Notes under the pieces: model-generated
Told to the model about the DNA's origin: nothing
Database searches by the model: none
Seen by the model: only the letters and a program-made list of their open reading frames with translations
DNA from: Globisporangium splendens
Lineage: Eukaryota > Oomycota > Peronosporomycetes > Pythiales > Pythiaceae
Length of the DNA stretch: 64,000 nucleotides
Assembly: GCA_006386115.1 (NCBI GenBank)
Contig: VFIW01000001.1
Span: forward strand, 62,001-126,000
Direction of reading: 5' to 3'
Shown: in pieces, positions 1 through 64,000 of the stretch
Layout of the letters: each line of letters opens with the position of its first letter
How positions within the stretch are numbered: the first letter of the stretch is position 1
Made by a program: the position numbers and the translations under genes

Positions 1-2649
1 GCTTACGGCGCTCTCTGCATCGTCTTCTATCTCTGACTCGTCGCTCGAATCAATATCATAGTTTTCCTCCTCATCGATCGAAGTGTCAGACGTAAACCAT
101 CTCTCAAATTCGCTTTGCGCTTCTGGCTCATGCCTGTCCTTGAAGAGGATGTTCTCGTTCACTCGAATGTCGGAGACAACTTTCCTCGTTCTGTTCTTAG
201 GGCAATAGATCTTGCAGCCAGCAGCACCTTCCTCATAACCCAAGAGGTACCCAACGATGCAATTGTCATCGAGTTTGTTGCTGCGCTCAGATCGCGGCAC
301 GTGCGCGTACGCAATTGCTCCAAATGTCCGGATGTGGTGCAAATCCGGGCGCTTGTTGTAAAATTTCTCCCATGGTGTGATACCATTCGCCCCCTTGGTG
401 AACACACGGTTCTTTATGTAAACCGCATTCGTTGCTGCATCGGTCCACAATGTAAGCGGTAACCCGGAATGCTTGAGCTGCACCTTTATCATTTTCAAGA
501 TTGACTGATTTGCACGCTCAATCGGATTCTGCTGCTGTGCTCTCGGGCCAACTATTTGGTGCACAATTCCCTGTAATGCGTACCAGCGTTCGATATCCTT
601 GTTCTCGAATTCCGTTCCTTTGTCGGTCACCACACGCTTCACCTTGTATGGTTCAGCTTGGCGCTCGGCCCATTTCACGTAGTCCATCATTCGTGCGTTC
701 GTATCTGCTTTACTCTTCAACAGATAGATCGACAGAAAACGTGAATACCCGTCCATTATCACCAACATTTGGCTCACACTGCCTTTGCTGTGGCGCCCTG
801 GACTTAAGAGGTCTGCGTATACAACCTCATTTGGATGCTTGATGTGATGCGGGATCTCCTTCGCGTGTGTCTTGCGTCTCTGCTTTGCTAGCTGGCAAGT
901 GTCACAGGAAATTTTCTCGCGTCTCTTCAAATGCATCCCCTCCACCATTTCTTGATCTACCATGATTTTCAGGTACTGTGGGCAGGTGTGACCCAAACGC
1001 GCATGCCACGTTTTCAGATCTGCTACACCATCAGCGCGAGTATACTTTATAACTCTACTCTTGTGCTGTGCCCCACCATCATTTTCGAGGAACTTGTTGT
1101 ACGCTGAGAATGGCCAAGTATCATCTTCTTCATCGTACGCTGCTTCTACACAAAGCTCACCGTCCTTCCACAATTGCAGTGCGTTTCTCGATTTGTCGAA
1201 CTCCATCTCAAAACCTTGTCTGATTGCCAACCCAGGCGACAAAAGGTTTGAGGTTGCGTGCGGAACAAACATCACATCATCGAGAAAAAACTCAGTGTAG
1301 TTTCCTGTTTCATTCTGTCTGCCGCATCGAGTCGTTAACGTGATGCGACCAGTTCCTTTCGCCATCACATTCGCATGCTTCGCAAAGCCACTCAAACTCC
1401 CTTCGCATTGCTCTTCTTTGCTGAAATCACGGTATGTAGAGAAGTAGTCCTTCGAGCCCACAATGTGAATGTTGCACCCAGTGTCAAGGTGCCATTCATG
1501 TGGCCGCTGTACATTATCAATACTTGTCACATCAGCGCCTTCGGCTCTCCCTGCTCTCCCCATAGTATCGTCAACTTCTTGAGATTTCATTCGGTTAACA
1601 TCGATGTCTTTTTCGATGTCGCATGCAAGTGCCGCCGTCTCTGCTTTGCCTTCATCAGGTTCAACTGGGTTAGCACTCACTTGTTCTAGGTGATCCTTAA
1701 TTTGGCCGTTGTCACCCTTTTGAGTTTGAATTTGCAGCCTTTTCCGACTGCGTGTCGAAATACAAGCCCCAGCGTGTTTCTTCGTGGCTGTGCCTGCCGT
1801 CTTCATATTGCCTTTGCGTTGCTGCATATTGCCAGCAGATGCTATAGCTACGTTCGCAGGCAATGGGTTCGGACAAAATCGTGCGATATGTCCCGGTTCT
1901 CCACACCGATAACACGTGCCATGCTTAGGACCTGAAAGCAGCGGCTTCTGTCGCTTCTGCTGTTTGGCGCTCTTCTTCGAGTTGCCATCGTCGCACTGAT
2001 TTACAGAGCCTTTCTGCTGCCAAATGTCTTCCTCCAGCATTTCGGCCTCAGCTAGTAGAATCATATCACGCACGCCTTCGGGAGTATAGTTTTGCGCGCT
2101 CGCTCCAATCCGAATAGATCTCTTCAGTTCACCATACTCTTGAGTCTTTGGCATTGCCTTGAGCAGAGCGGCAATCATGTCTTCGCTTTGTACATTGTGT
2201 TGTAAGAGCGCAAGACGATCACGGATGCGAAACATGGCGGTGATATGTGTCTCCATTTCGCCGTGCTTGCAAACGTAATTCTGAAGCTGTTGGACCAAGC
2301 GCCGGATCTCAAACGACTTGCGCAGAGGGTCTGCATACCCCTCATACGTCTTCACCAAGTCTGCCCAGATGTCCGACCCACTCTTGTGGTTCAGAAATCT
2401 ATTAGCGAGATTCATGTTTAGGGAGCTCATGATTAGACGGAAGATCTTCGCTTGCTGGCACTTGAATTTCGCAACGCGTGCATCGTCCCAAGTTTGGTCC
2501 TCTTTCAGCGTTCCCGTTGCGATCTCCAAGAGCTCGTTCTCTCCGAAGGTCGCCATCATCATTGCCTTGTAGTACTCCCAGTTCCTTCCATCCCAGTTGA
2601 TTGGGATGCCCTTCGTCGAGAGTTCGATCTTGGCGCTCAATGATGCCAT
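1..2649 (-). CDS. Ty1/Copia gag-pol polyprotein, 3' end beyond the window
   Basis: The minus frame starting at the ATG at 2649 is open through position 2 (about 883 codons) and leaves the window still open. In order it shows a UBN2/Copia-type gag region, a CCHC zinc knuckle near residues 246-259 (CYRCGEPGHIARFC), a retropepsin-like motif near residue 389 (WHLDTGCNIHI), a GAG-pre-integrase zinc-binding segment (HARLGH...CDTCQLAK), and an integrase core. The integrase acidic residues are about D613 (VYADLL), D676 (VVTDKGTEF) and E711 (NPIERANQ). Reverse transcriptase and RNase H should follow to the left, outside the window. The absence of stops, and the intact motifs seen, suggest a young and possibly autonomous copy. 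Gag-protease-integrase order is diagnostic of Copia rather than Gypsy. The start is chosen because it is the first ATG after the LTR and leader. Confidence 0.9.
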   Translation of the reverse strand, partial: MASLSAKIELSTKGIPINWDGRNWEYYKAMMMATFGENELLEIATGTLKEDQTWDDARVAKFKCQQAKIFRLIMSSLNMNLANRFLNHKSGSDIWADLVKTYEGYADPLRKSFEIRRLVQQLQNYVCKHGEMETHITAMFRIRDRLALLQHNVQSEDMIAALLKAMPKTQEYGELKRSIRIGASAQNYTPEGVRDMILLAEAEMLEEDIWQQKGSVNQCDDGNSKKSAKQQKRQKPLLSGPKHGTCYRCGEPGHIARFCPNPLPANVAIASAGNMQQRKGNMKTAGTATKKHAGACISTRSRKRLQIQTQKGDNGQIKDHLEQVSANPVEPDEGKAETAALACDIEKDIDVNRMKSQEVDDTMGRAGRAEGADVTSIDNVQRPHEWHLDTGCNIHIVGSKDYFSTYRDFSKEEQCEGSLSGFAKHANVMAKGTGRITLTTRCGRQNETGNYTEFFLDDVMFVPHATSNLLSPGLAIRQGFEMEFDKSRNALQLWKDGELCVEAAYDEEDDTWPFSAYNKFLENDGGAQHKSRVIKYTRADGVADLKTWHARLGHTCPQYLKIMVDQEMVEGMHLKRREKISCDTCQLAKQRRKTHAKEIPHHIKHPNEVVYADLLSPGRHSKGSVSQMLVIMDGYSRFLSIYLLKSKADTNARMMDYVKWAERQAEPYKVKRVVTDKGTEFENKDIERWYALQGIVHQIVGPRAQQQNPIERANQSILKMIKVQLKHSGLPLTLWTDAATNAVYIKNRVFTKGANGITPWEKFYNKRPDLHHIRTFGAIAYAHVPRSERSNKLDDNCIVGYLLGYEEGAAGCKIYCPKNRTRKVVSDIRVNENILFKDRHEPEAQSEFERWFTSDTSIDEEENYDIDSSDESEIEDDAESAVS

Positions 2650-2722
2650 GGTCCTCTGTATCTTGTCTTCTAGTGTGCAAGTCTTCGGCGGCGCCAGCTC
2701 ACGCAGCTTGGGCTCATAACCC

Positions 2723-2928
2723 TGTTGGAATTCGCACTCACCCTTTGCTGCACTTAAAGACACGCAACTTGTTACAGAGACTTATTTTTGGAGACTGGCT
2801 CACCACATGTGTGGTGGGCCCCCTACATATACATGCAAACCACTCTTTGACCTCTCTCACCATCAACTGTCGTATCACTCTTATCGAGACCTTTCCCAGA
2901 TACCGACCACTGCACCGGTATTCTGTCA
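2723..2928 (-). repeat. Probable 5' LTR of the Copia element
   Basis: On the minus strand this about 206 bp block starts TGACAGAAT and ends AATTCCAACA, giving the TG...CA ends expected of an LTR. It lies 73 bp upstream of the gag ATG, with a leader at 2650-2722 that begins GGGTTATGAGCC, where a primer-binding site should be. The outer edge coincides with the point at which similarity to the channel-gene 3' end resumes. The second LTR is outside the window, so the ends cannot be checked by comparison. Confidence 0.5.
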
Positions 2929-3077
2929 CCACGGCGGCCAGTCCGCGCGGCGCTGGTACGAATGGCGGCGGCGCGGAAATGCGGCTCAAGAACACCGTGC
3001 AGCAGATCGGCACGAGTCGACTGTGCATGAAGGGCGTCGTGCAGAAGCTCTCGCGCCAGTCGGACCAGTCGATGTAG
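2929..3077 (+). pseudogene. Fragment of the channel-gene 3' end, cut by the Copia element
   Basis: The translation runs from AASPRGAGTNGGGAEM to SRQSDQSM and a stop. It matches the last 49 or so codons of the minus-strand channel gene ending at 8726, with a few substitutions. It is the terminal exon of a second, inverted copy of that gene. Coding similarity stops at about 2929, exactly where the probable Copia LTR begins, so the rest of this gene copy is either left of the window or lost. Inference: the Copia element inserted into the duplicate. Confidence 0.7.
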
Positions 3078-3822
3078 TCGCAGCGGAACCTCAACGTCGT
3101 CAATCGATGAGTGAGAACCATGGACCTTTCCCCGCTTCTTTGTATTCACCCATCCATCCATGCATGCATGCGCACGCGGAATTGTCCATTCCGCATTCTC
3201 ACGAGTGCAAAGGAAAGAGTTGACTTGGCTGCCGACTTGATGTGGGACAATCACTCTTGAGAAAGGATAACTTGGGGCAAACAAGGCGGTGCTGTACTTG
3301 AAGGCTAGAAAATGTCACCTCAAAACATGGAAATACTGAACTTCGTATTTCACTCTAAACCAGGTTTTGCTTGACTGAACTGTGTGCATCCCCGCCGAGA
3401 TCGTATTTCACAGCGACTCCGATGTGCATCCACACATTTGACTGACCGACTTGCAACCCCACTGCAACACTGCAATTCCAGCAAGAGATTGTTCTGGGAT
3501 ATGTAACCCACTTGGCACAGCAGCCCGAAGGCGAGAAACTCATGTTTGGCAGGACAGAACTGGATCTTACACCAATTATGAACCAGGGAGGACAGGGCTG
3601 TGGTAGCCAGCGAAGGAAGTGTGTTCATAGAGAGATGTTCGGTGCAATTGCCGCCTCTTTGGCCCCTCCCCCGCAAACGATTATTGTAGGGACCATGAAA
3701 GCGTACCGTACTCACTGTCCAAGACTTCAGCCAGAACATGCAGACACGCACCAAAACCCGACGATTCCAGATGCTCTCATTTGCCGTGTTGGCGACGACT
3801 CTGGGACTCTGGGAGGCGTGTG
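2929..3822 (+). repeat. Left arm of an inverted repeat of about 0.89 kb
   Basis: Position x in this arm pairs with about 11804-x in the arm at 7982-8876. Reading frames such as 3350-3754 and 8050-8454 are identical in the two arms. The arm holds the channel-gene terminal fragment (to 3077) and its 3' flank, with no convincing additional gene. Similarity stops at about 3822, where the left copy continues GTGCTGG and the right copy differs. The few mismatches seen suggest recent duplication or gene conversion. Confidence 0.85.
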
Positions 3823-4288
3823 CTGGAGCAGCGCGGAACTTTCCTCATTTTGGATGAACGCAATTTACGGCGCACCCAATGATATCCATCACCACTTCCA
3901 TTCTTGCATTTGCATTGTGCCAACTGGAGGATCAAGTCGAGTCTTTAACTTAGAAATTGCACCCACCGTTTCTTGTTTCGCTCCATCAAAGCCGATGCAC
4001 TCCAGGACTTCATATTTTTCTCTTCTATCTGCTCGTTTGCAAATGTCTTCAAAGCCTTTTACCTCTATGCTTCAATACGAAAACCCCTTAGTCGTCTCGG
4101 TTTTTCCCACTGATGTCCCCAGACGAAACAGGCAAAGTGTCGGTGGTAAATTACCGCATATTTTGCGCTGTTTGTCCCTTTCCGCACGTAATCGCTGTTG
4201 GTTGCGCTTGTCACACAAACCAACAACTGAGTGAAAAAAGTCCCCATAGCAGAACCAGCGAACTCCTGTTAGGACGTGTGCGTGAAGT
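3823..4288. other. Unique spacer, no supported gene
   Basis: Sequence between the left inverted-repeat arm and the START-like gene. An open frame runs through it from the arm (3512-4234), but it has no recognisable domain and its shared part is 3' flank of the channel gene. It presumably holds the promoter and 5' UTR of the gene starting at 4289. Confidence 0.5.
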
Positions 4289-5946
4289 ATGAACGCGGAC
4301 ATGATGGCGCCGCCGCTGCAGGACTGGGACGACGAGGACCGCGAGATGATGCAGTTCCTGCTGCTGGGCGGCAGCCCCAACGGCGTCGACTACGCGGGCG
4401 ACGTCGTCACGTCGCTCCCGCCGCAGCAGCAGAAGAACAAGCCGCAGCAACAGAAGAACGAGCTGCAGAAGCCAAAGCACTCGAAAGCCAAGCTCTCGGC
4501 CATGGAGCGCCGCGAGAAGCACCGCGAGGTCGTGCGGCGCTCCTACCACCGCAGCAAAGTAAGCGCGCTTGTCTATTGCATGCGTTCTTGATGCTGGTGA
4601 GAGGACGTATACTTATGGTTGTCTGTGTGTGTGATTTAGGCGGTGCTGACAAATTTGCGGGACACGGTGAAGAAGCTTGAGGAGCAGATGAAGGCGCTGA
4701 CAGTCGAGAAGTGCATCGAGGGAGGTGGCGACGGAGAGCAACGCGAGACGCCGCGTGCAGATCGTTCGATCACGACGGTGTCAAATGGAGAAGAGGGAAA
4801 CCAGCGATTGGAAGAGCTCCAGCGAGAGTGCGACGCACTGAAAGCGCAATCGCAAGCGCTCGAGAGCGAATCGATGCAGCTGCGCGAGACGCTCAAGTCG
4901 CATCAGCAGTTTATCGAGGCGGTGTACATGGCGAGTGATGAGACGTCGTCGGAAGAAGAGAGTGGCGATACTGACGACTGCTTCAGTGTCGACGGAACGA
5001 AGCTGTCGTCGCCGTGGAGCGAGCCCACGTTCCCAGAGACGTCGGACGAAGATTTCTCGCCGGACAAGCGAAAGAAGTCCAAGTTTTATAACTCGCCACG
5101 ACCAGCACACGCCGCGAATGTGCTGCCACGCGCGCGGCTTTCAACAGAGTTATGGGGAGATATCGGGTTCAAGCACCTGTCGCTGTCGACAGCGCGCATG
5201 CTCGTGAATGAGACGTACCAGGGCATCCTGAACTTTTCGCTAAGCGGTCGGGCGATGAGTACAGGCGCACGGGTGATGGGCTGGGAAGACAAACGGCTCA
5301 TAGACGGTTCGGCGATCAAGTTCTCGCTGCGCAAAAAGTTTATGGGCCAGAAGGCGAACGAGTTGATGACGAAAACGTGGATGTGCCTCTCGGATCCCGA
5401 CTGCGCCGATGAAAAATTCCGCGGGCTCTTGACGGTGGGTTTGTTGTGCGATTGCGCACATTCTTACTTGGGGGTTGTACTAAAGCAAGCGTTTTATTTT
5501 GTGTGTATGAGCAGCTTCGTATCTTGCAGCACGTGAACGACGACACCATTATCGCGCTCCGAGACACTGTGAGCCCCGACAACTCGACAGTTTTCCGCTG
5601 TGTGTATTTATTATTCCGCGTGCGCACGCGCGCCGGCTTCATCATCTGTTCGCGCTCGATCGACCACGCGTGCGTGGGTGCTCGCGACCAAGTGACGCGC
5701 ACGAAGGACGGCAAAGCGATCCACTGGGTGAACTTGTTTGGCTGGTTCGTGTTTGACCAGCTAGGCTACGCGGATCACAGCTCGTCGGCGTTCTACGAGA
5801 CAGGTGCGCAGCTCGAGTACGGTGGCAGCATGAACTACGGCGACGCCAGTCATCTGCCGGCGCTCGCGATGGACACGCTCTCGGTCGTATCGCGGTGGGA
5901 GAGCTTCATGATTCCGCCAGTGTTTGCGCTTCCACCGTCCTTTTGA
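4289..5946 (+). CDS. Basic-region/START-like protein, oomycete family (copy 1)
   Basis: Three exons: 4289-4558, 4640-5434 and 5512-5946. Both introns are phase 0 with GT-AG ends, giving 499 aa. The N-terminus is acidic and glutamine-rich. Residues 75-90 form a basic stretch (ERREKHREVVRRSYHRSK) running into leucine heptads (AVLTNLRDTVKKLEEQM), a bZIP-like arrangement. The C-terminal half resembles a START/SRPBCC-like domain shared with the genes at 21681 and 23829: GWEDKR, LRKKF, VRTRAGFIICSRSI and a terminal SRWESFMIPP. The intron before QLRILQHVNDD differs in position from those two genes, so this is a more distant member. The family is often labelled START-domain or M96-type in oomycetes; that name is from memory. 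A role as a nuclear lipid-sensing regulator is inference only. It lies between the inverted-repeat arms. Confidence 0.8.
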
Positions 5947-6280
5947 GAGAAGCGCGAGCACGTTGTGCTCCCGGGAGAAGAGGCGTTCGTTGTGTGTCGT
6001 TGAGTGAATGTTTGGCTGAAAACAAAAAAACAGAAAACAAAACAAGGAAGCTCGTCGTCACGAGATGGATGAGATCTGCAGGATAGTAGCGCTCATGGAC
6101 GCGTTTCGTTTGGGTTGACTCGGGAGCGGAGTATTTCTTATATACTTTATTTGCTTTTCTTTCGAGCGCACGAGTAGATGAGGGATACTCTATTGCATTC
6201 TGTTCGGATCATTTGGTCTCGCTACGAGCAAGCGATTGAGTTGCAGAAGACGAAGAAGATGAAGACGACGGAAGAGGAGG
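5947..6280. other. Convergent 3' intergenic region
   Basis: 334 bp between two convergently transcribed genes. It is AT-richer than its flanks, includes an A-rich stretch near 6020-6045, and probably holds both 3' UTRs. No gene is seen. Confidence 0.5.
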
Positions 6281-7057
6281 CTACGTGATCCCAAGCGACT
6301 GCAGAATTAAGTCGGTCGCCGACTGCCGCTGCAGCAGCTCCCGAATGCCCGCGAGCTCCTGCGACGTGCTCTGCTCCACGACGAGCAGCCGCTCTTCGAA
6401 CGCCTGGATCGCCGTCGCAAAGTTCTCGGCGACGCGCAGCGCCTCGTGCTGGGCTTTTTCGCGCAGCTCGAGTTCGCGTCGCTGGGCATCGATAATGGAA
6501 ATCAGACTCGACCGCTCTCTGCAAGGAAAAAGAGAAATGCATAGCAGAGTAAAGGTTAGTACATCTGAGAGGCGAATTGCATGCAATACACACAAATGGA
6601 TCGAGATTGCCAATGATGTTCGCGTACTTGTCCCAAGTGCCTTCCTTTATCTCGATAGGCGGCTGCTGTTGCTGCGCATTCGTATTGTTGCTGTTGTTGT
6701 TATTGCTGCTATGCTGCTGGCTCGCACTGGACGCAGATGACGAGGACACCGCGCGTGTGATCGTTTTTGTCGCTTTCCGGCGCTCGAGAGGCTCTGTAAT
6801 CGGTTGTGGCGCTGCACACGTCGCTCGCTTTGTCGGTGACGCTGAGGACGACCGCGGTTTCTAATCATAAGGCACCATTGCAGTATGAATACACAGCGAG
6901 CAGCTGCTATAAAGATATAGCGGCATACCTGGTTGCCTACACTGAGGTGGAAAGGTTCAAATGCCGTCACTTTGGTAAAATCCTTTTGCCTTCGTGAAGA
7001 AGACGTAAGTCTGCACACAAATAGCACCATTAAAAAGACTACTCCCCCATGAATCAT
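6281..7057 (-). CDS. Hypothetical protein with Gln/Asn-rich tract and coiled coil
   Basis: A consistent three-exon model on the minus strand: 7057-6929, 6860-6592 and 6518-6281 (211 aa). The first splice is phase 0 (CAG|GTATGC ... GATTAG|AAACCG). The second uses GTGTAT as donor and TTGCAG as acceptor. The middle exon encodes a Ser-rich and poly-Asn/Gln segment (QQHSSNNNNSNNTNAQQQQ). The last exon is a clear coiled coil (ELELREKAQHEALRVAEN) ending LILQSLGIT. The ATG at 7057 gives a short hydrophobic N-terminus (GGVVFLMVLFV), but this may be intron read-through of a longer gene whose upstream exons lie at 7066-7767. Family not recognised. Confidence 0.5.
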
Positions 7058-7065
7058 GCATTATG

Positions 7066-7767
7066 TTTCTTGCCTTTGCCGCGCTTCCATGGCGTGCTCG
7101 CGCGCACGCTCCTGGCGTACGAGGTACAACTGGATGGAGCTTTCTTGCGGTTCGGTGGGATGAACTGCGGCCACCCTTGCGATCGTCGTCCTGAGAGCAC
7201 CATTCTCATCGTCCGCGCGATCGGCGTCTGCATCCACGATGCTACGTCCACCAAGCGACGACGTCTCCGCCTGCGAGGCGACATGATCACCACCTTTCCC
7301 TGAATCTATGGGTTTGCGCTTGGGTGTGTTTGTCTACAGACACATAAGATATACGAACTGTGAATGCGCGAGTCATAGAGAGCGCTACATCGGCGAGTGT
7401 ATCGGACGGGACCTTGGGGCTGAACGTGCACTCGTGGTCTTCCACATTCGAGAGCTCCTGACATTTACTCTGTAGCTGCTCAGCGACATATGTACACATT
7501 TGAGCACCCACTTGCAAAGCATTGAGTTCATAGTAAGTGGCGTTCAGACGCAGCACTCACTTTGCGTTGTCCGTGGAGCTTCCACGCCATTTGCTTGTCG
7601 TAGATGGCGCTGTCGGTGGCGCCAGTAGCCGCAGCGGAGAGCACATTGGCAGTTGAAGTGGCTGTAGAAATGCTGCAGTTGCCTGTTTTGATGCACAGCG
7701 TCGTCTTTCCAGCTCGTTCTTGGTCCCGATGGTCGTTTAGCATAGTGGAAGTCGCGCCAATGTGCAT
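7066..7767 (-). other. Coding-like exons, gene model unresolved
   Basis: Three stretches on the minus strand look coding. They are 7767-7561 (ends KLHGQRK before a GTGAGT donor), 7510 to about 7360 (MCTYVAEQLQSKCQELSN...), and about 7307-7066 (ends RQERAREHAMEARQRQET, then TAA). The second and third join in frame if the donor is GTATAT and the acceptor is ATTCAG. The first and second do not: the only acceptor (TTGCAAG) is one base out of phase. This is either a decayed gene, a separate upstream gene, or the 5' part of the 6281-7057 gene with a sequence error. Confidence 0.3.
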
Positions 7768-7981
7768 GGCCGTGCAGCTACTATTGCCATTTTGTGCGCA
7801 AGTCCACGTCGTTTCAGGATCGCGATGATACCAGCACTTTGATTGGTTAAAAAGAGTTTTCTAAATTTTGAGCGAATCAAACAGTTCTTTGGTGAATGCT
7901 TTTAACTAATCAATGACTTCCAATATGTTTCCTTTCCGCACAGCAAACATCTGTGAACGCCAGTCGACCCAAGTGCTCCTG

Positions 7982-8876
7982 TATACGCCTCCCAGAGTCC
8001 CAGAGTCGTCGCCAACACGGCAAATGAGAGCATCTGGAATCGTCGGGTTTTGGTGCGTGTCTGCATGTTCTGGCTGAAGTCTTGGACAGTGAGTACGGTA
8101 CGCTTTCATGGTCCCTACAATAATCGTTTGCGGGGGAGGGGCCAAAGAGGCGGCAATTGCACCGAACATCTCTCTATGAACACACTTCCTTCGCTGGCTA
8201 CCACAGCCCTGTCCTCCCTGGTTCATAATTGGTGTAAGATCCAGTTCTGTCCTGCCAAACATGAGTTTCTCGCCTTCGGGCTGCTGTGCCAAGTGGGTTA
8301 CATATCCCAGAACAATCTCTTGCTGGAATTGCAGTGTTGCAGTGGGGTTGCAAGTCGGTCAGTCAAATGTGTGGATGCACATCGGAGTCGCTGTGAAATA
8401 CGATCTCGGCGGGGATGCACACAGTTCAGTCAAGCAAAACCTGGTTTAGAGTGAATACGAAGTTCAGTATTTCCATGTTTTGAGGTGACATTTTCTAGCC
8501 TTCAAGTACAGCACCGCCTTGTTTGCCCCAAGTTATCCTTTCTCAAGAGTGATTGTCCCACATCAAGTCGGCAGCCAAGTCAACTCTTTCCTTTGCACTC
8601 GTGAGAATGCGGAATGGACAATTCCGCGTGCGCATGCATGCATGGATGGATGGGTGAATACAAAGAAGCGGGGAAAGGTCCATGGCTCTCACTCATCGAT
8701 TGACGACGTTGAGGTTCCGCTGCGACTACATCGACTGGTCCGACTGGCGCGAGAGCTTCTGCGCGACGCCCTTCATGCGCAGTCGACTCGTGCCGATCTG
8801 CTGCACGGTGTTCTTGAGCCGCATTTCCGCGGCGCCGCCATTCGTACCAGCGCCGCGCGGACTGGCCGCCGCGGTC
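7982..8876 (-). repeat. Right arm of the inverted repeat
   Basis: Reverse-complement partner of 2929-3822. It includes the last codons of the minus-strand channel gene (stop at 8726) and about 740 bp of its 3' flank. The two arms are separated by about 4.16 kb holding two other genes. This arm is the ancestral context, since the channel gene continues uninterrupted beyond it. Confidence 0.85.
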
Positions 8877-10640
8877 ATCACGGTCCTTTCGTAGAGCTCT
8901 CCGACCGGCACGATCAGCTCCAGGAACGCTTCGAACATCTGTAGACAGGTGTATGGCGTGTCCGTATCCAGCACTCCCGCAAGCACTGCGCTCCACAACG
9001 TTGCACCCTTTGGCAGCGCGCTGCCGGTCGTCGCTCCGCTCATAGGTGACGTAGACGAGAATGGGAGATTTGTAGGTGGTGTCGTGTCCAACGAATCGAC
9101 TTCAGCCAGTGTGCCAGCGTTCGAAGGAGACGACGTGAGGCTCAGCGCCCACTCCATGCGCTGACGAACGAGGATTTTCTTGAGGTGCGAAGCCCAGACG
9201 TCACGCGACTTGGGGATCTCGCCGTTGTGCAACTCACACAAATCGTTGAAGAGTTTTTTGGCAAGTTTGAGCGCGATGGAGAAGAAGCTGTGAGACTGTA
9301 GAGCGCTCAGCAAGCCATCGGTGCTCAACGAGAGCAAGTCGCTCACCAAAGTAACTGCCTTTTTTGTAGCACATAGCGCGGCAGAGCTCTGGGTGCATCT
9401 CGGACGTCGGCGCCAAGGCACCCTTGACGACAAAGTACATTCCTTTGGGGATTGTCCCTTCGACGACAACGCTTCTCCTCGCGGATAACTCTCAAAGTGC
9501 AATTGGTCTGCAATTGTGCTCGCGAGTATTTTCAAGCTCGATGCATCGCCGTGAGTGAGTGGGCGGAAAACTTTGGTTGTCAACGCTTCATTGGAAGCTC
9601 GGCGATGTGGAGCACTGTTTGCCGCCGGATTTTCCGTGGGAGTTCGTCGAAGACGTGTTGATAGTTGATACCGCAATGAGAGGACCAGAGTGTGGAGAGA
9701 AAGAGATGTACCCACGTTTTCATCTCGTAGTCAATTTTCCAGCGAGAGAGGTACAACTCGGCCCCAATTTGATCCTTTCGGAATTTGACCTCGTTCCCGA
9801 TGTACGAAATGTACAAACTCGAGATTTCTCCGATCATGAACAACATCACGAGAAGACCGACAAAGCAAATCAGGATGGAAAACACACTTGTGAGCGTCGA
9901 TTCTGGGACAAAAGTGCGGCATTTCTTGACAAATGCAGTGACAGCAAAGAACGTGGGTGGAAGAAGCGAAGCTACAACTGTGACGACGACGGATTCGCTG
10001 GATTTGTGATGTGTGTATCTTCAGTTGGCAGCCACGCATTCCAGACAGTCCCATACCCTTCGTCGCTCGAGAGCATGAGATATGCGCACGCGCTCCAGTA
10101 CATTACCAAGAGGTACAAAACCCAGATCGTCTTGAAGCTCGCCCATTCGTACGAGACACTTTGCCGATTGATCTCATTCATGTAGTGAACGATCTTTTTC
10201 ACCTTGATGCATCGAAACAAACGAATCCACAACGCTTCAGCGAACGCGAGCGACAGCATGTAATCAATCGGAAGCGCTGCGAGGACGTCCCACATCAATC
10301 GTTCTGCCTTGTACGAGTCTCGGTGCTTCTCTTCGTAGATCTCGATCGAGATTTCACTTTCCTTGAGTCTCCAATTGATCCAGACATCCAGCGGGAAGAG
10401 AAGCGTGCAAAGAATCTCAAGCAAGTTGACTGCAATCGGGAATCCTGTCCATCTCTCACAAGAATCAAAGGCAATCCGATAAGGATCGATGACTGCGACA
10501 TAGCCTGTCGTGGTTGCGATCAGGAATAGCCATATGATATGCAACTGGCTTTGCGCTTCCACGCCATGGATGAGTGAAAACACGCAGCGCGGTAGAAACC
10601 GTTGCCAGTCTTCCAGCACTGCGATCGGTTGGAGATTTTT
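8726..10640 (-). pseudogene. Multi-module CNBD channel gene (minus copy), module 4
   Basis: Fourth channel module: S1-S5 in the frame ending at 9972 (IDPYRIAFDS ... YWSACAYLML), a pore/S6 part (VKKCRTFVPESTLTS, then CFVGLLVMLFMIGE), then a cyclic-nucleotide-binding fold. Against the plus copy at 19165-21057 the reading frame breaks at least four times. At about 9974, PSSSQL meets a TAG while the pore continues one frame away. At about 9590, LHIAELPM stops and VFRPL continues in another frame. At about 9475, before VVVEGTIPKGMYF, it shifts again. At about 9350, after GSYFGER, some 60 nt are missing. The tail from there to SRQSDQSM is open again. The decay is concentrated next to the inverted repeat. 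Sequencing error is an alternative, but four lesions in 650 bp argue for decay. Confidence 0.75.
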
Positions 10641-12227
10641 GCGAGGGCTTGCTGCGATCTCTTCAAGTTGGTCATATGAGACATCTTCGTCGTTTTCTGC
10701 TGCTGCATCCTCTCCCGTGCTAGATATCGAGTTTGAGTTCCCTACCTGCTGCTGTCTATCGTTTGTCGGAGCGTTCAGACGTTGCTGCTTTTGTTGCACC
10801 TTCACAGTTTGGAGCACGCGCTTTTCCCAGTCCGGATACAGTTCGAAGACCATCTCTAGGGAATGTCGTGACAGCGAATAGAGGATGCACGATGTTCTCG
10901 CACGCACATATTCGTTTCGAGGGTTGTCCGAGAACAACGCATTTTCGCCAAAGAAATCCCCTAAAGTGATTTCACTCAGCTGCTTCAGTGATTTCACGTC
11001 GACCTCGATGGTACCCCCAGCTCGACTAATTGACGCGCGACTCTTACCTCGACAGTCGGATCTTTTCGGCAATGCCATTGGCAAGAGAACCGTGAGAATA
11101 CCCGTGAACACGAAATACATATCGGTGCCCTCGTCCCCTTGCCGGTACACGTAATCATCCTTCAGAATGAGTACTTGGCTGAAGTGCGATACCAGCATCC
11201 TCGTGATCGACTCTTCCATGTTGCCAAGGAAGGGCACCTTTTGGATCATGGTGTGCAAATTGATCAGTCGAATGTCAGTCATCAATGATGGAGGAAGGCA
11301 TCGTTCAAGAAGCTTTTCCTGTGTGATTGAATGGAAGCGCTTGAAGAAGAAAAACGTCTTCATCTTGGCTTCGATCGATGGTGGCAGCGTAAAGTGAGCC
11401 AGCAGATGACGCATGGATCCTAATTTCTCATTGAACTCGCGGTTTTCAGCATCCACCAGCTCGATAATATCAGCAAAGTTACCCACGACGTACGCGAACA
11501 AAAAGAAACCAGAAATCATGGTGACCACACTGAAGATGCACTGGACACTGGTTTTCGGTAGCTCTCCCTGCTGTGAGGTGGACATCAAGCCGAAGACCCA
11601 AAACACAGAAGAAAAATACTGCAGGCTGGGCTCTGCAGTCTCTACGGATGCGCCTGGAAGCCATTTGTTCGTGCCAAAATTGGTTTTTGGTGTTTCTCCA
11701 GAGCCCAGCAAATACAGTTGAGAGGCATGGGATGCAAAGTCGAAATACAGCGAACCGAAGACGTGCGCAAGCAGGAACGTGTGGTAGAGCAACTTGAACA
11801 AACGAAGTTCCATGGCAAATTTCAAGTATCGCTGTTCCAACGCTTGAAATTGCATCGGGACTTTAAGTACTCGCACAAGCTTGTTTATATTGAAGTTCTC
11901 AAGTCGGTTGGTTGTTGGGAGTATCCAATTCAGCATAAAGAATGGCAAAAGCGCAACCAAGTCGATCATGAAGGTCCATGATCGAAAGAATCTGCGTCGA
12001 ATCTTTGCCAAATTCATCACCTTGTTGCCGAACTCGTGGTAGCCAAGTCGAGCGCGCACGTACAAGTCAATGAGAAAGAAGACTTCAAGCATGACAGTAA
12101 TCCCATCGACAACCCCGTGGTTGGCCTCATCCACACCAAAGCAAATATGCAGAATCACGAGCACCTATTGCACCGTCATTGCCACGAACAACCAGGTCTC
12201 CCATAAAGCCATAAAGACCGAGTGAGG
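10641..12227 (-). pseudogene. Multi-module CNBD channel gene (minus copy), module 3
   Basis: The frame 12164-9972 holds most of module 3 in one open stretch: S2-S3 (VMLEVFFLIDLYVRAR), an S4-like segment, S5, an atypical pore (VFWVFGLMSTSQQGELP), S6 (GFFLFAYVVGNFADII), a C-linker and a CNBD. Its phosphate-binding cassette is FGENALFSDNPRNEYV, which keeps FGE but has PRN where canonical cassettes have PR(T/A). S1 is interrupted by an in-frame TAG at 12165-12167, between DPHSVFMALWETW...TVQ and VLVILHICF. Modules 1 and 2 have introns at or near that S1 position with acceptors ending TAG or CAG, so this stop may be a relic of an imprecise intron loss. Confidence 0.75.
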
Positions 12228-13774
12228 ATCGATACTATTACTCTGGCAGGTAATAACTCGAATGAACCAACTCGAGTTCTTTCCATGCGATGAGCTGCCA
12301 GCATGGTTAGAAAAAACAGATTTCGAGAGCTTGGTGTTGAGGAGCCGCTTTTCAAGTCGCGTCAATGCAGATTTAAGCGCAGGGAAAATCTCGTGCGAAA
12401 TTTCCAACTTTTGTCTCGTGAGAAACAGAACAACACATCCGCTCGAAGCTGTCGCAGTTTCGGCATATCCAGCATGAGTCTCGTCGGTTTGCAATGACCT
12501 CGTACCAAAACAGCCTCCTTGTGGAACATCCTTTGGTTTGTTGTCGGAGCTAGTCAACGCAATATTATCTTCGACGAGGAAGATCAATCCGTAGGCATTA
12601 TCTCCTTCGCGGTACAGCACTTCATCTTGTCCGTAGAGCAGAGACTGTGCATTATCGACAAAGACTCCTCAAGTTTGTTCAAGCACGAACGAACACCGGG
12701 CAGCAAGGCTAATGTCTGGAGTGCCGGCTTGCAAACACTGCGCAAAATCTCTCGTCTGTATCCCAGTGGTAAATCGACGAGCAGTTCTTCAATCAGTGCA
12801 CCTCGATGTGACGCCCACCAGTAATCCAGGAAAGTATTGACACGCTGATGAATCGCGAAAGGTGCTTTTTGCCGTCTCAGAAAAAGTTGAATTTGCGAGC
12901 GAATGGCGAAAAACTCCTTCTCTTCAAAGGCGGACGCCGTGAATCGCTTTTGGACGTTGTCGACTACGACCGCGGTGATCAAGAAACCACTGAACATGAA
13001 TAAGAGCGCTATCATGTACTGGATGTCGCTTATCGGCTCCAATCTTTCGCCCCAGTCCAGTGAGCACATTCGTCGCGTAGTAGGAGCGAAAATACTGCAT
13101 CCTTGCGACTTCCAGAACGTGCGGGTCCGTTGCATTGTACGTGACGTTCACGTGATCGATGTACATGCCATCGGGTAGTCTACGGAGCTCAATGTCGTCA
13201 CACGGGATCCAGGAATCTTCAGCTGAATTAAACCCCTCGCTATGCGTGACACTGAAGTGCATACAGCAGACCACATGTATAAGCAAGAACAGCACGAGAC
13301 AGAAGACCAGGAGGCGTTGCTTGCTGTGCAAGTGGCAAATTTTGTCAAGCTCTTGGTAGTGGCTCCAAGTTCGGAGAATCCTAGACAGACGCAGGGATTA
13401 TCAGCAGTTAGATGTCATTGGTGAGCATTGCCATCAGTTCAAGCGCGTCACAAACATGTTTCTCAAATTACGCACCTGAATAATCGCGGAATTCGTGTGA
13501 TGGCAAGATGGACCGACGGGGCAAATGTAGTATACGGAATGGCGCACAAAAGATCAAGGAGAAAAGTGCTCCGCAAGTACCGTATCGCGCTTCGTATCGG
13601 ATCGAGGATTTTCTCGGCATCGTGCATGTAGGAGTGGTTGAAGTTTACGTAGATATCGACATACAGCGCGATATCTATAAGGATGTTGAGCACAGGGATA
13701 TACCAAGTAGAGCCATCGAAAAGATCGAACGCAAGCTGCAGCGGGATGAGCACCCAGTTGGTGACCAAGACAAC
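12228..13774 (-). pseudogene. Multi-module CNBD channel gene (minus copy), module 2
   Basis: Exons 13774-13476 and 13380 onward join in phase (CAG|GTGCGT ... GTCTAG|GATT). The first carries S1-S4 (VVLVTNWVLIPLQLAF ... ITRIPRLFR) and the second S5-pore-S6. The pore reads YYATNVLTGLG and then leaves frame at a run of four G (13050-13053). Removing one G restores TGLGERLEPISDIQYM. A second shift at about 12665 separates the C-linker (SCLNKLEE) from the CNBD (LLYGQDEVLYREGD). The CNBD is degenerate and lacks a clear FGE...PR cassette (GGCFGTRSLQTDETHAG). Of the four, this pore is the closest to an ordinary K+/CNG filter. Confidence 0.75.
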
Positions 13775-13841
13775 CTACAAGCAGTCATCCCAAGGTCAGA
13801 GAGTTGGTTTCAAGGTTTAGCCAATCGCCAATGCTGCTTAC

Positions 13842-15510
13842 CTGAAGCACTAGCAGCCACCACAACCGTCGAGTCGAGTCGGCATCGATGCATTGCTCAA
13901 GAAGGAGCACTGACCACCAGCGCTTTGTCTTCGTTACAGTCGACGAGCCAGTGTACTGGCCGTAGAATACCTTGATCGAATCTGACCCTTTTCGCACTTT
14001 GCCGGTCAGAACTCGTCGCATTAGCGGAGCCGCCGAACTGCGCTTATGAGGCGATCCCGCCGGCATGATCAAAATCGGTGTGACGGCATTGCTCGACTTT
14101 TTCTTGATGTCCGGTATCACCAATCGACTCAACGGTGCGCGAAACACAGGTTCTCGTCTCACGTTGGTTTGTGCGTTTGCTTTGTCGTCGCTGCTGGCTG
14201 CTGCGGGACCTGGTGCTGACGAACTTTGATTCCCCTTTGCCTGTTGTTCTTGCGTTTTTTCCAGAAAGCGCTTGACAACTATGGATATCGAGCGAGCGAC
14301 ACGCGGATATCCATCGAGGACCTTCTCGGTGTGGAATCGTGACAGTTTGTAAAGCACACAGTAGGTCGTCGTGACCACGGTGGCTGTGCGTGGGCTGCTG
14401 GAAAACAGCGAAAGCTCTCCCACAAAGTCGTTTTTGCGTAGTTCTCGAACCTTGGCTTTGCCGACGATCACGTCCAGAACGCCCGAATGAATGATGTACA
14501 TCGCATCACCAAAGTCACCAGCCTGGAAAAGCGTGCATTGTGCGGGCAACGACACTCGCTGAAGAAGGCTCGTCAGAGCGACTACGAAGCCGTCGTTGCA
14601 GTCAGAAAACAACGGAACCCGTGCGATGGTGTCTTTCATGAGCTCGACTTGATTGTCAGTGGCAATGGAAGGGCACAACAGCTTCATCACCTCTCGTTCG
14701 TTGGAGTCGGCGTCAGTATAGTACAACTAGGTTCAGCACACGAGCGAAAAAAATCAATACCAAGACTGCCTCAAGGCATATTCAGCGTCATACGTACCCG
14801 CAGATACTCCACAGCTTGGGCTTGAAGACTCTCGCTCACTTGGTGGAAGCCCAAGATATGCTTCAGCTGATTGATCCGCCCTTCAGCAGCTTCCGCCTGC
14901 CCACTTTTGCATTTCGAGGTCATGAAAAATGTTGCACAGAGGGATGTAAAGATAGAGAACCCACAGCGTGCCACAAAAATGGTGAAGATGAGCTCGAGGA
15001 CCGAATGAGGTAATTCGCCCTCAAAGAGACCCGAGAGGATACCGAATACCCAAAGCAGTGACATCAAGTTCCTGCTTGCCGGACTTTGCTCTTCATCGGG
15101 AACTTTTGGTAGCCAGTGGTTGTAGTGATGCACGTCGTAGCCGAACGAAAATCGGATGCACGCGATTGAGTGAGAGACCAGGATAATACCGACGACAAGC
15201 TTGAAAAGTTTCAGCGCCTCAAAATGCTTGGCGTAGAGGTTGTCGAGGTTCAAGAGGTATTTTGGAAGCTGCCACAGACGAAGAAACTTGGGGGCTTCGA
15301 GAACCATGAGCGATGCCGACAGATGCACGGGAATGATTGAATACGGGAAGATCGAGATCAGGTCTAAAACAAACTCGCGGGATTTCAGGTACTTGATCCT
15401 TCTCGTTCGCAAATCGCGATGGATATTGCCGTCTTCGTAAAACCCGGTGTTGAGCTTCACATGAAAATCCAGCAAAAACAGAACTTCCCAAACGGAAAAG
15501 ACTGCTCCTT
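13842..15510 (-). pseudogene. Multi-module CNBD channel gene (minus copy), module 1, 5'-truncated
   Basis: Exons about 15510-14798 and 14726-13842, with splice signals GTACGT and CCTAG. The reading begins inside S2-S3 (VWEVLFLLDFHVKLNTGF) and lacks the N-terminus and S1 that the plus copy has. Upstream the frame hits a stop, and only 107 bp remain before the plus-gene ATG. S4-S6 follow, with a non-canonical pore (WVFGILSGLFEGELPHS), then a well-preserved CNBD whose cassette VGELSLFSSSPRTATV has the Glu and Arg that bind cyclic nucleotide phosphate/ribose in known CNBDs. With its 5' end gone and lesions downstream, this copy is probably not functional. Confidence 0.7.
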
Positions 15511-15616
15511 CTGGGATTTATTTCAGCACAGCATTTTTCCTATTCAGTGCTCGACACCTGACAGTCAAGAAGAGCATTGGATAGGCCATGCACGCGCGGT
15601 AAGAGAGCCCGTCAGC

Positions 15617-17760
15617 ATGACTGCAAGAAACCTATCGCTCTCCAAACTCTTCAATGGAAGATCGGCAACGTCCGTCAAGTCGGGGCGGTCAATGAAGTCT
15701 GCGCGGTCGGTCAAATCTACACGTTCAGCTAGATCTGGTCGATCTACGGCATCGAGGGGCAGGCGGGAATCAATCGAGATTGTATTGGAAAGCTTCCGAC
15801 TCAACACTCGCGAAGCGACTCTACTAGAAGATGAAGTCGAGGATGCGGTTGACCCGAACGCAATGGCGATCCGGATTTGGCACCAAGTGCTGCTTGGGGG
15901 CCATCTCTTTGAATTGTGCATTATCCCTTTCCTACTCACGTTCCAAGACCGCTCCGAGACAACGCTCTCAATGGGCTATTCTGCGTTTTTCGTTTGCGAA
16001 GTGCTGTTCTTTTTCGATTTCTACGTGCAAGCACACACCGGCTTCTACGAAGAAGGGAACCTGGTCAAAGATAAGCGCAGGACCCGCATGAAGTATTTTA
16101 CGTCGTATGGATTTGCACTCGACTTGATCGCAATAATCCCGCTATCGTTGTTGCCAGTGCCCGTGTCCGTCTTGAGAGCAGCACTGGACGTGCATAAGCT
16201 CATTCGCTGCTGGCGGATCAAGAAGTATGTATCCAACCTCGACGACTTTTACGCTCGGCATTTCGTTGCACTGAAATTGCTCAAGGCTGTGGCAACGACA
16301 ATGTATATGTCGCATCTTGTTGCCTGCGTGCGTTTCTGCTTCGGGTATGACGAACATCACACAAACCACTGGCTTCCGAGCGTCCCCAGCGGAGAGTTGA
16401 GCGTGAGATACAGATACCTGATGTCGTTGTTCTGGAGCTTTGGCGTACTCACGGGGCTCTTTGAAGGGGAATTGCCACACTCCATTCCAGAATTCATCTT
16501 CACGATTCTTGTGGCATTGTGTGGCTTTTCGCTGTTCGCGATGCTCTTGTCAACGTTCTTTATGGTTTCCAGATGCCAAAGTGACCGCGCAGAAGAGGTC
16601 GAAGCACGTATTAATCAGCTCAAGCATTTGCTCAGTTTCCATCGAGTCCCCGAAGACTTGCAGCAGCAAGCGATCGATTATCTAAGGGTATGTCGGCGAG
16701 ATTTGGTGTTCGATTTGTCTTCTTATGTTCATGATACTGAGTTGATGACTTCGCCCGTTTCCTACTTTTAGCGATATTACACTGACACCGAGTCCAACGA
16801 CCGAGAGGCGACCAAGCTTCTCTGCCCGTCCATTGCAAAAGACATTCAAATTGAGCTCATGAGAGCAACAGTTGCAGAAATCCCGATCTTCAAAGGCTGC
16901 AATGACCATTTCGCGACTGCACTAACAGGATTGCTCGAGATGATCGCTGTACCTGCTCAGTTTACCCTGTGGCAGGCTGGCGATTTCGGCGATGCATTGT
17001 ACATTGTTCATTCCGGTGCCATGAATGTGCTGATTAACGGTGTGAAAGTGCGTGAGATGCGGAAAGGCATTTGCTTTGGTGAGCTCTCTGTGTTTTCCAC
17101 GAGCCCAAGGACGGCAATGGTTGTGTCTGCATCATACGCAGTACTCCACAAGCTGAGCCGCTTTCATTGCGAACGCGTGGTGGAAGGTTACCCAGATTGC
17201 GCTACCATCATATCGAACCACGTCACGACGTTATTACACAATGCAAAAGCATTTACCTCAAGTGCACACAGCCAGGAGAATGCATGGTCAACAGGTGTGA
17301 GTAAAACCTCAAGCTCTTCTGGCCAGTATTCGTCGCGCCGATCCGCTTCGAACTTGCTCAGAAGAAGCATTGCACCATTTAGTGACACGAAGAAGAGCCA
17401 AGTGATCCCAATGTGCGATGAAGAGACCAAGATCCTTTCGTCTTGCGACGAAGAGCAGCAAGAATCGCTCAAGTCACCTCGAACCAGGCAAAGCACTAGA
17501 GATATGCAGATGAGCTACTACAGTCGCAACGATCCAAAGCAGCAAAGAAACAAATCTTCAGTTTGGCGCGTTTTACTTTTGAAGTCGTGCATTGACGCAG
17601 ACTCGAGGCTACGCATGTGGTGGATCCTGGTGCTGAATGTGAGTACGCTACAGTTGCATCCTTTTGTCACCTTCAGAAGAAGACTGAGCCCTCGCTAACA
17701 TGTTCTTTTTTGTCAACAGGTAAATCTGGTGTACATCTGCCTCGCTCTTTTGGGCATTTG
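15617..17760 (+). CDS. Multi-module CNBD channel gene (plus copy), module 1
   Basis: Exons 15617-16687, 16772-17638 and 17720 onward, with introns of 84 and 81 nt (GTATGT...TTTTAG and GTGAGT...CAACAG). The ATG at 15617 is chosen over an earlier in-frame start at 15419, because the intervening codons are antisense to the minus copy. The N-terminus is a run of Ser-Arg-Lys repeats (SVKSGRSMKSARSVKSTR). S1-S6 follow, with an Arg/Lys S4-like helix (LIRCWRIKKYV), a non-canonical pore (LTGLFEGELPHS) and a CNBD with a canonical cassette (FGELSVFSTSPRTAMVV). After the second intron, VNLVYICLALLG begins module 2, but the sequence then jumps to the end of the module 3 pore in another frame. This gene copy may end here or be damaged. 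Confidence 0.65.
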
Positions 17761-19165
17761 GGATCATGTCGGCGTCCAACACAGGCGACTTGCTGAAAAC
17801 AACCGGTCAGTGCGTCTTCAGCGTCATCACCATGACGTCAGGTTTCTTCCTCTTCGCGTACGTGATCGGGAATTTCATGGACATTGTCGAGCTCCTCAAC
17901 ATCGAAGACCGCGAGTTTAACGCCAAGTTGGGCTCAGTGCGCCATTTACTTGCCCATTTCAAGCTGCCACCATCCCTCGAGGAGAAACTGAAGACATTTT
18001 CCTTCTTCAAGCGATATCATTCGATCACCCAGGAGCATCTCCTGGAGCGGTGCTTGCCGCCTTCGCTGTTAACAGATATTTGGTTGGTGCATCTGAAGCC
18101 GATGATCGCAAAAGTGGCGTTCCTCCGTGGCATGAAAGGTTCAGTAACTCGAATGCTTGTGTCACAATTCAGCCAACCCGTCGTGCTTCGTGGCCAGTAC
18201 GTGTGCCGATTCGATGAAGAGGGAAGCGACATGTTTTTCGTGTTCACGGGTGTTTTGGAAGTGCTGTTGCCGATCGATGAGGTTCCGATGGAGGACGAAG
18301 ACCCAGAGTCCGCGGAGGCTGATAAACCGAGCATTGAATTCGCAAACACACCGTTGCTTGATGCCAGTAGAAACGGTGTGGCATCGAAACTCGAGACGCT
18401 AAAGAAGGTCAACGAGATTTCGGTGGGGAGCTACTTTGGCGAGAATGGACTGTTCACAAAAAGTTTACGCAATGCGCACGTGCGCGCGCAGACGTCATGT
18501 ATTTTGTACAAACTATCGCGAGAATCCTTGGAGCTTGTATTTGAGAGGTACCCGGCGTGGAAGCTCAAAGTGATTCGAATCGCGAACCTGCAGAACGAGC
18601 AGCAACGACTGAATCGACTTTCCCAGGAGGAGCAAAATCACCGCACCGATGAGAGCAGTGGATCGTCACTCCCGAGGATCGATATGCTGAACAAACGCGC
18701 CGAGAAAATGGAGGAAGAGATGCAGTTGGTTCGCATCAAGCGTAGTGACAGCGTCAAGAGAACCATCGTTCAGCCGTCGAGCGCGATCTGGCTGCGATTG
18801 TGGGAAAAATACTTCCGCAAACAGCTCCCCAGCCTGGTCCATCAATTTGTCCATGGGACAGCAGCACAGAGTGCGCTGCACCTCTTTTGGCTCCGTCTCA
18901 TGGTCTTTTGCACCGTTTTCTCGGCGATCGTCGTGCCGTATCGGATCTCGTTGGACTCAATGGATCGAGACACCACCGTGGTGCATCTCGTGAAAGGCAT
19001 CGAGCTGTTTTGCGAGATCACGTTTATCCTCGACATCTGGTTCAGCATCCGCGTGAAGGAGTGTTCGACATCAATGGAGCTGTACGAACAGAACCGTCGT
19101 GATGCGTACAAGAAAGACCGCATGCTCTGGGACGTGATCGCCGCACTCCCCTTGTATCGTATGGT
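17738..19165 (+). pseudogene. Multi-module CNBD channel gene (plus copy), fused remainder of modules 3-4
   Basis: The open frame around 17766-19229 starts at SLFWAFGIMSASNTG, matching the module 3 pore of the minus copy (SVFWVFGLMSTSQQG). It continues through S6 (GFFLFAYVIGNFMDI), C-linker and a CNBD (FGENGLFTKSLRNAHV) into S1-S3 of module 4. Module 2 and most of module 3, about 2.3 kb in the minus copy, are missing at the 17735-17755 junction, and the frame changes there. The frame ends wrongly at 19229 because of a second shift near 19155-19180 (ALPLYRMV versus APWLRLLHCFK). Confidence 0.65.
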
Positions 19166-21057
19166 ACTCGAATTTCAGCGCGCCATGGCTTCGGCTGCTT
19201 CATTGCTTCAAGGTTGTGAACATCAGTAGCTACTTGGCCGAGCTTGACCGACGCAGCGTCGCGAACGAGCTCAACCGCTTTCGCAGCATCTGGCTGCTCT
19301 ATATGCTCATGATCTACTGGGTCAGGTGCTTTTACCTCGGGATCGCGATGTACAGTGGATACAGTGACGACTGGAACTCGTGGCTCCCGTCCAAAGAAGT
19401 TGAGATCACGGACCCCGAGAATCCATCGTCGACGCAGCTCATGCTTCGCCTGCTTCGCGGGCTTTTCTACGCGACGACGGCGCTCGTCAAGAAAGGTCGC
19501 ACGTTCACGCCAGACTCGTCGCTCAACTTCGTCTTCAGCATCATCTGCTCGTTCGTTGGCTTGCTCGTGATGTCGTTCGTGATTGGCGAAGTCGCGAGTC
19601 TGTTCATCTCCTATATCGGCATCGAAGTTGACTTCCGTCGCAACCATATCGCCGTCGAGTTCTACCTGGCGCGCCTCAACGTGAGCAGTGCGCTTAAGAA
19701 ACGCGCGCACGCGTTCATGTTTTCGCTCTGGTCGTCGCACACAGGCGTCAACTACGAAGCGATTTTCCAGGAGATGCCGTTGTCGATTCGCACGGCGTGT
19801 GCATTGCATATCTCGCAGCAACTGCTCGAGCGGTTCATGGGCACGGTGTTTCGACCGATTTCCTGGAACGGATCGAGCGAATTGGAGACGTTCACGAACG
19901 CGATTGCCCAAGAATTGCGCTTTGAAGACTACCCGCGCGATGAGTTCGTCGTCGTCGAGGGCAATATCTCCAAGGCAATGTACCTCGTGATCAAGGGTCA
20001 CTTGGCGCTCCAGAGCAATACCCACAAGGCACTACTTAAACCCGTGGGGCTTCGCTCGGGGGATTTCTTTGGCGAGCGTGGGCTTCTCGGGTGTGCTGTG
20101 AGTACATTCAGTGTGCGTGCCATCCGCGCCTGCGACTTGATGTCGCTGAGCTCCGAGAGTTTGCTCAAAGTGATCAACCGCCACACGTTTTCACGGCTCG
20201 CGTTTCTCGTTGCGCAGCAATCGTATCGGAAGATCAAGGCCGAGGTCACGGCGTGGTGCTCGTCCGCTAGCATGGAAGGGCATTGTGGAAATGCGCTGCA
20301 TGCGGTGCTGCTCGAGTACCGCGCGAAAACAAAAGACAGACTGAAACGGAGGAGCTCGTCGACAGTGAATGCTCTCGCACCCGAAGACGCGTCGGATTTT
20401 CCGTCGCGGGTCAAGGCGATGGTGCGCGCATTGGAGTCGCCGACAGAGTGCTACAGCGCCTTCCGCGGGTTTCTCCAGATCGTCTCGCCACACGATCCAT
20501 TGGACTGGAAGGCGAGCTTTGGCCACACTGTGCAGCTCGCTGTCGCGCCGATTGGGGTAGATCCACACATCCCGGTTCCTGCTCAGTCTGTAGACGACGT
20601 ATCTGTGCCATCGGATAGCGCGATTCAAGAAGACACCCACGACGCAGTCGACGGCGATCCGGTCTCAGCTCGTACTGGGAGTCAGGAGATCCCTTTCCCC
20701 CGTGCTGGACCATCCATCGACCTGATCCCCATGCCGAGCATGGACGTGGCGAGCGCTGATCGCGGCGAAGAAGCACCACCGAACGGCGGCTTTGTAGAGC
20801 TGCCGCCTCGGCCACCATCAGCACTGGACACCCAGCGCAGGAGCTGCATCTACAGCTCGTCCAAAGCGCGTCTCCAGCTCGTCGAAGACAGAGACACGCT
20901 TGCTCAATTGCCAGACATCGCAAACAACGCGACCGAGGATGCAATGCACGCGGATCTCGTGGAAGATGCAGCAGCGGGAACGCGTCGTCGGAGCTCAATC
21001 GAACTCCCTGTGCTCCACGCCGCCAGCACTCAGCTGAACGACCTCAAAGGTGCGTGA
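19165..21057 (+). CDS. Multi-module CNBD channel gene (plus copy), C-terminal module 4
   Basis: One open frame from S4-S5 of module 4 to the natural C-terminus. The part before 19216 reads APWLRLLHCFKVV and joins the previous segment only across a frameshift. It has S5, a pore-like loop without GYG (LVKKGRTFTPDSS), S6 (FVGLLVMSFVIGEVASLF), a C-linker, a degenerate CNBD (FGERGLLGCAVSTFSV), and a long low-complexity acidic/Pro/Ser tail ending TQLNDLKGA. It corresponds to the decayed 8726-10640 segment of the minus copy, but is open from 19216 to the stop. Confidence 0.6.
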   Translation, partial: YSNFSAPWLRLLHCFKVVNISSYLAELDRRSVANELNRFRSIWLLYMLMIYWVRCFYLGIAMYSGYSDDWNSWLPSKEVEITDPENPSSTQLMLRLLRGLFYATTALVKKGRTFTPDSSLNFVFSIICSFVGLLVMSFVIGEVASLFISYIGIEVDFRRNHIAVEFYLARLNVSSALKKRAHAFMFSLWSSHTGVNYEAIFQEMPLSIRTACALHISQQLLERFMGTVFRPISWNGSSELETFTNAIAQELRFEDYPRDEFVVVEGNISKAMYLVIKGHLALQSNTHKALLKPVGLRSGDFFGERGLLGCAVSTFSVRAIRACDLMSLSSESLLKVINRHTFSRLAFLVAQQSYRKIKAEVTAWCSSASMEGHCGNALHAVLLEYRAKTKDRLKRRSSSTVNALAPEDASDFPSRVKAMVRALESPTECYSAFRGFLQIVSPHDPLDWKASFGHTVQLAVAPIGVDPHIPVPAQSVDDVSVPSDSAIQEDTHDAVDGDPVSARTGSQEIPFPRAGPSIDLIPMPSMDVASADRGEEAPPNGGFVELPPRPPSALDTQRRSCIYSSSKARLQLVEDRDTLAQLPDIANNATEDAMHADLVEDAAAGTRRRSSIELPVLHAASTQLNDLKGA

Positions 21058-21680
21058 TCTGCGTTCACCAACATATGGCACAGTGCCACACGGAGCGTTG
21101 TCTTAATGGATGAATGCGTGTGTGTGTGTGTGTGTGTGCATGGTGTTCGGACGCAGTGCTGCCGCCCAAGTATGCGCGTCTGCGCAGAGCGGGCTCTGCT
21201 TCGTCTGTGGATGCCACATGATCTGGTTCCCTCGGTTCCAAGTGACACACCTCGTGAAGTGCGGGCACTTGTCCGCTGCGCACTTTACCAGGCGACATTC
21301 ATTCAGTGGAACAACAGAAGAACGTAATCACCACTGCACAAACCCTCTTTTAGACAAAACCCCCACGTTTTACCAGGTAAAATCGCTGCTTCGATTTTAT
21401 TATCCTCGCCCACTCCCTGCCACAATCGCAATGGGAATAAACGTGACATGTCTGTGCATCAGGCAGACTCGCTCGAAGGCTTCGGTGAGTGAGTGCATCC
21501 TAGGCGGAGGGCGTGGGTCCATCTGTGATCTCCTCATCTGCACTCTTCTCCCACTCTTCCTCACTTCATAAAGACGCAGAGAAGCTCCTTCCCTCTCTTC
21601 TGCTTTCGCCATCACGTTGGGTTGTGCTTTTGTTCCTAGTCAGCGCGGTGCACTCTCGATACCGTAGCCCTTTTAACGAA
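21058..21680. other. Intergenic region with a (GT)n microsatellite
   Basis: 623 bp between the channel gene and the START-like pair. A GT repeat lies at about 21117-21138. Open frames here are short and unconvincing. The right part should be the promoter of the gene at 21681. Confidence 0.5.
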
Positions 21681-23446
21681 ATGATGCCGCAACCGCAGCA
21701 ACGATCAGCAGACGCCCCGAGCGCGCCGCTCTGGACAACGATGCCGTCGTCTCCGGACAGCGGAAACACGAGTGACGAGGCAGGCGGCGACCCGCTCTTC
21801 GACTTGGACGACGCAGTGCTCGAGATCGCGACGGCGGCTGCGGCGGCAGCGCATGGAGGCTCCCGGAGACGAAGTGACGAAGGTCCTGTTTATTTGGGGT
21901 CTTCGTCGATGCTGCCGCTGCCAGTCGAGCATGCGATATCCGCTGTGTATGAAGAGGTGACGCGCGACGAGAATGCAGCAGCAGGAGAGAATGGTGATGA
22001 TTTGTGGCGACTGCACACGGACGACGCCGCCGACATCGGATACAACAGATTAGCTCGTGAAAATAACAGAAGCAGGGACAGAACTCCTCGCAGCGATGCC
22101 GCGCTACTAAACAGAACGCCATCGGGGACTGTCGACTCGGACGGCAGCATCACGCCATTACCACCAAGTGGGGACAGAGCAATGCCTGCGGCGAGCAATA
22201 TTTCACCACCCAAAGCTGACGCGAGTGCACTGAAGCGCGCGCGGCGGTCGGAGATTGAAAAGAGATCGCGGCAACGAAGACAGGTATGTGTGCGTTAATG
22301 CGTAAAGCGTCCTGCATGGTGTTTAATTGACTATATGTTGGCATGCATGATTTAGGGAGTGCTGCGACGGATGCGGGACGATGCGCATCGCCTCGAGTGC
22401 CTGTATGCAGACCTGCTGGAAAAGAAATCGTCGAGCGGCGAGATCGATGCGCTCGTCAAGCCATCGCGGCGGCCGCGGTCGACCACGGACATCCAGACAT
22501 TGTACGCGCGTCTCTCGGTGTTGGCGCAGACGCTGACCGACGAGCACAGCCACATCAAGAGACTGCTGCACGAGCACGAGCTGTTTTGCAAGGTCGTGTC
22601 CGCTGATCCAGAACCGTCGGCAGCACCTCCTGCCGTTCTCTTGGATGCTGAATTCCCCATGAGCGCGTCGTTCGATGCTGCCTTTGATCTGCTCTCGCTC
22701 GAGGATTGCTACGCGATTGTGCGAGAGTCCCATGAGACGATCTGCCGCTTTGAAGAGGACAGCGAGAGCGACGTCTTTGCCACAACGGGCGCGACGTTCA
22801 TGGGGTGGACCGATCGGCGCAAGTTCGACTCGATGACGTCGGCGCTGCAGTACGGCTTCCGCAAGAAGTTCTACCACGAGTGCGCCGAGTCGCTGCTGCT
22901 CAAGACGTGGGACATGTTTCGTGACGAGCACAAAATGGCGAAGCTGTCGTTCGACACATCGGTCAAGATGAAGTTCGAGGTGCTCCAGACCGTGAACGAC
23001 GATCTGTACATCATCCGGCGCGACCACGTGCATCCGGAGATGGCGCCGCTCACGTTTCTCACGGTGCATGTGCTCTTCCGGCTGCAGACGCGCGAGGGCT
23101 TCACGCTCTGCTTCCGCACAATCCCGGCGCCTGCGATCCAGAGCGCACTCGAGCCGCACGAGATCTTCTTTGACGTGTTTCACTGGTGCGTCCGTTGCTT
23201 TGCGTTATTTTGCTGCTTTGTTGGGGAAAAGTTGGTCATTGTATTTCTTCTATTTTGTCATTTTTCAGGACCCATTTCAACCACATCTACGACGAGCGCG
23301 GCGTGCCCGTGGGCTGTGAGGTCGTCACAGGCGGCTCCATCGGCGATCCGTCGATGCTCGTGGCGCGCCACTGGCTGTTCGAACTCATGATCTCGGTGCT
23401 GCGCTGGGAGAGTTCCTGCGTCACGCCGCTATTTATCAAACTCTGA
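21681..23446 (+). CDS. Basic-region/START-like protein, oomycete family (copy 2)
   Basis: Exons 21681-22283, 22356-23185 and 23269-23446 (536 aa), with introns of 72 and 83 nt. The start is the ATG of MMPQPQQ, after which composition becomes coding-like. Residues 190-201 are a basic stretch (ALKRARRSEIEKRSRQRR) split from a leucine-rich helix by intron 1. The START/SRPBCC-like C-terminal half has FMGWTDRRKFD, FRKKF, LQTREGFTLCFRTI, and VLRWESSCVTPLF near the end. Intron 2 falls inside the Trp codon of FHW|THF, exactly as in the next gene, so the two are tandem duplicates. The 200-residue N-terminus is acidic and disordered. DNA binding and ligand binding are inference. Confidence 0.85.
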
Positions 23447-23493
23447 AAGCTCGTCCTCATTTTTTTCCGTTTAAGCAAGTACTTTTTGACAAA

Positions 23494-23518
23494 GCGAGAG
23501 AGAGAGAGAGAGAGAGAG
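23494..23518. repeat. (GA)n microsatellite
   Basis: About 25 bp of uninterrupted GA dinucleotides in the 3' flank of the gene ending at 23446, inside the 382 bp spacer between the tandem START-like genes. The rest of the spacer has no gene. Confidence 0.9.
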
Positions 23519-23828
23519 CACGCATTGTCGCTGTGAATGCACTGCATCAAGTTAATCCCAAATTAAAACAGCACAGTAGGTTGAAGTTCCAATATGAAAG
23601 TTTGAAAAGGTCCAGTATTTGAGTCCTCGACTGTACACATGATGAAACACTCTGTCCGAGGCGTGTGCCTCTTGTGGTGGCGTCGTGATGTCCATGCGAC
23701 TGGCGCGGATGACGCAACCGCATTTCTCGCATTTTCAACACGCGACGAGAAGCAACTGAGTGGCGCTCACTGTCGATACTCAGCCATCTGCCTGATTAAA
23801 GAACTACGTACTCCCCAAGCAGCCGCAA

Positions 23829-25262
23829 ATGAATCTGCAACCACCGTCTCTGACCGAAGACCGACCGTCGTCGCCGGCGTCACCCACAGCGTCCACCTCC
23901 GTGGCGCGGCCGCTCTCTGCGACGTCCAAATCAGAACTCGCTGGTCGTACCTCAGTCGCTGCGCAGGACACCGATGCGAAGACCGCCAAGCCCACGCGAA
24001 CGCGCAAGGCCGCCACAGCTGCCCCGACTGCTGCGCGACGCGCGCGCCGGTCTGAGATTGAAAAACAGTCGCGGCAACGACGCGTGGTAAGCCCAGGAGT
24101 TGTGATTGTTGCCAAAGAAGTCCAAGCTGACATGTATGTGTGAATGCGTTGTTGTTCATATATAGGGAAGTGTGCAGGTGATGCGTGGGGAGCTGGACCG
24201 GTTGGAGCGCGAGTACCTGCGGCTGTCGCAGCTCGCGGCGTCCGAGGCGTCCGAGACGCGCGGCCTCGCGGTGCATCCGCGCGAGATCCAGGAGCTGCGC
24301 AACAAGTTTTTGCTGCTGTCTCGCGAGGCGCGCGGTCTGCGGCAGGAGCAGAAGCAGCTACACAAGATGCTGCACGAGCGGCAGCTCTTCCACGACTCGT
24401 TCCGCGCGCTCGCGCACGAGTTCAGCGACGACGACGAGTTTCCCTGGAGCGCCGTGGCGCACGCGACGTTCGCGCCGCTGTCGCCCGAGAAGTGCTTCGA
24501 GCTCATCCGCGACTCGTACGACGTGATCTCGCGGTTCGAGGTCGGCGGCAACTATCTGTCGTCGGGCGCGTCGTACCTGGGCTGGGCCGACAAGCGGCGA
24601 CTCGACGAGGAGACGTCGTCCATGCACTTCACGTTCACGAAGCGGTTCGCGAACCAGAGCACCGAGCACCTGATGGAGGAGTCATGGAAGACGTACTGCA
24701 ACGAGGACGACATGCGCAAAAAGGTGTTCAGCGCCGCCGTTCAGGTGAAGCTCGAGATCCTGCAGGTGATCAACGACGACGTGTTCGTGGTGCGGCGCCA
24801 CACCAAGTACGTGGCCATGGGCAAGGCTTTCCACACCGTGTATCTGCTCTACCGCATCCAGACGGAGACTGGATACACGCTCTGCTTCCGCACGATCCCG
24901 GCGCCCAGTATCGAGCATTCGCTGGAAGAAAACGAGGCGTGGATCGAGCTCTTCCATTGGTGTGTACTGCATTGCGTATTGGCAAGAATGGCAGCTGCAA
25001 TTCTGGCTTGCTTGCATGTTGTATTTGTCAAAATGCAGGGTTTACACTGCAACCTGACATGTGAATTTGTGTGTGTTTTTGTAGGACGCATTTGACGCGC
25101 ATTGTGGACGAGGATGGCGAACAAACGGGGTGCGAGATCACGTTTGGTGGGTCCATCGGCGCGAGCGTGATGAAGTTCGCGCTCCACTGGATGCTGGAGC
25201 TCGCGATGGTCGTCGTGCGGTGGGAGAATGCAGTCGTCGCGCCCATGGCCATCAAACCGTAA
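23829..25262 (+). CDS. Basic-region/START-like protein, oomycete family (copy 3)
   Basis: Exons 23829-24086, 24166-24959 and 25085-25262 (409 aa), with introns of 79 and 125 nt at the same sites as in the gene at 21681. The N-terminus is Ser/Thr/Pro-rich, then comes a basic region (ARRARRSEIEKQSRQRR) continuing into a heptad helix (MRGELDRLEREYLRLSQL). The START-like part has YLGWADKRRLD, FTKRF, IQTETGYTLCFRTI and VVRWENAVVAPMA. Compared with its neighbour it is shorter mainly in the N-terminal disordered part. Shared intron phase and the basic-region sequence SEIEK(R/Q)SRQRR show the pair arose by tandem duplication. Confidence 0.85.
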
Positions 25263-26310
25263 CCTCCAGCTATTTAACGTCCAAGTTGTCGTGCAAGTGC
25301 AAGCTGTGCACTGCGCAGGGTAACGCACTCCAACAAGCAAGTGTAGCTTGCGTAACCTACTACAACTTGTCCCCCATCCTTCTGGCGTGTGCCTGCGGTA
25401 CAGTGCACAGCAGAGCCCTTTTTGACAGCAGAGAGAACAGGCGCGAGGTCACAAGGGTCCATGCGCGTGTCATTTTTCTGTCTCTTTCGCAGGAGCGTAA
25501 CCCCATTTGCACAGAAATCTGTACTCAACGCCACATTGCAGTGGATATTGTGAAGCCATCGTGTTGTGCAGACACCCAGACTTGTTCTTGTCGTGCGAAA
25601 ATGGCATGTCAATCGATCTTGAGGCAGCGGGATTCTGCACACTGTCGTTTTCTCTGGGAGACGAAAATTCATGGCTGTTACATACCTCTTTACCTTCCAT
25701 ATGATATTGTCATTCGCATTTTGAGTTTTTTCTTCCAGTTTATCGATTTCCATAAAACACTTTTAATCATTACTGAAGGTTGCATTTTGATCATTAGTCG
25801 AGGATGAGAGGCTTGGTGGATTGTGCGGTTGACGATTCCCCCAACCCCATGCACACTGGATTTTGTTGACATCCGAGTTGATTGGCTAAAATCATCGAGG
25901 AAGAGACAGCTGGTGGATTACCATTGACTTCACTGATTGGCAGAAATGTGCGTTGGACTGATCCTTTTCAATTTGTTCCTCCCTTGCAGGTTCCTCATGA
26001 CGTAAACATCTGTATAGAAAGCATGATCAATGCTTCTGACTTGCAGAGCGCAGCAAAAAGTAAAGGTGCGTGTGACCGTGTCTGCATCGTCAATTATGGA
26101 AACGCAGGTCAGATAACGAGCAGATATTATATTTTACAGTCACCGTTATCGCGAACAGAGCCGGCCACTCTTGCGCGAGTGTGCGCAAGCACACGTGCGA
26201 GAGAACAGTTTGTGTGCTGTCGATCCTGTCGCTCATTTCCCAACAAGACCCTTCGAAGACAAGTCAAGTTCCGACAAGTTTTGGTCAAGTTTTGGACAAG
26301 AAACGCAACC
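25263..26310. other. Intergenic region, no supported gene
   Basis: About 1 kb with only scattered short frames on both strands, AT-rich from about 25680 to 25860. It holds the 3' flank of the START-like gene and the promoter of the small Cys/QGYPPQ gene. I see no RNA gene or repeat here. Confidence 0.5.
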
Positions 26311-26676
26311 ATGGATGACGAAGGATGCGATATGCTTGAATGCTGCTTGTGCGGCGCGCTGTGCGGTGCGTGTTGCGCGGCGTCGGCTGACGATGGCGAC
26401 CGTCGTCGCCGCTACAGCAGCCACAGCGGCCACGGCGGCGCTGTGTACGTGCAGCCGGTCGTGGTGCAGCCTCAGTACGCGCACCAGCAAGGTTATCCTC
26501 CACAAGGCTACCCTCCACAACAGGGCTACCCTCCACAGCAGGGCTACCCTCCGCAACAAGGTTACCCGCCGCAGGGCTACCCTCCACAGCAGGGTTACCC
26601 TCCGCAAGGCTACCCTCCTCAACAAGGGTACCCGGGCCAGCAGCCGGTGTACGCCCAACCTGCCGGCAAGGTCTAA
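26311..26676 (+). CDS. Small Cys-rich protein with QGYPPQ repeats
   Basis: Single exon, 121 aa. The N-terminus has a Cys cluster ([19 protein letters not shown]), then a short Arg/Ser/His/Gly linker, then about nine tandem QGYPPQ units, ending [15 protein letters not shown] repeats of this type occur in annexin, rhodopsin-tail and other low-complexity proteins and favour self-association or membrane-peripheral scaffolding. The clustered cysteines could be palmitoylated; both are inference. The ATG at 26311 is used rather than an upstream in-frame start at 25882, because the intervening codons look non-coding. The repeat is also open in other frames, which is a composition effect. Confidence 0.7.
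26482..26640 (+). repeat. Coding tandem repeat (QGYPPQ units)
   Basis: Imperfect 15-18 bp units built on CAGGGCTACCCTCCACAG, coding QGYPPQ or GYPPQ. Unit lengths of 15 and 18 bp alternate, always in multiples of three, so frame is kept. Confidence 0.85.
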
Positions 26677-27507
26677 GAAGCAGCTTCGTCCCCACAGCTG
26701 CTCGAACTCCGAGATGCGCCGCGTGAGAACAAGACGATAGCGCATTGACTTGTAAATATTGATACACGCCTAGTGAGTCGCCTAGTGAGTGAATCGAATC
26801 GAATAAATAGCATGTATTTCTTTTCTTTTTTTTCTTTTTTGAAGTTTTGAACAGTTGTGTGCGAGTTCATCTTCTTGCCTGCCTTTTGTATGATTGGTCG
26901 AATAATGCTATGTGGATGTGCAAACAAGGTTGACAAATATGCAAGTGGGCTACACGCCTGCTCTTGTGCTTGTGAAATGGGCTGCTGAAGCAAAAGAGGT
27001 GCATTCGCACTCACACGCGTGCCTGGCAAGCCGGACTCGCTGGCAAGGCAACAACCGTGACCTGTGGGCGGTTACGCTGCTTGCGGCATGTCTGCATGGT
27101 CTCATCAATCGTGCTTCCCACTCCAGCGAACTGGATGTCATGCAATGGCACCTCTGCAAGTGTACCCCAAGCAGCAAAACTCAACGCAAGCGTAACCAGC
27201 ACTTGTTTGCAGAAGAATTGCGCATTTCGTCAACGACAAGGCAAGCACGACACACACACAAATCCGAAATATCAACAACAAAAAAAGCATTCACGCTCCT
27301 TATCTACACCACCATACCCTATCACACTTTTTTTTCTCTTTGTCGGCATATCTTTTCGCGTGCGTAACCACTTGCTACTGCCTTGTTTGTCACCACAAAC
27401 ATAACCACATGCTGCAACTCGCATTTGCGTAACCTGCCTGCTTGTGTACTTGTTTGCTTGCGCGTGTAACTCGTATTTGCGCAACCTCGTTGCGTTGTTT
27501 CCTTGTA
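26677..27507. other. Intergenic region with repeated CGTAACC motifs
   Basis: 831 bp between two gene 3' ends: AT-rich near 26800-26880, then a stretch with several GCGTAACC copies (for example 27187-27197, 27361-27370 and 27428-27435). Open frames are short and lack domains. No gene is supported. Confidence 0.5.
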
Positions 27508-30500
27508 TTAATGGCTCGCCTTGTCGTGCCCGTCCTTGAGCGTCCAGTGGTTCGGTCGTCGGCCGTCGTTGCGCACCTTGCGGTCGGCTCGCTGGAGTAC
27601 CTCGAGCTTCACCTTCCAGTCCTGCGCGTCGTCCAAGTCGTTGGCCGCGAGCGCGCGCAGGTCCTCGCGGCGGCGCGAGTCCGACATCAGCAACTTCGAC
27701 TCCGGGAACGCCACCAAATAGCCGCTCGGCTCCTTGTTCATGGTCCAGTAGTTGACGTCGCCGAACTTGAGCTCGTCGAGCCACGACCCACTCACCTCAC
27801 AGATCTCCGAACCGTTGGACGTCAGCGCACCGCGGAAGCAGTCGGACGGCGTCTTGGACGACGAAAACATGCCGCCCATCCCCTTCTTCTCGTCCGGGTT
27901 GAACTTGACCTCGCACGCCAAGTGGTGCTTCGGGTCTTCGAACACGATCGTGCTCGTGATATCGAACGTGCGGTCGCCCCACATGAAGCCGCCGAGCTGC
28001 ACGTGCGGCAGCGTGTACGATATGACCGTGCCGTCGTCGAAGCTCACGCGGATCGGACCCTTGTTGATCTGGATGAGCGCGTTCGACTTCATGCTGATCG
28101 CGCCGTGCCACAGCACGTGGCCTGCGAGCGAAAACTTCTTGCTCACAAGCTGGAAATTACTGATCGGCGGGTGGTGGCTCGTGTGCTCGCAGCACACCTC
28201 CGTGCCGTCGTTCATCGTGGCCTGGTACGTCTCGCCCAGGATCGGGTTGAACGGCTTGAGTTGGCCCACAGCGTGATGCAGCCCCGCGATCGTGAACGCC
28301 ACGACGTACTTGAGTCGCTCTGCTGGATCCGTCTGCTCGGCTGCCATGTTCAAAAACGTCGGCGCATACAAAAACATGTCCGTGATGCGCTCCAGGTTCG
28401 TGCGTGGCTCGAAAATGCGCACGGGGAGCGACAGACTCACGGCCGATTTGCCCTCGAGGATCTTGGCGCCGGCCGATTTAATCACGTCCTTGAGCACGCC
28501 GCCCTGCTTCTTCGCGACTTCCTTGTCAATCAGCTTCAAGCCACCCGTGGGTGTACGCACCATCGAGCGCATATACGCGCGCGGATGGAACTCGGCCGAG
28601 CTGCCGGCGCTATTAAACACGGCCGACGCCGCCGACGATGACCCATCGTGGTCGTCATACTCGCTGTCATTGCGGTCCAGATCCTTGCTGCTTGGCATAC
28701 CATGGCGATGGTCGTCGTCGTCGTCGCTCTCGTCACCGTCAAAGCCGAGACCGCGCGTCGCACCGCACAACTGTCTCTGTGTCACGTACTCCAGCAGTAC
28801 GGCGACGCAGTCGAGGCGATCGAGGAGGAATTGGCGCTTGGTGGCCGGCGACACCCAGCCTTTCATGTCCACGTCCGTAACGTAGGTGGCCAGCGTGCGC
28901 GACACATCGACAGGCTCCAGGAGCCATCCACTGAGCCCCACGTGAGCGCGCACGACGCCGCTCGTTGGCAACTTGAGCTCGTTGGTCACCGACTTCTCGA
29001 GGATCAGCACCATGGACTGACCGCACTCCTCGCCCTCGGTGTTCAGCAGATCCGAGCACGACGCGTTGTTGGACTGCGAGTCCAGCACCGACGTCTCGCG
29101 TACGTGGCGCAGGAGCAACAGGTCGCGCGGCGCACACAGCGCACTGTAGTCCATGCTGTTGACAACACCGCCGACGACACCGGCGTACACGATGTTGGTA
29201 AGCATCGCATCCCAGGACGCACCTGAGAGCAGAAACGCGCCGGCAGAGCACGCAGCCGCGGCCACCTGCGGCGCCAAGAACGGTTTGGTCGTCTGCAATT
29301 GCGAAAACTTGCCGCTGGTGCTGCTGGCGCCGCTCGAGAGATGCACCAAGTCGGTCGCGTCGTCAAAGGATGCAATGTGGGACGAGTGCGGAAAGTGCAG
29401 ATCCCATTCCGCGCGCTTGGCGTGGTCCGCGAGCAGATACGCTGCGACCTCCGAAGACACAGGCAGCACGACGCTCGCGCGCGCGTACTCCTTGCCGCTC
29501 ATGGCGTCCTTCCCGATGCTGCGTAGCACGCCGTTCGTCGCGCCGAGTGGACGAAACACGACGGCACTCCGACGGCCAGAGGACGATTTGTTGTTGCTGC
29601 ACAAAAGCGATTCGAGCACGTCAAGGCCGTTCGAGAGATCGTTCTCGAGCGCAATGTTGGTCGGCAGATGCTGCACTTTGCCTCGACCATGGTGTCCTTG
29701 ATGGTGGTGATGTTGCTGGTTGTGAGTCTGCGTATTAGCTCCTCGCGAACCAGGAGCTGCACCGCCTTGTGCTGGCGCCGAGAGCAGCGATTGCCCCGTT
29801 CCGGACGTGAGCCGCACCATGCGCTTCTTCGGCTCGCTCGTCGTCGTCTCGCTCGTCGTGGACGAACTCGACTTCAACTGCGTCGTTCTCGCCGCCGCGC
29901 TCTTCGTATTATCCTCGTCCGATGCTCCTTTTGCTGCGTTCGATCGCGTTACGCTTCCATTCGCATGGCCATTGCGGCTCTTATTCGCGTTCTGCGCGGC
30001 TTCTTCATTCGCATTGCTGCCAGCATCGCTGGTACCGTTGACCTTGGCGACAGCGTGGCGCAGCACCGCGAGCCACTGCGTGACGGCATCACCGTCCTCG
30101 CTCGAGAGGCAGTACATGACGCCGCTCGTGCCGTCCGTGAGGTAGATGCGCGGCGAGTTCCACGTCTCGCTCAGCCCGCCGTCCTGCACGGAGCAGCCCT
30201 CGAGCGGGATCACGGCGTTCGGCTTGCGGTCCTTGCGGCTGATGTAGTACGACAGCGTGCGCGCATCGCACACGAACCAGCGGCGCTTCCAGCCCTTGAG
30301 GCGCTGGCCCTTCTTCTGCAGATACCCCTCCTTCATGCACGTCGGGTCGAACTCAGCCAGCGTCTCGATCGGCTTGCGCTCCGGCAACTACACGTAAATG
30401 CAACCCCGTCATATACACATTGTAAGTGAGCAAGCGAATGAGATGACGATGGGTTACGTTTATTGTTGCCGATGCGGCATTGAGCAAGAAAACGCAGCCC

Positions 30501-30773
30501 AGGTGCATACGCACGCATGCAGGTACACAAGAACGAGATATGTCCACACACACACACACACGGAAATGCGCACAGCAACCAAGATCACACGCGGAGATGG
30601 CATCCGTCCCCCTTCTCCTCTACTTTCATGGCAACAGGGGGAGGGGGAAATACACACATATCCATGCGCACATACAACCCTCACATGCACACAGAGAGAA
30701 AATGAACGTGACCACGTACGTCGTTGCTGACGAGGTCGGTGAACCTCTGCTGGTAGTCCTGGAGCGCTTGCAT
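27508..30773 (-). CDS. PH-START-ORD oxysterol-binding-like protein
   Basis: Two exons: 30773-30720 and 30387-27508 (977 aa from the ATG in DRAMQALQ; a further upstream exon is possible). The intron uses GTACGT and GTGTAG. In order, the coding parts are a PH domain (about residues 35-135 from this start, EGYLQKKGQRLKGWKRRWF), a Ser/Thr/Asn-rich linker, a START domain (about 300-560, with ASVVLPVSSEVAAYLL and WDLHFPHSSHI), and an OSBP-related lipid-binding domain with the family fingerprint EHTSHHPPIS near residue 755. ORD proteins exchange sterols or PI4P between membranes at contact sites. PH supplies phosphoinositide targeting, and a START adds a second lipid pocket. The last exon is 2880 nt and fully open. 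The upstream coiled-coil-like codons (AAREQRKRDRAMQALQDYQQR) may extend the protein. Confidence 0.9.
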
Positions 30774-31544
30774 GGCGCGGTCCCGCTTGCGTTGCTCCCG
30801 TGCAGCCGAAATCTTGTCCTCTCTGTTCTCTCGGCGCGCTCGTCTGCGAAGGAGCGGGCCGTTGTGTGTTGGCTATCTTTGTTGGCTTGTTTGTTGATTT
30901 GTGTGAGTTGGTGGGTTACTCGCGTGTAAACAGGGTTACGCTGTTTTGCTGTTTTCGACTTCCTCTCTCTCTCTCTCTCTGCAAGTACTGTCTGCTTGCT
31001 GGTGTAATACGCGCGTGTGTGGGTATGACGCCAACAATGTGTGCGGTTTGTTCTTGTTCTTGTATTTTTTGTTTTTTGTTTTTTGTTTTTTTGTATCGGG
31101 ATCTGTCGTATCTGGGTGAGGCAGGCAAAGGGAAACTGCACTGAGTACTGTTGGTATGCTCAATAGTAGACTCCTCCAGAATTTATCTTCCCACACTTTA
31201 ATTACCCCCTCAAGTGCCAACCTGCCACGCAAGAGTCGCCTTCCTTCCGCCCTCCTCTCGATTAAATACGCAGCAACATCGACACACAAACAGCCAGATG
31301 TCGCAGAAAGCACGCGAGTTCTATAGAGTGAAACTCGAAAAGGCACGAAACTCGACAAACACAACAACAGGGGGTGCTGCTTCAGCCCAGCGTCGCGTCG
31401 TCGTTGTCGAGTGCGCAGGTGCTGTGCTGTGTGTGTGATAAAGAATAAAGACAACAAGAAGGCTGATAACACAAGGAGGCTGCACCACACTCTGTCTCTC
31501 TATCGCTCGCTCTCTCTATCAACACAAAGTTCAGTCAAAGGAAG
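30774..31544. other. Divergent intergenic region
   Basis: 771 bp between the OSBP-like gene and the MYCBP gene. It has a CT microsatellite (about 30961-30980), a T-rich GTTTTTT array (31066-31092) and CT-rich sequence just before the MYCBP ATG. A 46-codon frame at 31298-31438 is probably a leader or upstream ORF. Further 5' exons of the OSBP-like gene may lie in the left part (an acceptor-like TTCGCAG at about 30846). Confidence 0.5.
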
Positions 31545-32141
31545 ATGAGCAGCGCCACCACGTACCAGGTGAGCAGGATGGCTTGCTTGTGTGCGGCGTG
31601 TCGGGTTACGTTTTGTGCTGCAAATGGGGCAATTGCCGCAACAAGTGTACAGTACCCCTCGACAAGCAAGCGTAACCTGAACAGCAACTGCAATTTTTGC
31701 GTGTTCACGACAACGTGTTGTTGCTGTTGCAAACTTGCCACTTGTGAATTGTGTGTAGACGCCTGACTCAAAGAAGGAGGAGTTCCGCAAGTACTTGGAG
31801 AAAAGCGGCGTCGTGGATGCGCTGACCAAGGTGCTCGTGGGGCTCTACGAGGAGGGCGACAAGCCCTCGAACGCCGTCGACTACATCAAGCGCTTCATGG
31901 GCGCACCCACGGGAATCGACATCGAGGCTCTGCGCGCCGAGAACGAGGAGCTCAAGAAGAGAAACGCCGAGCTGATCAAGACCATCGAGGAGCTCAACAA
32001 GAGGGTACGCTTTTTGCAGAACTTGCAGCTTGCAGGGCTACACAACATGCTGTTGTTGCTGACAAATATCGTAACCCGCATGCTTAACATGTTTGCTTGC
32101 AGGTGCAGCTGACGACGGAGGACGAGGAAGAAGAGTCATAA
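31545..32141 (+). CDS. MYCBP: MYCBP (AMY-1) homologue
   Basis: Exons 31545-31568, 31759-32004 and 32103-32141 (102 aa), with introns of 190 and 98 nt, all phase 0. The body reads DSKKEEFRKYLEKSGVVD, LTKVLVGLYEEGDKPSNA, then a coiled coil (LRAENEELKKRNAELIKT) and an acidic tail. This matches c-Myc-binding protein in length (about 103 aa), in the FRxYLEKSGVxDxLTKVLV core, and in the C-terminal helix. In animals it is an adaptor linked to Myc, A-kinase anchoring proteins and cilia. In an oomycete without Myc, a ciliary or PKA-anchoring role for zoospores is more plausible (inference). Confidence 0.9.
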
Positions 32142-32354
32142 ATGCCATCTCCCTTGTTCACAGAGCGTATTTGGAGCCTTCTCCCCATTATAAAGGCGCA
32201 AATGGACCTCCGGCAGCTGCTAAGGCATCCGCATATACACAACACAACACCAGGATGCTTTGGTGATAAAGGAAATATGTATTCTCACCTCAAAAGCCTA
32301 CGCGCGTTCTTTGTTCCTTCTCCCTGTCCTTCTTGTTCCCTGCGTGCGCTATAC

Positions 32355-33575
32355 TTACGAAGTGCTGACTTGAGCCAGGAGCTCCGTAATGTTCTCCTCC
32401 AACGACGTCTTCTGGCGGTTCAAGTAGTTCTTTCGAGCCTATATAATGACAAGCACAGCAGCAGAAATTTGCAGATTTATACAACCGAGCAACCTCAATG
32501 CACACAACAAACAAGACAAATATGACAATAAGCGTACCTCGAGAGACGAGACCTGGTCGTCCACTTTCCGGGCCTCGCTCTTCATGCTCGCAAAGTTCTC
32601 GTCCTTGGTCGTCTGCAAAAACATCTTGCCGACGCTCTGGTACGTCGTCGTGGACTCGGGGAGCTCCGCGAGCTCCTTCTCCACGAGCGCCACGCGCTTC
32701 TTCTGGCGCGCAAACGCCGCGAGCTTGGCATCGATCTGGTCCACTTCGCGCTGGATGGTCATGAACTGCGGCTGCAGCTCCTGCAGTTCCTTGGCGACCG
32801 CAGGTGGCAGCGCACGGCCTCCAGGTCCAGCGACCGCAGGAGCTCCCGAAGACGCCCCGCTCTCCTGGTTCAGATCGCGCAGCAGCTTCTTGATGCCTGG
32901 GTTCTTACCAGCATCGGCGGCATTGGCTTGCGCAGCCTGGAGCGTCGCGATCGCATCGGCGTTGCGGCCCAACTGCTTCTGCGCGTTCGCGAGACGGTGG
33001 TACCCCTTGGCAAAGCGCGGGTTGCGCTTCACGCACTCTTGCGCGTCCGCTTCAGCTTGCACCCAATTGCCCACGGCACCGTACGCAGCACTAGCAAGAT
33101 GCATGACATCACCACGTAAATATAAGTCATTCCGAGCATTGCCAGGTATATTGGGTAGGGAGAAGAGAGAATCAAAGCACCTTCGATTCGAGTAGTACAC
33201 GTGGTTTGCTGGATCCAAACGAATCGCCTGCACATTTCAAGCAAATACACACAAGGTTAACATTTCTTTCCTTATATACACACGCATTTCACAAGTTATG
33301 CTACTGGTGAATACATACAACCAACGGCATACCTCCGAGTAATACTCGATGGCCTTGTCAAAGTTCTTCACATTGAATTCTTCATTTCCCAAGCTGCAAA
33401 TCAAACGCAAGCAAACAAGCAACGTTAACATCATGAACAATTGGTACTTGCGCACGTGTACCACACACTACAGCGCGCACGTAGGCACGTGCATATACAC
33501 AGAGCAGTAAGCCTTTATGTGTAGCAAACGCACGCACTTCTTCTGCTCTTCGGCTTCCTCGTTCAGCGCGCTCAT
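32355..33575 (-). CDS. TPR-prefoldin beta (PFDN1-like) fusion protein
   Basis: Five exons: 33575-33538, 33393-33333, 33227-33181, 33090-32538 and 32438-32355 (260 aa), all splices in phase. Residues about 8-110 form three TPRs of the Hop/STI1 type, with the carboxylate-clamp pattern (KNLGNEEF, YYSNRSAAY, KGYHRLA) used to bind EEVD tails of Hsp70/Hsp90. After a Gly/Pro linker, residues about 150-255 form a beta-type prefoldin subunit: a helix, then YQSVGKMFLQT, then KNYLNRQKTSLEENITELL, as in prefoldin 1. The protein would link Hsp70/90 to the prefoldin-chaperonin route for actin/tubulin. The fusion rests on in-frame splicing within one large exon, so it is not a mis-joined pair. Confidence 0.85.
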
Positions 33576-33746
33576 CTTGTCTCTCTTCTGTGGTATCAAC
33601 TCGAGTATCTCTGGTGGGGAATCGATATGGCCGATATGGCTTGAGCTCGTTGGTGTCGAGCCAAGCCAAGCCTCACGAGCCCAGCTCGGCTCATTACCTG
33701 AGTCGGAGTCTGATGCACTAGGTTCTTTAATTTCATTTACACCATT

Positions 33747-35171
33747 CTATTGTCCCATGGCACTAATGAGAAAGTCCCGATTCGTGTGGGTCTTTCGCGT
33801 TGGGTGATTCCGGTGCACCGCGTCAAAGCACCGAGTGCACGTCGCATCGCCGCGGCACTCGTGACACACGACGTCGGCGAGCGCATTGCGGCACACGATG
33901 CACTTGGCCGGCTGCACAGGCAGCTTCGTCCACGTCAGGAGGACGTTATTGTCCTCCTGGCTGTTAAGACGGCGCTTGTGCTCGTCGTCGGCGTAGCACG
34001 CGATGCAGAACCGCGTGCCGCTCTCGTTGCACCACGCATCGCAAAGTTCACTTTGCACTGTACGCATCCGCACTTTGAGCTGCTCGTTCTCGAAGTGCTG
34101 CATCGCCTGCAGCACGAGGTCACGGTAGAACGCGAGGCGTGTGTCGTCCGTGAGTCGCGTCCAGCATTGCAAGTGGATGGTCTCGAGAAAGGCGGCACGG
34201 GTGTCCATGTAGGCGAGAAAGGCACGCTCTGTGATATACGAGCCACCATCGTTCAAGTGGAGTAGCTCTTGGAGGAATGGCAGGAGACGCATCTCGTCCG
34301 TCGCGCCTTCGCATGCCGTGATCAGCATTTGCCGAAGCTCACTCTTGAGGATCGCTTGTTGGCTGCTGCTTCCGCTGTTGTTGCTGTTGGTCACTGTAGA
34401 GAACTGGTCAAACCAGAGCAGAAGCATCTTGCACGTGGCAAGCTGCCATCGATCGAGCACAAACAACGCACAAAGCAGCTCGCGAATGTCCACTCTCAGC
34501 GCGCAGCCGGTACGCTGGAACGCCTGAAACACGCTCTTCAAGCGTGTCGTGATCTCAGCAAACCGCGATGACTGCGCATCGACACGCAGTGCATTCTGGA
34601 GCGCGATCTCGAGCTGCGCGAGCGTGACGTCGGAGTTCGGGAATGCGCGACGACACTCGCGGACAAAGTCGCCTAGCTAGGTAGGCTGTATTGGTGATGA
34701 TGCGGGACTCGCAGGTGCAAGTACGGACGAACTGGTAGACGATGACACCAAGTTGCGCTTGACTGAGGCTGCTGCCATGACCTCGCATGTGATCGCATAG
34801 AAATTGCGCACGTGGTGCCACCGCGTGTGGTACAAGAAGCTTCGCTGCTGCTCCTGCTGGTTCAGCACGATCTGCACGATGGCATCGGCATCGCGCACGC
34901 GCGTCAGCTCTCGCAGTTCCTTGAGTCTCTCCTTACCTCGTCCGATCGGCGAGGTTGCTGCTGATACTGGTGAAAGCGGTGGTGAGCGAATGCGCTTCTC
35001 GACGCAGGCTGACAACGGTAGTCGGCGATGAGATGAGTGGACATCCTCCAGCTTCAAACGTGGCTTCAGCATCCCATCAGATTCTGCTAATGACGAGTTC
35101 TTGGCGGTGGAAGCGGCGTTTTTCCAAATAGTCAGCCTCCAAGAAAAGTTTCTTCTCCCAGACGACGCCAT
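33747..35171 (-). CDS. B-box zinc-finger protein, unknown function
   Basis: Exons 35171-34725 and 34676-33747 (458 aa), joined by a 48 nt intron (GTACTTG...CCTAG) that removes an in-frame TAG. The N-terminal third is basic and Ser-rich, with a possible IQ-like helix (LNQQEQQRSFLYHTRW). The middle is helical (FVRECRRAFPNSDVTLAQ ... FQAFQRTGCALRVDIREL) and resembles an EF-hand-like or armadillo-like helical array, without clear motifs. The C-terminus has a B-box type zinc finger (CIVCRNALADVVCHEC ... CFDAVHRNHPTRKTH). A shorter intron or a different donor is possible. No RING is present, so it is not a TRIM protein. Function unknown. Confidence 0.7.
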
Positions 35172-35203
35172 AGCCAAGAAAACGAGAAAAGCAAATCCGA
35201 GTC

Positions 35204-36043
35204 ATGGCTGACCTCGTGTTCGATGCAGCGACTTCAGCGACTTCAGCGACCTCAGCAGCAGCTGATAACCAAGAAGAAGAGGAGTCGTCGCATGTGTTTG
35301 GCGCGATCCCGTACGAGCGCGTACTCTCGATCGCCGAATGCAAGCGACTCGAGAGATCCGAGCAGCGGCTTCACGACCGACTGGATCAGATCGTGCACCT
35401 GTGGGTTCGAGATGCACGCTCGTTTCGCCATGGCCGACCCAGTGATGTGTACGTAGCCAAATGCACTGTGGTTGCAAATGTGATCTGGATGGTGCGGCTC
35501 ATGGTTGAGAGTGTGTTGCCTTTCTTTTATAGTCCTTCGTTCTCGCTGCGGCTTCATCTGTCGCTCCCTATTGCAGAATTGCGGGTACGTTGTCGTTTTT
35601 GGCTTCTGTATCGGATACACAATGCACACAATGCATTTATAAAGCGGGAACACGACATTGATTCCCTGCGTAGGACATAATCCAGGAGCAGTTCGCGCAC
35701 CTCTCGGCGTACAACGAAGCAGTCGACGGCGCACTGCACCTCGTGCACAATGGTCGCGTGCTGGAAAACGGCAACCAACTGGCGGAGTACGTCGTCGCAT
35801 CCGAGTCGTCGAGGCCATCGCTACTGGAGAAGCGTGCCGCTGGCCACGCGCTGTGGTCTCGACCGTTTGCAGGTACGTAATTGCGCGGAAAAGGATGACC
35901 TTCCGGCCAAGTACTAATATGTTCGGACTTACTTGCGGGTCATGAGCAACATGAACGTAGGCATCATTTGGGTCGTCCCCTTCCGCCCTCTGCGCTCCAC
36001 ACCCATCGAATGGGGAAACGGAGCCTTCGTCTCGCCATCATAA
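35204..36043 (+). CDS. Hypothetical protein, unknown family
   Basis: Exons 35204-35584, 35674-35872 and 35961-36043 (220 aa). Introns are GTACGT...GCGTAG and GTACGT...AACGTAG, the second with a TACTAAT branch-point-like site. The product has an acidic N-terminus, a helical part (CKRLERSEQRLHDRLDQI), a helical middle (EQFAHLSAYNEAVDGALH) and a hydrophobic C-terminal stretch (GIIWVVPFRPLRS). The hydrophobic segment encoded by about 35447-35575 may instead be intronic, because a GTGTAC donor at 35447 also joins exon 2 in phase, which would give a shorter protein. It starts 33 bp from the divergent B-box gene, so the two probably share a promoter. I do not recognise the family. Confidence 0.6.
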
Positions 36044-36210
36044 CACAAACAGCAATGCCATAACAATCACAGCCAGCGCAGCAGCAAAACAAGTGATGGT
36101 GTATCTATTACCGAAAAATGGGAGCCTGCGTGCCGCTTGATAAATATTCCTCCTCTCTCCTTGTAGACACACCATCGCCCAGGTATTTTCTTCTCACGTG
36201 AAGCATTTCT

Positions 36211-37252
36211 CTAGCGCAGCAACCCCCTTGTCTCGGTCTCCGCGTCGCTCTCGGAATCATCCTCTGAATCGCCATCTTCCTCACTCTGGTCGTAATCGTA
36301 CGAGCCGCGGCGCTTGCGCTGGCTCCATCTCCGTCGTCGGCGATCGCGCGATTTCTCGTTCTTCTTCTCCGGTGACGTGTACGATGGTCCCACGAGCAAG
36401 CGGCCGAGACACGGGATCAAGAACTCGCAGCGGCAGCAGCAGCGGTACAGGAAGCTCTCGTTGTCGCCGTGTTTGCGGCGGCGGCTCTCGCGGTCTTCCT
36501 GCGTCTCGAACTTGTCGTTCAGCGCCGTGACTTCGACGCGCGCCTTGAGCTCCGGCACACGCAGCATCTCGCGCACGTCGTCGATCATCACAGGCGTCGC
36601 GTAGATGTCGAGCGTCCACCGCGCGATCGGCTTGGCGCCCGCCGTGCCGTACAACTCGGCATACAGTGCATACACCTGCGGATTCACGCCGCTGTCAAGG
36701 TACAAACACACAACCACACACGCATATTAGCCACATACAGACGTATATTGACTTCGTATGCGCCTCCATACGCATATACACACCGGTAGTGCGTGGTGGC
36801 GACGAGACCCTTCTTCAGACAATACTCCTTTGGGTCAAAGAGCGAGTAGTTGGTGAGCGGTCCGGGCTTGACGACGGGGCAGTCCGGATCGTCCTCGCTC
36901 AGGATGTACGCCATCCACGCGTCCAGCCAGCTCGTCTCAATGAGGATCCACGCATCGCCGCGCTTCAGCTCGCGCGTGTCGTACTGCAGGATCAGCTCCC
37001 GCTCCTATACATTCGTCCATACAGTTCCACGTATTAATAAAGCCACACGTCCATGTTGAAATGCTGCTTTTGTCTTGCGGAACGTACGAGACGCCGGCGC
37101 TCCTCCGCCGGCGGGCGGCCGAAGATGACGCCATTGTGCGCGGGCGAGAGACTGGTACTGGCGTCGAAGCCGCGCTCCAGGTCGACGTCCGAGAGCTCCA
37201 CCTCCGTCTCCTCCTCCTCGCTCGATGCGCGGCGCCGCCAGAGCTTCATCAT
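36211..37252 (-). CDS. DUSP-domain protein
   Basis: Exons 37252-37088, 37004-36784 and 36691-36211 (288 aa), all in phase. The N-terminus is short, basic and acidic. Residues about 60-165 match the DUSP fold found in ubiquitin-specific proteases: two Trp (SWLDAWMAYI), PGPLTNYSLFDPKEY, LKKGLVATTHYR, then a helix (QVYALYAELYG) and a strand (RWTLDIYA). The C-terminus has a Cys cluster (FLYRCCCRCEFLIPCLG), a basic run (RDRRRRRWSQRKRRG) and an acidic tail. No UCH catalytic Cys/His box is visible, so it is a stand-alone DUSP protein, perhaps a ubiquitin-pathway adaptor. It converges with the gene ending at 36043. Confidence 0.75.
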
Positions 37253-37748
37253 CTTCTTTTGTTTCTTCTGCTTTGTTTTGCGGGTTATTTTTGAGAAGTG
37301 AGCGCTGAAATGTTGCTTGAAGGGAGAGTGCTGCAGCTTTATGTGGTTGGGTACACTTGCGTTATGTGGTTGGGTTACGCTTGAAGACGTAACCCCTTTT
37401 GCCAAATCAGAGGAGAGGAGACAATTGAATCATTAGGAAGGTGGGTTGTTGGTGAGCATAGCTTATTAAAGAGGCTTTTGTCAACCAATGGAGTTGTTTT
37501 AAAGTTGCAGCTGACTCAAACGTCCGCAGCGTACGCTAAGCAAGAAGGGATGGCGTGCGCATGCATGAGTTATTGCGACAACTGATTCAAGACGTCACAT
37601 TTTAAAAAGGTTTTATCCACAGCGAGAAGGTATTGATATCAAACATATACCACAGTACTCTCTCAACATCTACACCGTCATTTGACTGGCAGCATGGACG
37701 TCCTTTAGAACCCCGCATTTTCAGATCTCCCACGTGCACCCAACCAGA
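37253..37748. promoter_or_regulatory. Divergent intergenic/promoter region
   Basis: 496 bp between two divergent ATGs. It contains an inverted pair GGGTTACG...CGTAACCC at about 37372-37395, the same CGTAACC motif seen in other spacers of this window, and AT-rich sequence at about 37600-37680. No gene is seen. Confidence 0.45.
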
Positions 37749-39138
37749 ATGAACCGCGCGAGCATTGGCAGTGACTCGGACGACGACTTGGACGACGAGT
37801 ACGACGACGCACAGGACGTGGAGCTGGGCTTCGTGGCCAAGGTGCAGGACGCCGACGCGCTGCCTCTGCTGCTGCACGCGCAGCCGGACTGGAGCCAGTG
37901 GGATGGCGGCAAGGTGGGTGGCAAGCCCGTGTGGCTCAACCCGCGCACGGTGCCGACGGCCGAGCAGCTCGCGTGCGCCGAGTGCGGCCTCGCGCTGTCG
38001 TTCCTGCTGCAGATCTACTGTCCGCTGGACGACGTGGACGACGCGTTCCACCGCAGCCTCTACGTGTTCTGCTGCCGCCAGGCGGGCTGCTCCAGGCAGG
38101 GCAACGGCAAGGTGTTCCGCGCGCAGTTGCCGCAGCGCAACGAGCTGTACCCCGAGGAGAGCGGCGTGACGCACTTTGAGCCGCCAGTTTCTCGTGAAGT
38201 TCCGTCGTTCTGCGTGCTCTGCAACCAGCGCGCCGTGTTCACGTGCAGTGCGTGCCACGTCGCGCGCTACTGCTCCAAGGAGCATCAGAAGGATCACTGG
38301 AGCCGCGGCGGCCACAAACAGGACTGCGCGACGTGTCTCCAGGAGAATAAGCTCATTGAGACCGGTGTTGAGGATCTCCGAGCGAAGGGGTCCAAGTGGG
38401 TGTTCCCAGAATACGAAATGGTCATCGACCACGAGCCCGATGCGCGCGAGGCTGCGAACGAGTACGTCCCCATTCTCTTATTATTCTCAATGCCCTAGGC
38501 GATGAACCGATTAATGACTTCTTTGTGCGTGTTGTGAACTTGAAGGCATGAAGCAAAGCTGCTGGCGGATTTCGAAAAGAGTGCGTATTCCTGCTGCCAT
38601 TATATGCACACACGCAATAATGCGAACTAACTCTTTGTGTATTTGGTTCATAATAGACAAAGCCGCCGCGCAACGCAGAGCCCAGCAGGACGGTGAAGAG
38701 AGCGACGTGTTTACGGACGACTCGGAGATCGACATCACGCAGCGCGAGCTGAACGACGCCATCGGCTCGAGCCAGGACCAGGACAAGCACTACATCCGCT
38801 TCCTCACGCGCGTCGAGCTCGCCAAGGACCAGGTGCTGCGGTACTCGCGCTGGCACGAGAAGAACGTGCTGTGGGTGCACTCGGGCGGCATTTTGGAGGA
38901 CGAGAATGCGATTCCAGCGTGTCCGCACTGCGGCGGCGAGCGCAAGTTCGAGTTCCAGGTGCTGCCGCAATTGCTGTTCTACCTGCACGTGGACCAGAAG
39001 AGCTCGCTGAGCGAGATCAAGGAGAAGAGCTGCGAGTGGGGCACGCTCGCGATCTACACGTGCGCGAACAGCTGTCCAATAGAGACCAAGTACGCCGAGG
39101 AGTTTCTGCACTACCAGACCCCATACGCCGGTGCCTAA
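37749..39138 (+). CDS. PDCD2: PDCD2-like protein with MYND zinc finger
   Basis: Exons 37749-38461, 38546-38580 and 38657-39138 (409 aa). The 35 nt middle exon (HEAKLLADFEK) joins in phase on both sides. After an acidic N-terminus comes the PDCD2 N-terminal part (LGFVAK, GGKPVWLNP, CAECGLALSFLLQIYCPLD, LYVFCCRQAGC). A MYND finger lies at about 155-193 (CVLCNQRAVFTCSACH...HKQDC). The C-terminal PDCD2 domain carries CPHCGGERKFEFQVLPQLL and ends WGTLAIYTCANSC. PDCD2 proteins chaperone ribosomal protein uS5 in 40S biogenesis in yeast and animals. The MYND insertion is as in metazoan PDCD2. Confidence 0.9.
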
Positions 39139-39486
39139 GCGACCTCAATAGAAGACTTTGCATGCCTTTTGTTTTGTTTTTGAGCACTTGGTACAGTAGA
39201 ACAATGTTCCAGAAGCTCCACGGTCCTCGCTATCAGAGGAGCTCACGTTCAAGGTACTTTTGAAGCCATTTTGATGCACGTCAATGCTGCTGCTAATTAT
39301 ACGCTTTATGGTCAGCAAGTGCTCTTCCATCGGATCTGATAATATGATCTGGTCGCGCGCAGCAGCCTGCCGAAGCAACGTGAGGCTTCCTTGGGACCCT
39401 CAGATAGAGAATCGACACGCGCTGCGCAGAGCGCATAGCTTCGAGGAGAAAGAAGCCTCACTTTCACGCCTGATTGGCAAAGCACC
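39139..39486. other. Intergenic region
   Basis: 348 bp between the PDCD2 stop and the BAR-like gene ATG. Only short frames on either strand; presumably 3' UTR plus promoter. Confidence 0.5.
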
Positions 39487-41259
39487 ATGTCCTCATTACG
39501 CGTCCGAGCGCAAAACAAGGCAAGTCAAACCTCGATGTCCCATGACACCCCTCTGACACAGCACACACTCTCTCATTAGCTCACCCATTGTGCATCGTTG
39601 CTCGTAGCTTTTGAGCACGATCGGTCCCGCCAAGCCGAGCAAGAATGTGCAGTTCGACATGGCGTACGCTGGTTTCGAGAAGACCCACGCGGGAATCGTC
39701 GAACTGGACGCTGCGCTACGGGGCTTCATCATCTCGCTTCGAGGCTTCCACGTCTCAGCCCAGGCGCTCGTCCAAGTGATCGACAATGCTGCAGGCGGAG
39801 GAGCGAACACTGATTCTGGCGGTTCTTCTCCGTCTTACGAGATGAAGCAGTTCGCTAGTGCCATCAAGGCGTCGTTCGTGAAACTGGACGGTCATTTGCT
39901 CAACGAGACCGTGGCGCGATACGAGAAGCGCGTACTCAAGCCGACGCTCGGATGGCTCACGCGTGCCAACGCCGTCAAGCAGCAGGTCGCATTGTTCCAC
40001 GAGGAGAAGACGCTCTTTGATCACTACACGCGCAAGGTCATGGCTTTGCGGGAGGCACGCGATAAACGCGCTGCCGCCGGCAAACCCGAAAAGCCCAAAG
40101 ACGTCGAGAAACTCGTAAGGGTACGTCTAGTAACTCTCCCAATCGTTTGTAGCTCTTCGTTGCAACACCGACTGACTGAGTTAAACTTGCTGCAGAACGA
40201 GCAAAAGTACGCGGCGATCACCAACACGTACGCCAAGATCTCGGATCAGACAATCGCGAACCTGCGGGACTTTGTCAACGCCCGCGACGAGACCCTCACG
40301 CCCATCTTGCATCGTGTACGTCGCTGTCATTATCGTGGCAGCCAACTTGCCTGAGTCAGCTCACGCTTGTCGTTCTTCTGTTTTGTATGTAGCTTTTGGA
40401 ATTCCGCAAGCAATACCCCCAGCAAGTGTATGAGGAATCGCAGAAACTCCCGTGTACCGAGAAGAATGACAGCTCGATTGTTGACGCGGTGCTGGGCAAA
40501 CTCGAGTCGCTCGTGACGAGTAGCCGTCCAGGTGTCAAGGGAACACCAGCAATGCCTACGCAGAAGGAGGTACGAAGTGCAATCTCAGCATGGCGCATAC
40601 AGGTTGGAACTTCGCCTGGTAACCTGGTTGTTTGTTCATAGCACGTGAAGCCAAAGGAAGACGCTGACGTCCCTGTGCAGAGCTTTTCATTCGAGAGCTT
40701 TGTCGGCGAGGCGCCTCCGACAATTCACAATGAAGCCGCTGGTCATGATGCCACTGAAGACGAAAATGCTGGTTTCAACGCCTACCAGCCACCCCCTCCA
40801 CCACCGCCAGCACTCGCGTCACCATCCAGCCCCGACGGATTCTTTATTGACGCGCTCGCGAGTCCAGGGTCGGCATCCACATCTCCATTGGCCACCCCAA
40901 CGCTTTTCGCAGCCCATCAAGTCCAGACAACGCCACCGCCTCCCCCACCACCACGTACCTCGTCCATGTCGATGATGCATTCAACGACTGCGTCTACGCC
41001 ATTCTCAGCGTCCTGGGACGACATTTCGTATCCGTCGAAGTCGTCGGCACCTTCGCCATCGCTGTTCGCGTCCAATTTCAATACGATGTCGACGACGGGG
41101 TCGTCGTTTTCCGCCAACCCGTCGTCCTGGGGAGCGTTTGACGACGTCAATGAACCTCCCAGCACTGTGGCACCACCAAATGGTGGCAATCCGTTAGCCT
41201 TCCAGACCAATTTCGCCGATCTGCACCAGAACGCACTGGGAACAGCACCACACCAATAG
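39487..41259 (+). CDS. BAR-domain-like protein with Pro/Ser-rich tail
   Basis: Exons 39487-39519, 39608-40120, 40196-40315, 40393-40569 and 40642-41259 (486 aa). The first intron is GC-AG (CAAG|GCAAGT ... TCGTAG), the only phase-correct way to link the ATG exon (MSSLRVRAQNK) to LLSTIGPAKPSK. The helical region to about residue 260 (FEKTHAGIVELDAALRG ... VKLDGHLLNETVARYEKR ... DFVNARDETLTPILHR) has the pattern of an amphiphysin/BAR dimer. The C-terminal 200 residues are disordered, with poly-Pro tracts (QPPPPPPPALAS, TTPPPPPPPRTSS), DxF-like and SFxSFVGE motifs and an NPLAF end, as in endocytic adaptors. It likely acts in membrane curvature or endocytosis at the plasma membrane. Confidence 0.75.
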
Positions 41260-41361
41260 CCATCACATATAAAGCTACGTAGAGAGCCGAAGTCACCAAA
41301 TGGATATTGTTTACTGCTTTTGTAGTCTCTATTACCTTCTTGTTGTCGGATTCTTGTGGCT

Positions 41362-43048
41362 TTATTGCAGCACGTAATGCAAGTGCTTCTGTCGCATCGC
41401 TCGTAGCTCCTCGTTTTGCTGCAAGTACTTGTCGCTTTGCATTTCCTGGAGCCGCGAGACGGCGCGCTTGAACGCGACCTTCAGGTCCTGGAGTGCGCAC
41501 AGGTTCTGGATTTGCAAGCCCGCCATTTTAGCAGGGTTGTATGCGCCGACGGGGCCGTCCCAGGAGCTCGCAGCAGGGATGCCCTGCACCACACTCGCCT
41601 CCAGTTGCGCGTTCTTGAGCTTCGCGGCGTCCTCGGTCACATGCGCCTGCTGCTCGATGGACGCGTCGTCAAAGTTGAAGATCTGGCGCGTTGGCACAGC
41701 CGACGAGCACAAGAGCTTCGTGCGGTGCTCATAGAGTTCGTCGATCAGCAAGATAAACCTCCGCGCTTGGTCGTGCTGCTCCATATTCAGACTCGGCACT
41801 TCTTCAAGCACTACAGCACTAAAGCATTCACAGAGCGCTTTGTAATCGGCGGCACCCTTTTCCGTATTGCAGAGCTCGTCAAACGTGATGCGGCAGACAC
41901 CGTTGCGTGCACCGCGGACGTCTAGGTGACGCCCCATCATCACCGGAATCCGCAGCCTTTCCTCTTTCACATCAGAGCCATTGGACTTCAGTAACTCCTG
42001 GTACTTTGCCTCGAGTTGAGCATTCGTGGCATCGTTCAGCGGGTACAGGAGCAGATTTCTGTCCGCGCTATCGTCCTTAGCGGAAGAAGACGAGGACAAC
42101 AGCATGCGGTAGTCGACGTCCGAATGGATCTCAACCACTTTCGTGTGGCGCGCCAGTTGGTCCAGGAACGGCATAAAGTACTCGCGGTTCGTGCCACCAT
42201 GATACAATCCCTGTTATCCGATCACACAGCGTCATGATACGTCACAATTCAATGGAACTCTTCGACTAGCAAGAGAATGACTTGGTACGTACGCTGGGCG
42301 GGGTATTGGACGTCGCGATCATGACGACGCCCTTGCGGAAGAACACGCCAAAGAGCTTGCGCATGATGAGCGCGTCAGCGATGTCGGTGACCTGGAACTC
42401 GTCGAAGCAGAGCACGTGGCTCTCGTCCGCGATCTGCTCGGCCACGCGCGTGATGCCGTCCTTCTTCGGGTCCAGGTCGATGTTCCGCTGTCGTCCGAAC
42501 GTCTTCAACTGGTGTTTCTTGTGCGCCTGGATGCGCTCGTGGACCTCGAGCATGAACTTGTTGAAGTGCACGCGGCGCTTGTGCTTTGTAGCCACGTTCG
42601 CGAAGAACAAGTCCATGAGCATCGACTTGCCCGTGCCCACGCTGCCGTGGAGGTACAAGCCTCGGGGCACCAGAATCTGTGGCGGAGGTGGCGCGGCAGC
42701 CTGGGTCTTGGCGGCTTCACCAGTACTGTCACTCTGTTGCTTGGAGTCCAACTCTGTAGCAGCATTGACGTCGTCTTTGGCTTCGTACTCCTCCCACACT
42801 GGTAGCGCATATCCGCGCATCTGAGTGTGCAGCTTGTCCAAGTACTTCTTGAGCACGTGCGCCTGGGCGTGGTCGTGCGTGACGCTGCCCTGTGCCACGA
42901 GCGACGCGTACACCTGCGACGGCGTCTGCGCGTCGCCAGTGGCGTCACTGCCGTCACTAGAAGCAGCAGAAGAAGCAGACGCAGAGATGCTGTGGCGCGT
43001 AGAGCGCAGCGATGCACCGCGACGACGCAGGAGCGTCTGGAGCAGCAT
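41362..43048 (-). CDS. AFG1: AFG1/LACE1-type mitochondrial ATPase
   Basis: Exons 43048-42293 and 42210-41362 (534 aa), intron GTACGT...TAACAG in phase 0. The N-terminus (MLLQTLLRRRGASLRSTRHS) is Arg/Ser-rich without acids, as in a mitochondrial presequence. Walker A is GSVGTGKS at 135-142 and Walker B LCFDEFQVTD near 213-222, with the sensor TSNTPPS at the exon junction followed by GLYHGG. These and the C-terminal RFILLIDELYEH are typical of the AFG1/ZapE P-loop ATPases that act in mitochondrial protein quality control. ATG 43048 is preferred to an upstream GTG. A TPR-free AAA-like fold with an acidic Q-rich C-terminus completes it. Confidence 0.9.
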
Positions 43049-43406
43049 TGCGAGTCGTGGAGTGAGCACGAACTGCTTTGATGAACGTTGGTTACGCCTT
43101 TATAACGGGTAGAAGGGTTGCTGAATGGGATACACGTATTAAAAAGGTTTAGTTAGACCCATAAATAGACTGGTAAACACTTTATGATATGTAAAAAGGT
43201 CTGTAGATTTTAACAGCGAATGGAAAGATTTTTGCTGGATGTGCTCACAGACGCGAGCCACAAAAGCCTCCCTAGCAGTATTTGAAGGGCGTAATAGTAA
43301 AGTGCGATGCCCTCTCATAACAGTTTGTGTTAATGGAGCGTCATGCTGTCCATGGATGCCCACCATTGCGATCAAGTTGAGTGAATTGATGGCACAAATG
43401 CAGTTT

Positions 43407-43450
<44 letters not shown>

Positions 43451-43546
43451 GGTGTTTTCTTGTGTGTTTCGTGCTTCTATGGCATTAGAAGCACCAGTTC
43501 GCAATCGAACCTCATTATCATGTCCAGCAGCCTACCTCAGGTTGTT
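43049..43546. other. Intergenic region with (TC)n microsatellite at 43409-43448
   Basis: 498 bp between the AFG1-like ATG side and the 3' end of the SWEET gene. A perfect TC dinucleotide tract of about 40 bp lies at 43409-43448, the longest simple repeat in the window. GGTTACGCC near 43089 is another copy of the CGTAACC motif. No gene. Confidence 0.8.
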
Positions 43547-44392
43547 CTATGCTGCTTTGGCTGGAGACGGTGAGACCAAGGCAACGAAACGACTGTCTTC
43601 TTGGAGATCATAACGCAGACTGTGTTGCTGCAATGGCTGAATGTGCACCAAGCTGACGGACAGTTTGCGGTCTCTTGCGTCTCCACCAGCAGGGTATACC
43701 TCCTCGCCAGTCGCACCCATAACTGCTGGCAGTGCATGCTTGACTTTGGATGGACGGTAGATCACGCACAACACCACTTGGACGCCGCTGAGCAGTGCAC
43801 CGAGACAATTCGGCAGGAACACGAAAAAGTCGTACGCCACCATCGTGTAGCCGATCCAGAGACAGCAGTTGACAAAGTTGACGACACACATCGTCGTGGG
43901 CAGCGACGCCGCCGATTTGGTGCGCAGCACGTTCTTGATTGCAGCGAGCGGCGACGCGGACATCGCGATACCACAGACGACCATCACGATCCCAACGACG
44001 TTCTCGATCTCGTGATCGGACTCATGAGTCACATGCGTCGTGGCGAGCACAATGTAAACGGTGAACAGCGCCAACACCACAGCACTAGCGGCAAAGAGCT
44101 TGTGGAGGTATGCTCGGTCGTTGCTCCACCCGTAGAACACGGCGATAAATCCACTGCATGTGAACAGCCCAAAGATCGCGACGACGAAGAGCGGGAAGAT
44201 GTTGTCGACAAGGTATGCGTACGCGACCAGCGTGTAACAGAGCACGAAGAGCAGCACGACGGGCAAGATCCGGACGTCGCCCGTGGCGCGGTGCTTGTGC
44301 ACGCGGTAGAAATCGGGCAGTGGGGAGATGCGCACGGCAATGGACGAGAGGATCGTCAGCACCGTGAAGACTTGATGCATTGTGGATGCCAT
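43547..44392 (-). CDS. SWEET/MtN3-type sugar transporter
   Basis: Single exon, 281 aa from the ATG at 44392 (MASTMHQVF). A longer in-frame start at 44494 adds 34 residues and is less likely, because SWEET N-termini are short. Seven hydrophobic segments are seen. The first triple-helix bundle has the family signature SPLPDFYRVHKHRATGDV and the second has SPLAAIKNVLRTKSAASLP followed by NFVNCCLWIGYTMVAYDFF. The tail after about residue 215 is hydrophilic. SWEETs are facilitative sugar uniporters of the plasma membrane or vacuole. Oomycetes have small SWEET families. No introns. Confidence 0.9.
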   Translation of the reverse strand: MASTMHQVFTVLTILSSIAVRISPLPDFYRVHKHRATGDVRILPVVLLFVLCYTLVAYAYLVDNIFPLFVVAIFGLFTCSGFIAVFYGWSNDRAYLHKLFAASAVVLALFTVYIVLATTHVTHESDHEIENVVGIVMVVCGIAMSASPLAAIKNVLRTKSAASLPTTMCVVNFVNCCLWIGYTMVAYDFFVFLPNCLGALLSGVQVVLCVIYRPSKVKHALPAVMGATGEEVYPAGGDARDRKLSVSLVHIQPLQQHSLRYDLQEDSRFVALVSPSPAKAA

Positions 44393-44797
44393 GTCGAAGG
44401 GCTGCTCTGCTGTGAAGGCAATTGGGAAATTCAGAAATGAGGAGGAGTTGACATGGAACAGCGAACCTACACATCCCACTTGCACCATGTGCATCCCCGT
44501 GGTTTGCGCGCCAGCACGCGATTGCGCGCCAATGGTCGAGGTGACAGCAGGGCAAAACGCTCGTGGCGAAATTGATGAGTGGTCGTCATGTCAGCAGGAT
44601 TGCGCAGTCCTTTTTGAGTTAATCAGCGCATGACCGTCACTCACTGCCAACTCTCTCTTCGTTTCAGTATTGCAATAAACGATAGTTCAACAACAATAGT
44701 TGCAAATAATTGATTGATTGACACTCAGCACAGCACTCCATTTTGACCAACCCAGTTCGCAGCAATGCAGTTTTAGCCAATCCGTTCGCACAAACCT
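44393..44797. other. Divergent promoter region
   Basis: 405 bp between divergent ATGs at 44392 and 44798. AT-rich with ATTGATTGATTG at about 44708-44719. No gene is seen. Confidence 0.45.
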
Positions 44798-46237
44798 ATG
44801 CCACAGTGTGCACACACTGCCAATGCCAACAGCAGAAGCGCCGAACAGGGCGAAATGGACGACCGCGACTCGCCTGACGCCACGAAGGAGAAGACGACGC
44901 CGCCACTGCCGCAGCGCAAGCGCAAGTACCGCAAGGCGCTGCACGCGATCCGCAAGGTACGAAGCACCATCGCTTCCTCTTGTTACCGCCAGCTTAAGTC
45001 CACGTGTCCAAACATACAGGAAGAAACGGAGCAGCTCCTGCAAGAGTTGACGACTCTGCAGACTCAACTGGAGGTCCTGAAATCCTGCGTGCTCTCAGCT
45101 TCGTCAGCTCCTTCTGTCGACCGCGGTGGGTCTCCTGTGAGCCACGATGCATCGATGACTGAGAAGGCGCTCGCGAACCAAGTGCTGCGACGCGCATTGC
45201 AGAGCCGACAGCGCGAGTTTGCGCGCGTCCAGGCGCATATCACCGAGTATGCGCTTTTTGTACGAGCCGCTAATTTGAGGTTAAAGGTGCTAGTCTCCAA
45301 TCTGTGATTGGTTTGGCTAACTGCACCTTCATGGTTTTTTTTTTTTCTGTAGGACATCCGAGCTGGTAGCCCGATCGAGCGCGTGATTCGCCTTCCGCGA
45401 GACGAGCAGGAGCGCATGGCGATCCTGACAAAGCTCCAACCGACGATGCTGAAAGAGGGTGCGGCATTCCTTCAGGAGCGCATCCCACGTGTGGGCCGAA
45501 GTCGCGCGATGCACGAAGACTTTGGCTGCGAAGCGGACAACGGCGGCTACCTTTTTGCGTCCATCGCGACGCTTCCGTGTGATTGTGGGACAGAGTTAAC
45601 GACGACAAGGACAGATTCCAGACGCCCTCTGCCGAGCGCGCGTGCTGTGTTTGATGCGCTGCTGGCGTACTTTTTGGTGCTCGAGATCAAGATTTCGGAG
45701 AACTTGGGTCACGTCACGATCCGCGAAGACGACGATCGCTCCCATGAGGAAAACACTGGGATCCTGCAGAACCGCTTGGTCTCGACGTCGCCCAATGGTG
45801 TCCGCATGGAGTCGAACACCGTCTTCTTCTCGTCCTTTGAGCCTGACGAGGGTGGTGGGGAAGACGGACGAGGCTACGGACTAATCGTCTGCAATCACAT
45901 CGACGACGATGCGCGGTACCCGTACCAGCCGACCCATCGCGTCCGACGCGACTTGCGTTCGGTCATTGAGGTCGCGATGCATCCGAATGCTACGAGATCC
46001 CGTAAACCCAGCAAGAGGCTCAAGCCAACGCTAGGTACAAGAACCATCCAGCGCCAAGCAGATGCTAACGACAGCTTCCAGGACACTGAGGATGTTGTTA
46101 TGGTCACGCGGTGGGTGCTCAATCGCCTCCATGCGCCTGCGTTTCCACTGCCCCCGGGTCGACGACGCGAACTCCACGAGACCACTGAGCAGCGGGTCCA
46201 CTCGCTCAGGACCGTGTTACAAGACCTGCAGTATTGA
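44798..46237 (+). CDS. Basic-region/coiled-coil protein related to the START-like family
   Basis: Exons 44798-44956, 45020-45286 and 45353-46237 (436 aa). Intron 1 is 63 nt and in frame (GTACGAAG...ACATACAG), so retention would keep the frame. A basic stretch (RKRKYRKALHAIRK) precedes leucine heptads (EETEQLLQELTTLQTQLEVL), the bZIP-like layout of the genes at 4289, 21681 and 23829, with the first intron at the same basic/leucine boundary. The C-terminal half is divergent (ILQNRLVSTSPNGVRME, then YGLIVCNHIDDD, and MVTRWVLNRLHAPAFPLP near the end), the last resembling the VxRWE...P end of the others. It is tentatively a distant member. The ATG at 44855 (MDDRDSPD) is an alternative start. Confidence 0.65.
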
Positions 46238-46925
46238 AAGTTTAATCGGCGTTCAATGGGGCGGGGTTGATACGAAACACGCCTGCCAGCCAGACTCATC
46301 CTCCTAATGACCTAGTTTTGGAAAGAGTATTTACAGAGAATGACAGCATAATGCGTGGACTGGATGCAACAAATCTTTAACGCATGTGAAGCGCACTAAA
46401 TGACACACACGAGCATCCAGATACAGTAGCAAACGTGCTTGATTGAAGCTCACTTTGGCGCTCTCTGTCATAGCCACATCAAATGCTTCGTGATCTCAAC
46501 TGACTGATGGGTAACTGCACGGCATCGAAAGCTTTCACCGCAAGCAACTGCTCTCAGTAATCGGCGTCCAATATCCTAAAACCATTTCGAACACCCGCCT
46601 CGACGAGCACTGTGACTCGGAACGTCTACCCTACCGCTTGCTGAAAGCCCGCTAGCAACTTTTTTGTGGTAGCATTCTCGAGGTGTGACACTGGCGTGGA
46701 GGAGCGAGGTGTTGATTTTTCCTAAATCAACAAATGTGTTGACTTTGAGGTTGAGTTCCCAGACGTGGACGGTAGTGCGAAGAATGACGGTTGGAAGTGA
46801 GAGTGTTGGTTGCTGTGCAAAATGCAGAATGAGGAGATTGGATTGAGTTTTATCGGAGGGGAAAAGCTCGAGGCTGAAAAATCCCCTCCAGCGGTTGCTG
46901 CGGTTGGCTGGGAGAAGCCCGTGCC
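46238..46925. other. Gene-free flank of the nested retrotransposons
   Basis: 688 bp between the last ordinary gene and the outer LTR. No domain-bearing frame on either strand and no recognisable repeat. GTGCC at 46921-46925 directly abuts the LTR and is the expected target-site duplication of element A. Confidence 0.5.
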
Positions 46926-47533
46926 TGTAAGAGGCTATCCGAGACAGCCTCAAACACAGCACGCACGCTTGCGCTTGAGAGGAAGACTTGAGAGGAACTT
47001 GGCAAAAATGCAACTGAATTGAAATGAGCTTATGGTTCCTGACACTACATGTAAAACACCACTAGGGCTCCTAGAGGTTTTATAACTAAAACCTAAACAT
47101 GCACAATAAAACCTATGAATCTGGTATATAAAACCTTGGCTACACTGAGGTTGAACCCAGGGGATCTTCGAGAAACTTGAACTTGAAGTCCCGTGGAAAA
47201 TTCCCTGCAAAGTGATTGGCTACAGCCACTCACTTTAGGTGGCAGAGACACGTCGGTCTCATCACCAGTGCAGCTTCCCAAGTGGGAACCATCACTCACG
47301 TGTCTAGAGTACTGTTGTGCGTAATCACGCCGAATCTCAATGATTGCGAGCGACCAACACGCAACTCAGACACAGATTGCTCTGACGTCAGACGATGACG
47401 TCACCTGTGCATGTGGGGATCACTTTTATGTGTTTCACCCAATATCTTCGCACCCACAATGCACTTCCACAAGGTGGTGTGCGACACACACAAAGAGCCA
47501 CCTTGCATGTAATGGCAGCCTTAGCCCATTACA
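46926..47533 (-). repeat. 3' LTR of Gypsy element A
   Basis: 608 bp from TGTAAGAGG to CCCATTACA (plus orientation), nearly identical to the 609 bp LTR at 61907-62515 and alignable with 57162-57817. The right edge is followed by TCATCCCTCCCTT, a polypurine tract on the minus strand, which fixes this as the 3' LTR. A palindromic TGTAATGG...CCATTACA pair lies at its right end (47508-47533). Confidence 0.85.
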
Positions 47534-47546
47534 TCATCCCTCCCTT
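47534..47546 (-). promoter_or_regulatory. Polypurine tract of element A
   Basis: Minus-strand AAGGGAGGGATGA directly against the LTR; the plus-strand-synthesis primer of reverse transcription. Confidence 0.75.
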
Positions 47547-47609
47547 AAAGTTCCATCACGGACTTTACTTCTTTCGGAAGAGGTACCCGCTCTCACTTTC
47601 CAATTGACC

Positions 47610-48659
47610 ATGAAGCGATCAAGCGACCAAGTGAAGCGCGAAGAACAGCCCGAGCCGAAGCGGCAGCGGACGACTCCCGGCTTGTACGACATCTCCGCTA
47701 TTCGCAAGAAGCGTGGAGGACGTCGGTTCTACAAGGAGTTGTTCTTCCTCTGGCGCAAGATGTCCGGCAGCGACGATCCTGGCCAGTCCAGCACAGCGAA
47801 GCTCGAGTCGTGGAAGACGTTTGTCCGACTCGAGAACGAGAGTCTTGTCGAGCGTTTGCTAGGGAACCTAGGAGGCACGCTCGAGAACGACCATAAAGAG
47901 CTTGGCTCTAGTCGTTCTAGTGCTCGCGAGAGCACTACAAGCTCTGTTCGTAACTGTGAACCACGTCGGGAACATCAGACTGAAGAGTCTCTCGAGGTTC
48001 CCACGTGTCCGAGTCCGGCGGACAGCCAAGCCACCGTACTCTGTAGAAGCGTTGACGGTTCAACGACTTCTCTCCTCGACGACGAGTCGATCGATCCTCG
48101 TGATCGACTATCGACTCAACGATCCAGCGACGCTCTCCCTGATGATCGATCAGAGGAGGTGGGGCTGAACGCGAAAACGATTGAGCGACTCTGGAAGTGG
48201 AAGAGTGCTCACCGCGCTCAGATCGAGGCTCTTGAAGTTCGCAACGCGGTACTCGAAGACCGGTGCGAAAGCCTCGAAGACCGGTTGAAGGAACATGAGT
48301 CGAAGATCGACTTGCTCTTCGATGGTCTTGCCCAGCGTTCGGCAATGGAGTCACATTTCGAACAAAGGTTCGAGAAGATTCAAGCCGAGCTTGAACGACT
48401 CCAGAAGGCTGAGAAAGCTCGTGATGCGTATCACGAACGTCTACTGCGCTCTGTGGAAGAGGCAGGGGTTTCTCTTGAGATACTTCGGAAGGAGTATCAT
48501 GGTCGCCTTCTCGCGTTGGAGGCAATAAAGGACGAGTCCTTTGATGTGCTTCAGCGCCTTTATGCCGAGAAGAAGCTCCATGGCGATGAGTTACAGACTC
48601 TTCGCGAGCTGGTGGAGCGACTTCAGGATCGACTTGATCGTCTGGCAAAGGCTCTATAG
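47610..48659 (+). CDS. Antisense coiled-coil-like ORF of element A
   Basis: 349 aa on the strand opposite to pol, starting 77 nt inside the 3' LTR edge. N-terminal block: MKRSSDQVKREEQ, KRQRTTPGLYDISAIRKK, FYKELFFLWRK, then SWKTFVRLENE. An acidic/Ser-rich middle follows, then a long heptad region (IERLWKWKSAHRAQIEAL, LEDRLKEHESKIDLLFDG, LRELVERLQDRLDRLAK) that should form a coiled coil. The last 725 bp (47935-48659) are antisense to the integrase linker and chromodomain of pol. The N-terminal block lies outside the overlap and is still conserved in elements C and D, which argues for real coding. No known domain recognised. The basic KRxR could be a nuclear signal. Confidence 0.65.
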   Translation: MKRSSDQVKREEQPEPKRQRTTPGLYDISAIRKKRGGRRFYKELFFLWRKMSGSDDPGQSSTAKLESWKTFVRLENESLVERLLGNLGGTLENDHKELGSSRSSARESTTSSVRNCEPRREHQTEESLEVPTCPSPADSQATVLCRSVDGSTTSLLDDESIDPRDRLSTQRSSDALPDDRSEEVGLNAKTIERLWKWKSAHRAQIEALEVRNAVLEDRCESLEDRLKEHESKIDLLFDGLAQRSAMESHFEQRFEKIQAELERLQKAEKARDAYHERLLRSVEEAGVSLEILRKEYHGRLLALEAIKDESFDVLQRLYAEKKLHGDELQTLRELVERLQDRLDRLAKAL

Positions 48660-50470
48660 GGTTCGCTGACCCACTTGGAAGGTAAGGCTTTAGTCTACCT
48701 ACGTAGAACGTAGGGTGTAGTCGCATGCGTTTAGGAATGTCTAGTGTGTAGGCATCACCATTGCATTTCACTACCCTGAACGGTCCAATATATCTTGGCA
48801 GAAGTTTCGAACTCCCCAAGTTAGACACTGCGTGTTCAGGCAGGTTCGCCGTGCTGAGCAATACAAGATCATTGATCTTATATACTTGCTTGTTCTTCCT
48901 TCCACTCCTATCTGCTTGTTCCTTTTGCAGATCCTGAGCCTTTGCAATTGCGTCTCGAACAAACCTCACAACGGCTTGTCTCCTCACAATAAAGTCATCG
49001 ACTTGCTGTTCCTCACGACTTGTTAGGTCGTTGAGGGGTTTCATCGAGTCAAAGTTGGCTTTTAACTCTGTGACAGCATTCAGGTCCGACTGTGGCTCCT
49101 TAGCCGTAGTCCCTCCCCCACTTAAGGTAGAGACCTCACCCATTATGGAAGCAGGCACTCGAGGGTGAATGCCATAGTTCACATAAAATGGAGAGTGACC
49201 CGTCGAGACATGCGTGGAGTTGTTCAACGCAAACTCGACAAGAGGGAGAAACTCACTCCACTCTTTGAAAGACGTCGCATAACTGCGCAACACGTCTTCC
49301 AGGACACGATTCACTCGTTCAGTTTGACCGTCTGTCTCTGGGTGTGCTGCTGTTGACATGGATAGTTTTGTATCCAAAATGCCAAACAGAGTTCGCCAAA
49401 ACCTAGACGTAAACCGAGTGTCACGGTCTGATACGATCTCCGAGGGCAGACCATGTAGACGGAACACCACGTCTACAAAGACTTTCGCAGTCATCTCTGC
49501 CGAGATCTTATCCGAGACCGGAGTAAGATGCACCATCTTACTAAATCGGTCCACAAACACCAGGATGCCATTCCTGCCGTGTTTGTCTCTTGGAAGTCCA
49601 AATATGAAATCCATACTCACGGACTTCCAACTGTCCTGAGGGACAGGTAATGAACGAAGTGGAGCCCGAGTAGAGCCGGATGGCTTAACTCTTTGGCACA
49701 CTTCGCAAGTACGCACATACTTGCGAACCCACTTGTACATGTGAGGCCAGTAGTAATCTCGAGACAAGTTGAGAAACGTTTTCTCACGTCCGAGATGGCC
49801 ACTCGAAGGACCGTCATGATACTCGTACAAGAGTCGATGACGCAGACCTTCGTCGTTGGGGACAACGATCCTCGCTGGATCCCCTTCGTCAACCGTATAG
49901 TACAGCAGCTCATTGTGCATGCTGTAACGGTGAACACGCGATCTTGCTCTTGGTGGGAGGTTTTGGAGTGCCTTGTCTGAGGGATTCTTGAAATACTTGA
50001 TCAGTTCTTGGCATGCTTCGTCTTGCTTGTATCCCTCAGTGATCTCTTCTTGGACTGTGCTTGTCACTCCCGTAGCAATCGCGCTGACGTCTTCACAGAG
50101 TCGACACGCTCCGTTCGTGTCGTCACTCTTGTTCTTCGGATCATAATCCGGACGTCTTGACAGCGCATCGGCAAGAATGTTTGACTTGCCGGGCTTATAA
50201 TGTACAACAAAGTTGTACTCAGCGAAGAAGGAAAACCATCTTGCCATTCTTTGCGATAGGTGAGGCGTCTTTACAGCTGTCCGCAGTGATGCGTGATCAG
50301 TGTAAATAGCGAACTGCTTTTCACCGAGCAAATAGACTCGGAACTTCGCCAATGCATACTTCATGGCCAATAGTTCCTTGTCATGGACCGGATAGTTCCG
50401 TTCTGCGGGCCTGAGTTGTCGTGACTGGTACGACACAACTCTTTCTTTGCCCTCATCATCGTGTTGCATC
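47935..50470 (-). CDS. Gypsy pol of element A, RNase H to chromodomain, cut by element B
   Basis: Open from the junction at 50470 to the stop at 47935. It starts inside RNase H (the frame enters at MQHDDEGKERVVSYQSR after the LTR) and continues with YTDHASLRTA and ILADALSRRPDYD. The integrase has its zinc-binding H2C2 part (EYHDGPSSGHLGREKTF, CEVCQRVK) and a DDE core (SMDFIFGLP, IVSDRDTRF, HPETDGQTERVN). The GPY/F-like end is followed by a low-complexity linker and a chromodomain (FYRVRWLGCPPDSDTWEP). No stop or frameshift is seen in this part. The missing N-terminal RT, protease and gag should lie right of element B, beyond the window. Confidence 0.85.
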
Positions 50471-51018
50471 TGTAACCGGACACTTCCGAGTTACGCAGCA
50501 CGGTACGTGTGTGAGGAAGCGTGTGCACGACTTCTCTCAAGGACTCTGTTCCAAGAGCTGTTGCCTGCTTCCTGCAGTGCAACGATCGGTTACCTATAGA
50601 TCTCTATAGAGTAACCGTCAATAACTAAAGACTTAGTCAGAGGTAAAAATGGAACTGTTTATTTGTTGGGGGTTGCCCTTTGCAGGATACCCTGAGTTAT
50701 CTTTAGTTCACTATCTAGCATAGTGAACCTCCGCTTATTTCAATGTGGACATAAGTGGATGGCTCTGAATTGCCGTGTTATTCAATTGGTCTAAAAGCAT
50801 ATAGTTTTAGCCTATGAGAGTCGTGTCTGTGACCGACCTCTAATCAGAGTAGCTTGGCTACCTTTGTGGTTCGAGTAAGTGCGGCGAACCTAATGGATCG
50901 GCTGCTTTGGTGTTTCTCGTAGCTAAGTACGGAAACTTTAGTTGCATGCGGACTTAGTCCAATGCCAACAGATTGAGCTAAGTTGCTGCGGTGCAACTTA
51001 GCGTGTGACCCCGTTACA
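50471..51018 (-). repeat. 3' LTR of Gypsy element B
   Basis: 548 bp from TGTAACCGGACAC to CCCGTTACA, unrelated in sequence to the A/C/D LTRs. It is backed by CCACCCCCCACCT (minus-strand polypurine tract). It cuts the A pol frame after CGTGTTGCATC. In element C the same pol site continues CATCAAGGCGCAACC, so GCATC (50466-50470) is the likely target-site duplication. Confidence 0.85.
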
Positions 51019-51031
51019 CCACCCCCCACCT
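51019..51031 (-). promoter_or_regulatory. Polypurine tract of element B
   Basis: Minus-strand AGGTGGGGGGTGG immediately inside the 3' LTR. Confidence 0.75.
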
Positions 51032-51183
51032 AAAGTGCGAAACACGGGAGTGGTTTCGAAAGAGTGGTGGCCACGCTACGACGCACGAAGTCGTGGTCAG
51101 AATTCTTCGGGAGAGGCACTGCGAACACGCGTGCAAATCTCTCCGAAAAGCATCGCAACATCACAAGTGTGAACGCACACGTG

Positions 51184-52719
51184 ATGGCGACGAACAAATC
51201 GGTGCGCGAAAAGATCGCCCGAAGCGCGAGCGGTCCTGCAGAAGGACTCGTTCAAAGACTGCAGAAGCTCGGCGCTGAGAAGCGCGAGGCGGCAAGCGCA
51301 AAACAACGCGCTGCCGCTGCGGTCACGTCTGCCACGGAAGACGTGAGCATGAGCGACGACGAGTCGACTCAATCGAAGACTGCTCCTGACGGTGTCAGTG
51401 AGCTGCAATTTGGCGATCTCCCTGCCATCAAGCCGATGAGCAGGGCAAGCGACGCCGATGACGACACGGCAGTCGACTACCAAGAGTACTCACCCGAGGA
51501 AGGGGAGGAAGAGGAAGGCATCACCGTGAGGCGCGACTCCATCGACGAGTGGGTCGAGTATGAGGAGCTGCGTTACGGGAGCGGTAGCCCCGAACTGCAC
51601 GAGTTGGAGCGAAATCCCTCGGCAGACGTCTCGATTTATCGGACGGAGGAAGAGAATGACGTCGCAAAGACTGTCAATGAAAGGGAGAAGGGGGAGGTCA
51701 TCATTACCAACAATGAGACCGGACTGGAACCACCACCAAAAGGTTCCGTCCATTTTTCGCTTCCCGTTGTGCCGCCGCCAAAGGAATGGCCGACAGCGAA
51801 AACCCCGGCAAATTTACTTGCACGGGCGCGGGTTCCACTCGAGAGGTATGACTCCGAGTTCGCACGATGGCGCGAAGCCGATCTGCGAGGACGTGATGGG
51901 GCACTGCGCGTGCACCCGATCCCGGTTATCCTTTACGAAGGTGAGACCGAGGATCAATACGAAACCGCGTTCTTGGCATCAAGAACCGGTGTGAAACGCT
52001 TTGGGGCTGCGCGTACATTGGCCACCGATCCTGGGGCACAACGTAGCCAGCGCATGCAATTCGCTGTGCAGCGCGTACAAAAGTACCGCGAAGCAACAAA
52101 GAGTGATGACCGTGCTCGCACGAGTCTCGGTATTAACAAGCGACAGATGGACGAGTCTCACTCGCCATCAACGCACGCTCAAAAGCGGCGACCATGTCGG
52201 GAACGTCCTCGAGGAGGCGCTCAGCAGGCTCCCATGTGCTCTGCGACAAATCGTATCCACGCCACTTCACAAGGTAGCGGGTGTTCCCCTTGCGCCGCTG
52301 CACACGCAGCAGGCGCTCGACATGGTAGTGGCGCTGTCCCTGCTTATCAATCAGCGGGACCGGTGGCGCCCTACCGCGCTTCAGCATCGGTGGTTGCACC
52401 TGATGCGATGGTTCAGATGGTTCACGCGAACGCATCGTCTTTGGGGGCGCTACAGCAAGACGTCCGTGCCTTTCGCCAGCAATATCTGGACGAGACCTCG
52501 CTGTTAAAGCAGAGGGTGACGGCGCTTGAGACGGAGCTGAAGGAAGCTCGTCAGATGCTGGAGGAGTACCATGTCCGCGGGAAGAACTTCCACGCGAGGT
52601 ACGCTCCGCGAGTGAAGACGCTTTGGGAGAGGCACAACGCGCTCGTGTCTCGATGGGCGGCGTCTGAGCCCCCTGATGAGACCGACGTGCTCCCGCACTG
52701 GGATAAGAATCCGCAGTAG
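51184..52719 (+). CDS. Antisense coiled-coil-like ORF of element B
   Basis: 511 aa on the plus strand from ATG 51184, 166 nt from the LTR edge (the frame is open from 51064, but only via GTG). It is basic at the N-terminus (MATNKSVREKIARSASG), acidic in the middle (YSPEEGEEEEGITVRR), then Pro-rich, and ends in leucine heptads (LLKQRVTALETELKEARQ). The last 587 bp (52133-52719) are antisense to the pol linker/chromodomain. The sequence is not alignable by eye with the A/C/D versions, but its position, strand, general architecture and antisense register are the same. Confidence 0.6.
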   Translation: MATNKSVREKIARSASGPAEGLVQRLQKLGAEKREAASAKQRAAAAVTSATEDVSMSDDESTQSKTAPDGVSELQFGDLPAIKPMSRASDADDDTAVDYQEYSPEEGEEEEGITVRRDSIDEWVEYEELRYGSGSPELHELERNPSADVSIYRTEEENDVAKTVNEREKGEVIITNNETGLEPPPKGSVHFSLPVVPPPKEWPTAKTPANLLARARVPLERYDSEFARWREADLRGRDGALRVHPIPVILYEGETEDQYETAFLASRTGVKRFGAARTLATDPGAQRSQRMQFAVQRVQKYREATKSDDRARTSLGINKRQMDESHSPSTHAQKRRPCRERPRGGAQQAPMCSATNRIHATSQGSGCSPCAAAHAAGARHGSGAVPAYQSAGPVAPYRASASVVAPDAMVQMVHANASSLGALQQDVRAFRQQYLDETSLLKQRVTALETELKEARQMLEEYHVRGKNFHARYAPRVKTLWERHNALVSRWAASEPPDETDVLPHWDKNPQ

Positions 52720-55700
52720 CGTCATGGTAGCGTTTCAGCAAACCCACGTAAAACACGGGGTGCGTTGCCATTCGCGTTGGGAGATCGAGCTTGTAATTCA
52801 AGTCTCCAATCTTCTCCACAACAGTGTACGGCCCGATGAATCGTGGCAACAACTTACTCCCGCTGGGGAGCGTTGTGACTGCATCGTTTGGTAGGTTTTT
52901 AATGCTCAATAGCACTTTATCACCCACACAAAACGTTTGTTTGTTCTTTCTACCCGATTTATCGGCGTAGAGCTTTTGCTTGTCTTGCGCAGCAGCTAGT
53001 TGGTCGCGTACGCGACGCAACAATGCTGCGCGCTCATCGACAAATTGCCGCGCTGCCGCGACGGCTTTGTCTTGCTTTTTCGTTGCTCTCGCAGCGCGTG
53101 CTGCAGAGAGATCTATTTCTGCGCCGGTGGGTGACACCGCGCGCTCTCCCTTTCGTGGCTGACGCTCGCACGAGCAGTCGCCTGATTCTGTCTGAGACTG
53201 GCTATTTTTGGCATGAGTACCGTAACTCGGTACCGTGGGAGATCGATCTATAGGGACACGAGTACCGTAACTCGGTACCGTGGGAGATCGATCTATAGGT
53301 ACACGAGTACCGTAACTCAGTACCGTGGAAGATCGATCTATAGGGACACGAGTACCGTAACTCAGTACCGTGTTTTTCTCTCCAAATGTGGAACGCGTGC
53401 CGTCCGGTAAGACCGTGACAGATTCGAAGTGCGACCGCACAGGCGGCGCATCGCGCGCGTCCACGTGAGCGGTTAACGCCACGTCTGGTGACGGAGGTCG
53501 CGCACTCGCATCGAGCGCAGCGAGTTGCCCTCCCACCGCAGAATATTCGACGCCCTCAAACAGAGTGGCGGGTACGCGCGGGTGCCGCAGCGAGTTAAAA
53601 TAGAACGGAGTCACGGCCGTAGAGGCGTGCTCGCTGCTATTTATAGCAAACTCGGCGTACGGCAGCCAGCGGCTCCAGTCGCGGGGATGATCGACAGCGA
53701 TGCTGCGAAGAATATCCTCGACGACACGGTTTACGCGCTCGGTTTGCCCGTCTGTCTCGGGATGATCGGCAGTGGACATCGCCAGATCTGTGCCGAGCAG
53801 GCGGAAGAGTTCGCGCCAAAAGGCAGCGGTGAAACGCGGGTCCCGGTCTGATACAATAGACTCGGGCAAGCCGTGATAGCGGAACACGTGCTCTAAAAAT
53901 AGGCACGCCGTCTCTTGGGCAGTGACATGCTTGCGCACAGGCGCAACATGCACCATTTTGCTCAGTCGGTCGACGAACACGACGACGCCTGTGTTGCGCG
54001 CCTTGTCTTCCGGGAAACCGAAGACGAAATCCATGCTGACCGACTTCCAGCAATCTTGCGGAATCGGCAGCGGATGCAGCGGCGCTTTGTTCTTGCCCGC
54101 AGGCTTCACGCGCTGGCACTGTTCGCATGAACGTACATAATTGGCCACCCATTTGTACTGGTGTGGCCACCAAAACACATTGGACACTTGCAAGAAGGTC
54201 TTTTCACGCCCCAGATGCCCACTCGCTGGCGCATCGTGAAACTCATGAAGGATCGAAAGTTTCAGATCCTGGTCATGCGGTACATACACACGCGGGTAAT
54301 CGAAGTTGGACAGTTGATGCCACAATAACCCGTCGTGATAACTAAACCGAGCAAGCTTTGACTCGAGTTTGGCAGGCAATGACTCTTTCGACGAGCCGTC
54401 AAAGTGAGCAATCAACAAGCGACATTCATCGTCCTTTGGATAAAGCGACTGAATATTGTCCTTGAGCTTTGTTTGCACTCGACTGATGCTCAGATGCATG
54501 AGATCAGGAGCGCGCTCCGAACACAGAGCGTCGGCGCTGTTGTCAACGCTCGACTCGTAATCTGGACGGCGCGAAAGCGCGTCCGCCAGAACATTTTCCT
54601 TTTCCGGCTTGTATTCGACCCGAAAGTTGAACTCGGAGAAGAATGCAAGCCATCGCGCCATTCGCTGCGACAGATGGGGAGAATTAATCGCGGTCCGCAA
54701 GGACGCGTGATCCGTGTACACAACAAACGGTGTCGCACCCAAAAGGTGGACCCTGAACTTCAAGAGAGCGTACTTGATCGCAAGCAGCTCCTTGTCGTGC
54801 ACAGGATAATTCTTTTCAGCTGCCTTAAGCAGTCTGCTTTGGTATGATACGACGCGCTCATGGCCGTCATCATCCTTCTGCATCAGCGCACAGCCGATTG
54901 CAAAATCGCTGGCATCGCACACGACACTGAAAGCTTTCGTGTGGTCCGGCAACGCCAGGACAGGAGCGCGAACAAGCGACTCCTTCACGTCAATGAATGC
55001 ATTCATGACATCGCTGGTCCAGTCCCATTCGACATCCTTTTTCAAGAGATGCGTGAGCGGACGGACTCTCGCCGCATAGTTGTGGCTGTACTTGTGCAAA
55101 TAGTTTGCCAAGCCAAGCCACTTGCGCAAATCCTTGACGTTCTTTGGGATCGGCCAGTCGGCGATCGCCTTGATCTTCTCTGGGTCCGCGCGGACTCCAG
55201 CTTTGCCAACATAGCACCCCAGGATCGGAATCTCTGAGGCGCCAAAGATGCACTTCTTCAGGTTGCAATACAGACTGTTGTCTCGTAAGCACTGCAACAC
55301 TGAGCGCAAATGTCTCTTGTGCACGTCAACGGCACTGAGATCTCCTTCGGCACGACTGTGCACGAAGATGTCATCGAAGTAGCTCGGTGCGTACGCACGA
55401 TGAGGACGCAGAAGATGCGTTACCAGACGATTGAACGTCGCTGGTGCATTCTTCAGACCTTGCGGCATAACGAGCCACTCCCACAGCATTCCGCTGGGTG
55501 TGCTTACTGCCGTCAAGGGAACGTCACTCTCTCGCATGAGGATCTGATAGAACCCATCCATCAGATCCAATGCTGAGAACACAGTTGAGCCGCCCATGGA
55601 GTCGATCAAGACATCCTTTCTTGGGATCGGTGTTTGTGCCGGAATGGTGGCGGCGTTCAGCTTGTTGAAAGCGTGAACAATGCGCCAGCCACCAGTCGCT

Positions 55701-57161
55701 TTCCGCACACAAAACGTGGGTGAGCTATGTGGAGACTTGCTTTCTCTCACATGACCGGCGAGGGCTCGTTTCGCGAAGAACTCGTCGATAGCCTCAACCT
55801 GCTCGCGGGGCAGCGGCCATTGTCTGGTCACGCAATATTTGCTCCCGGGCTCGAGATCGATCTCGTGCCGTACGCCACGGTCAACGGGCAGGGCACTTGG
55901 CACTTTGTCGGGGAACACATCTTTGAACTCCCACAACAAGTCAAAGTATGGACTGCCTTTCACGGCGTCCCAGTCCTGAGCAGCAAACCGCCTCTGTTTG
56001 TCTGACTCCAAAACACTCTCATCCGCAGTGGACGAGGTGCACAGTTCGCTACGCGTAAACGCGGTAGGAACGACGATCTCGCGGATCTGATCACGCTCTA
56101 GCTCCGTAAGAAAGAGCTCGAAGCTCATTTCTTCGAGGGATACGATCGCCTCAACGGTACTCGGCAGCCCATGGAGCGCCGCAAATTCAGCGAAGAACAC
56201 TTCGTCTGATGCGTTTGCTTCCGGACTGCGCTTTGCGCGTCTGAGTGCCACGTCAACGTGAGCGCGATCTATCGACGGATCCGAGATCCTGTCAAAGGCG
56301 CGCAGCGAAGCTGCAGCTGCGTCGAGAGATGGGGCAATCGTGTGCGAGGCGGCCGTTTCCTCAGCAACAGATGCCAATGCACTGTCTCTCTTGCGAGCTG
56401 ACAACTTGCGTCGCCCTCGTCGGTTGATGCGAACACGCGACCTCGCGGTTCTGAGCTCCAGTACTGCACCGTCAGGGTGGTACGAGCTGGCTGACGCGTG
56501 TACACCTGTACTGTCGCTGTCACTTGCGGGGGCTGGCTCGGATGCTCTGGAGCCGCACACTTGCGCACCAGTGTCCACGTCTGGACTTTCTGGCGCTTCC
56601 GCACAAACTGGGCTACCTGCCACAGTGTATCGCTTCGCTGGGCTACCTGCCTCAGCGCATCTTCTTGCTCGGCTCTCTGCCGCAGCGTGTGTGTTTGAAG
56701 CGGGGCTACCTGCCGCCGCGTGTCTTCCAGCTGGGCTCCCTGCCGCAGCGTGTTCAATGCTCACATCCATAGCGTGGAAATATTCCCGCAATCTTCGCTC
56801 TTCATCAGAGGAAGGGGTGGAGCTCCCGATTGTGCGTGCTCGCCAATCGATCCAAGGCTGATGTTTCGCCAGCCAAGGCATTCCTAGGATGAGGTCGTAC
56901 TTCGACCCCATCGCTAGTACTACGAATGTTTCTTTGCAGACAAAGTCGCAAAATCTGAAAGAGAGTTCAACTCGAACTCCTTCAGTGTGTACTGTCGACC
57001 CATCGGCCAGACGTACGATCATCTTCTCGCGCTTGCCAGTGTGGACAAGTCGCTCATACGCTTGCAGACTCTGTTTCAGAGCTGACTTAGAGACGAAGTT
57101 CTGTGACGCACCGCAGTCAACAAGAACCGTCATTTTCTTCTCATAGCCCTTCACATCGGCG
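52133..57161 (-). CDS. Gypsy pol of element B, protease to chromodomain, cut by element C
   Basis: About 1676 open codons from the LTR junction at 57161 to the stop at 52133. It has a retropepsin with DCGA instead of the usual D(S/T)GA (VLVDCGASQNFVS, near 57118), then GMPWLAKHQPWIDW. A long Ala/Gly/Ser/Pro insert of tandem repeats (56609-56757) follows, then reverse transcriptase (YFDDIFVHS, near 55375) and RNase H (CDASDFAIGCALMQ). The integrase has H2C2 (EFHDAPASGHLGREKTF, CEQCQRVK) and DDE (SMDFVFGFP, IVSDRDPRF, HPETDGQTERVN). A minisatellite-coded insert (53215-53373) and a chromodomain (YLVKWRGYDLSQSTWEP) close it. No stops: a recent element apart from the insertion. Its upstream gag lies right of D and C. 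Confidence 0.9.
53215..53373 (-). repeat. 45 bp minisatellite inside the B pol ORF
   Basis: Four tandem copies of a 45 bp unit starting GAGTACCGTAACTC at 53215, 53260, 53305 and 53350. On the minus strand it encodes repeats of SYGTRVPIDRS(S/P)TV in the integrase C-terminal extension. The period is a multiple of three, so copy-number change keeps the frame. GGTACC and AGATCGATCT palindromes occur in each unit. Confidence 0.9.
56609..56757 (-). repeat. Ala-Gly-Ser-Pro coding repeat between protease and RT of B
   Basis: Imperfect tandem units carrying GGGCTACCTGCC/GGGCTCCCTGCC, coding (A)AAGSPA-type repeats in the pol frame. It forms a spacer after the protease and is open in other minus frames too. 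Confidence 0.7.
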
Positions 57162-57817
57162 TGTAATGGGGCGCTGTTCCAAACAGTCCCCAAAACACGG
57201 CACACACGCTTGTGCGACTTGAGGAAGCGATCTCCCGACTTGGAGGGAGAGAAGACGACTTGAGTACTTGAGGGTAAAATTGCAACTGAATTGAAAATGC
57301 TTATGGTTCCTGTCGCTACTTGTAAATGAACCCCAAGGGCTCCTAGAGGTTTTATAACTAAAACCTAAACATACACAATAAAACCTATGAATCTGATATA
57401 TAAAACCTTGGGTACACTGAGGTTGAACCCACGAGATCTTCGAGAAGCTTGAACTTGAAGTCCCGTGGAAAATTCCCTGCAAAGTGATTGGCTACAGCCA
57501 CTCACTTTAGGTGGCAGAGACACGTTGGTCTCATCACCTGTGCAGTTTCCCAAGTAGGAACCATCACTCAGTACTTGATTAGTACATGGACGCCATCACT
57601 ATGTACTGATTAGTACATGTGAACAACATTCTGCACTGATCAGCACAGAGAGCGCTCGTGACGTCATGGGATGAGGTCACATGTGCATGAGGGGACTGTC
57701 GTACCGTGATCTGTGTTGTTGTTTGTCTCTCCACAATGCACACTGAAGGTGGTGTGTGGCACACTAGATCTGAGAACAGATCCACCTTCATGTAATGGCT
57801 AAGTATAGCCCATTACA
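57162..57817 (-). repeat. 3' LTR of Gypsy element C
   Basis: 656 bp from TGTAATGGGGCG to GCCCATTACA. Most of it aligns with the A and D LTRs, but it differs at its left end and in a TA(C/T)TGATTAGTACATG-type repeated block (about 57575-57650) absent from A and D. It interrupts the protease-upstream part of B pol. CGGCG (57157-57161) is the expected target-site duplication. Confidence 0.8.
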
Positions 57818-57830
57818 TCATCCCCTCCTT
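57818..57830 (-). promoter_or_regulatory. Polypurine tract of element C
   Basis: Minus-strand AAGGAGGGGATGA adjoining the LTR. Confidence 0.75.
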
Positions 57831-57893
57831 AAAGCCAAAAGTACCTTGCGTACTTTTGCAGACCTTTCGGAGCAGTTCACTTTCCAATCGGCC

Positions 57894-59039
57894 ATGAAGC
57901 GACCAAGTGACCAAGTGAACCAAGGTGAAGAACGTCCGTTGTCCAAGCGACAGCAGACAGCTCCAGAACTCTTCGACGTATCCTCCATTCTGAAGAAGAA
58001 GGGGGATCTCGAGTTCTACAAGGAGCGGTTCTTCAGTTGGCGTCGGATCAACGATCGCGATGATCCGAACCAACACATCGCAGCCCAGAGAGACTCATGG
58101 CGAACATTCGTTCGTCTTGAGAACGAGAACAAGATGGAGCGTCTTCTTCGCCGTGGCAATGCTCGTGCCCAAAGAAGAACTCCTGCTGACGACAGAGCGA
58201 ATCCCAGCTCTGGTCGTCGTAGTGTCGCCCCTGGCGACGCTACAAGCGGTTCTCGTAGCTGCGGACCACGTCGGGAACATCAGACTCCATCGTCTGATGT
58301 GGTTCCCACGTGTCCGAGCTCGGTGGATATCCACGCCACCGAACTCTGTAGAAGCGTTGATGGTTCAACTGCTTCTTTCCTCGACGATGAGTCGGTCGAT
58401 CTTGATGATCAACAATCGACTGAACCACCCAGCGATGCTCTCCCTGAGAGTCTAACAACGGGGGTGGGGCTGAACGAGAAAACGATTGAGCGACTCTGGA
58501 AGCGGAAGAGTGCTCACCGTGGGCAAATCGAGGCTTTGCAGCAGCGTTGTTCGACGCTTGAGGAACGCTGCGAGAGTCTCGAGAACCTTGTCGCCGATCA
58601 TGAGTCGAAGATCGATGTCCCGACAGAAGGTTGTGCCCAGTGTTCGGCTTTGGAGTCCCGTTTCGAGGAACGGTTCCAACAAGTTCAGGGCGAACTTGTC
58701 CGACTCCAGAAGAACGAGAAGTCTCGTGAGTTGGCTCACGATCGCCTTTTGCGCTCTGTGGAAGAGGCAGGTTCGGCTCTCGAGGTACTTCGTGGTGAGT
58801 ACCATTCTCGTCTTCAAGCGTTGGAGTCAGTGAAGGACCAATCCTTCGACGTCCTGCAACTCCTGTACGCCGAGAAGAATCTCCAGAGCGATGAGCTGTT
58901 TGCTCTTCGCAATCAAGTGGAGAAACTTCACGATCAGCTCGATCGTTTGCGGAAGATCTCGCAGGATCCGCAGATCCACTTGGAAGGTAAGGCTTTAGTC
59001 TACCCACATAAAATGTCGGGTGTAGACGCATGCGTGTAG
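57894..59039 (+). CDS. Antisense coiled-coil-like ORF of element C
   Basis: 381 aa, ATG again exactly 77 nt from the LTR edge. Compared with element A many codons differ, but the residues line up: MKRPSDQVNQGEE, KRQQTAPELFDVSSILKK, FYKERFFSWRR, DDPNQ, SWRTFVRLENE, then KTIERLWKRKSAHRGQIEAL and coiled-coil heptads (LRNQVEKLHDQLDRLRK). The C-terminus is longer because the A stop is absent. It overlaps pol by 800 bp (58240-59039). The frame stays open although the C pol on the other strand is broken further upstream. Confidence 0.65.
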   Translation: MKRPSDQVNQGEERPLSKRQQTAPELFDVSSILKKKGDLEFYKERFFSWRRINDRDDPNQHIAAQRDSWRTFVRLENENKMERLLRRGNARAQRRTPADDRANPSSGRRSVAPGDATSGSRSCGPRREHQTPSSDVVPTCPSSVDIHATELCRSVDGSTASFLDDESVDLDDQQSTEPPSDALPESLTTGVGLNEKTIERLWKRKSAHRGQIEALQQRCSTLEERCESLENLVADHESKIDVPTEGCAQCSALESRFEERFQQVQGELVRLQKNEKSRELAHDRLLRSVEEAGSALEVLRGEYHSRLQALESVKDQSFDVLQLLYAEKNLQSDELFALRNQVEKLHDQLDRLRKISQDPQIHLEGKALVYPHKMSGVDACV

Positions 59040-61906
59040 GTATGTCTAGCGTATAGGCATCACCATTGCATTTTACTACCTTGAACGGTCCAATGAACCT
59101 TGGCAGAAGCTTCGAGCTTCCCAAGTTGGACACTGCGTGTTCAGGTAGATTTGCCGCACTAAGCAATACAAGATCATTGATCTTATACACTTGCTTGTTC
59201 TTCCTTCCGCTCTTGTCTGCTTGTTCCTTTTGCAGATCCTGAGCCTTCGCGATTGCGTCTCGAACAAACCTCACAACGGCTTGTCTCCTCACAACAAAGT
59301 CATCGACTTGCTGTTCCTCACGACTTGTTAGGTCGTTGAGGGGTTTCATCGAGTCAAAATTGGCTTTTAACTCGGCAACAGCATTCAGGTCCGACTTGTG
59401 GTCATTAGCAGTAGTCCCGCCCCACGTAAGGGAGAGACACATCCCATATGGAGCAGGCACACGAGCGTGAATGCCCTAGTTCACTAAAATGGAGACTAGT
59501 GACATCGACGACATGCGTGGAGTTGGTCAACGCAAACTCGCGAGAGGAGAGAAAAAAGCAAGCCACTCTTTGAAAGACGTTGCGTAGCTGCGCAACACGT
59601 CTTCAAGGACACGATTCACTCGTTCAGTTTGACCATCCGTTTCAGGATGTGCCGCTGTCGACATGGCCAACTTGGTGTCCAGAAGTCCGAACAGTGCACG
59701 CCAGAACTTGGACGTAAACCGAGTGTCACGGTCAGACACGATCTCAACGGGCAGGCCATGTAGACGGAATACGACGTCTACAAAGACCTTGGCCGTCATT
59801 TCGGCTGAGATCTTGTCCGAAACCGGCGCAAGATGGACCATCTTGCTGAATCGGTCCACAAACACAAGGATGCCATTGCGTCCGTGTTTGTCACGCGGAA
59901 GTCCGAATATGAAATCCATACTCACAGACTTCCAACTGTCCGATGGGACAGCCAATGAACGAAGTGGGGCCTGAGTGGAACCAGAAGGTTTCACTCGTTG
60001 GCAGATCTCGCAAGTCCTCACATACTTGCGAACCCACTTGTACATGTGTGGCCAGTAGTAATCCCGGGAAAGACTGAGAAACGTCTTCTCACGTCCGAGA
60101 TGGCCACCCGAAGGACTGTCATGGTACTCATACAAGAGTCGATGACGCAGACCTTCGTCGTTGGGAACAACAACCCTTGCTGTATCCCCGTCTTCAACCG
60201 CGTAGTACAACAACCCATTGTGTACTCGGAAGCGGTGAACTCGCGACCTTGTGCGCGACGGAAGACCTTGCAGTGCTTTGTCCGAAGGGTCCTTGAAATA
60301 CTTCAACAAGTCCTGACATGTTTCGTCAGACTTGTACCCTCCGACGATCTCTTCTCGCGCTGTGGTCGTAGCTTGCACTGCGATCGCTTGAACATCTTCA
60401 CAGAGTCGACACGCTCCGTCCGTGTCTTCACTCTTGGTCTTCGGATCATAATCCGGACGTCTTGAAAGCGCATCGGCTAAGATGTTCGTCTTGCCTGGCT
60501 TGTAGTGTACAACAAAGTTGTACTCTGCAAAGAAAGAGAACCATCTCGCCATTCTTTGCGACAAGTGAGGAGTCTTCACTGCCGTACGCAGCGACGCATG
60601 ATCTGTGTAGATCGCAAAGCGCTCCTCTCCAAGCAGATACACACGGAACTTGACCAAAGAATACTTCATCGCCAGAAGTTCCTTGTCGTGAACTGGGTAG
60701 TTCCGTTCTGCGGGTCGGAGTTGTCGTGACTGATACGACACAACTCGCTCATGACCCTCATCATCGTGTTGCATCAAGGCGCAACCGATGGCATAGTCGC
60801 TTGCATCGCAAACCACATGAAAAGGCTTGTCGTGGTTTGCGATTGCCAGCACGGGAGCTTCTCGCAGACTCCTCTTCACTTCGGCAAATGCCATTTGATG
60901 GTCACTGGACCACTCCCACTCAATGTCCTTCTTCAGGAGCTGTGTGAGCGGTTGCACCAACGCTGCATAATTGCGCGTGTACTTGTGCAAGTAATTGGCC
61001 AGACCCAACCATTGTCGTAGCTGTTTGACATTCTGAGGCACAGGCCAATCGTCAATAGCTTTGACCTTCTCCGGATCGACTCGAACACCATGCTTTCCCA
61101 CAAAGCAGCCGAGAACGGGGATCTCCGGTGCAAAGAATATGCACTTCTTCAGGTTAGCGTAGAGCTTGTTCTCTCGCATGACCTGAAAGACTTGACGGAG
61201 ATGGTCAAGATGAACATCAACGTCAGACTTTTCACCCGTGGTTTTACTATGAACGAATATATCGTCAAAGTAGCTCGGTGCAAACCCTCTCAATGGACGA
61301 AGTAAATTCGTGACCATCCTATTGAAAGTTGCAGGAGCGTTCTTCAGTCCCTGTGGCATCACCAACCATTCCCACAGCATACCACTCGGGGTACTCACTG
61401 CAGTTAGTGGTACATCGTCTTCGCGCATTCGAATCTGATAGAACCCATCTTTCAGATCGATAGCACTAAAGACAGTACTGCCAACCATTCCATCAAGGAT
61501 CATATCCTTGCGTGGAACCGGAGTTTGGGCTGGAATTGTCGCGTCGTTCAGCTTGTTGAAAGCGTGAACGATGCGCCAACCACCAGTTGCCTTCTTCACA
61601 CAGAAGGTTGGGCTACAATGTGGAGACTTGCTCTCTCGCACATGCCCAGCCTCAGCACGTTGCGCAAAGAACTCGTCGATCGCAACGACTTGTTCTCTTG
61701 GCAACGGCCACTGCCGTGTGATACAATACTTCGTGCCAGGAAGTATGTCAATCTCATGACGAACGCCTCTATCGAATGGCAGTTCGTCTGGCACCTTGTC
61801 AGGGAATATGTCCTCATATTCCTTGACAAGTTCATACACGGGGTTCGTTTTGAGAGCGTCCCACGACTGCTCATCAAACCTTTCCTTCCGTGTCTTCTCA
61901 TCGAAC
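58240..61906 (-). pseudogene. Gypsy pol of element C, broken, cut by element D
   Basis: From the D junction at 61906 the frame runs through RT (YFDDIFVHS), RNase H (CDASDYAIGCALMQ) and most of integrase (SMDFIFGLP, IVSDRDTRF, HPETDGQTERVN) to 59527. There it leaves frame in FKEWLAFFSPLASLR. Small indels at about 59460-59570 destroy the segment that in A reads EFLPLVEFALNNSTHVSTG. The C-terminal part resumes at 59460 and runs to 58240 (integrase end, linker, chromodomain FYRVRWRGYPPSSDTWEP). The element is therefore non-autonomous. The gag/protease part lies right of D. Confidence 0.85.
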
Positions 61907-62515
61907 TGTAAGAGGCTATCCGAGACAGCCTCAAACACGGCACGCACGCTTGCGCTTGAAGAGGAAGACTTGAGAGGAACTTGGCAAAAATGCAACTGAA
62001 CTGAAATGAGCTTATGGTTCCTGACACTACATGTAAAACACCACTAGGGCTCCTACACGCTTTATAACTAAAACCTAAACATGCACAATAAAACCTATGA
62101 ATCTGATATATAAAACCTTGGGTACACTGAGGTTGAGCCCAGGGGATCTTCGAGAAACTTGAACTTGAAGTCCCGTGGAAAATTCCCTGCAAAGTGATTG
62201 GCTACAGTCACTCACTTTAGGTGGCAGAGACACGTCGGTCTCATCACCAGTGCAGTTTCCCAAGTAGGAACCATCACTCACGTGTATAGAGTACTGTTGT
62301 GCGTAATCACGCCGAATCTCAATGATTGCGAGCGACCAACACTCAACTCAGACACGGATTGCTCTGACGTCAGACGATGACGTCACAAGTGCATGTGGGG
62401 ATCACTATTATGTGTTTCACCCAATATCTTCGCACCCACAATGCATTTCCACAAGGTGGTGTGTGACACACACAAAGAGCCACCTTGCATGTAATGGCAG
62501 CCTTAGCCCATTACA
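61907..62515 (-). repeat. 3' LTR of Gypsy element D
   Basis: 609 bp from TGTAAGAGG to CCCATTACA, nearly identical to 46926-47533. It cuts C pol just upstream of RT (frame resumes at FDEKTRKERFDEQSW). CGAAC (61902-61906) is the expected target-site duplication. The polypurine tract at 62516-62528 shows that it belongs to the element on its right. Confidence 0.85.
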
Positions 62516-62528
62516 TCATCCCTCCCTT
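62516..62528 (-). promoter_or_regulatory. Polypurine tract of element D
   Basis: Minus-strand AAGGGAGGGATGA adjoining the LTR, identical to that of element A. Confidence 0.75.
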
Positions 62529-62591
62529 AAAGTTCCATCACGGACTTTACTTCTTTCGGAAGAGGCACCCGCTCTCACTTTCCAATTGACC

Positions 62592-63641
62592 ATGAAGCGA
62601 TCAAGCGACCAAGTGAAGCGCGAAGAACAGCCCGAGCCAAAGCGGCAGCGGACGACTCCCGGCTTGTACGACATCTCCGCTATTCGCAAGAAGCGTGGAG
62701 GACGTCGGTTCTACAAGGAGTTGTTCTTCCTCTGGCGCAAGATGTCCGGCAGCGACGATCCTGGCCAGTCCAGCACAGCGAAGCTCGAGTCGTGGAAGAC
62801 GTTTGTCTGACTCGAGAACGAGAATCTTGTCGAGCGTTTGCTAGGGAACCTAGGAGGCACGCTCGAGAACGACCATAAAGAGCTTGGCTCTCGTCGTTCT
62901 AGTGCTCGCGAGAGCACTACAAGCTCTGCTCGTAACTGTGAACCACGTCGAGAACATCAGACTGAAGAGTCTCTCGAGGTTCCCACGTGTCCGAGTCCGG
63001 CGGATAGCCAAGCCACCGTACTCTGTAGAAGCGTTGACGGTTCAACGACTTCTCTCCTCGACGACGAGTCGATCGATCCTCGTGATCGACTATCGACTCA
63101 ACGATCCAACGACACTCTCCCTGATGATCGATCAGAGGAGGTGGGGCTGAACGCGAAAACGATTGAGCGACTCTGGAAGTGGAAGAGTGCTCACCGCGCT
63201 CAGATCGAGGCTCTTGAAGTTCGCAACGCGGTACTCGAAGACCGGTGCGAAAGCCTCGAAGACCGGTTGAAGGAGCAGGAGTCGAAGATCGACTTGCTCT
63301 TCGATGGTCTTGCCCAGCGTTCGGCAATGGAGTCACGTTTCGAACAGAGGTTCGAGAAGATTCAAGCCGAGCTCGAACGACTCCAGAAGGCTGAGAAAGC
63401 TCGTGATGCGTATCACGAACGTCTACTGCGCTCTGTGGAAGAGGCAGGGACTTCTCTTGAGATACTTTGGAAGGAGTATCATGGTCGCCTTCTCGCGTTG
63501 GAGACAATAAAGGACGAGTCCTTTGATGTGCTTCAGCGCCTTTATGCCGAGAAGAAGCTCCATGACGATGAGTTACAGACTCTTCGCGAGCTGGTGGAGC
63601 GACTTCAGGATCGACTTGATCGTCTGCCAAAGGCTCTGTAG
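62592..63641 (+). pseudogene. Antisense coiled-coil-like ORF of element D, one nonsense codon
   Basis: Same ORF as at 47610-48659 (349 codons), ATG 77 nt from the LTR edge. It is interrupted by a single TGA at 62808-62810 where element A has CGA (TFVRLENE becomes TFV, stop, LENE). After the stop the frame is open to 63641. The C-to-T change lies outside the overlap with pol, so pol is unaffected. Confidence 0.75.
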
Positions 63642-64000
63642 GGTTCGCTGACCCACTTGGAAGGTAAGGCTTCAGTCTACCTACGTAGAACGTAGGGTGT
63701 AGTCGCATGCGTGTAGGAATGTCTAGTGTGTAGGCATCACCATTGCATTTAACTACCCTGAACGGTCCAATATATCTTGGCAGAAGTTTCGAACTCCCCA
63801 AGTTGGACACTGCGTGTTCAGGTAGATTAGCCGTGCTAAGTAATACAAGATCATTGATCTTATATACTTGCTTGTTCTTCCTTCCGCTCCTATCTGCTTG
63901 TTCCTTTTGCAGATCCTGAGCCTTTGCAATTGCGTCTCGAACAAACCTCACAACGGCTTGTCTCCTCACAATAAAGTCATCGACTTGCTGTGCCTCACGA
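62917..64000 (-). CDS. Gypsy pol of element D, C-terminal part, continues beyond the window
   Basis: Open from the right edge of the window (REAQQVDDFIVRRQAVV) to the stop at 62917: integrase C-terminal GPY/F-like part (LLPRYIGPFRVVKCNGD, HPTFYVGRLKPYLP), linker and chromodomain (FYRVRWLGYPPDSDTWEP). Nearly identical to element A. The upstream pol, gag and 5' LTR lie right of the window. Confidence 0.85.
   Translation of the reverse strand, partial: REAQQVDDFIVRRQAVVRFVRDAIAKAQDLQKEQADRSGRKNKQVYKINDLVLLSTANLPEHAVSNLGSSKLLPRYIGPFRVVKCNGDAYTLDIPTRMRLHPTFYVGRLKPYLPSGSANPTEPLADDQVDPEVAPPAREESVTHRHGASSRHKGAEAHQRTRPLLSPTREGDHDTPSKVSQEKSLPLPQSAVDVRDTHHELSQPSGVVRARLESSRTSVRNVTPLPNAGQDHRRASRSSTPAPSTGLRGFRTGLRVPRCELQEPRSERGEHSSTSRVAQSFSRSAPPPLIDHQGECRWIVESIVDHEDRSTRRRGEKSLNRQRFYRVRWLGYPPDSDTWEPRETLQSDVLDVVHSYEQSL

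What the first reader, a model, noticed from the sequence alone, without database searches (positions are those of the whole stretch)
47610..63641. Convergent antisense gene overlapping the chromodomain end of Gypsy pol, present in four elements
Seen: all four Gypsy elements carry a plus-strand ORF of 349-511 codons that starts just inside the 3' LTR and runs head-on into pol, overlapping it by 725, 587, 800 and 725 bp. The antisense register is the same in every case (first codon positions face each other, and the wobble of one strand faces the middle position of the other). The ATG lies exactly 77 nt from the LTR edge in A, C and D. Known: some plant Tat/Ogre-type Gypsy elements carry an antisense extra ORF before the 3' LTR. 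I know of no description in oomycetes, nor of such deep overlap with the chromodomain. Inference: an LTR-driven antisense product, possibly a coiled-coil regulator or structural partner.
Basis: partly seen in the sequence, partly recalled or inferred. Interest (0 to 1): 0.9.

Follow-up and report, generated by a model that had tools for sequence, protein, structure and literature searches.

The report
Antisense coiled-coil gene in oomycete retrotransposons
Jumping genes in a plant-pathogenic water mould carry an extra gene on the opposite DNA strand that shares several hundred bases with the element's own enzyme gene, and sequence comparison indicates that each strand keeps a different part of the shared stretch for its own protein.

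Summary
The genome matches Globisporangium splendens, an oomycete. Elements A, B and C carry an intact plus-strand antisense ORF (aORF; 349, 511, 381 aa) running head-on into minus-strand Gypsy pol over 725, 587 and 800 bp in one register. D has the same layout, but its codon 73 is TGA.

The aORF is a protein gene under purifying selection. Among four diverged A/C-family sequences, dN/dS is 0.22-0.35 in the non-overlapping N-terminus. Within the overlap the constraint is divided: opposite the chromodomain pol is constrained (0.19-0.55) and the aORF is not (1.14-1.75); opposite the pol linker the aORF is constrained (0.25-0.29) and pol is not (1.23-2.22). AlphaFold gives a helical N-domain, a disordered segment facing the chromodomain and a long helix facing the linker. 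The B-type protein, with no clear sequence relation, has the same layout.

An exact oomycete INR motif stands 17 nt before the ATG in A, C and L071; B has none. Antisense ORFs are known in plant and fungal elements; my searches listed none in oomycetes. Best reading: a coiled-coil accessory protein, perhaps a nuclear regulator. Expression and function are untested.

The parts
47610..48659 (+). aORF of element A, 349 aa: basic N-terminus (1-21), helical domain (about 29-86), disordered 90-177, coiled coil 180-348
   Evidence: dN/dS
47593..47599 (+). INR-like motif TCACTTT, 17 nt before the ATG of A (candidate core promoter)
   Evidence: definition YCAYTYY from PMC3599244
47537..47550 (-). polypurine tract of A beside the 3' LTR (read on plus as TCCCTCCCTTAAAG)
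46978..47536 (-). 3' LTR of A (outer end approximate)
47935..50469 (-). pol of A (5' part missing); overlap with the aORF 47935-48659
47944..48126 (-). chromodomain of A pol, facing the disordered aORF segment
48127..48681 (-). pol linker between SH3_Tf2-1 and chromodomain, facing the aORF coiled coil (48147-48653)
51184..52719 (+). aORF of element B, 511 aa: folded region about 190-310, disordered 309-403, long helix 406-491
52133..57205 (-). pol of B (1690 aa); chromodomain 52175-52327; overlap with the aORF 52133-52719
57894..59039 (+). aORF of element C, 381 aa
57877..57883 (+). INR-like motif TCACTTT, 17 nt before the ATG of C
58240..59460 (-). 3' part of C pol with SH3 and chromodomain (58246-58431); overlap 58240-59039
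62592..63641 (+). aORF of element D, interrupted by TGA at codon 73 (62808-62810)
62575..62581 (+). INR-like motif TCACTTT upstream of the D aORF
62917..63969 (-). 3' part of D pol with SH3 and chromodomain (62926-63108)

Best explanation
Each of these chromodomain Gypsy elements carries a second, protein-coding gene on the strand opposite pol (shown by selection for the A/C family; weaker for B). In the A/C family it is probably transcribed from a short INR-type core promoter between the polypurine tract and the ATG, next to the 3' LTR (inferred). It encodes an accessory protein with an N-terminal folded domain, a disordered middle and a C-terminal coiled coil (predicted). The last two thirds in the A/C family, and the last two fifths in B, are written over the end of pol, with a division of labour: the chromodomain faces the disordered segment, and the coiled coil faces the linker between the SH3 and chromo domains (constraint shown in the A/C family; layout only in B). 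The protein most likely oligomerises through the coil and, in the A/C family, enters the nucleus through its basic N-terminus and acts on the element's own expression or integration, as is proposed for HTLV-1 HBZ and the Grande gene23 product (inferred). My probabilities: selected protein gene 0.95; own promoter in the A/C family 0.55; nuclear regulator rather than particle or RNP component 0.4.
For: N-terminal dN/dS 0.22-0.35 in six pairs from four sequences. Overlap split: pol 0.19-0.55 and aORF 1.14-1.75 in the chromodomain half; aORF 0.25-0.29 and pol 1.23-2.22 in the coil half; the same switch in raw counts by codon position. Control: in pol outside the overlap the aORF register gives 3.50 with 17 and 8 stops. 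B-type N-terminus 0.41 against 0.55-1.40 in the five other frames. Same-protein recoding of pol rarely leaves the frame open, and in A, C and D never reached the helix-former content or the low Pro+Gly of the real coil (0 of 3,000 each). In-frame stops absent in 99 of 116 A/C-type and 63 of 81 B-type genome matches. AlphaFold models of both types with the same layout. INR motif in 28 of 30 A-family loci and in C, L069, L071 and L072. Bipartite NLS-like pattern in 14 of 24 A-type proteins.
Against: No transcript or protein data. 4 of 30 A-family loci carry the same TGA at codon 73 on different backgrounds: if this allele was copied between elements, copies with a truncated aORF have moved. The NLS-like pattern is missing in 10 of 24 A-type proteins, including window C, and in 17 of 17 B-type proteins. 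B and L074 have no INR match. Heptad periodicity of the A and B coils does not exceed recoded controls (310 and 501 of 3,000). The dN/dS method ignores the overlap, N-terminal dS is near saturation in the three pairs with A (1.5-2.0), and the six pairs come from four sequences. Both models have pTM 0.30 and no fold match.
Confidence: 0.6

Rival explanations
1. The antisense frame is open by accident: pol codon usage leaves few stops on the other strand, and no protein is made.
For: Long antisense open stretches occur elsewhere too, e.g. 199 codons in another register over B pol.
Against: Selection in the N-terminus, which has no pol on the other strand; in the coil half differences sit at the aORF wobble and not at the pol wobble; recoding controls.
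Confidence: 0.03
2. The protein is a structural or RNP component: the coiled coil oligomerises, as in LINE-1 ORF1p, and the basic N-terminus binds RNA or helps particle assembly or nuclear import of the cDNA.
For: Basic N-terminus and long coil; weak profile matches of the coil to trimeric coils including LINE-1 ORF1p (E 0.03-0.13).
Against: Matches are generic for coiled coils; a particle protein would be expected on the sense RNA with Gag; no nucleic-acid-binding domain was found.
Confidence: 0.3
3. The product that matters is the antisense RNA: it pairs with the end of pol RNA and feeds silencing or blocks pol expression; the protein is secondary.
For: A plus transcript would be complementary to 587-800 nt of pol; sense and antisense small RNAs from LTR elements are reported in Phytophthora infestans (PMC3522703, passages).
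Against: RNA pairing does not need a kept reading frame or a protein-level signature.
Confidence: 0.12
4. The ORF is a captured host gene or a piece of another element nested in reverse.
For: Nested insertions are common here; deposited models P0097 and P0104 join a Gag to the B-type aORF.
Against: In C37 (the P0104 contig) the gag is cut by a B-type 3' LTR, so that fusion is an annotation artefact (the P0097 place was not read). The aORF stands at a fixed distance from the 3' LTR in A, C and D and shares its second half with pol. Capture of the N-terminal block alone long ago is not excluded.
Confidence: 0.05

Closest known systems
Antisense accessory ORFs of plant Gypsy elements (aORF-3R: maize Grande gene23, RIRE2, Retand, PvRetro13)
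   Same: Antisense to gag-pol, at the 3' LTR end, kept in most copies; Grande gene23 product nuclear with its own promoter
   Different: Those are described as lying between pol and the 3' LTR, often in a long spacer; here 725-800 bp (587 in B) are shared with pol and constraint is split. No TRP28 domain in the Pfam scans. Different kingdom; chromodomain elements
brtn of Boty-like Gypsy elements (Botrytis, Sclerotinia)
   Same: Antisense extra ORF in a non-plant Gypsy element
   Different: Its sequence and its position relative to pol were not compared; the 2011 paper is not held and was not read
HBZ of HTLV-1
   Same: Antisense gene at the 3' LTR end of a retroelement; nuclear protein (passages); its bZIP coiled coil is recalled
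   Different: No bZIP domain found here; no sequence relation shown; transcription start not known here
Chronos elements of oomycetes (PMC5348765)
   Same: Oomycete Gypsy elements with a chromodomain
   Different: Chronos has an added archaeal/plant-type RNase H, not found in B pol; the paper's main text does not contain 'antisense' or 'additional ORF'

Membership tests
Antisense accessory ORF of Gypsy elements (aORF-3R) | ORF antisense to pol at the 3' LTR end of the element | tested here: met
   (pol strand, polypurine tract, ATG position)
Antisense accessory ORF of Gypsy elements (aORF-3R) | Present in most copies of the family, conserved like a coding gene | tested here: met
   no in-frame stop in 99 of 116 and 63 of 81 scored matches; dN/dS. 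Only matches to the aORF were searched, so copies lacking it are not counted
Antisense accessory ORF of Gypsy elements (aORF-3R) | Lies between pol and the 3' LTR without sharing pol | tested here: not met
   overlap 587-800 bp
Retand-type antisense ORF | TRP28 domain (PF04195) | tested here: not met
   not among Pfam matches to E 1
Grande gene23 type | Own promoter upstream of the antisense gene and nuclear product | tested here: inconclusive
   INR motif in the A/C family, none in B; NLS-like pattern in 14 of 24 A-type and 0 of 17 B-type proteins
brtn of Boty | Sequence similarity to BRTN | not tested
   the sequence was not fetched
HBZ | Basic leucine zipper | tested here: not met
   no bZIP among Pfam matches to E 1; generic coiled coil only
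Chromodomain Gypsy element (host element) | Integrase followed by a C-terminal chromodomain | tested here: met
   (Chromo above cut-off in A, B, C and D)
Chronos | Additional archaeal/plant-type RNase H | tested here: not met
   none among Pfam matches of the whole B pol; pol of A, C and D is only partly in the window

The most novel reading that the evidence does not exclude
A coiled-coil protein was born by overprinting: the strand opposite the loose linker between integrase and chromodomain became a long coiled coil joined to a new N-terminal domain, and selection now holds the antisense protein more tightly than pol in that stretch. The layout exists in two Gypsy families whose aORF proteins show no recognisable sequence relation outside the stretch facing the chromodomain, so it arose twice or is old enough to have lost all similarity.
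Probability: 0.5. Interest if true: 0.75.

Novelty: new variant of a known kind. Interest (0 to 1): 0.62.

Why it matters
Antisense accessory genes of retrotransposons are mostly recorded as open frames of unknown function in a spacer. Here the gene shares DNA with pol, so one alignment shows which protein is constrained at each codon, and the answer switches between the two halves of the overlap. That gives a natural case for how overlapping genes divide a stretch of DNA, a link between oomycete elements and retroviral antisense genes such as HBZ, and a promoter candidate that strand-specific data could test at once.
Full report
What the window is. The window is C1:62001-126000 of a 53.31 Mb assembly in 195 contigs. 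The A aORF is 97% identical over its length to a deposited Globisporangium splendens protein, and the assembly fits the draft genome of strain rgcb-1: 53.3 Mb, 195 scaffolds over 10 kb (PMC7163027, whole text). G. splendens is an oomycete and a plant pathogen.

The elements. Minus-strand pol pieces with SH3_Tf2-1 and chromodomain occur in A, B, C and D; RNase H and integrase domains in A, B and C. B has a pol of 1690 aa from protease to chromodomain. The left LTR of each is the 3' LTR: pol points to it and a polypurine tract lies on its internal side. Same-orientation pairs of the D-type LTR about 6.84 kb apart occur in contigs C67, C39 and C120, with an aORF just inside the left one. No complete element was read.

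The antisense ORF. A 47610-48659 (349 aa), B 51184-52719 (511 aa), C 57894-59039 (381 aa), D 62592-63641 with TGA at codon 73. The A and B aORFs end 22 and 4 nt short of the Pfam SH3 codons of pol, and the C aORF runs 53 nt into them, so the overlap covers the chromodomain and the linker between SH3 and chromodomain (ORF ends, domain positions).

Copies. The protein searches of the genome scored 116 A/C-type matches of 488 candidates, 99 without in-frame stop, and 81 B-type matches, 63 without (best candidates only, frameshifts not counted). Of the 40 A/C-type rows at 62-66% identity, 39 have no stop. Read from the ATG, the aORF is full length in 26 of 30 A-family and 25 of 30 B-family loci, which are the best matches; of the five B failures two have no recognisable start. 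The pol frame is open over at least the overlap length in 29 of 30 and 28 of 30. The four broken A-family copies carry the same CGA-to-TGA change at codon 73 and share no other private change. The stop either recurred or was passed between copies by recombination; in the second case truncated copies have moved, and the protein is not strictly needed in cis.

Selection. Four diverged A/C-family sequences were compared: window A, window C, L071, L072. L070 and L073 were aligned but left out of the pairs (A-type start with C-type coil); D and L069 gave no intact ORF and were left out. In the order A-C, A-L071, A-L072, C-L071, C-L072, L071-L072 the non-overlapping N-terminus has dN/dS 0.25, 0.23, 0.22, 0.35, 0.28, 0.33; dS is 1.5-2.0 in the three A pairs, near saturation, so their bootstrap limits are not reliable. 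Chromodomain half (72-74 codons): pol 0.36, 0.19, 0.31, 0.26, 0.55, 0.25; aORF 1.62, 1.14, 1.46, 1.75, 1.14, 1.28, mostly not distinguishable from 1. Coil half (165 codons): aORF 0.28, 0.25, 0.25, 0.29, 0.25, 0.25; pol 2.22, 1.23, 1.58, 1.65, 1.94, 1.53, with bootstrap limits above 1 in four of six pairs. C-L072 has few differences outside the coil half. Raw counts show the same switch: aORF wobble over aORF middle differences, summed over five pairs, is 0.46-0.59 at residues 121-180 and 2.15-3.32 at residues 211-330. Values above 1 partly reflect the constraint of the other frame. Control: pol outside the overlap (A versus C) has pol dN/dS 0.09 and 0.16, and the aORF register there gives 3.50 with 17 and 8 stops. 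For B, one diverged relative was available (L074, 170 aligned codons of the N-terminus): 0.41, against 0.55-1.40 in the five other frames. The split was not tested on diverged B sequences.

Single-sequence controls. Random same-protein recoding of pol leaves the antisense frame open in 20, 29 and 4 of 20,000 trials for A, B and C. Recoded pol never matches the helix-former content or the low Pro+Gly of the real coil in A, C and D (0 of 3,000 each); for B, 4 and 7 of 3,000 do. Heptad periodicity separates C (13 of 3,000) and D (91), not A (310) or B (501). The A segment facing the chromodomain does not differ from recoded controls in helix formers (1,263 of 3,000).

Protein. Pfam gives nothing above cut-off for the aORFs. 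AlphaFold with 24 sequences (pTM 0.30) gives for A helices within 29-86 (block pLDDT 63-85 from residue 31), disorder at 90-177 and helix 180-348 (block pLDDT 80-98). With 17 sequences (pTM 0.30, mean pLDDT 60) B has a folded region at about 190-310, disorder at 309-403 and helix 406-491. In both, the disordered stretch faces the chromodomain and the helix the pol linker (positions). A-type and B-type profiles align only over the stretch facing the chromodomain. A bipartite NLS-like pattern occurs in 14 of 24 A-type proteins (not in window C) and 0 of 17 B-type proteins.

Spread. A/C type: 81 proteins, 62 from G. splendens and 19 from unnamed environmental sets, down to 40% identity. B type: 34, of which 28 from G. 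splendens and 6 environmental, down to 36%. A profile search added two G. splendens proteins and no other named species. The hosts of the environmental relatives are unknown.

Promoter. The oomycete INR is defined as YCAYTYY and FPR as MWTTTNC (PMC3599244, passages). TCACTTT stands 17 nt before the ATG in A, C and L071, where most of the sequence between the polypurine tract and INR has diverged; the FPR slot has one or two mismatches (my count). Of the 30 A-family loci 28 have it; L031 and L036 read TTACTTT. INR matches also occur by chance, for example at -380 and -190 of A. B and L074 have none in 700 and 766 nt. The deposited gene models were predicted with transcriptome hints, weak evidence of expression at best.

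Comparison. Plant elements (Grande, RIRE2, Retand, PvRetro13) and fungal Boty carry antisense ORFs described as lying between pol and the 3' LTR; Grande gene23 is nuclear with its own promoter (PMC7264820 and PMC11963269, passages; section 5 of the first). HBZ is the retroviral parallel. The oomycete survey PMC5348765 describes Chronos; 'antisense' does not occur in its main text (passages). My searches listed no paper whose title or abstract start describes an antisense ORF in an oomycete element or one that shares pol at the chromodomain; the library is open-access only and most listed papers were not opened.

Verdict. The gene is real and under selection (0.95). It works like the plant antisense accessory ORFs and differs in its deep, divided overlap with pol, its protein and its host: a new variant of a known kind. 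A nuclear coiled-coil regulator is the most likely function (0.4), with a particle or RNP role as the main rival (0.3).

Noticed in passing
L070 (C119), L073 (C154) versus window A and C: aORFs with an A-type first half and a C-type coil: subfamilies recombine within the aORF.
   Followed up: partly
window 62808-62810; L013, L027, L030, L032: The same TGA at aORF codon 73 in 4 of 30 A-family loci on different backgrounds.
   Followed up: partly
L074 (C37:10536-11836): A B-type element inserted into a gag; deposited protein P0104 (and probably P0097) wrongly fuses Gag with the B-type aORF.
   Followed up: partly
window 53215-53372: A 45-bp unit repeated 3.5 times inside B pol between the integrase core and SH3 region, keeping the frame.
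   Followed up: no
window 56262-56861: A 199-codon open stretch antisense to B pol in a different register; not tested for coding.
   Followed up: no
window 48127-48681 (minus strand): The pol linker between SH3 and chromodomain has dN/dS of 1.23-2.22 in the pol frame, so pol protein there is driven or freed by the antisense gene.
   Followed up: yes
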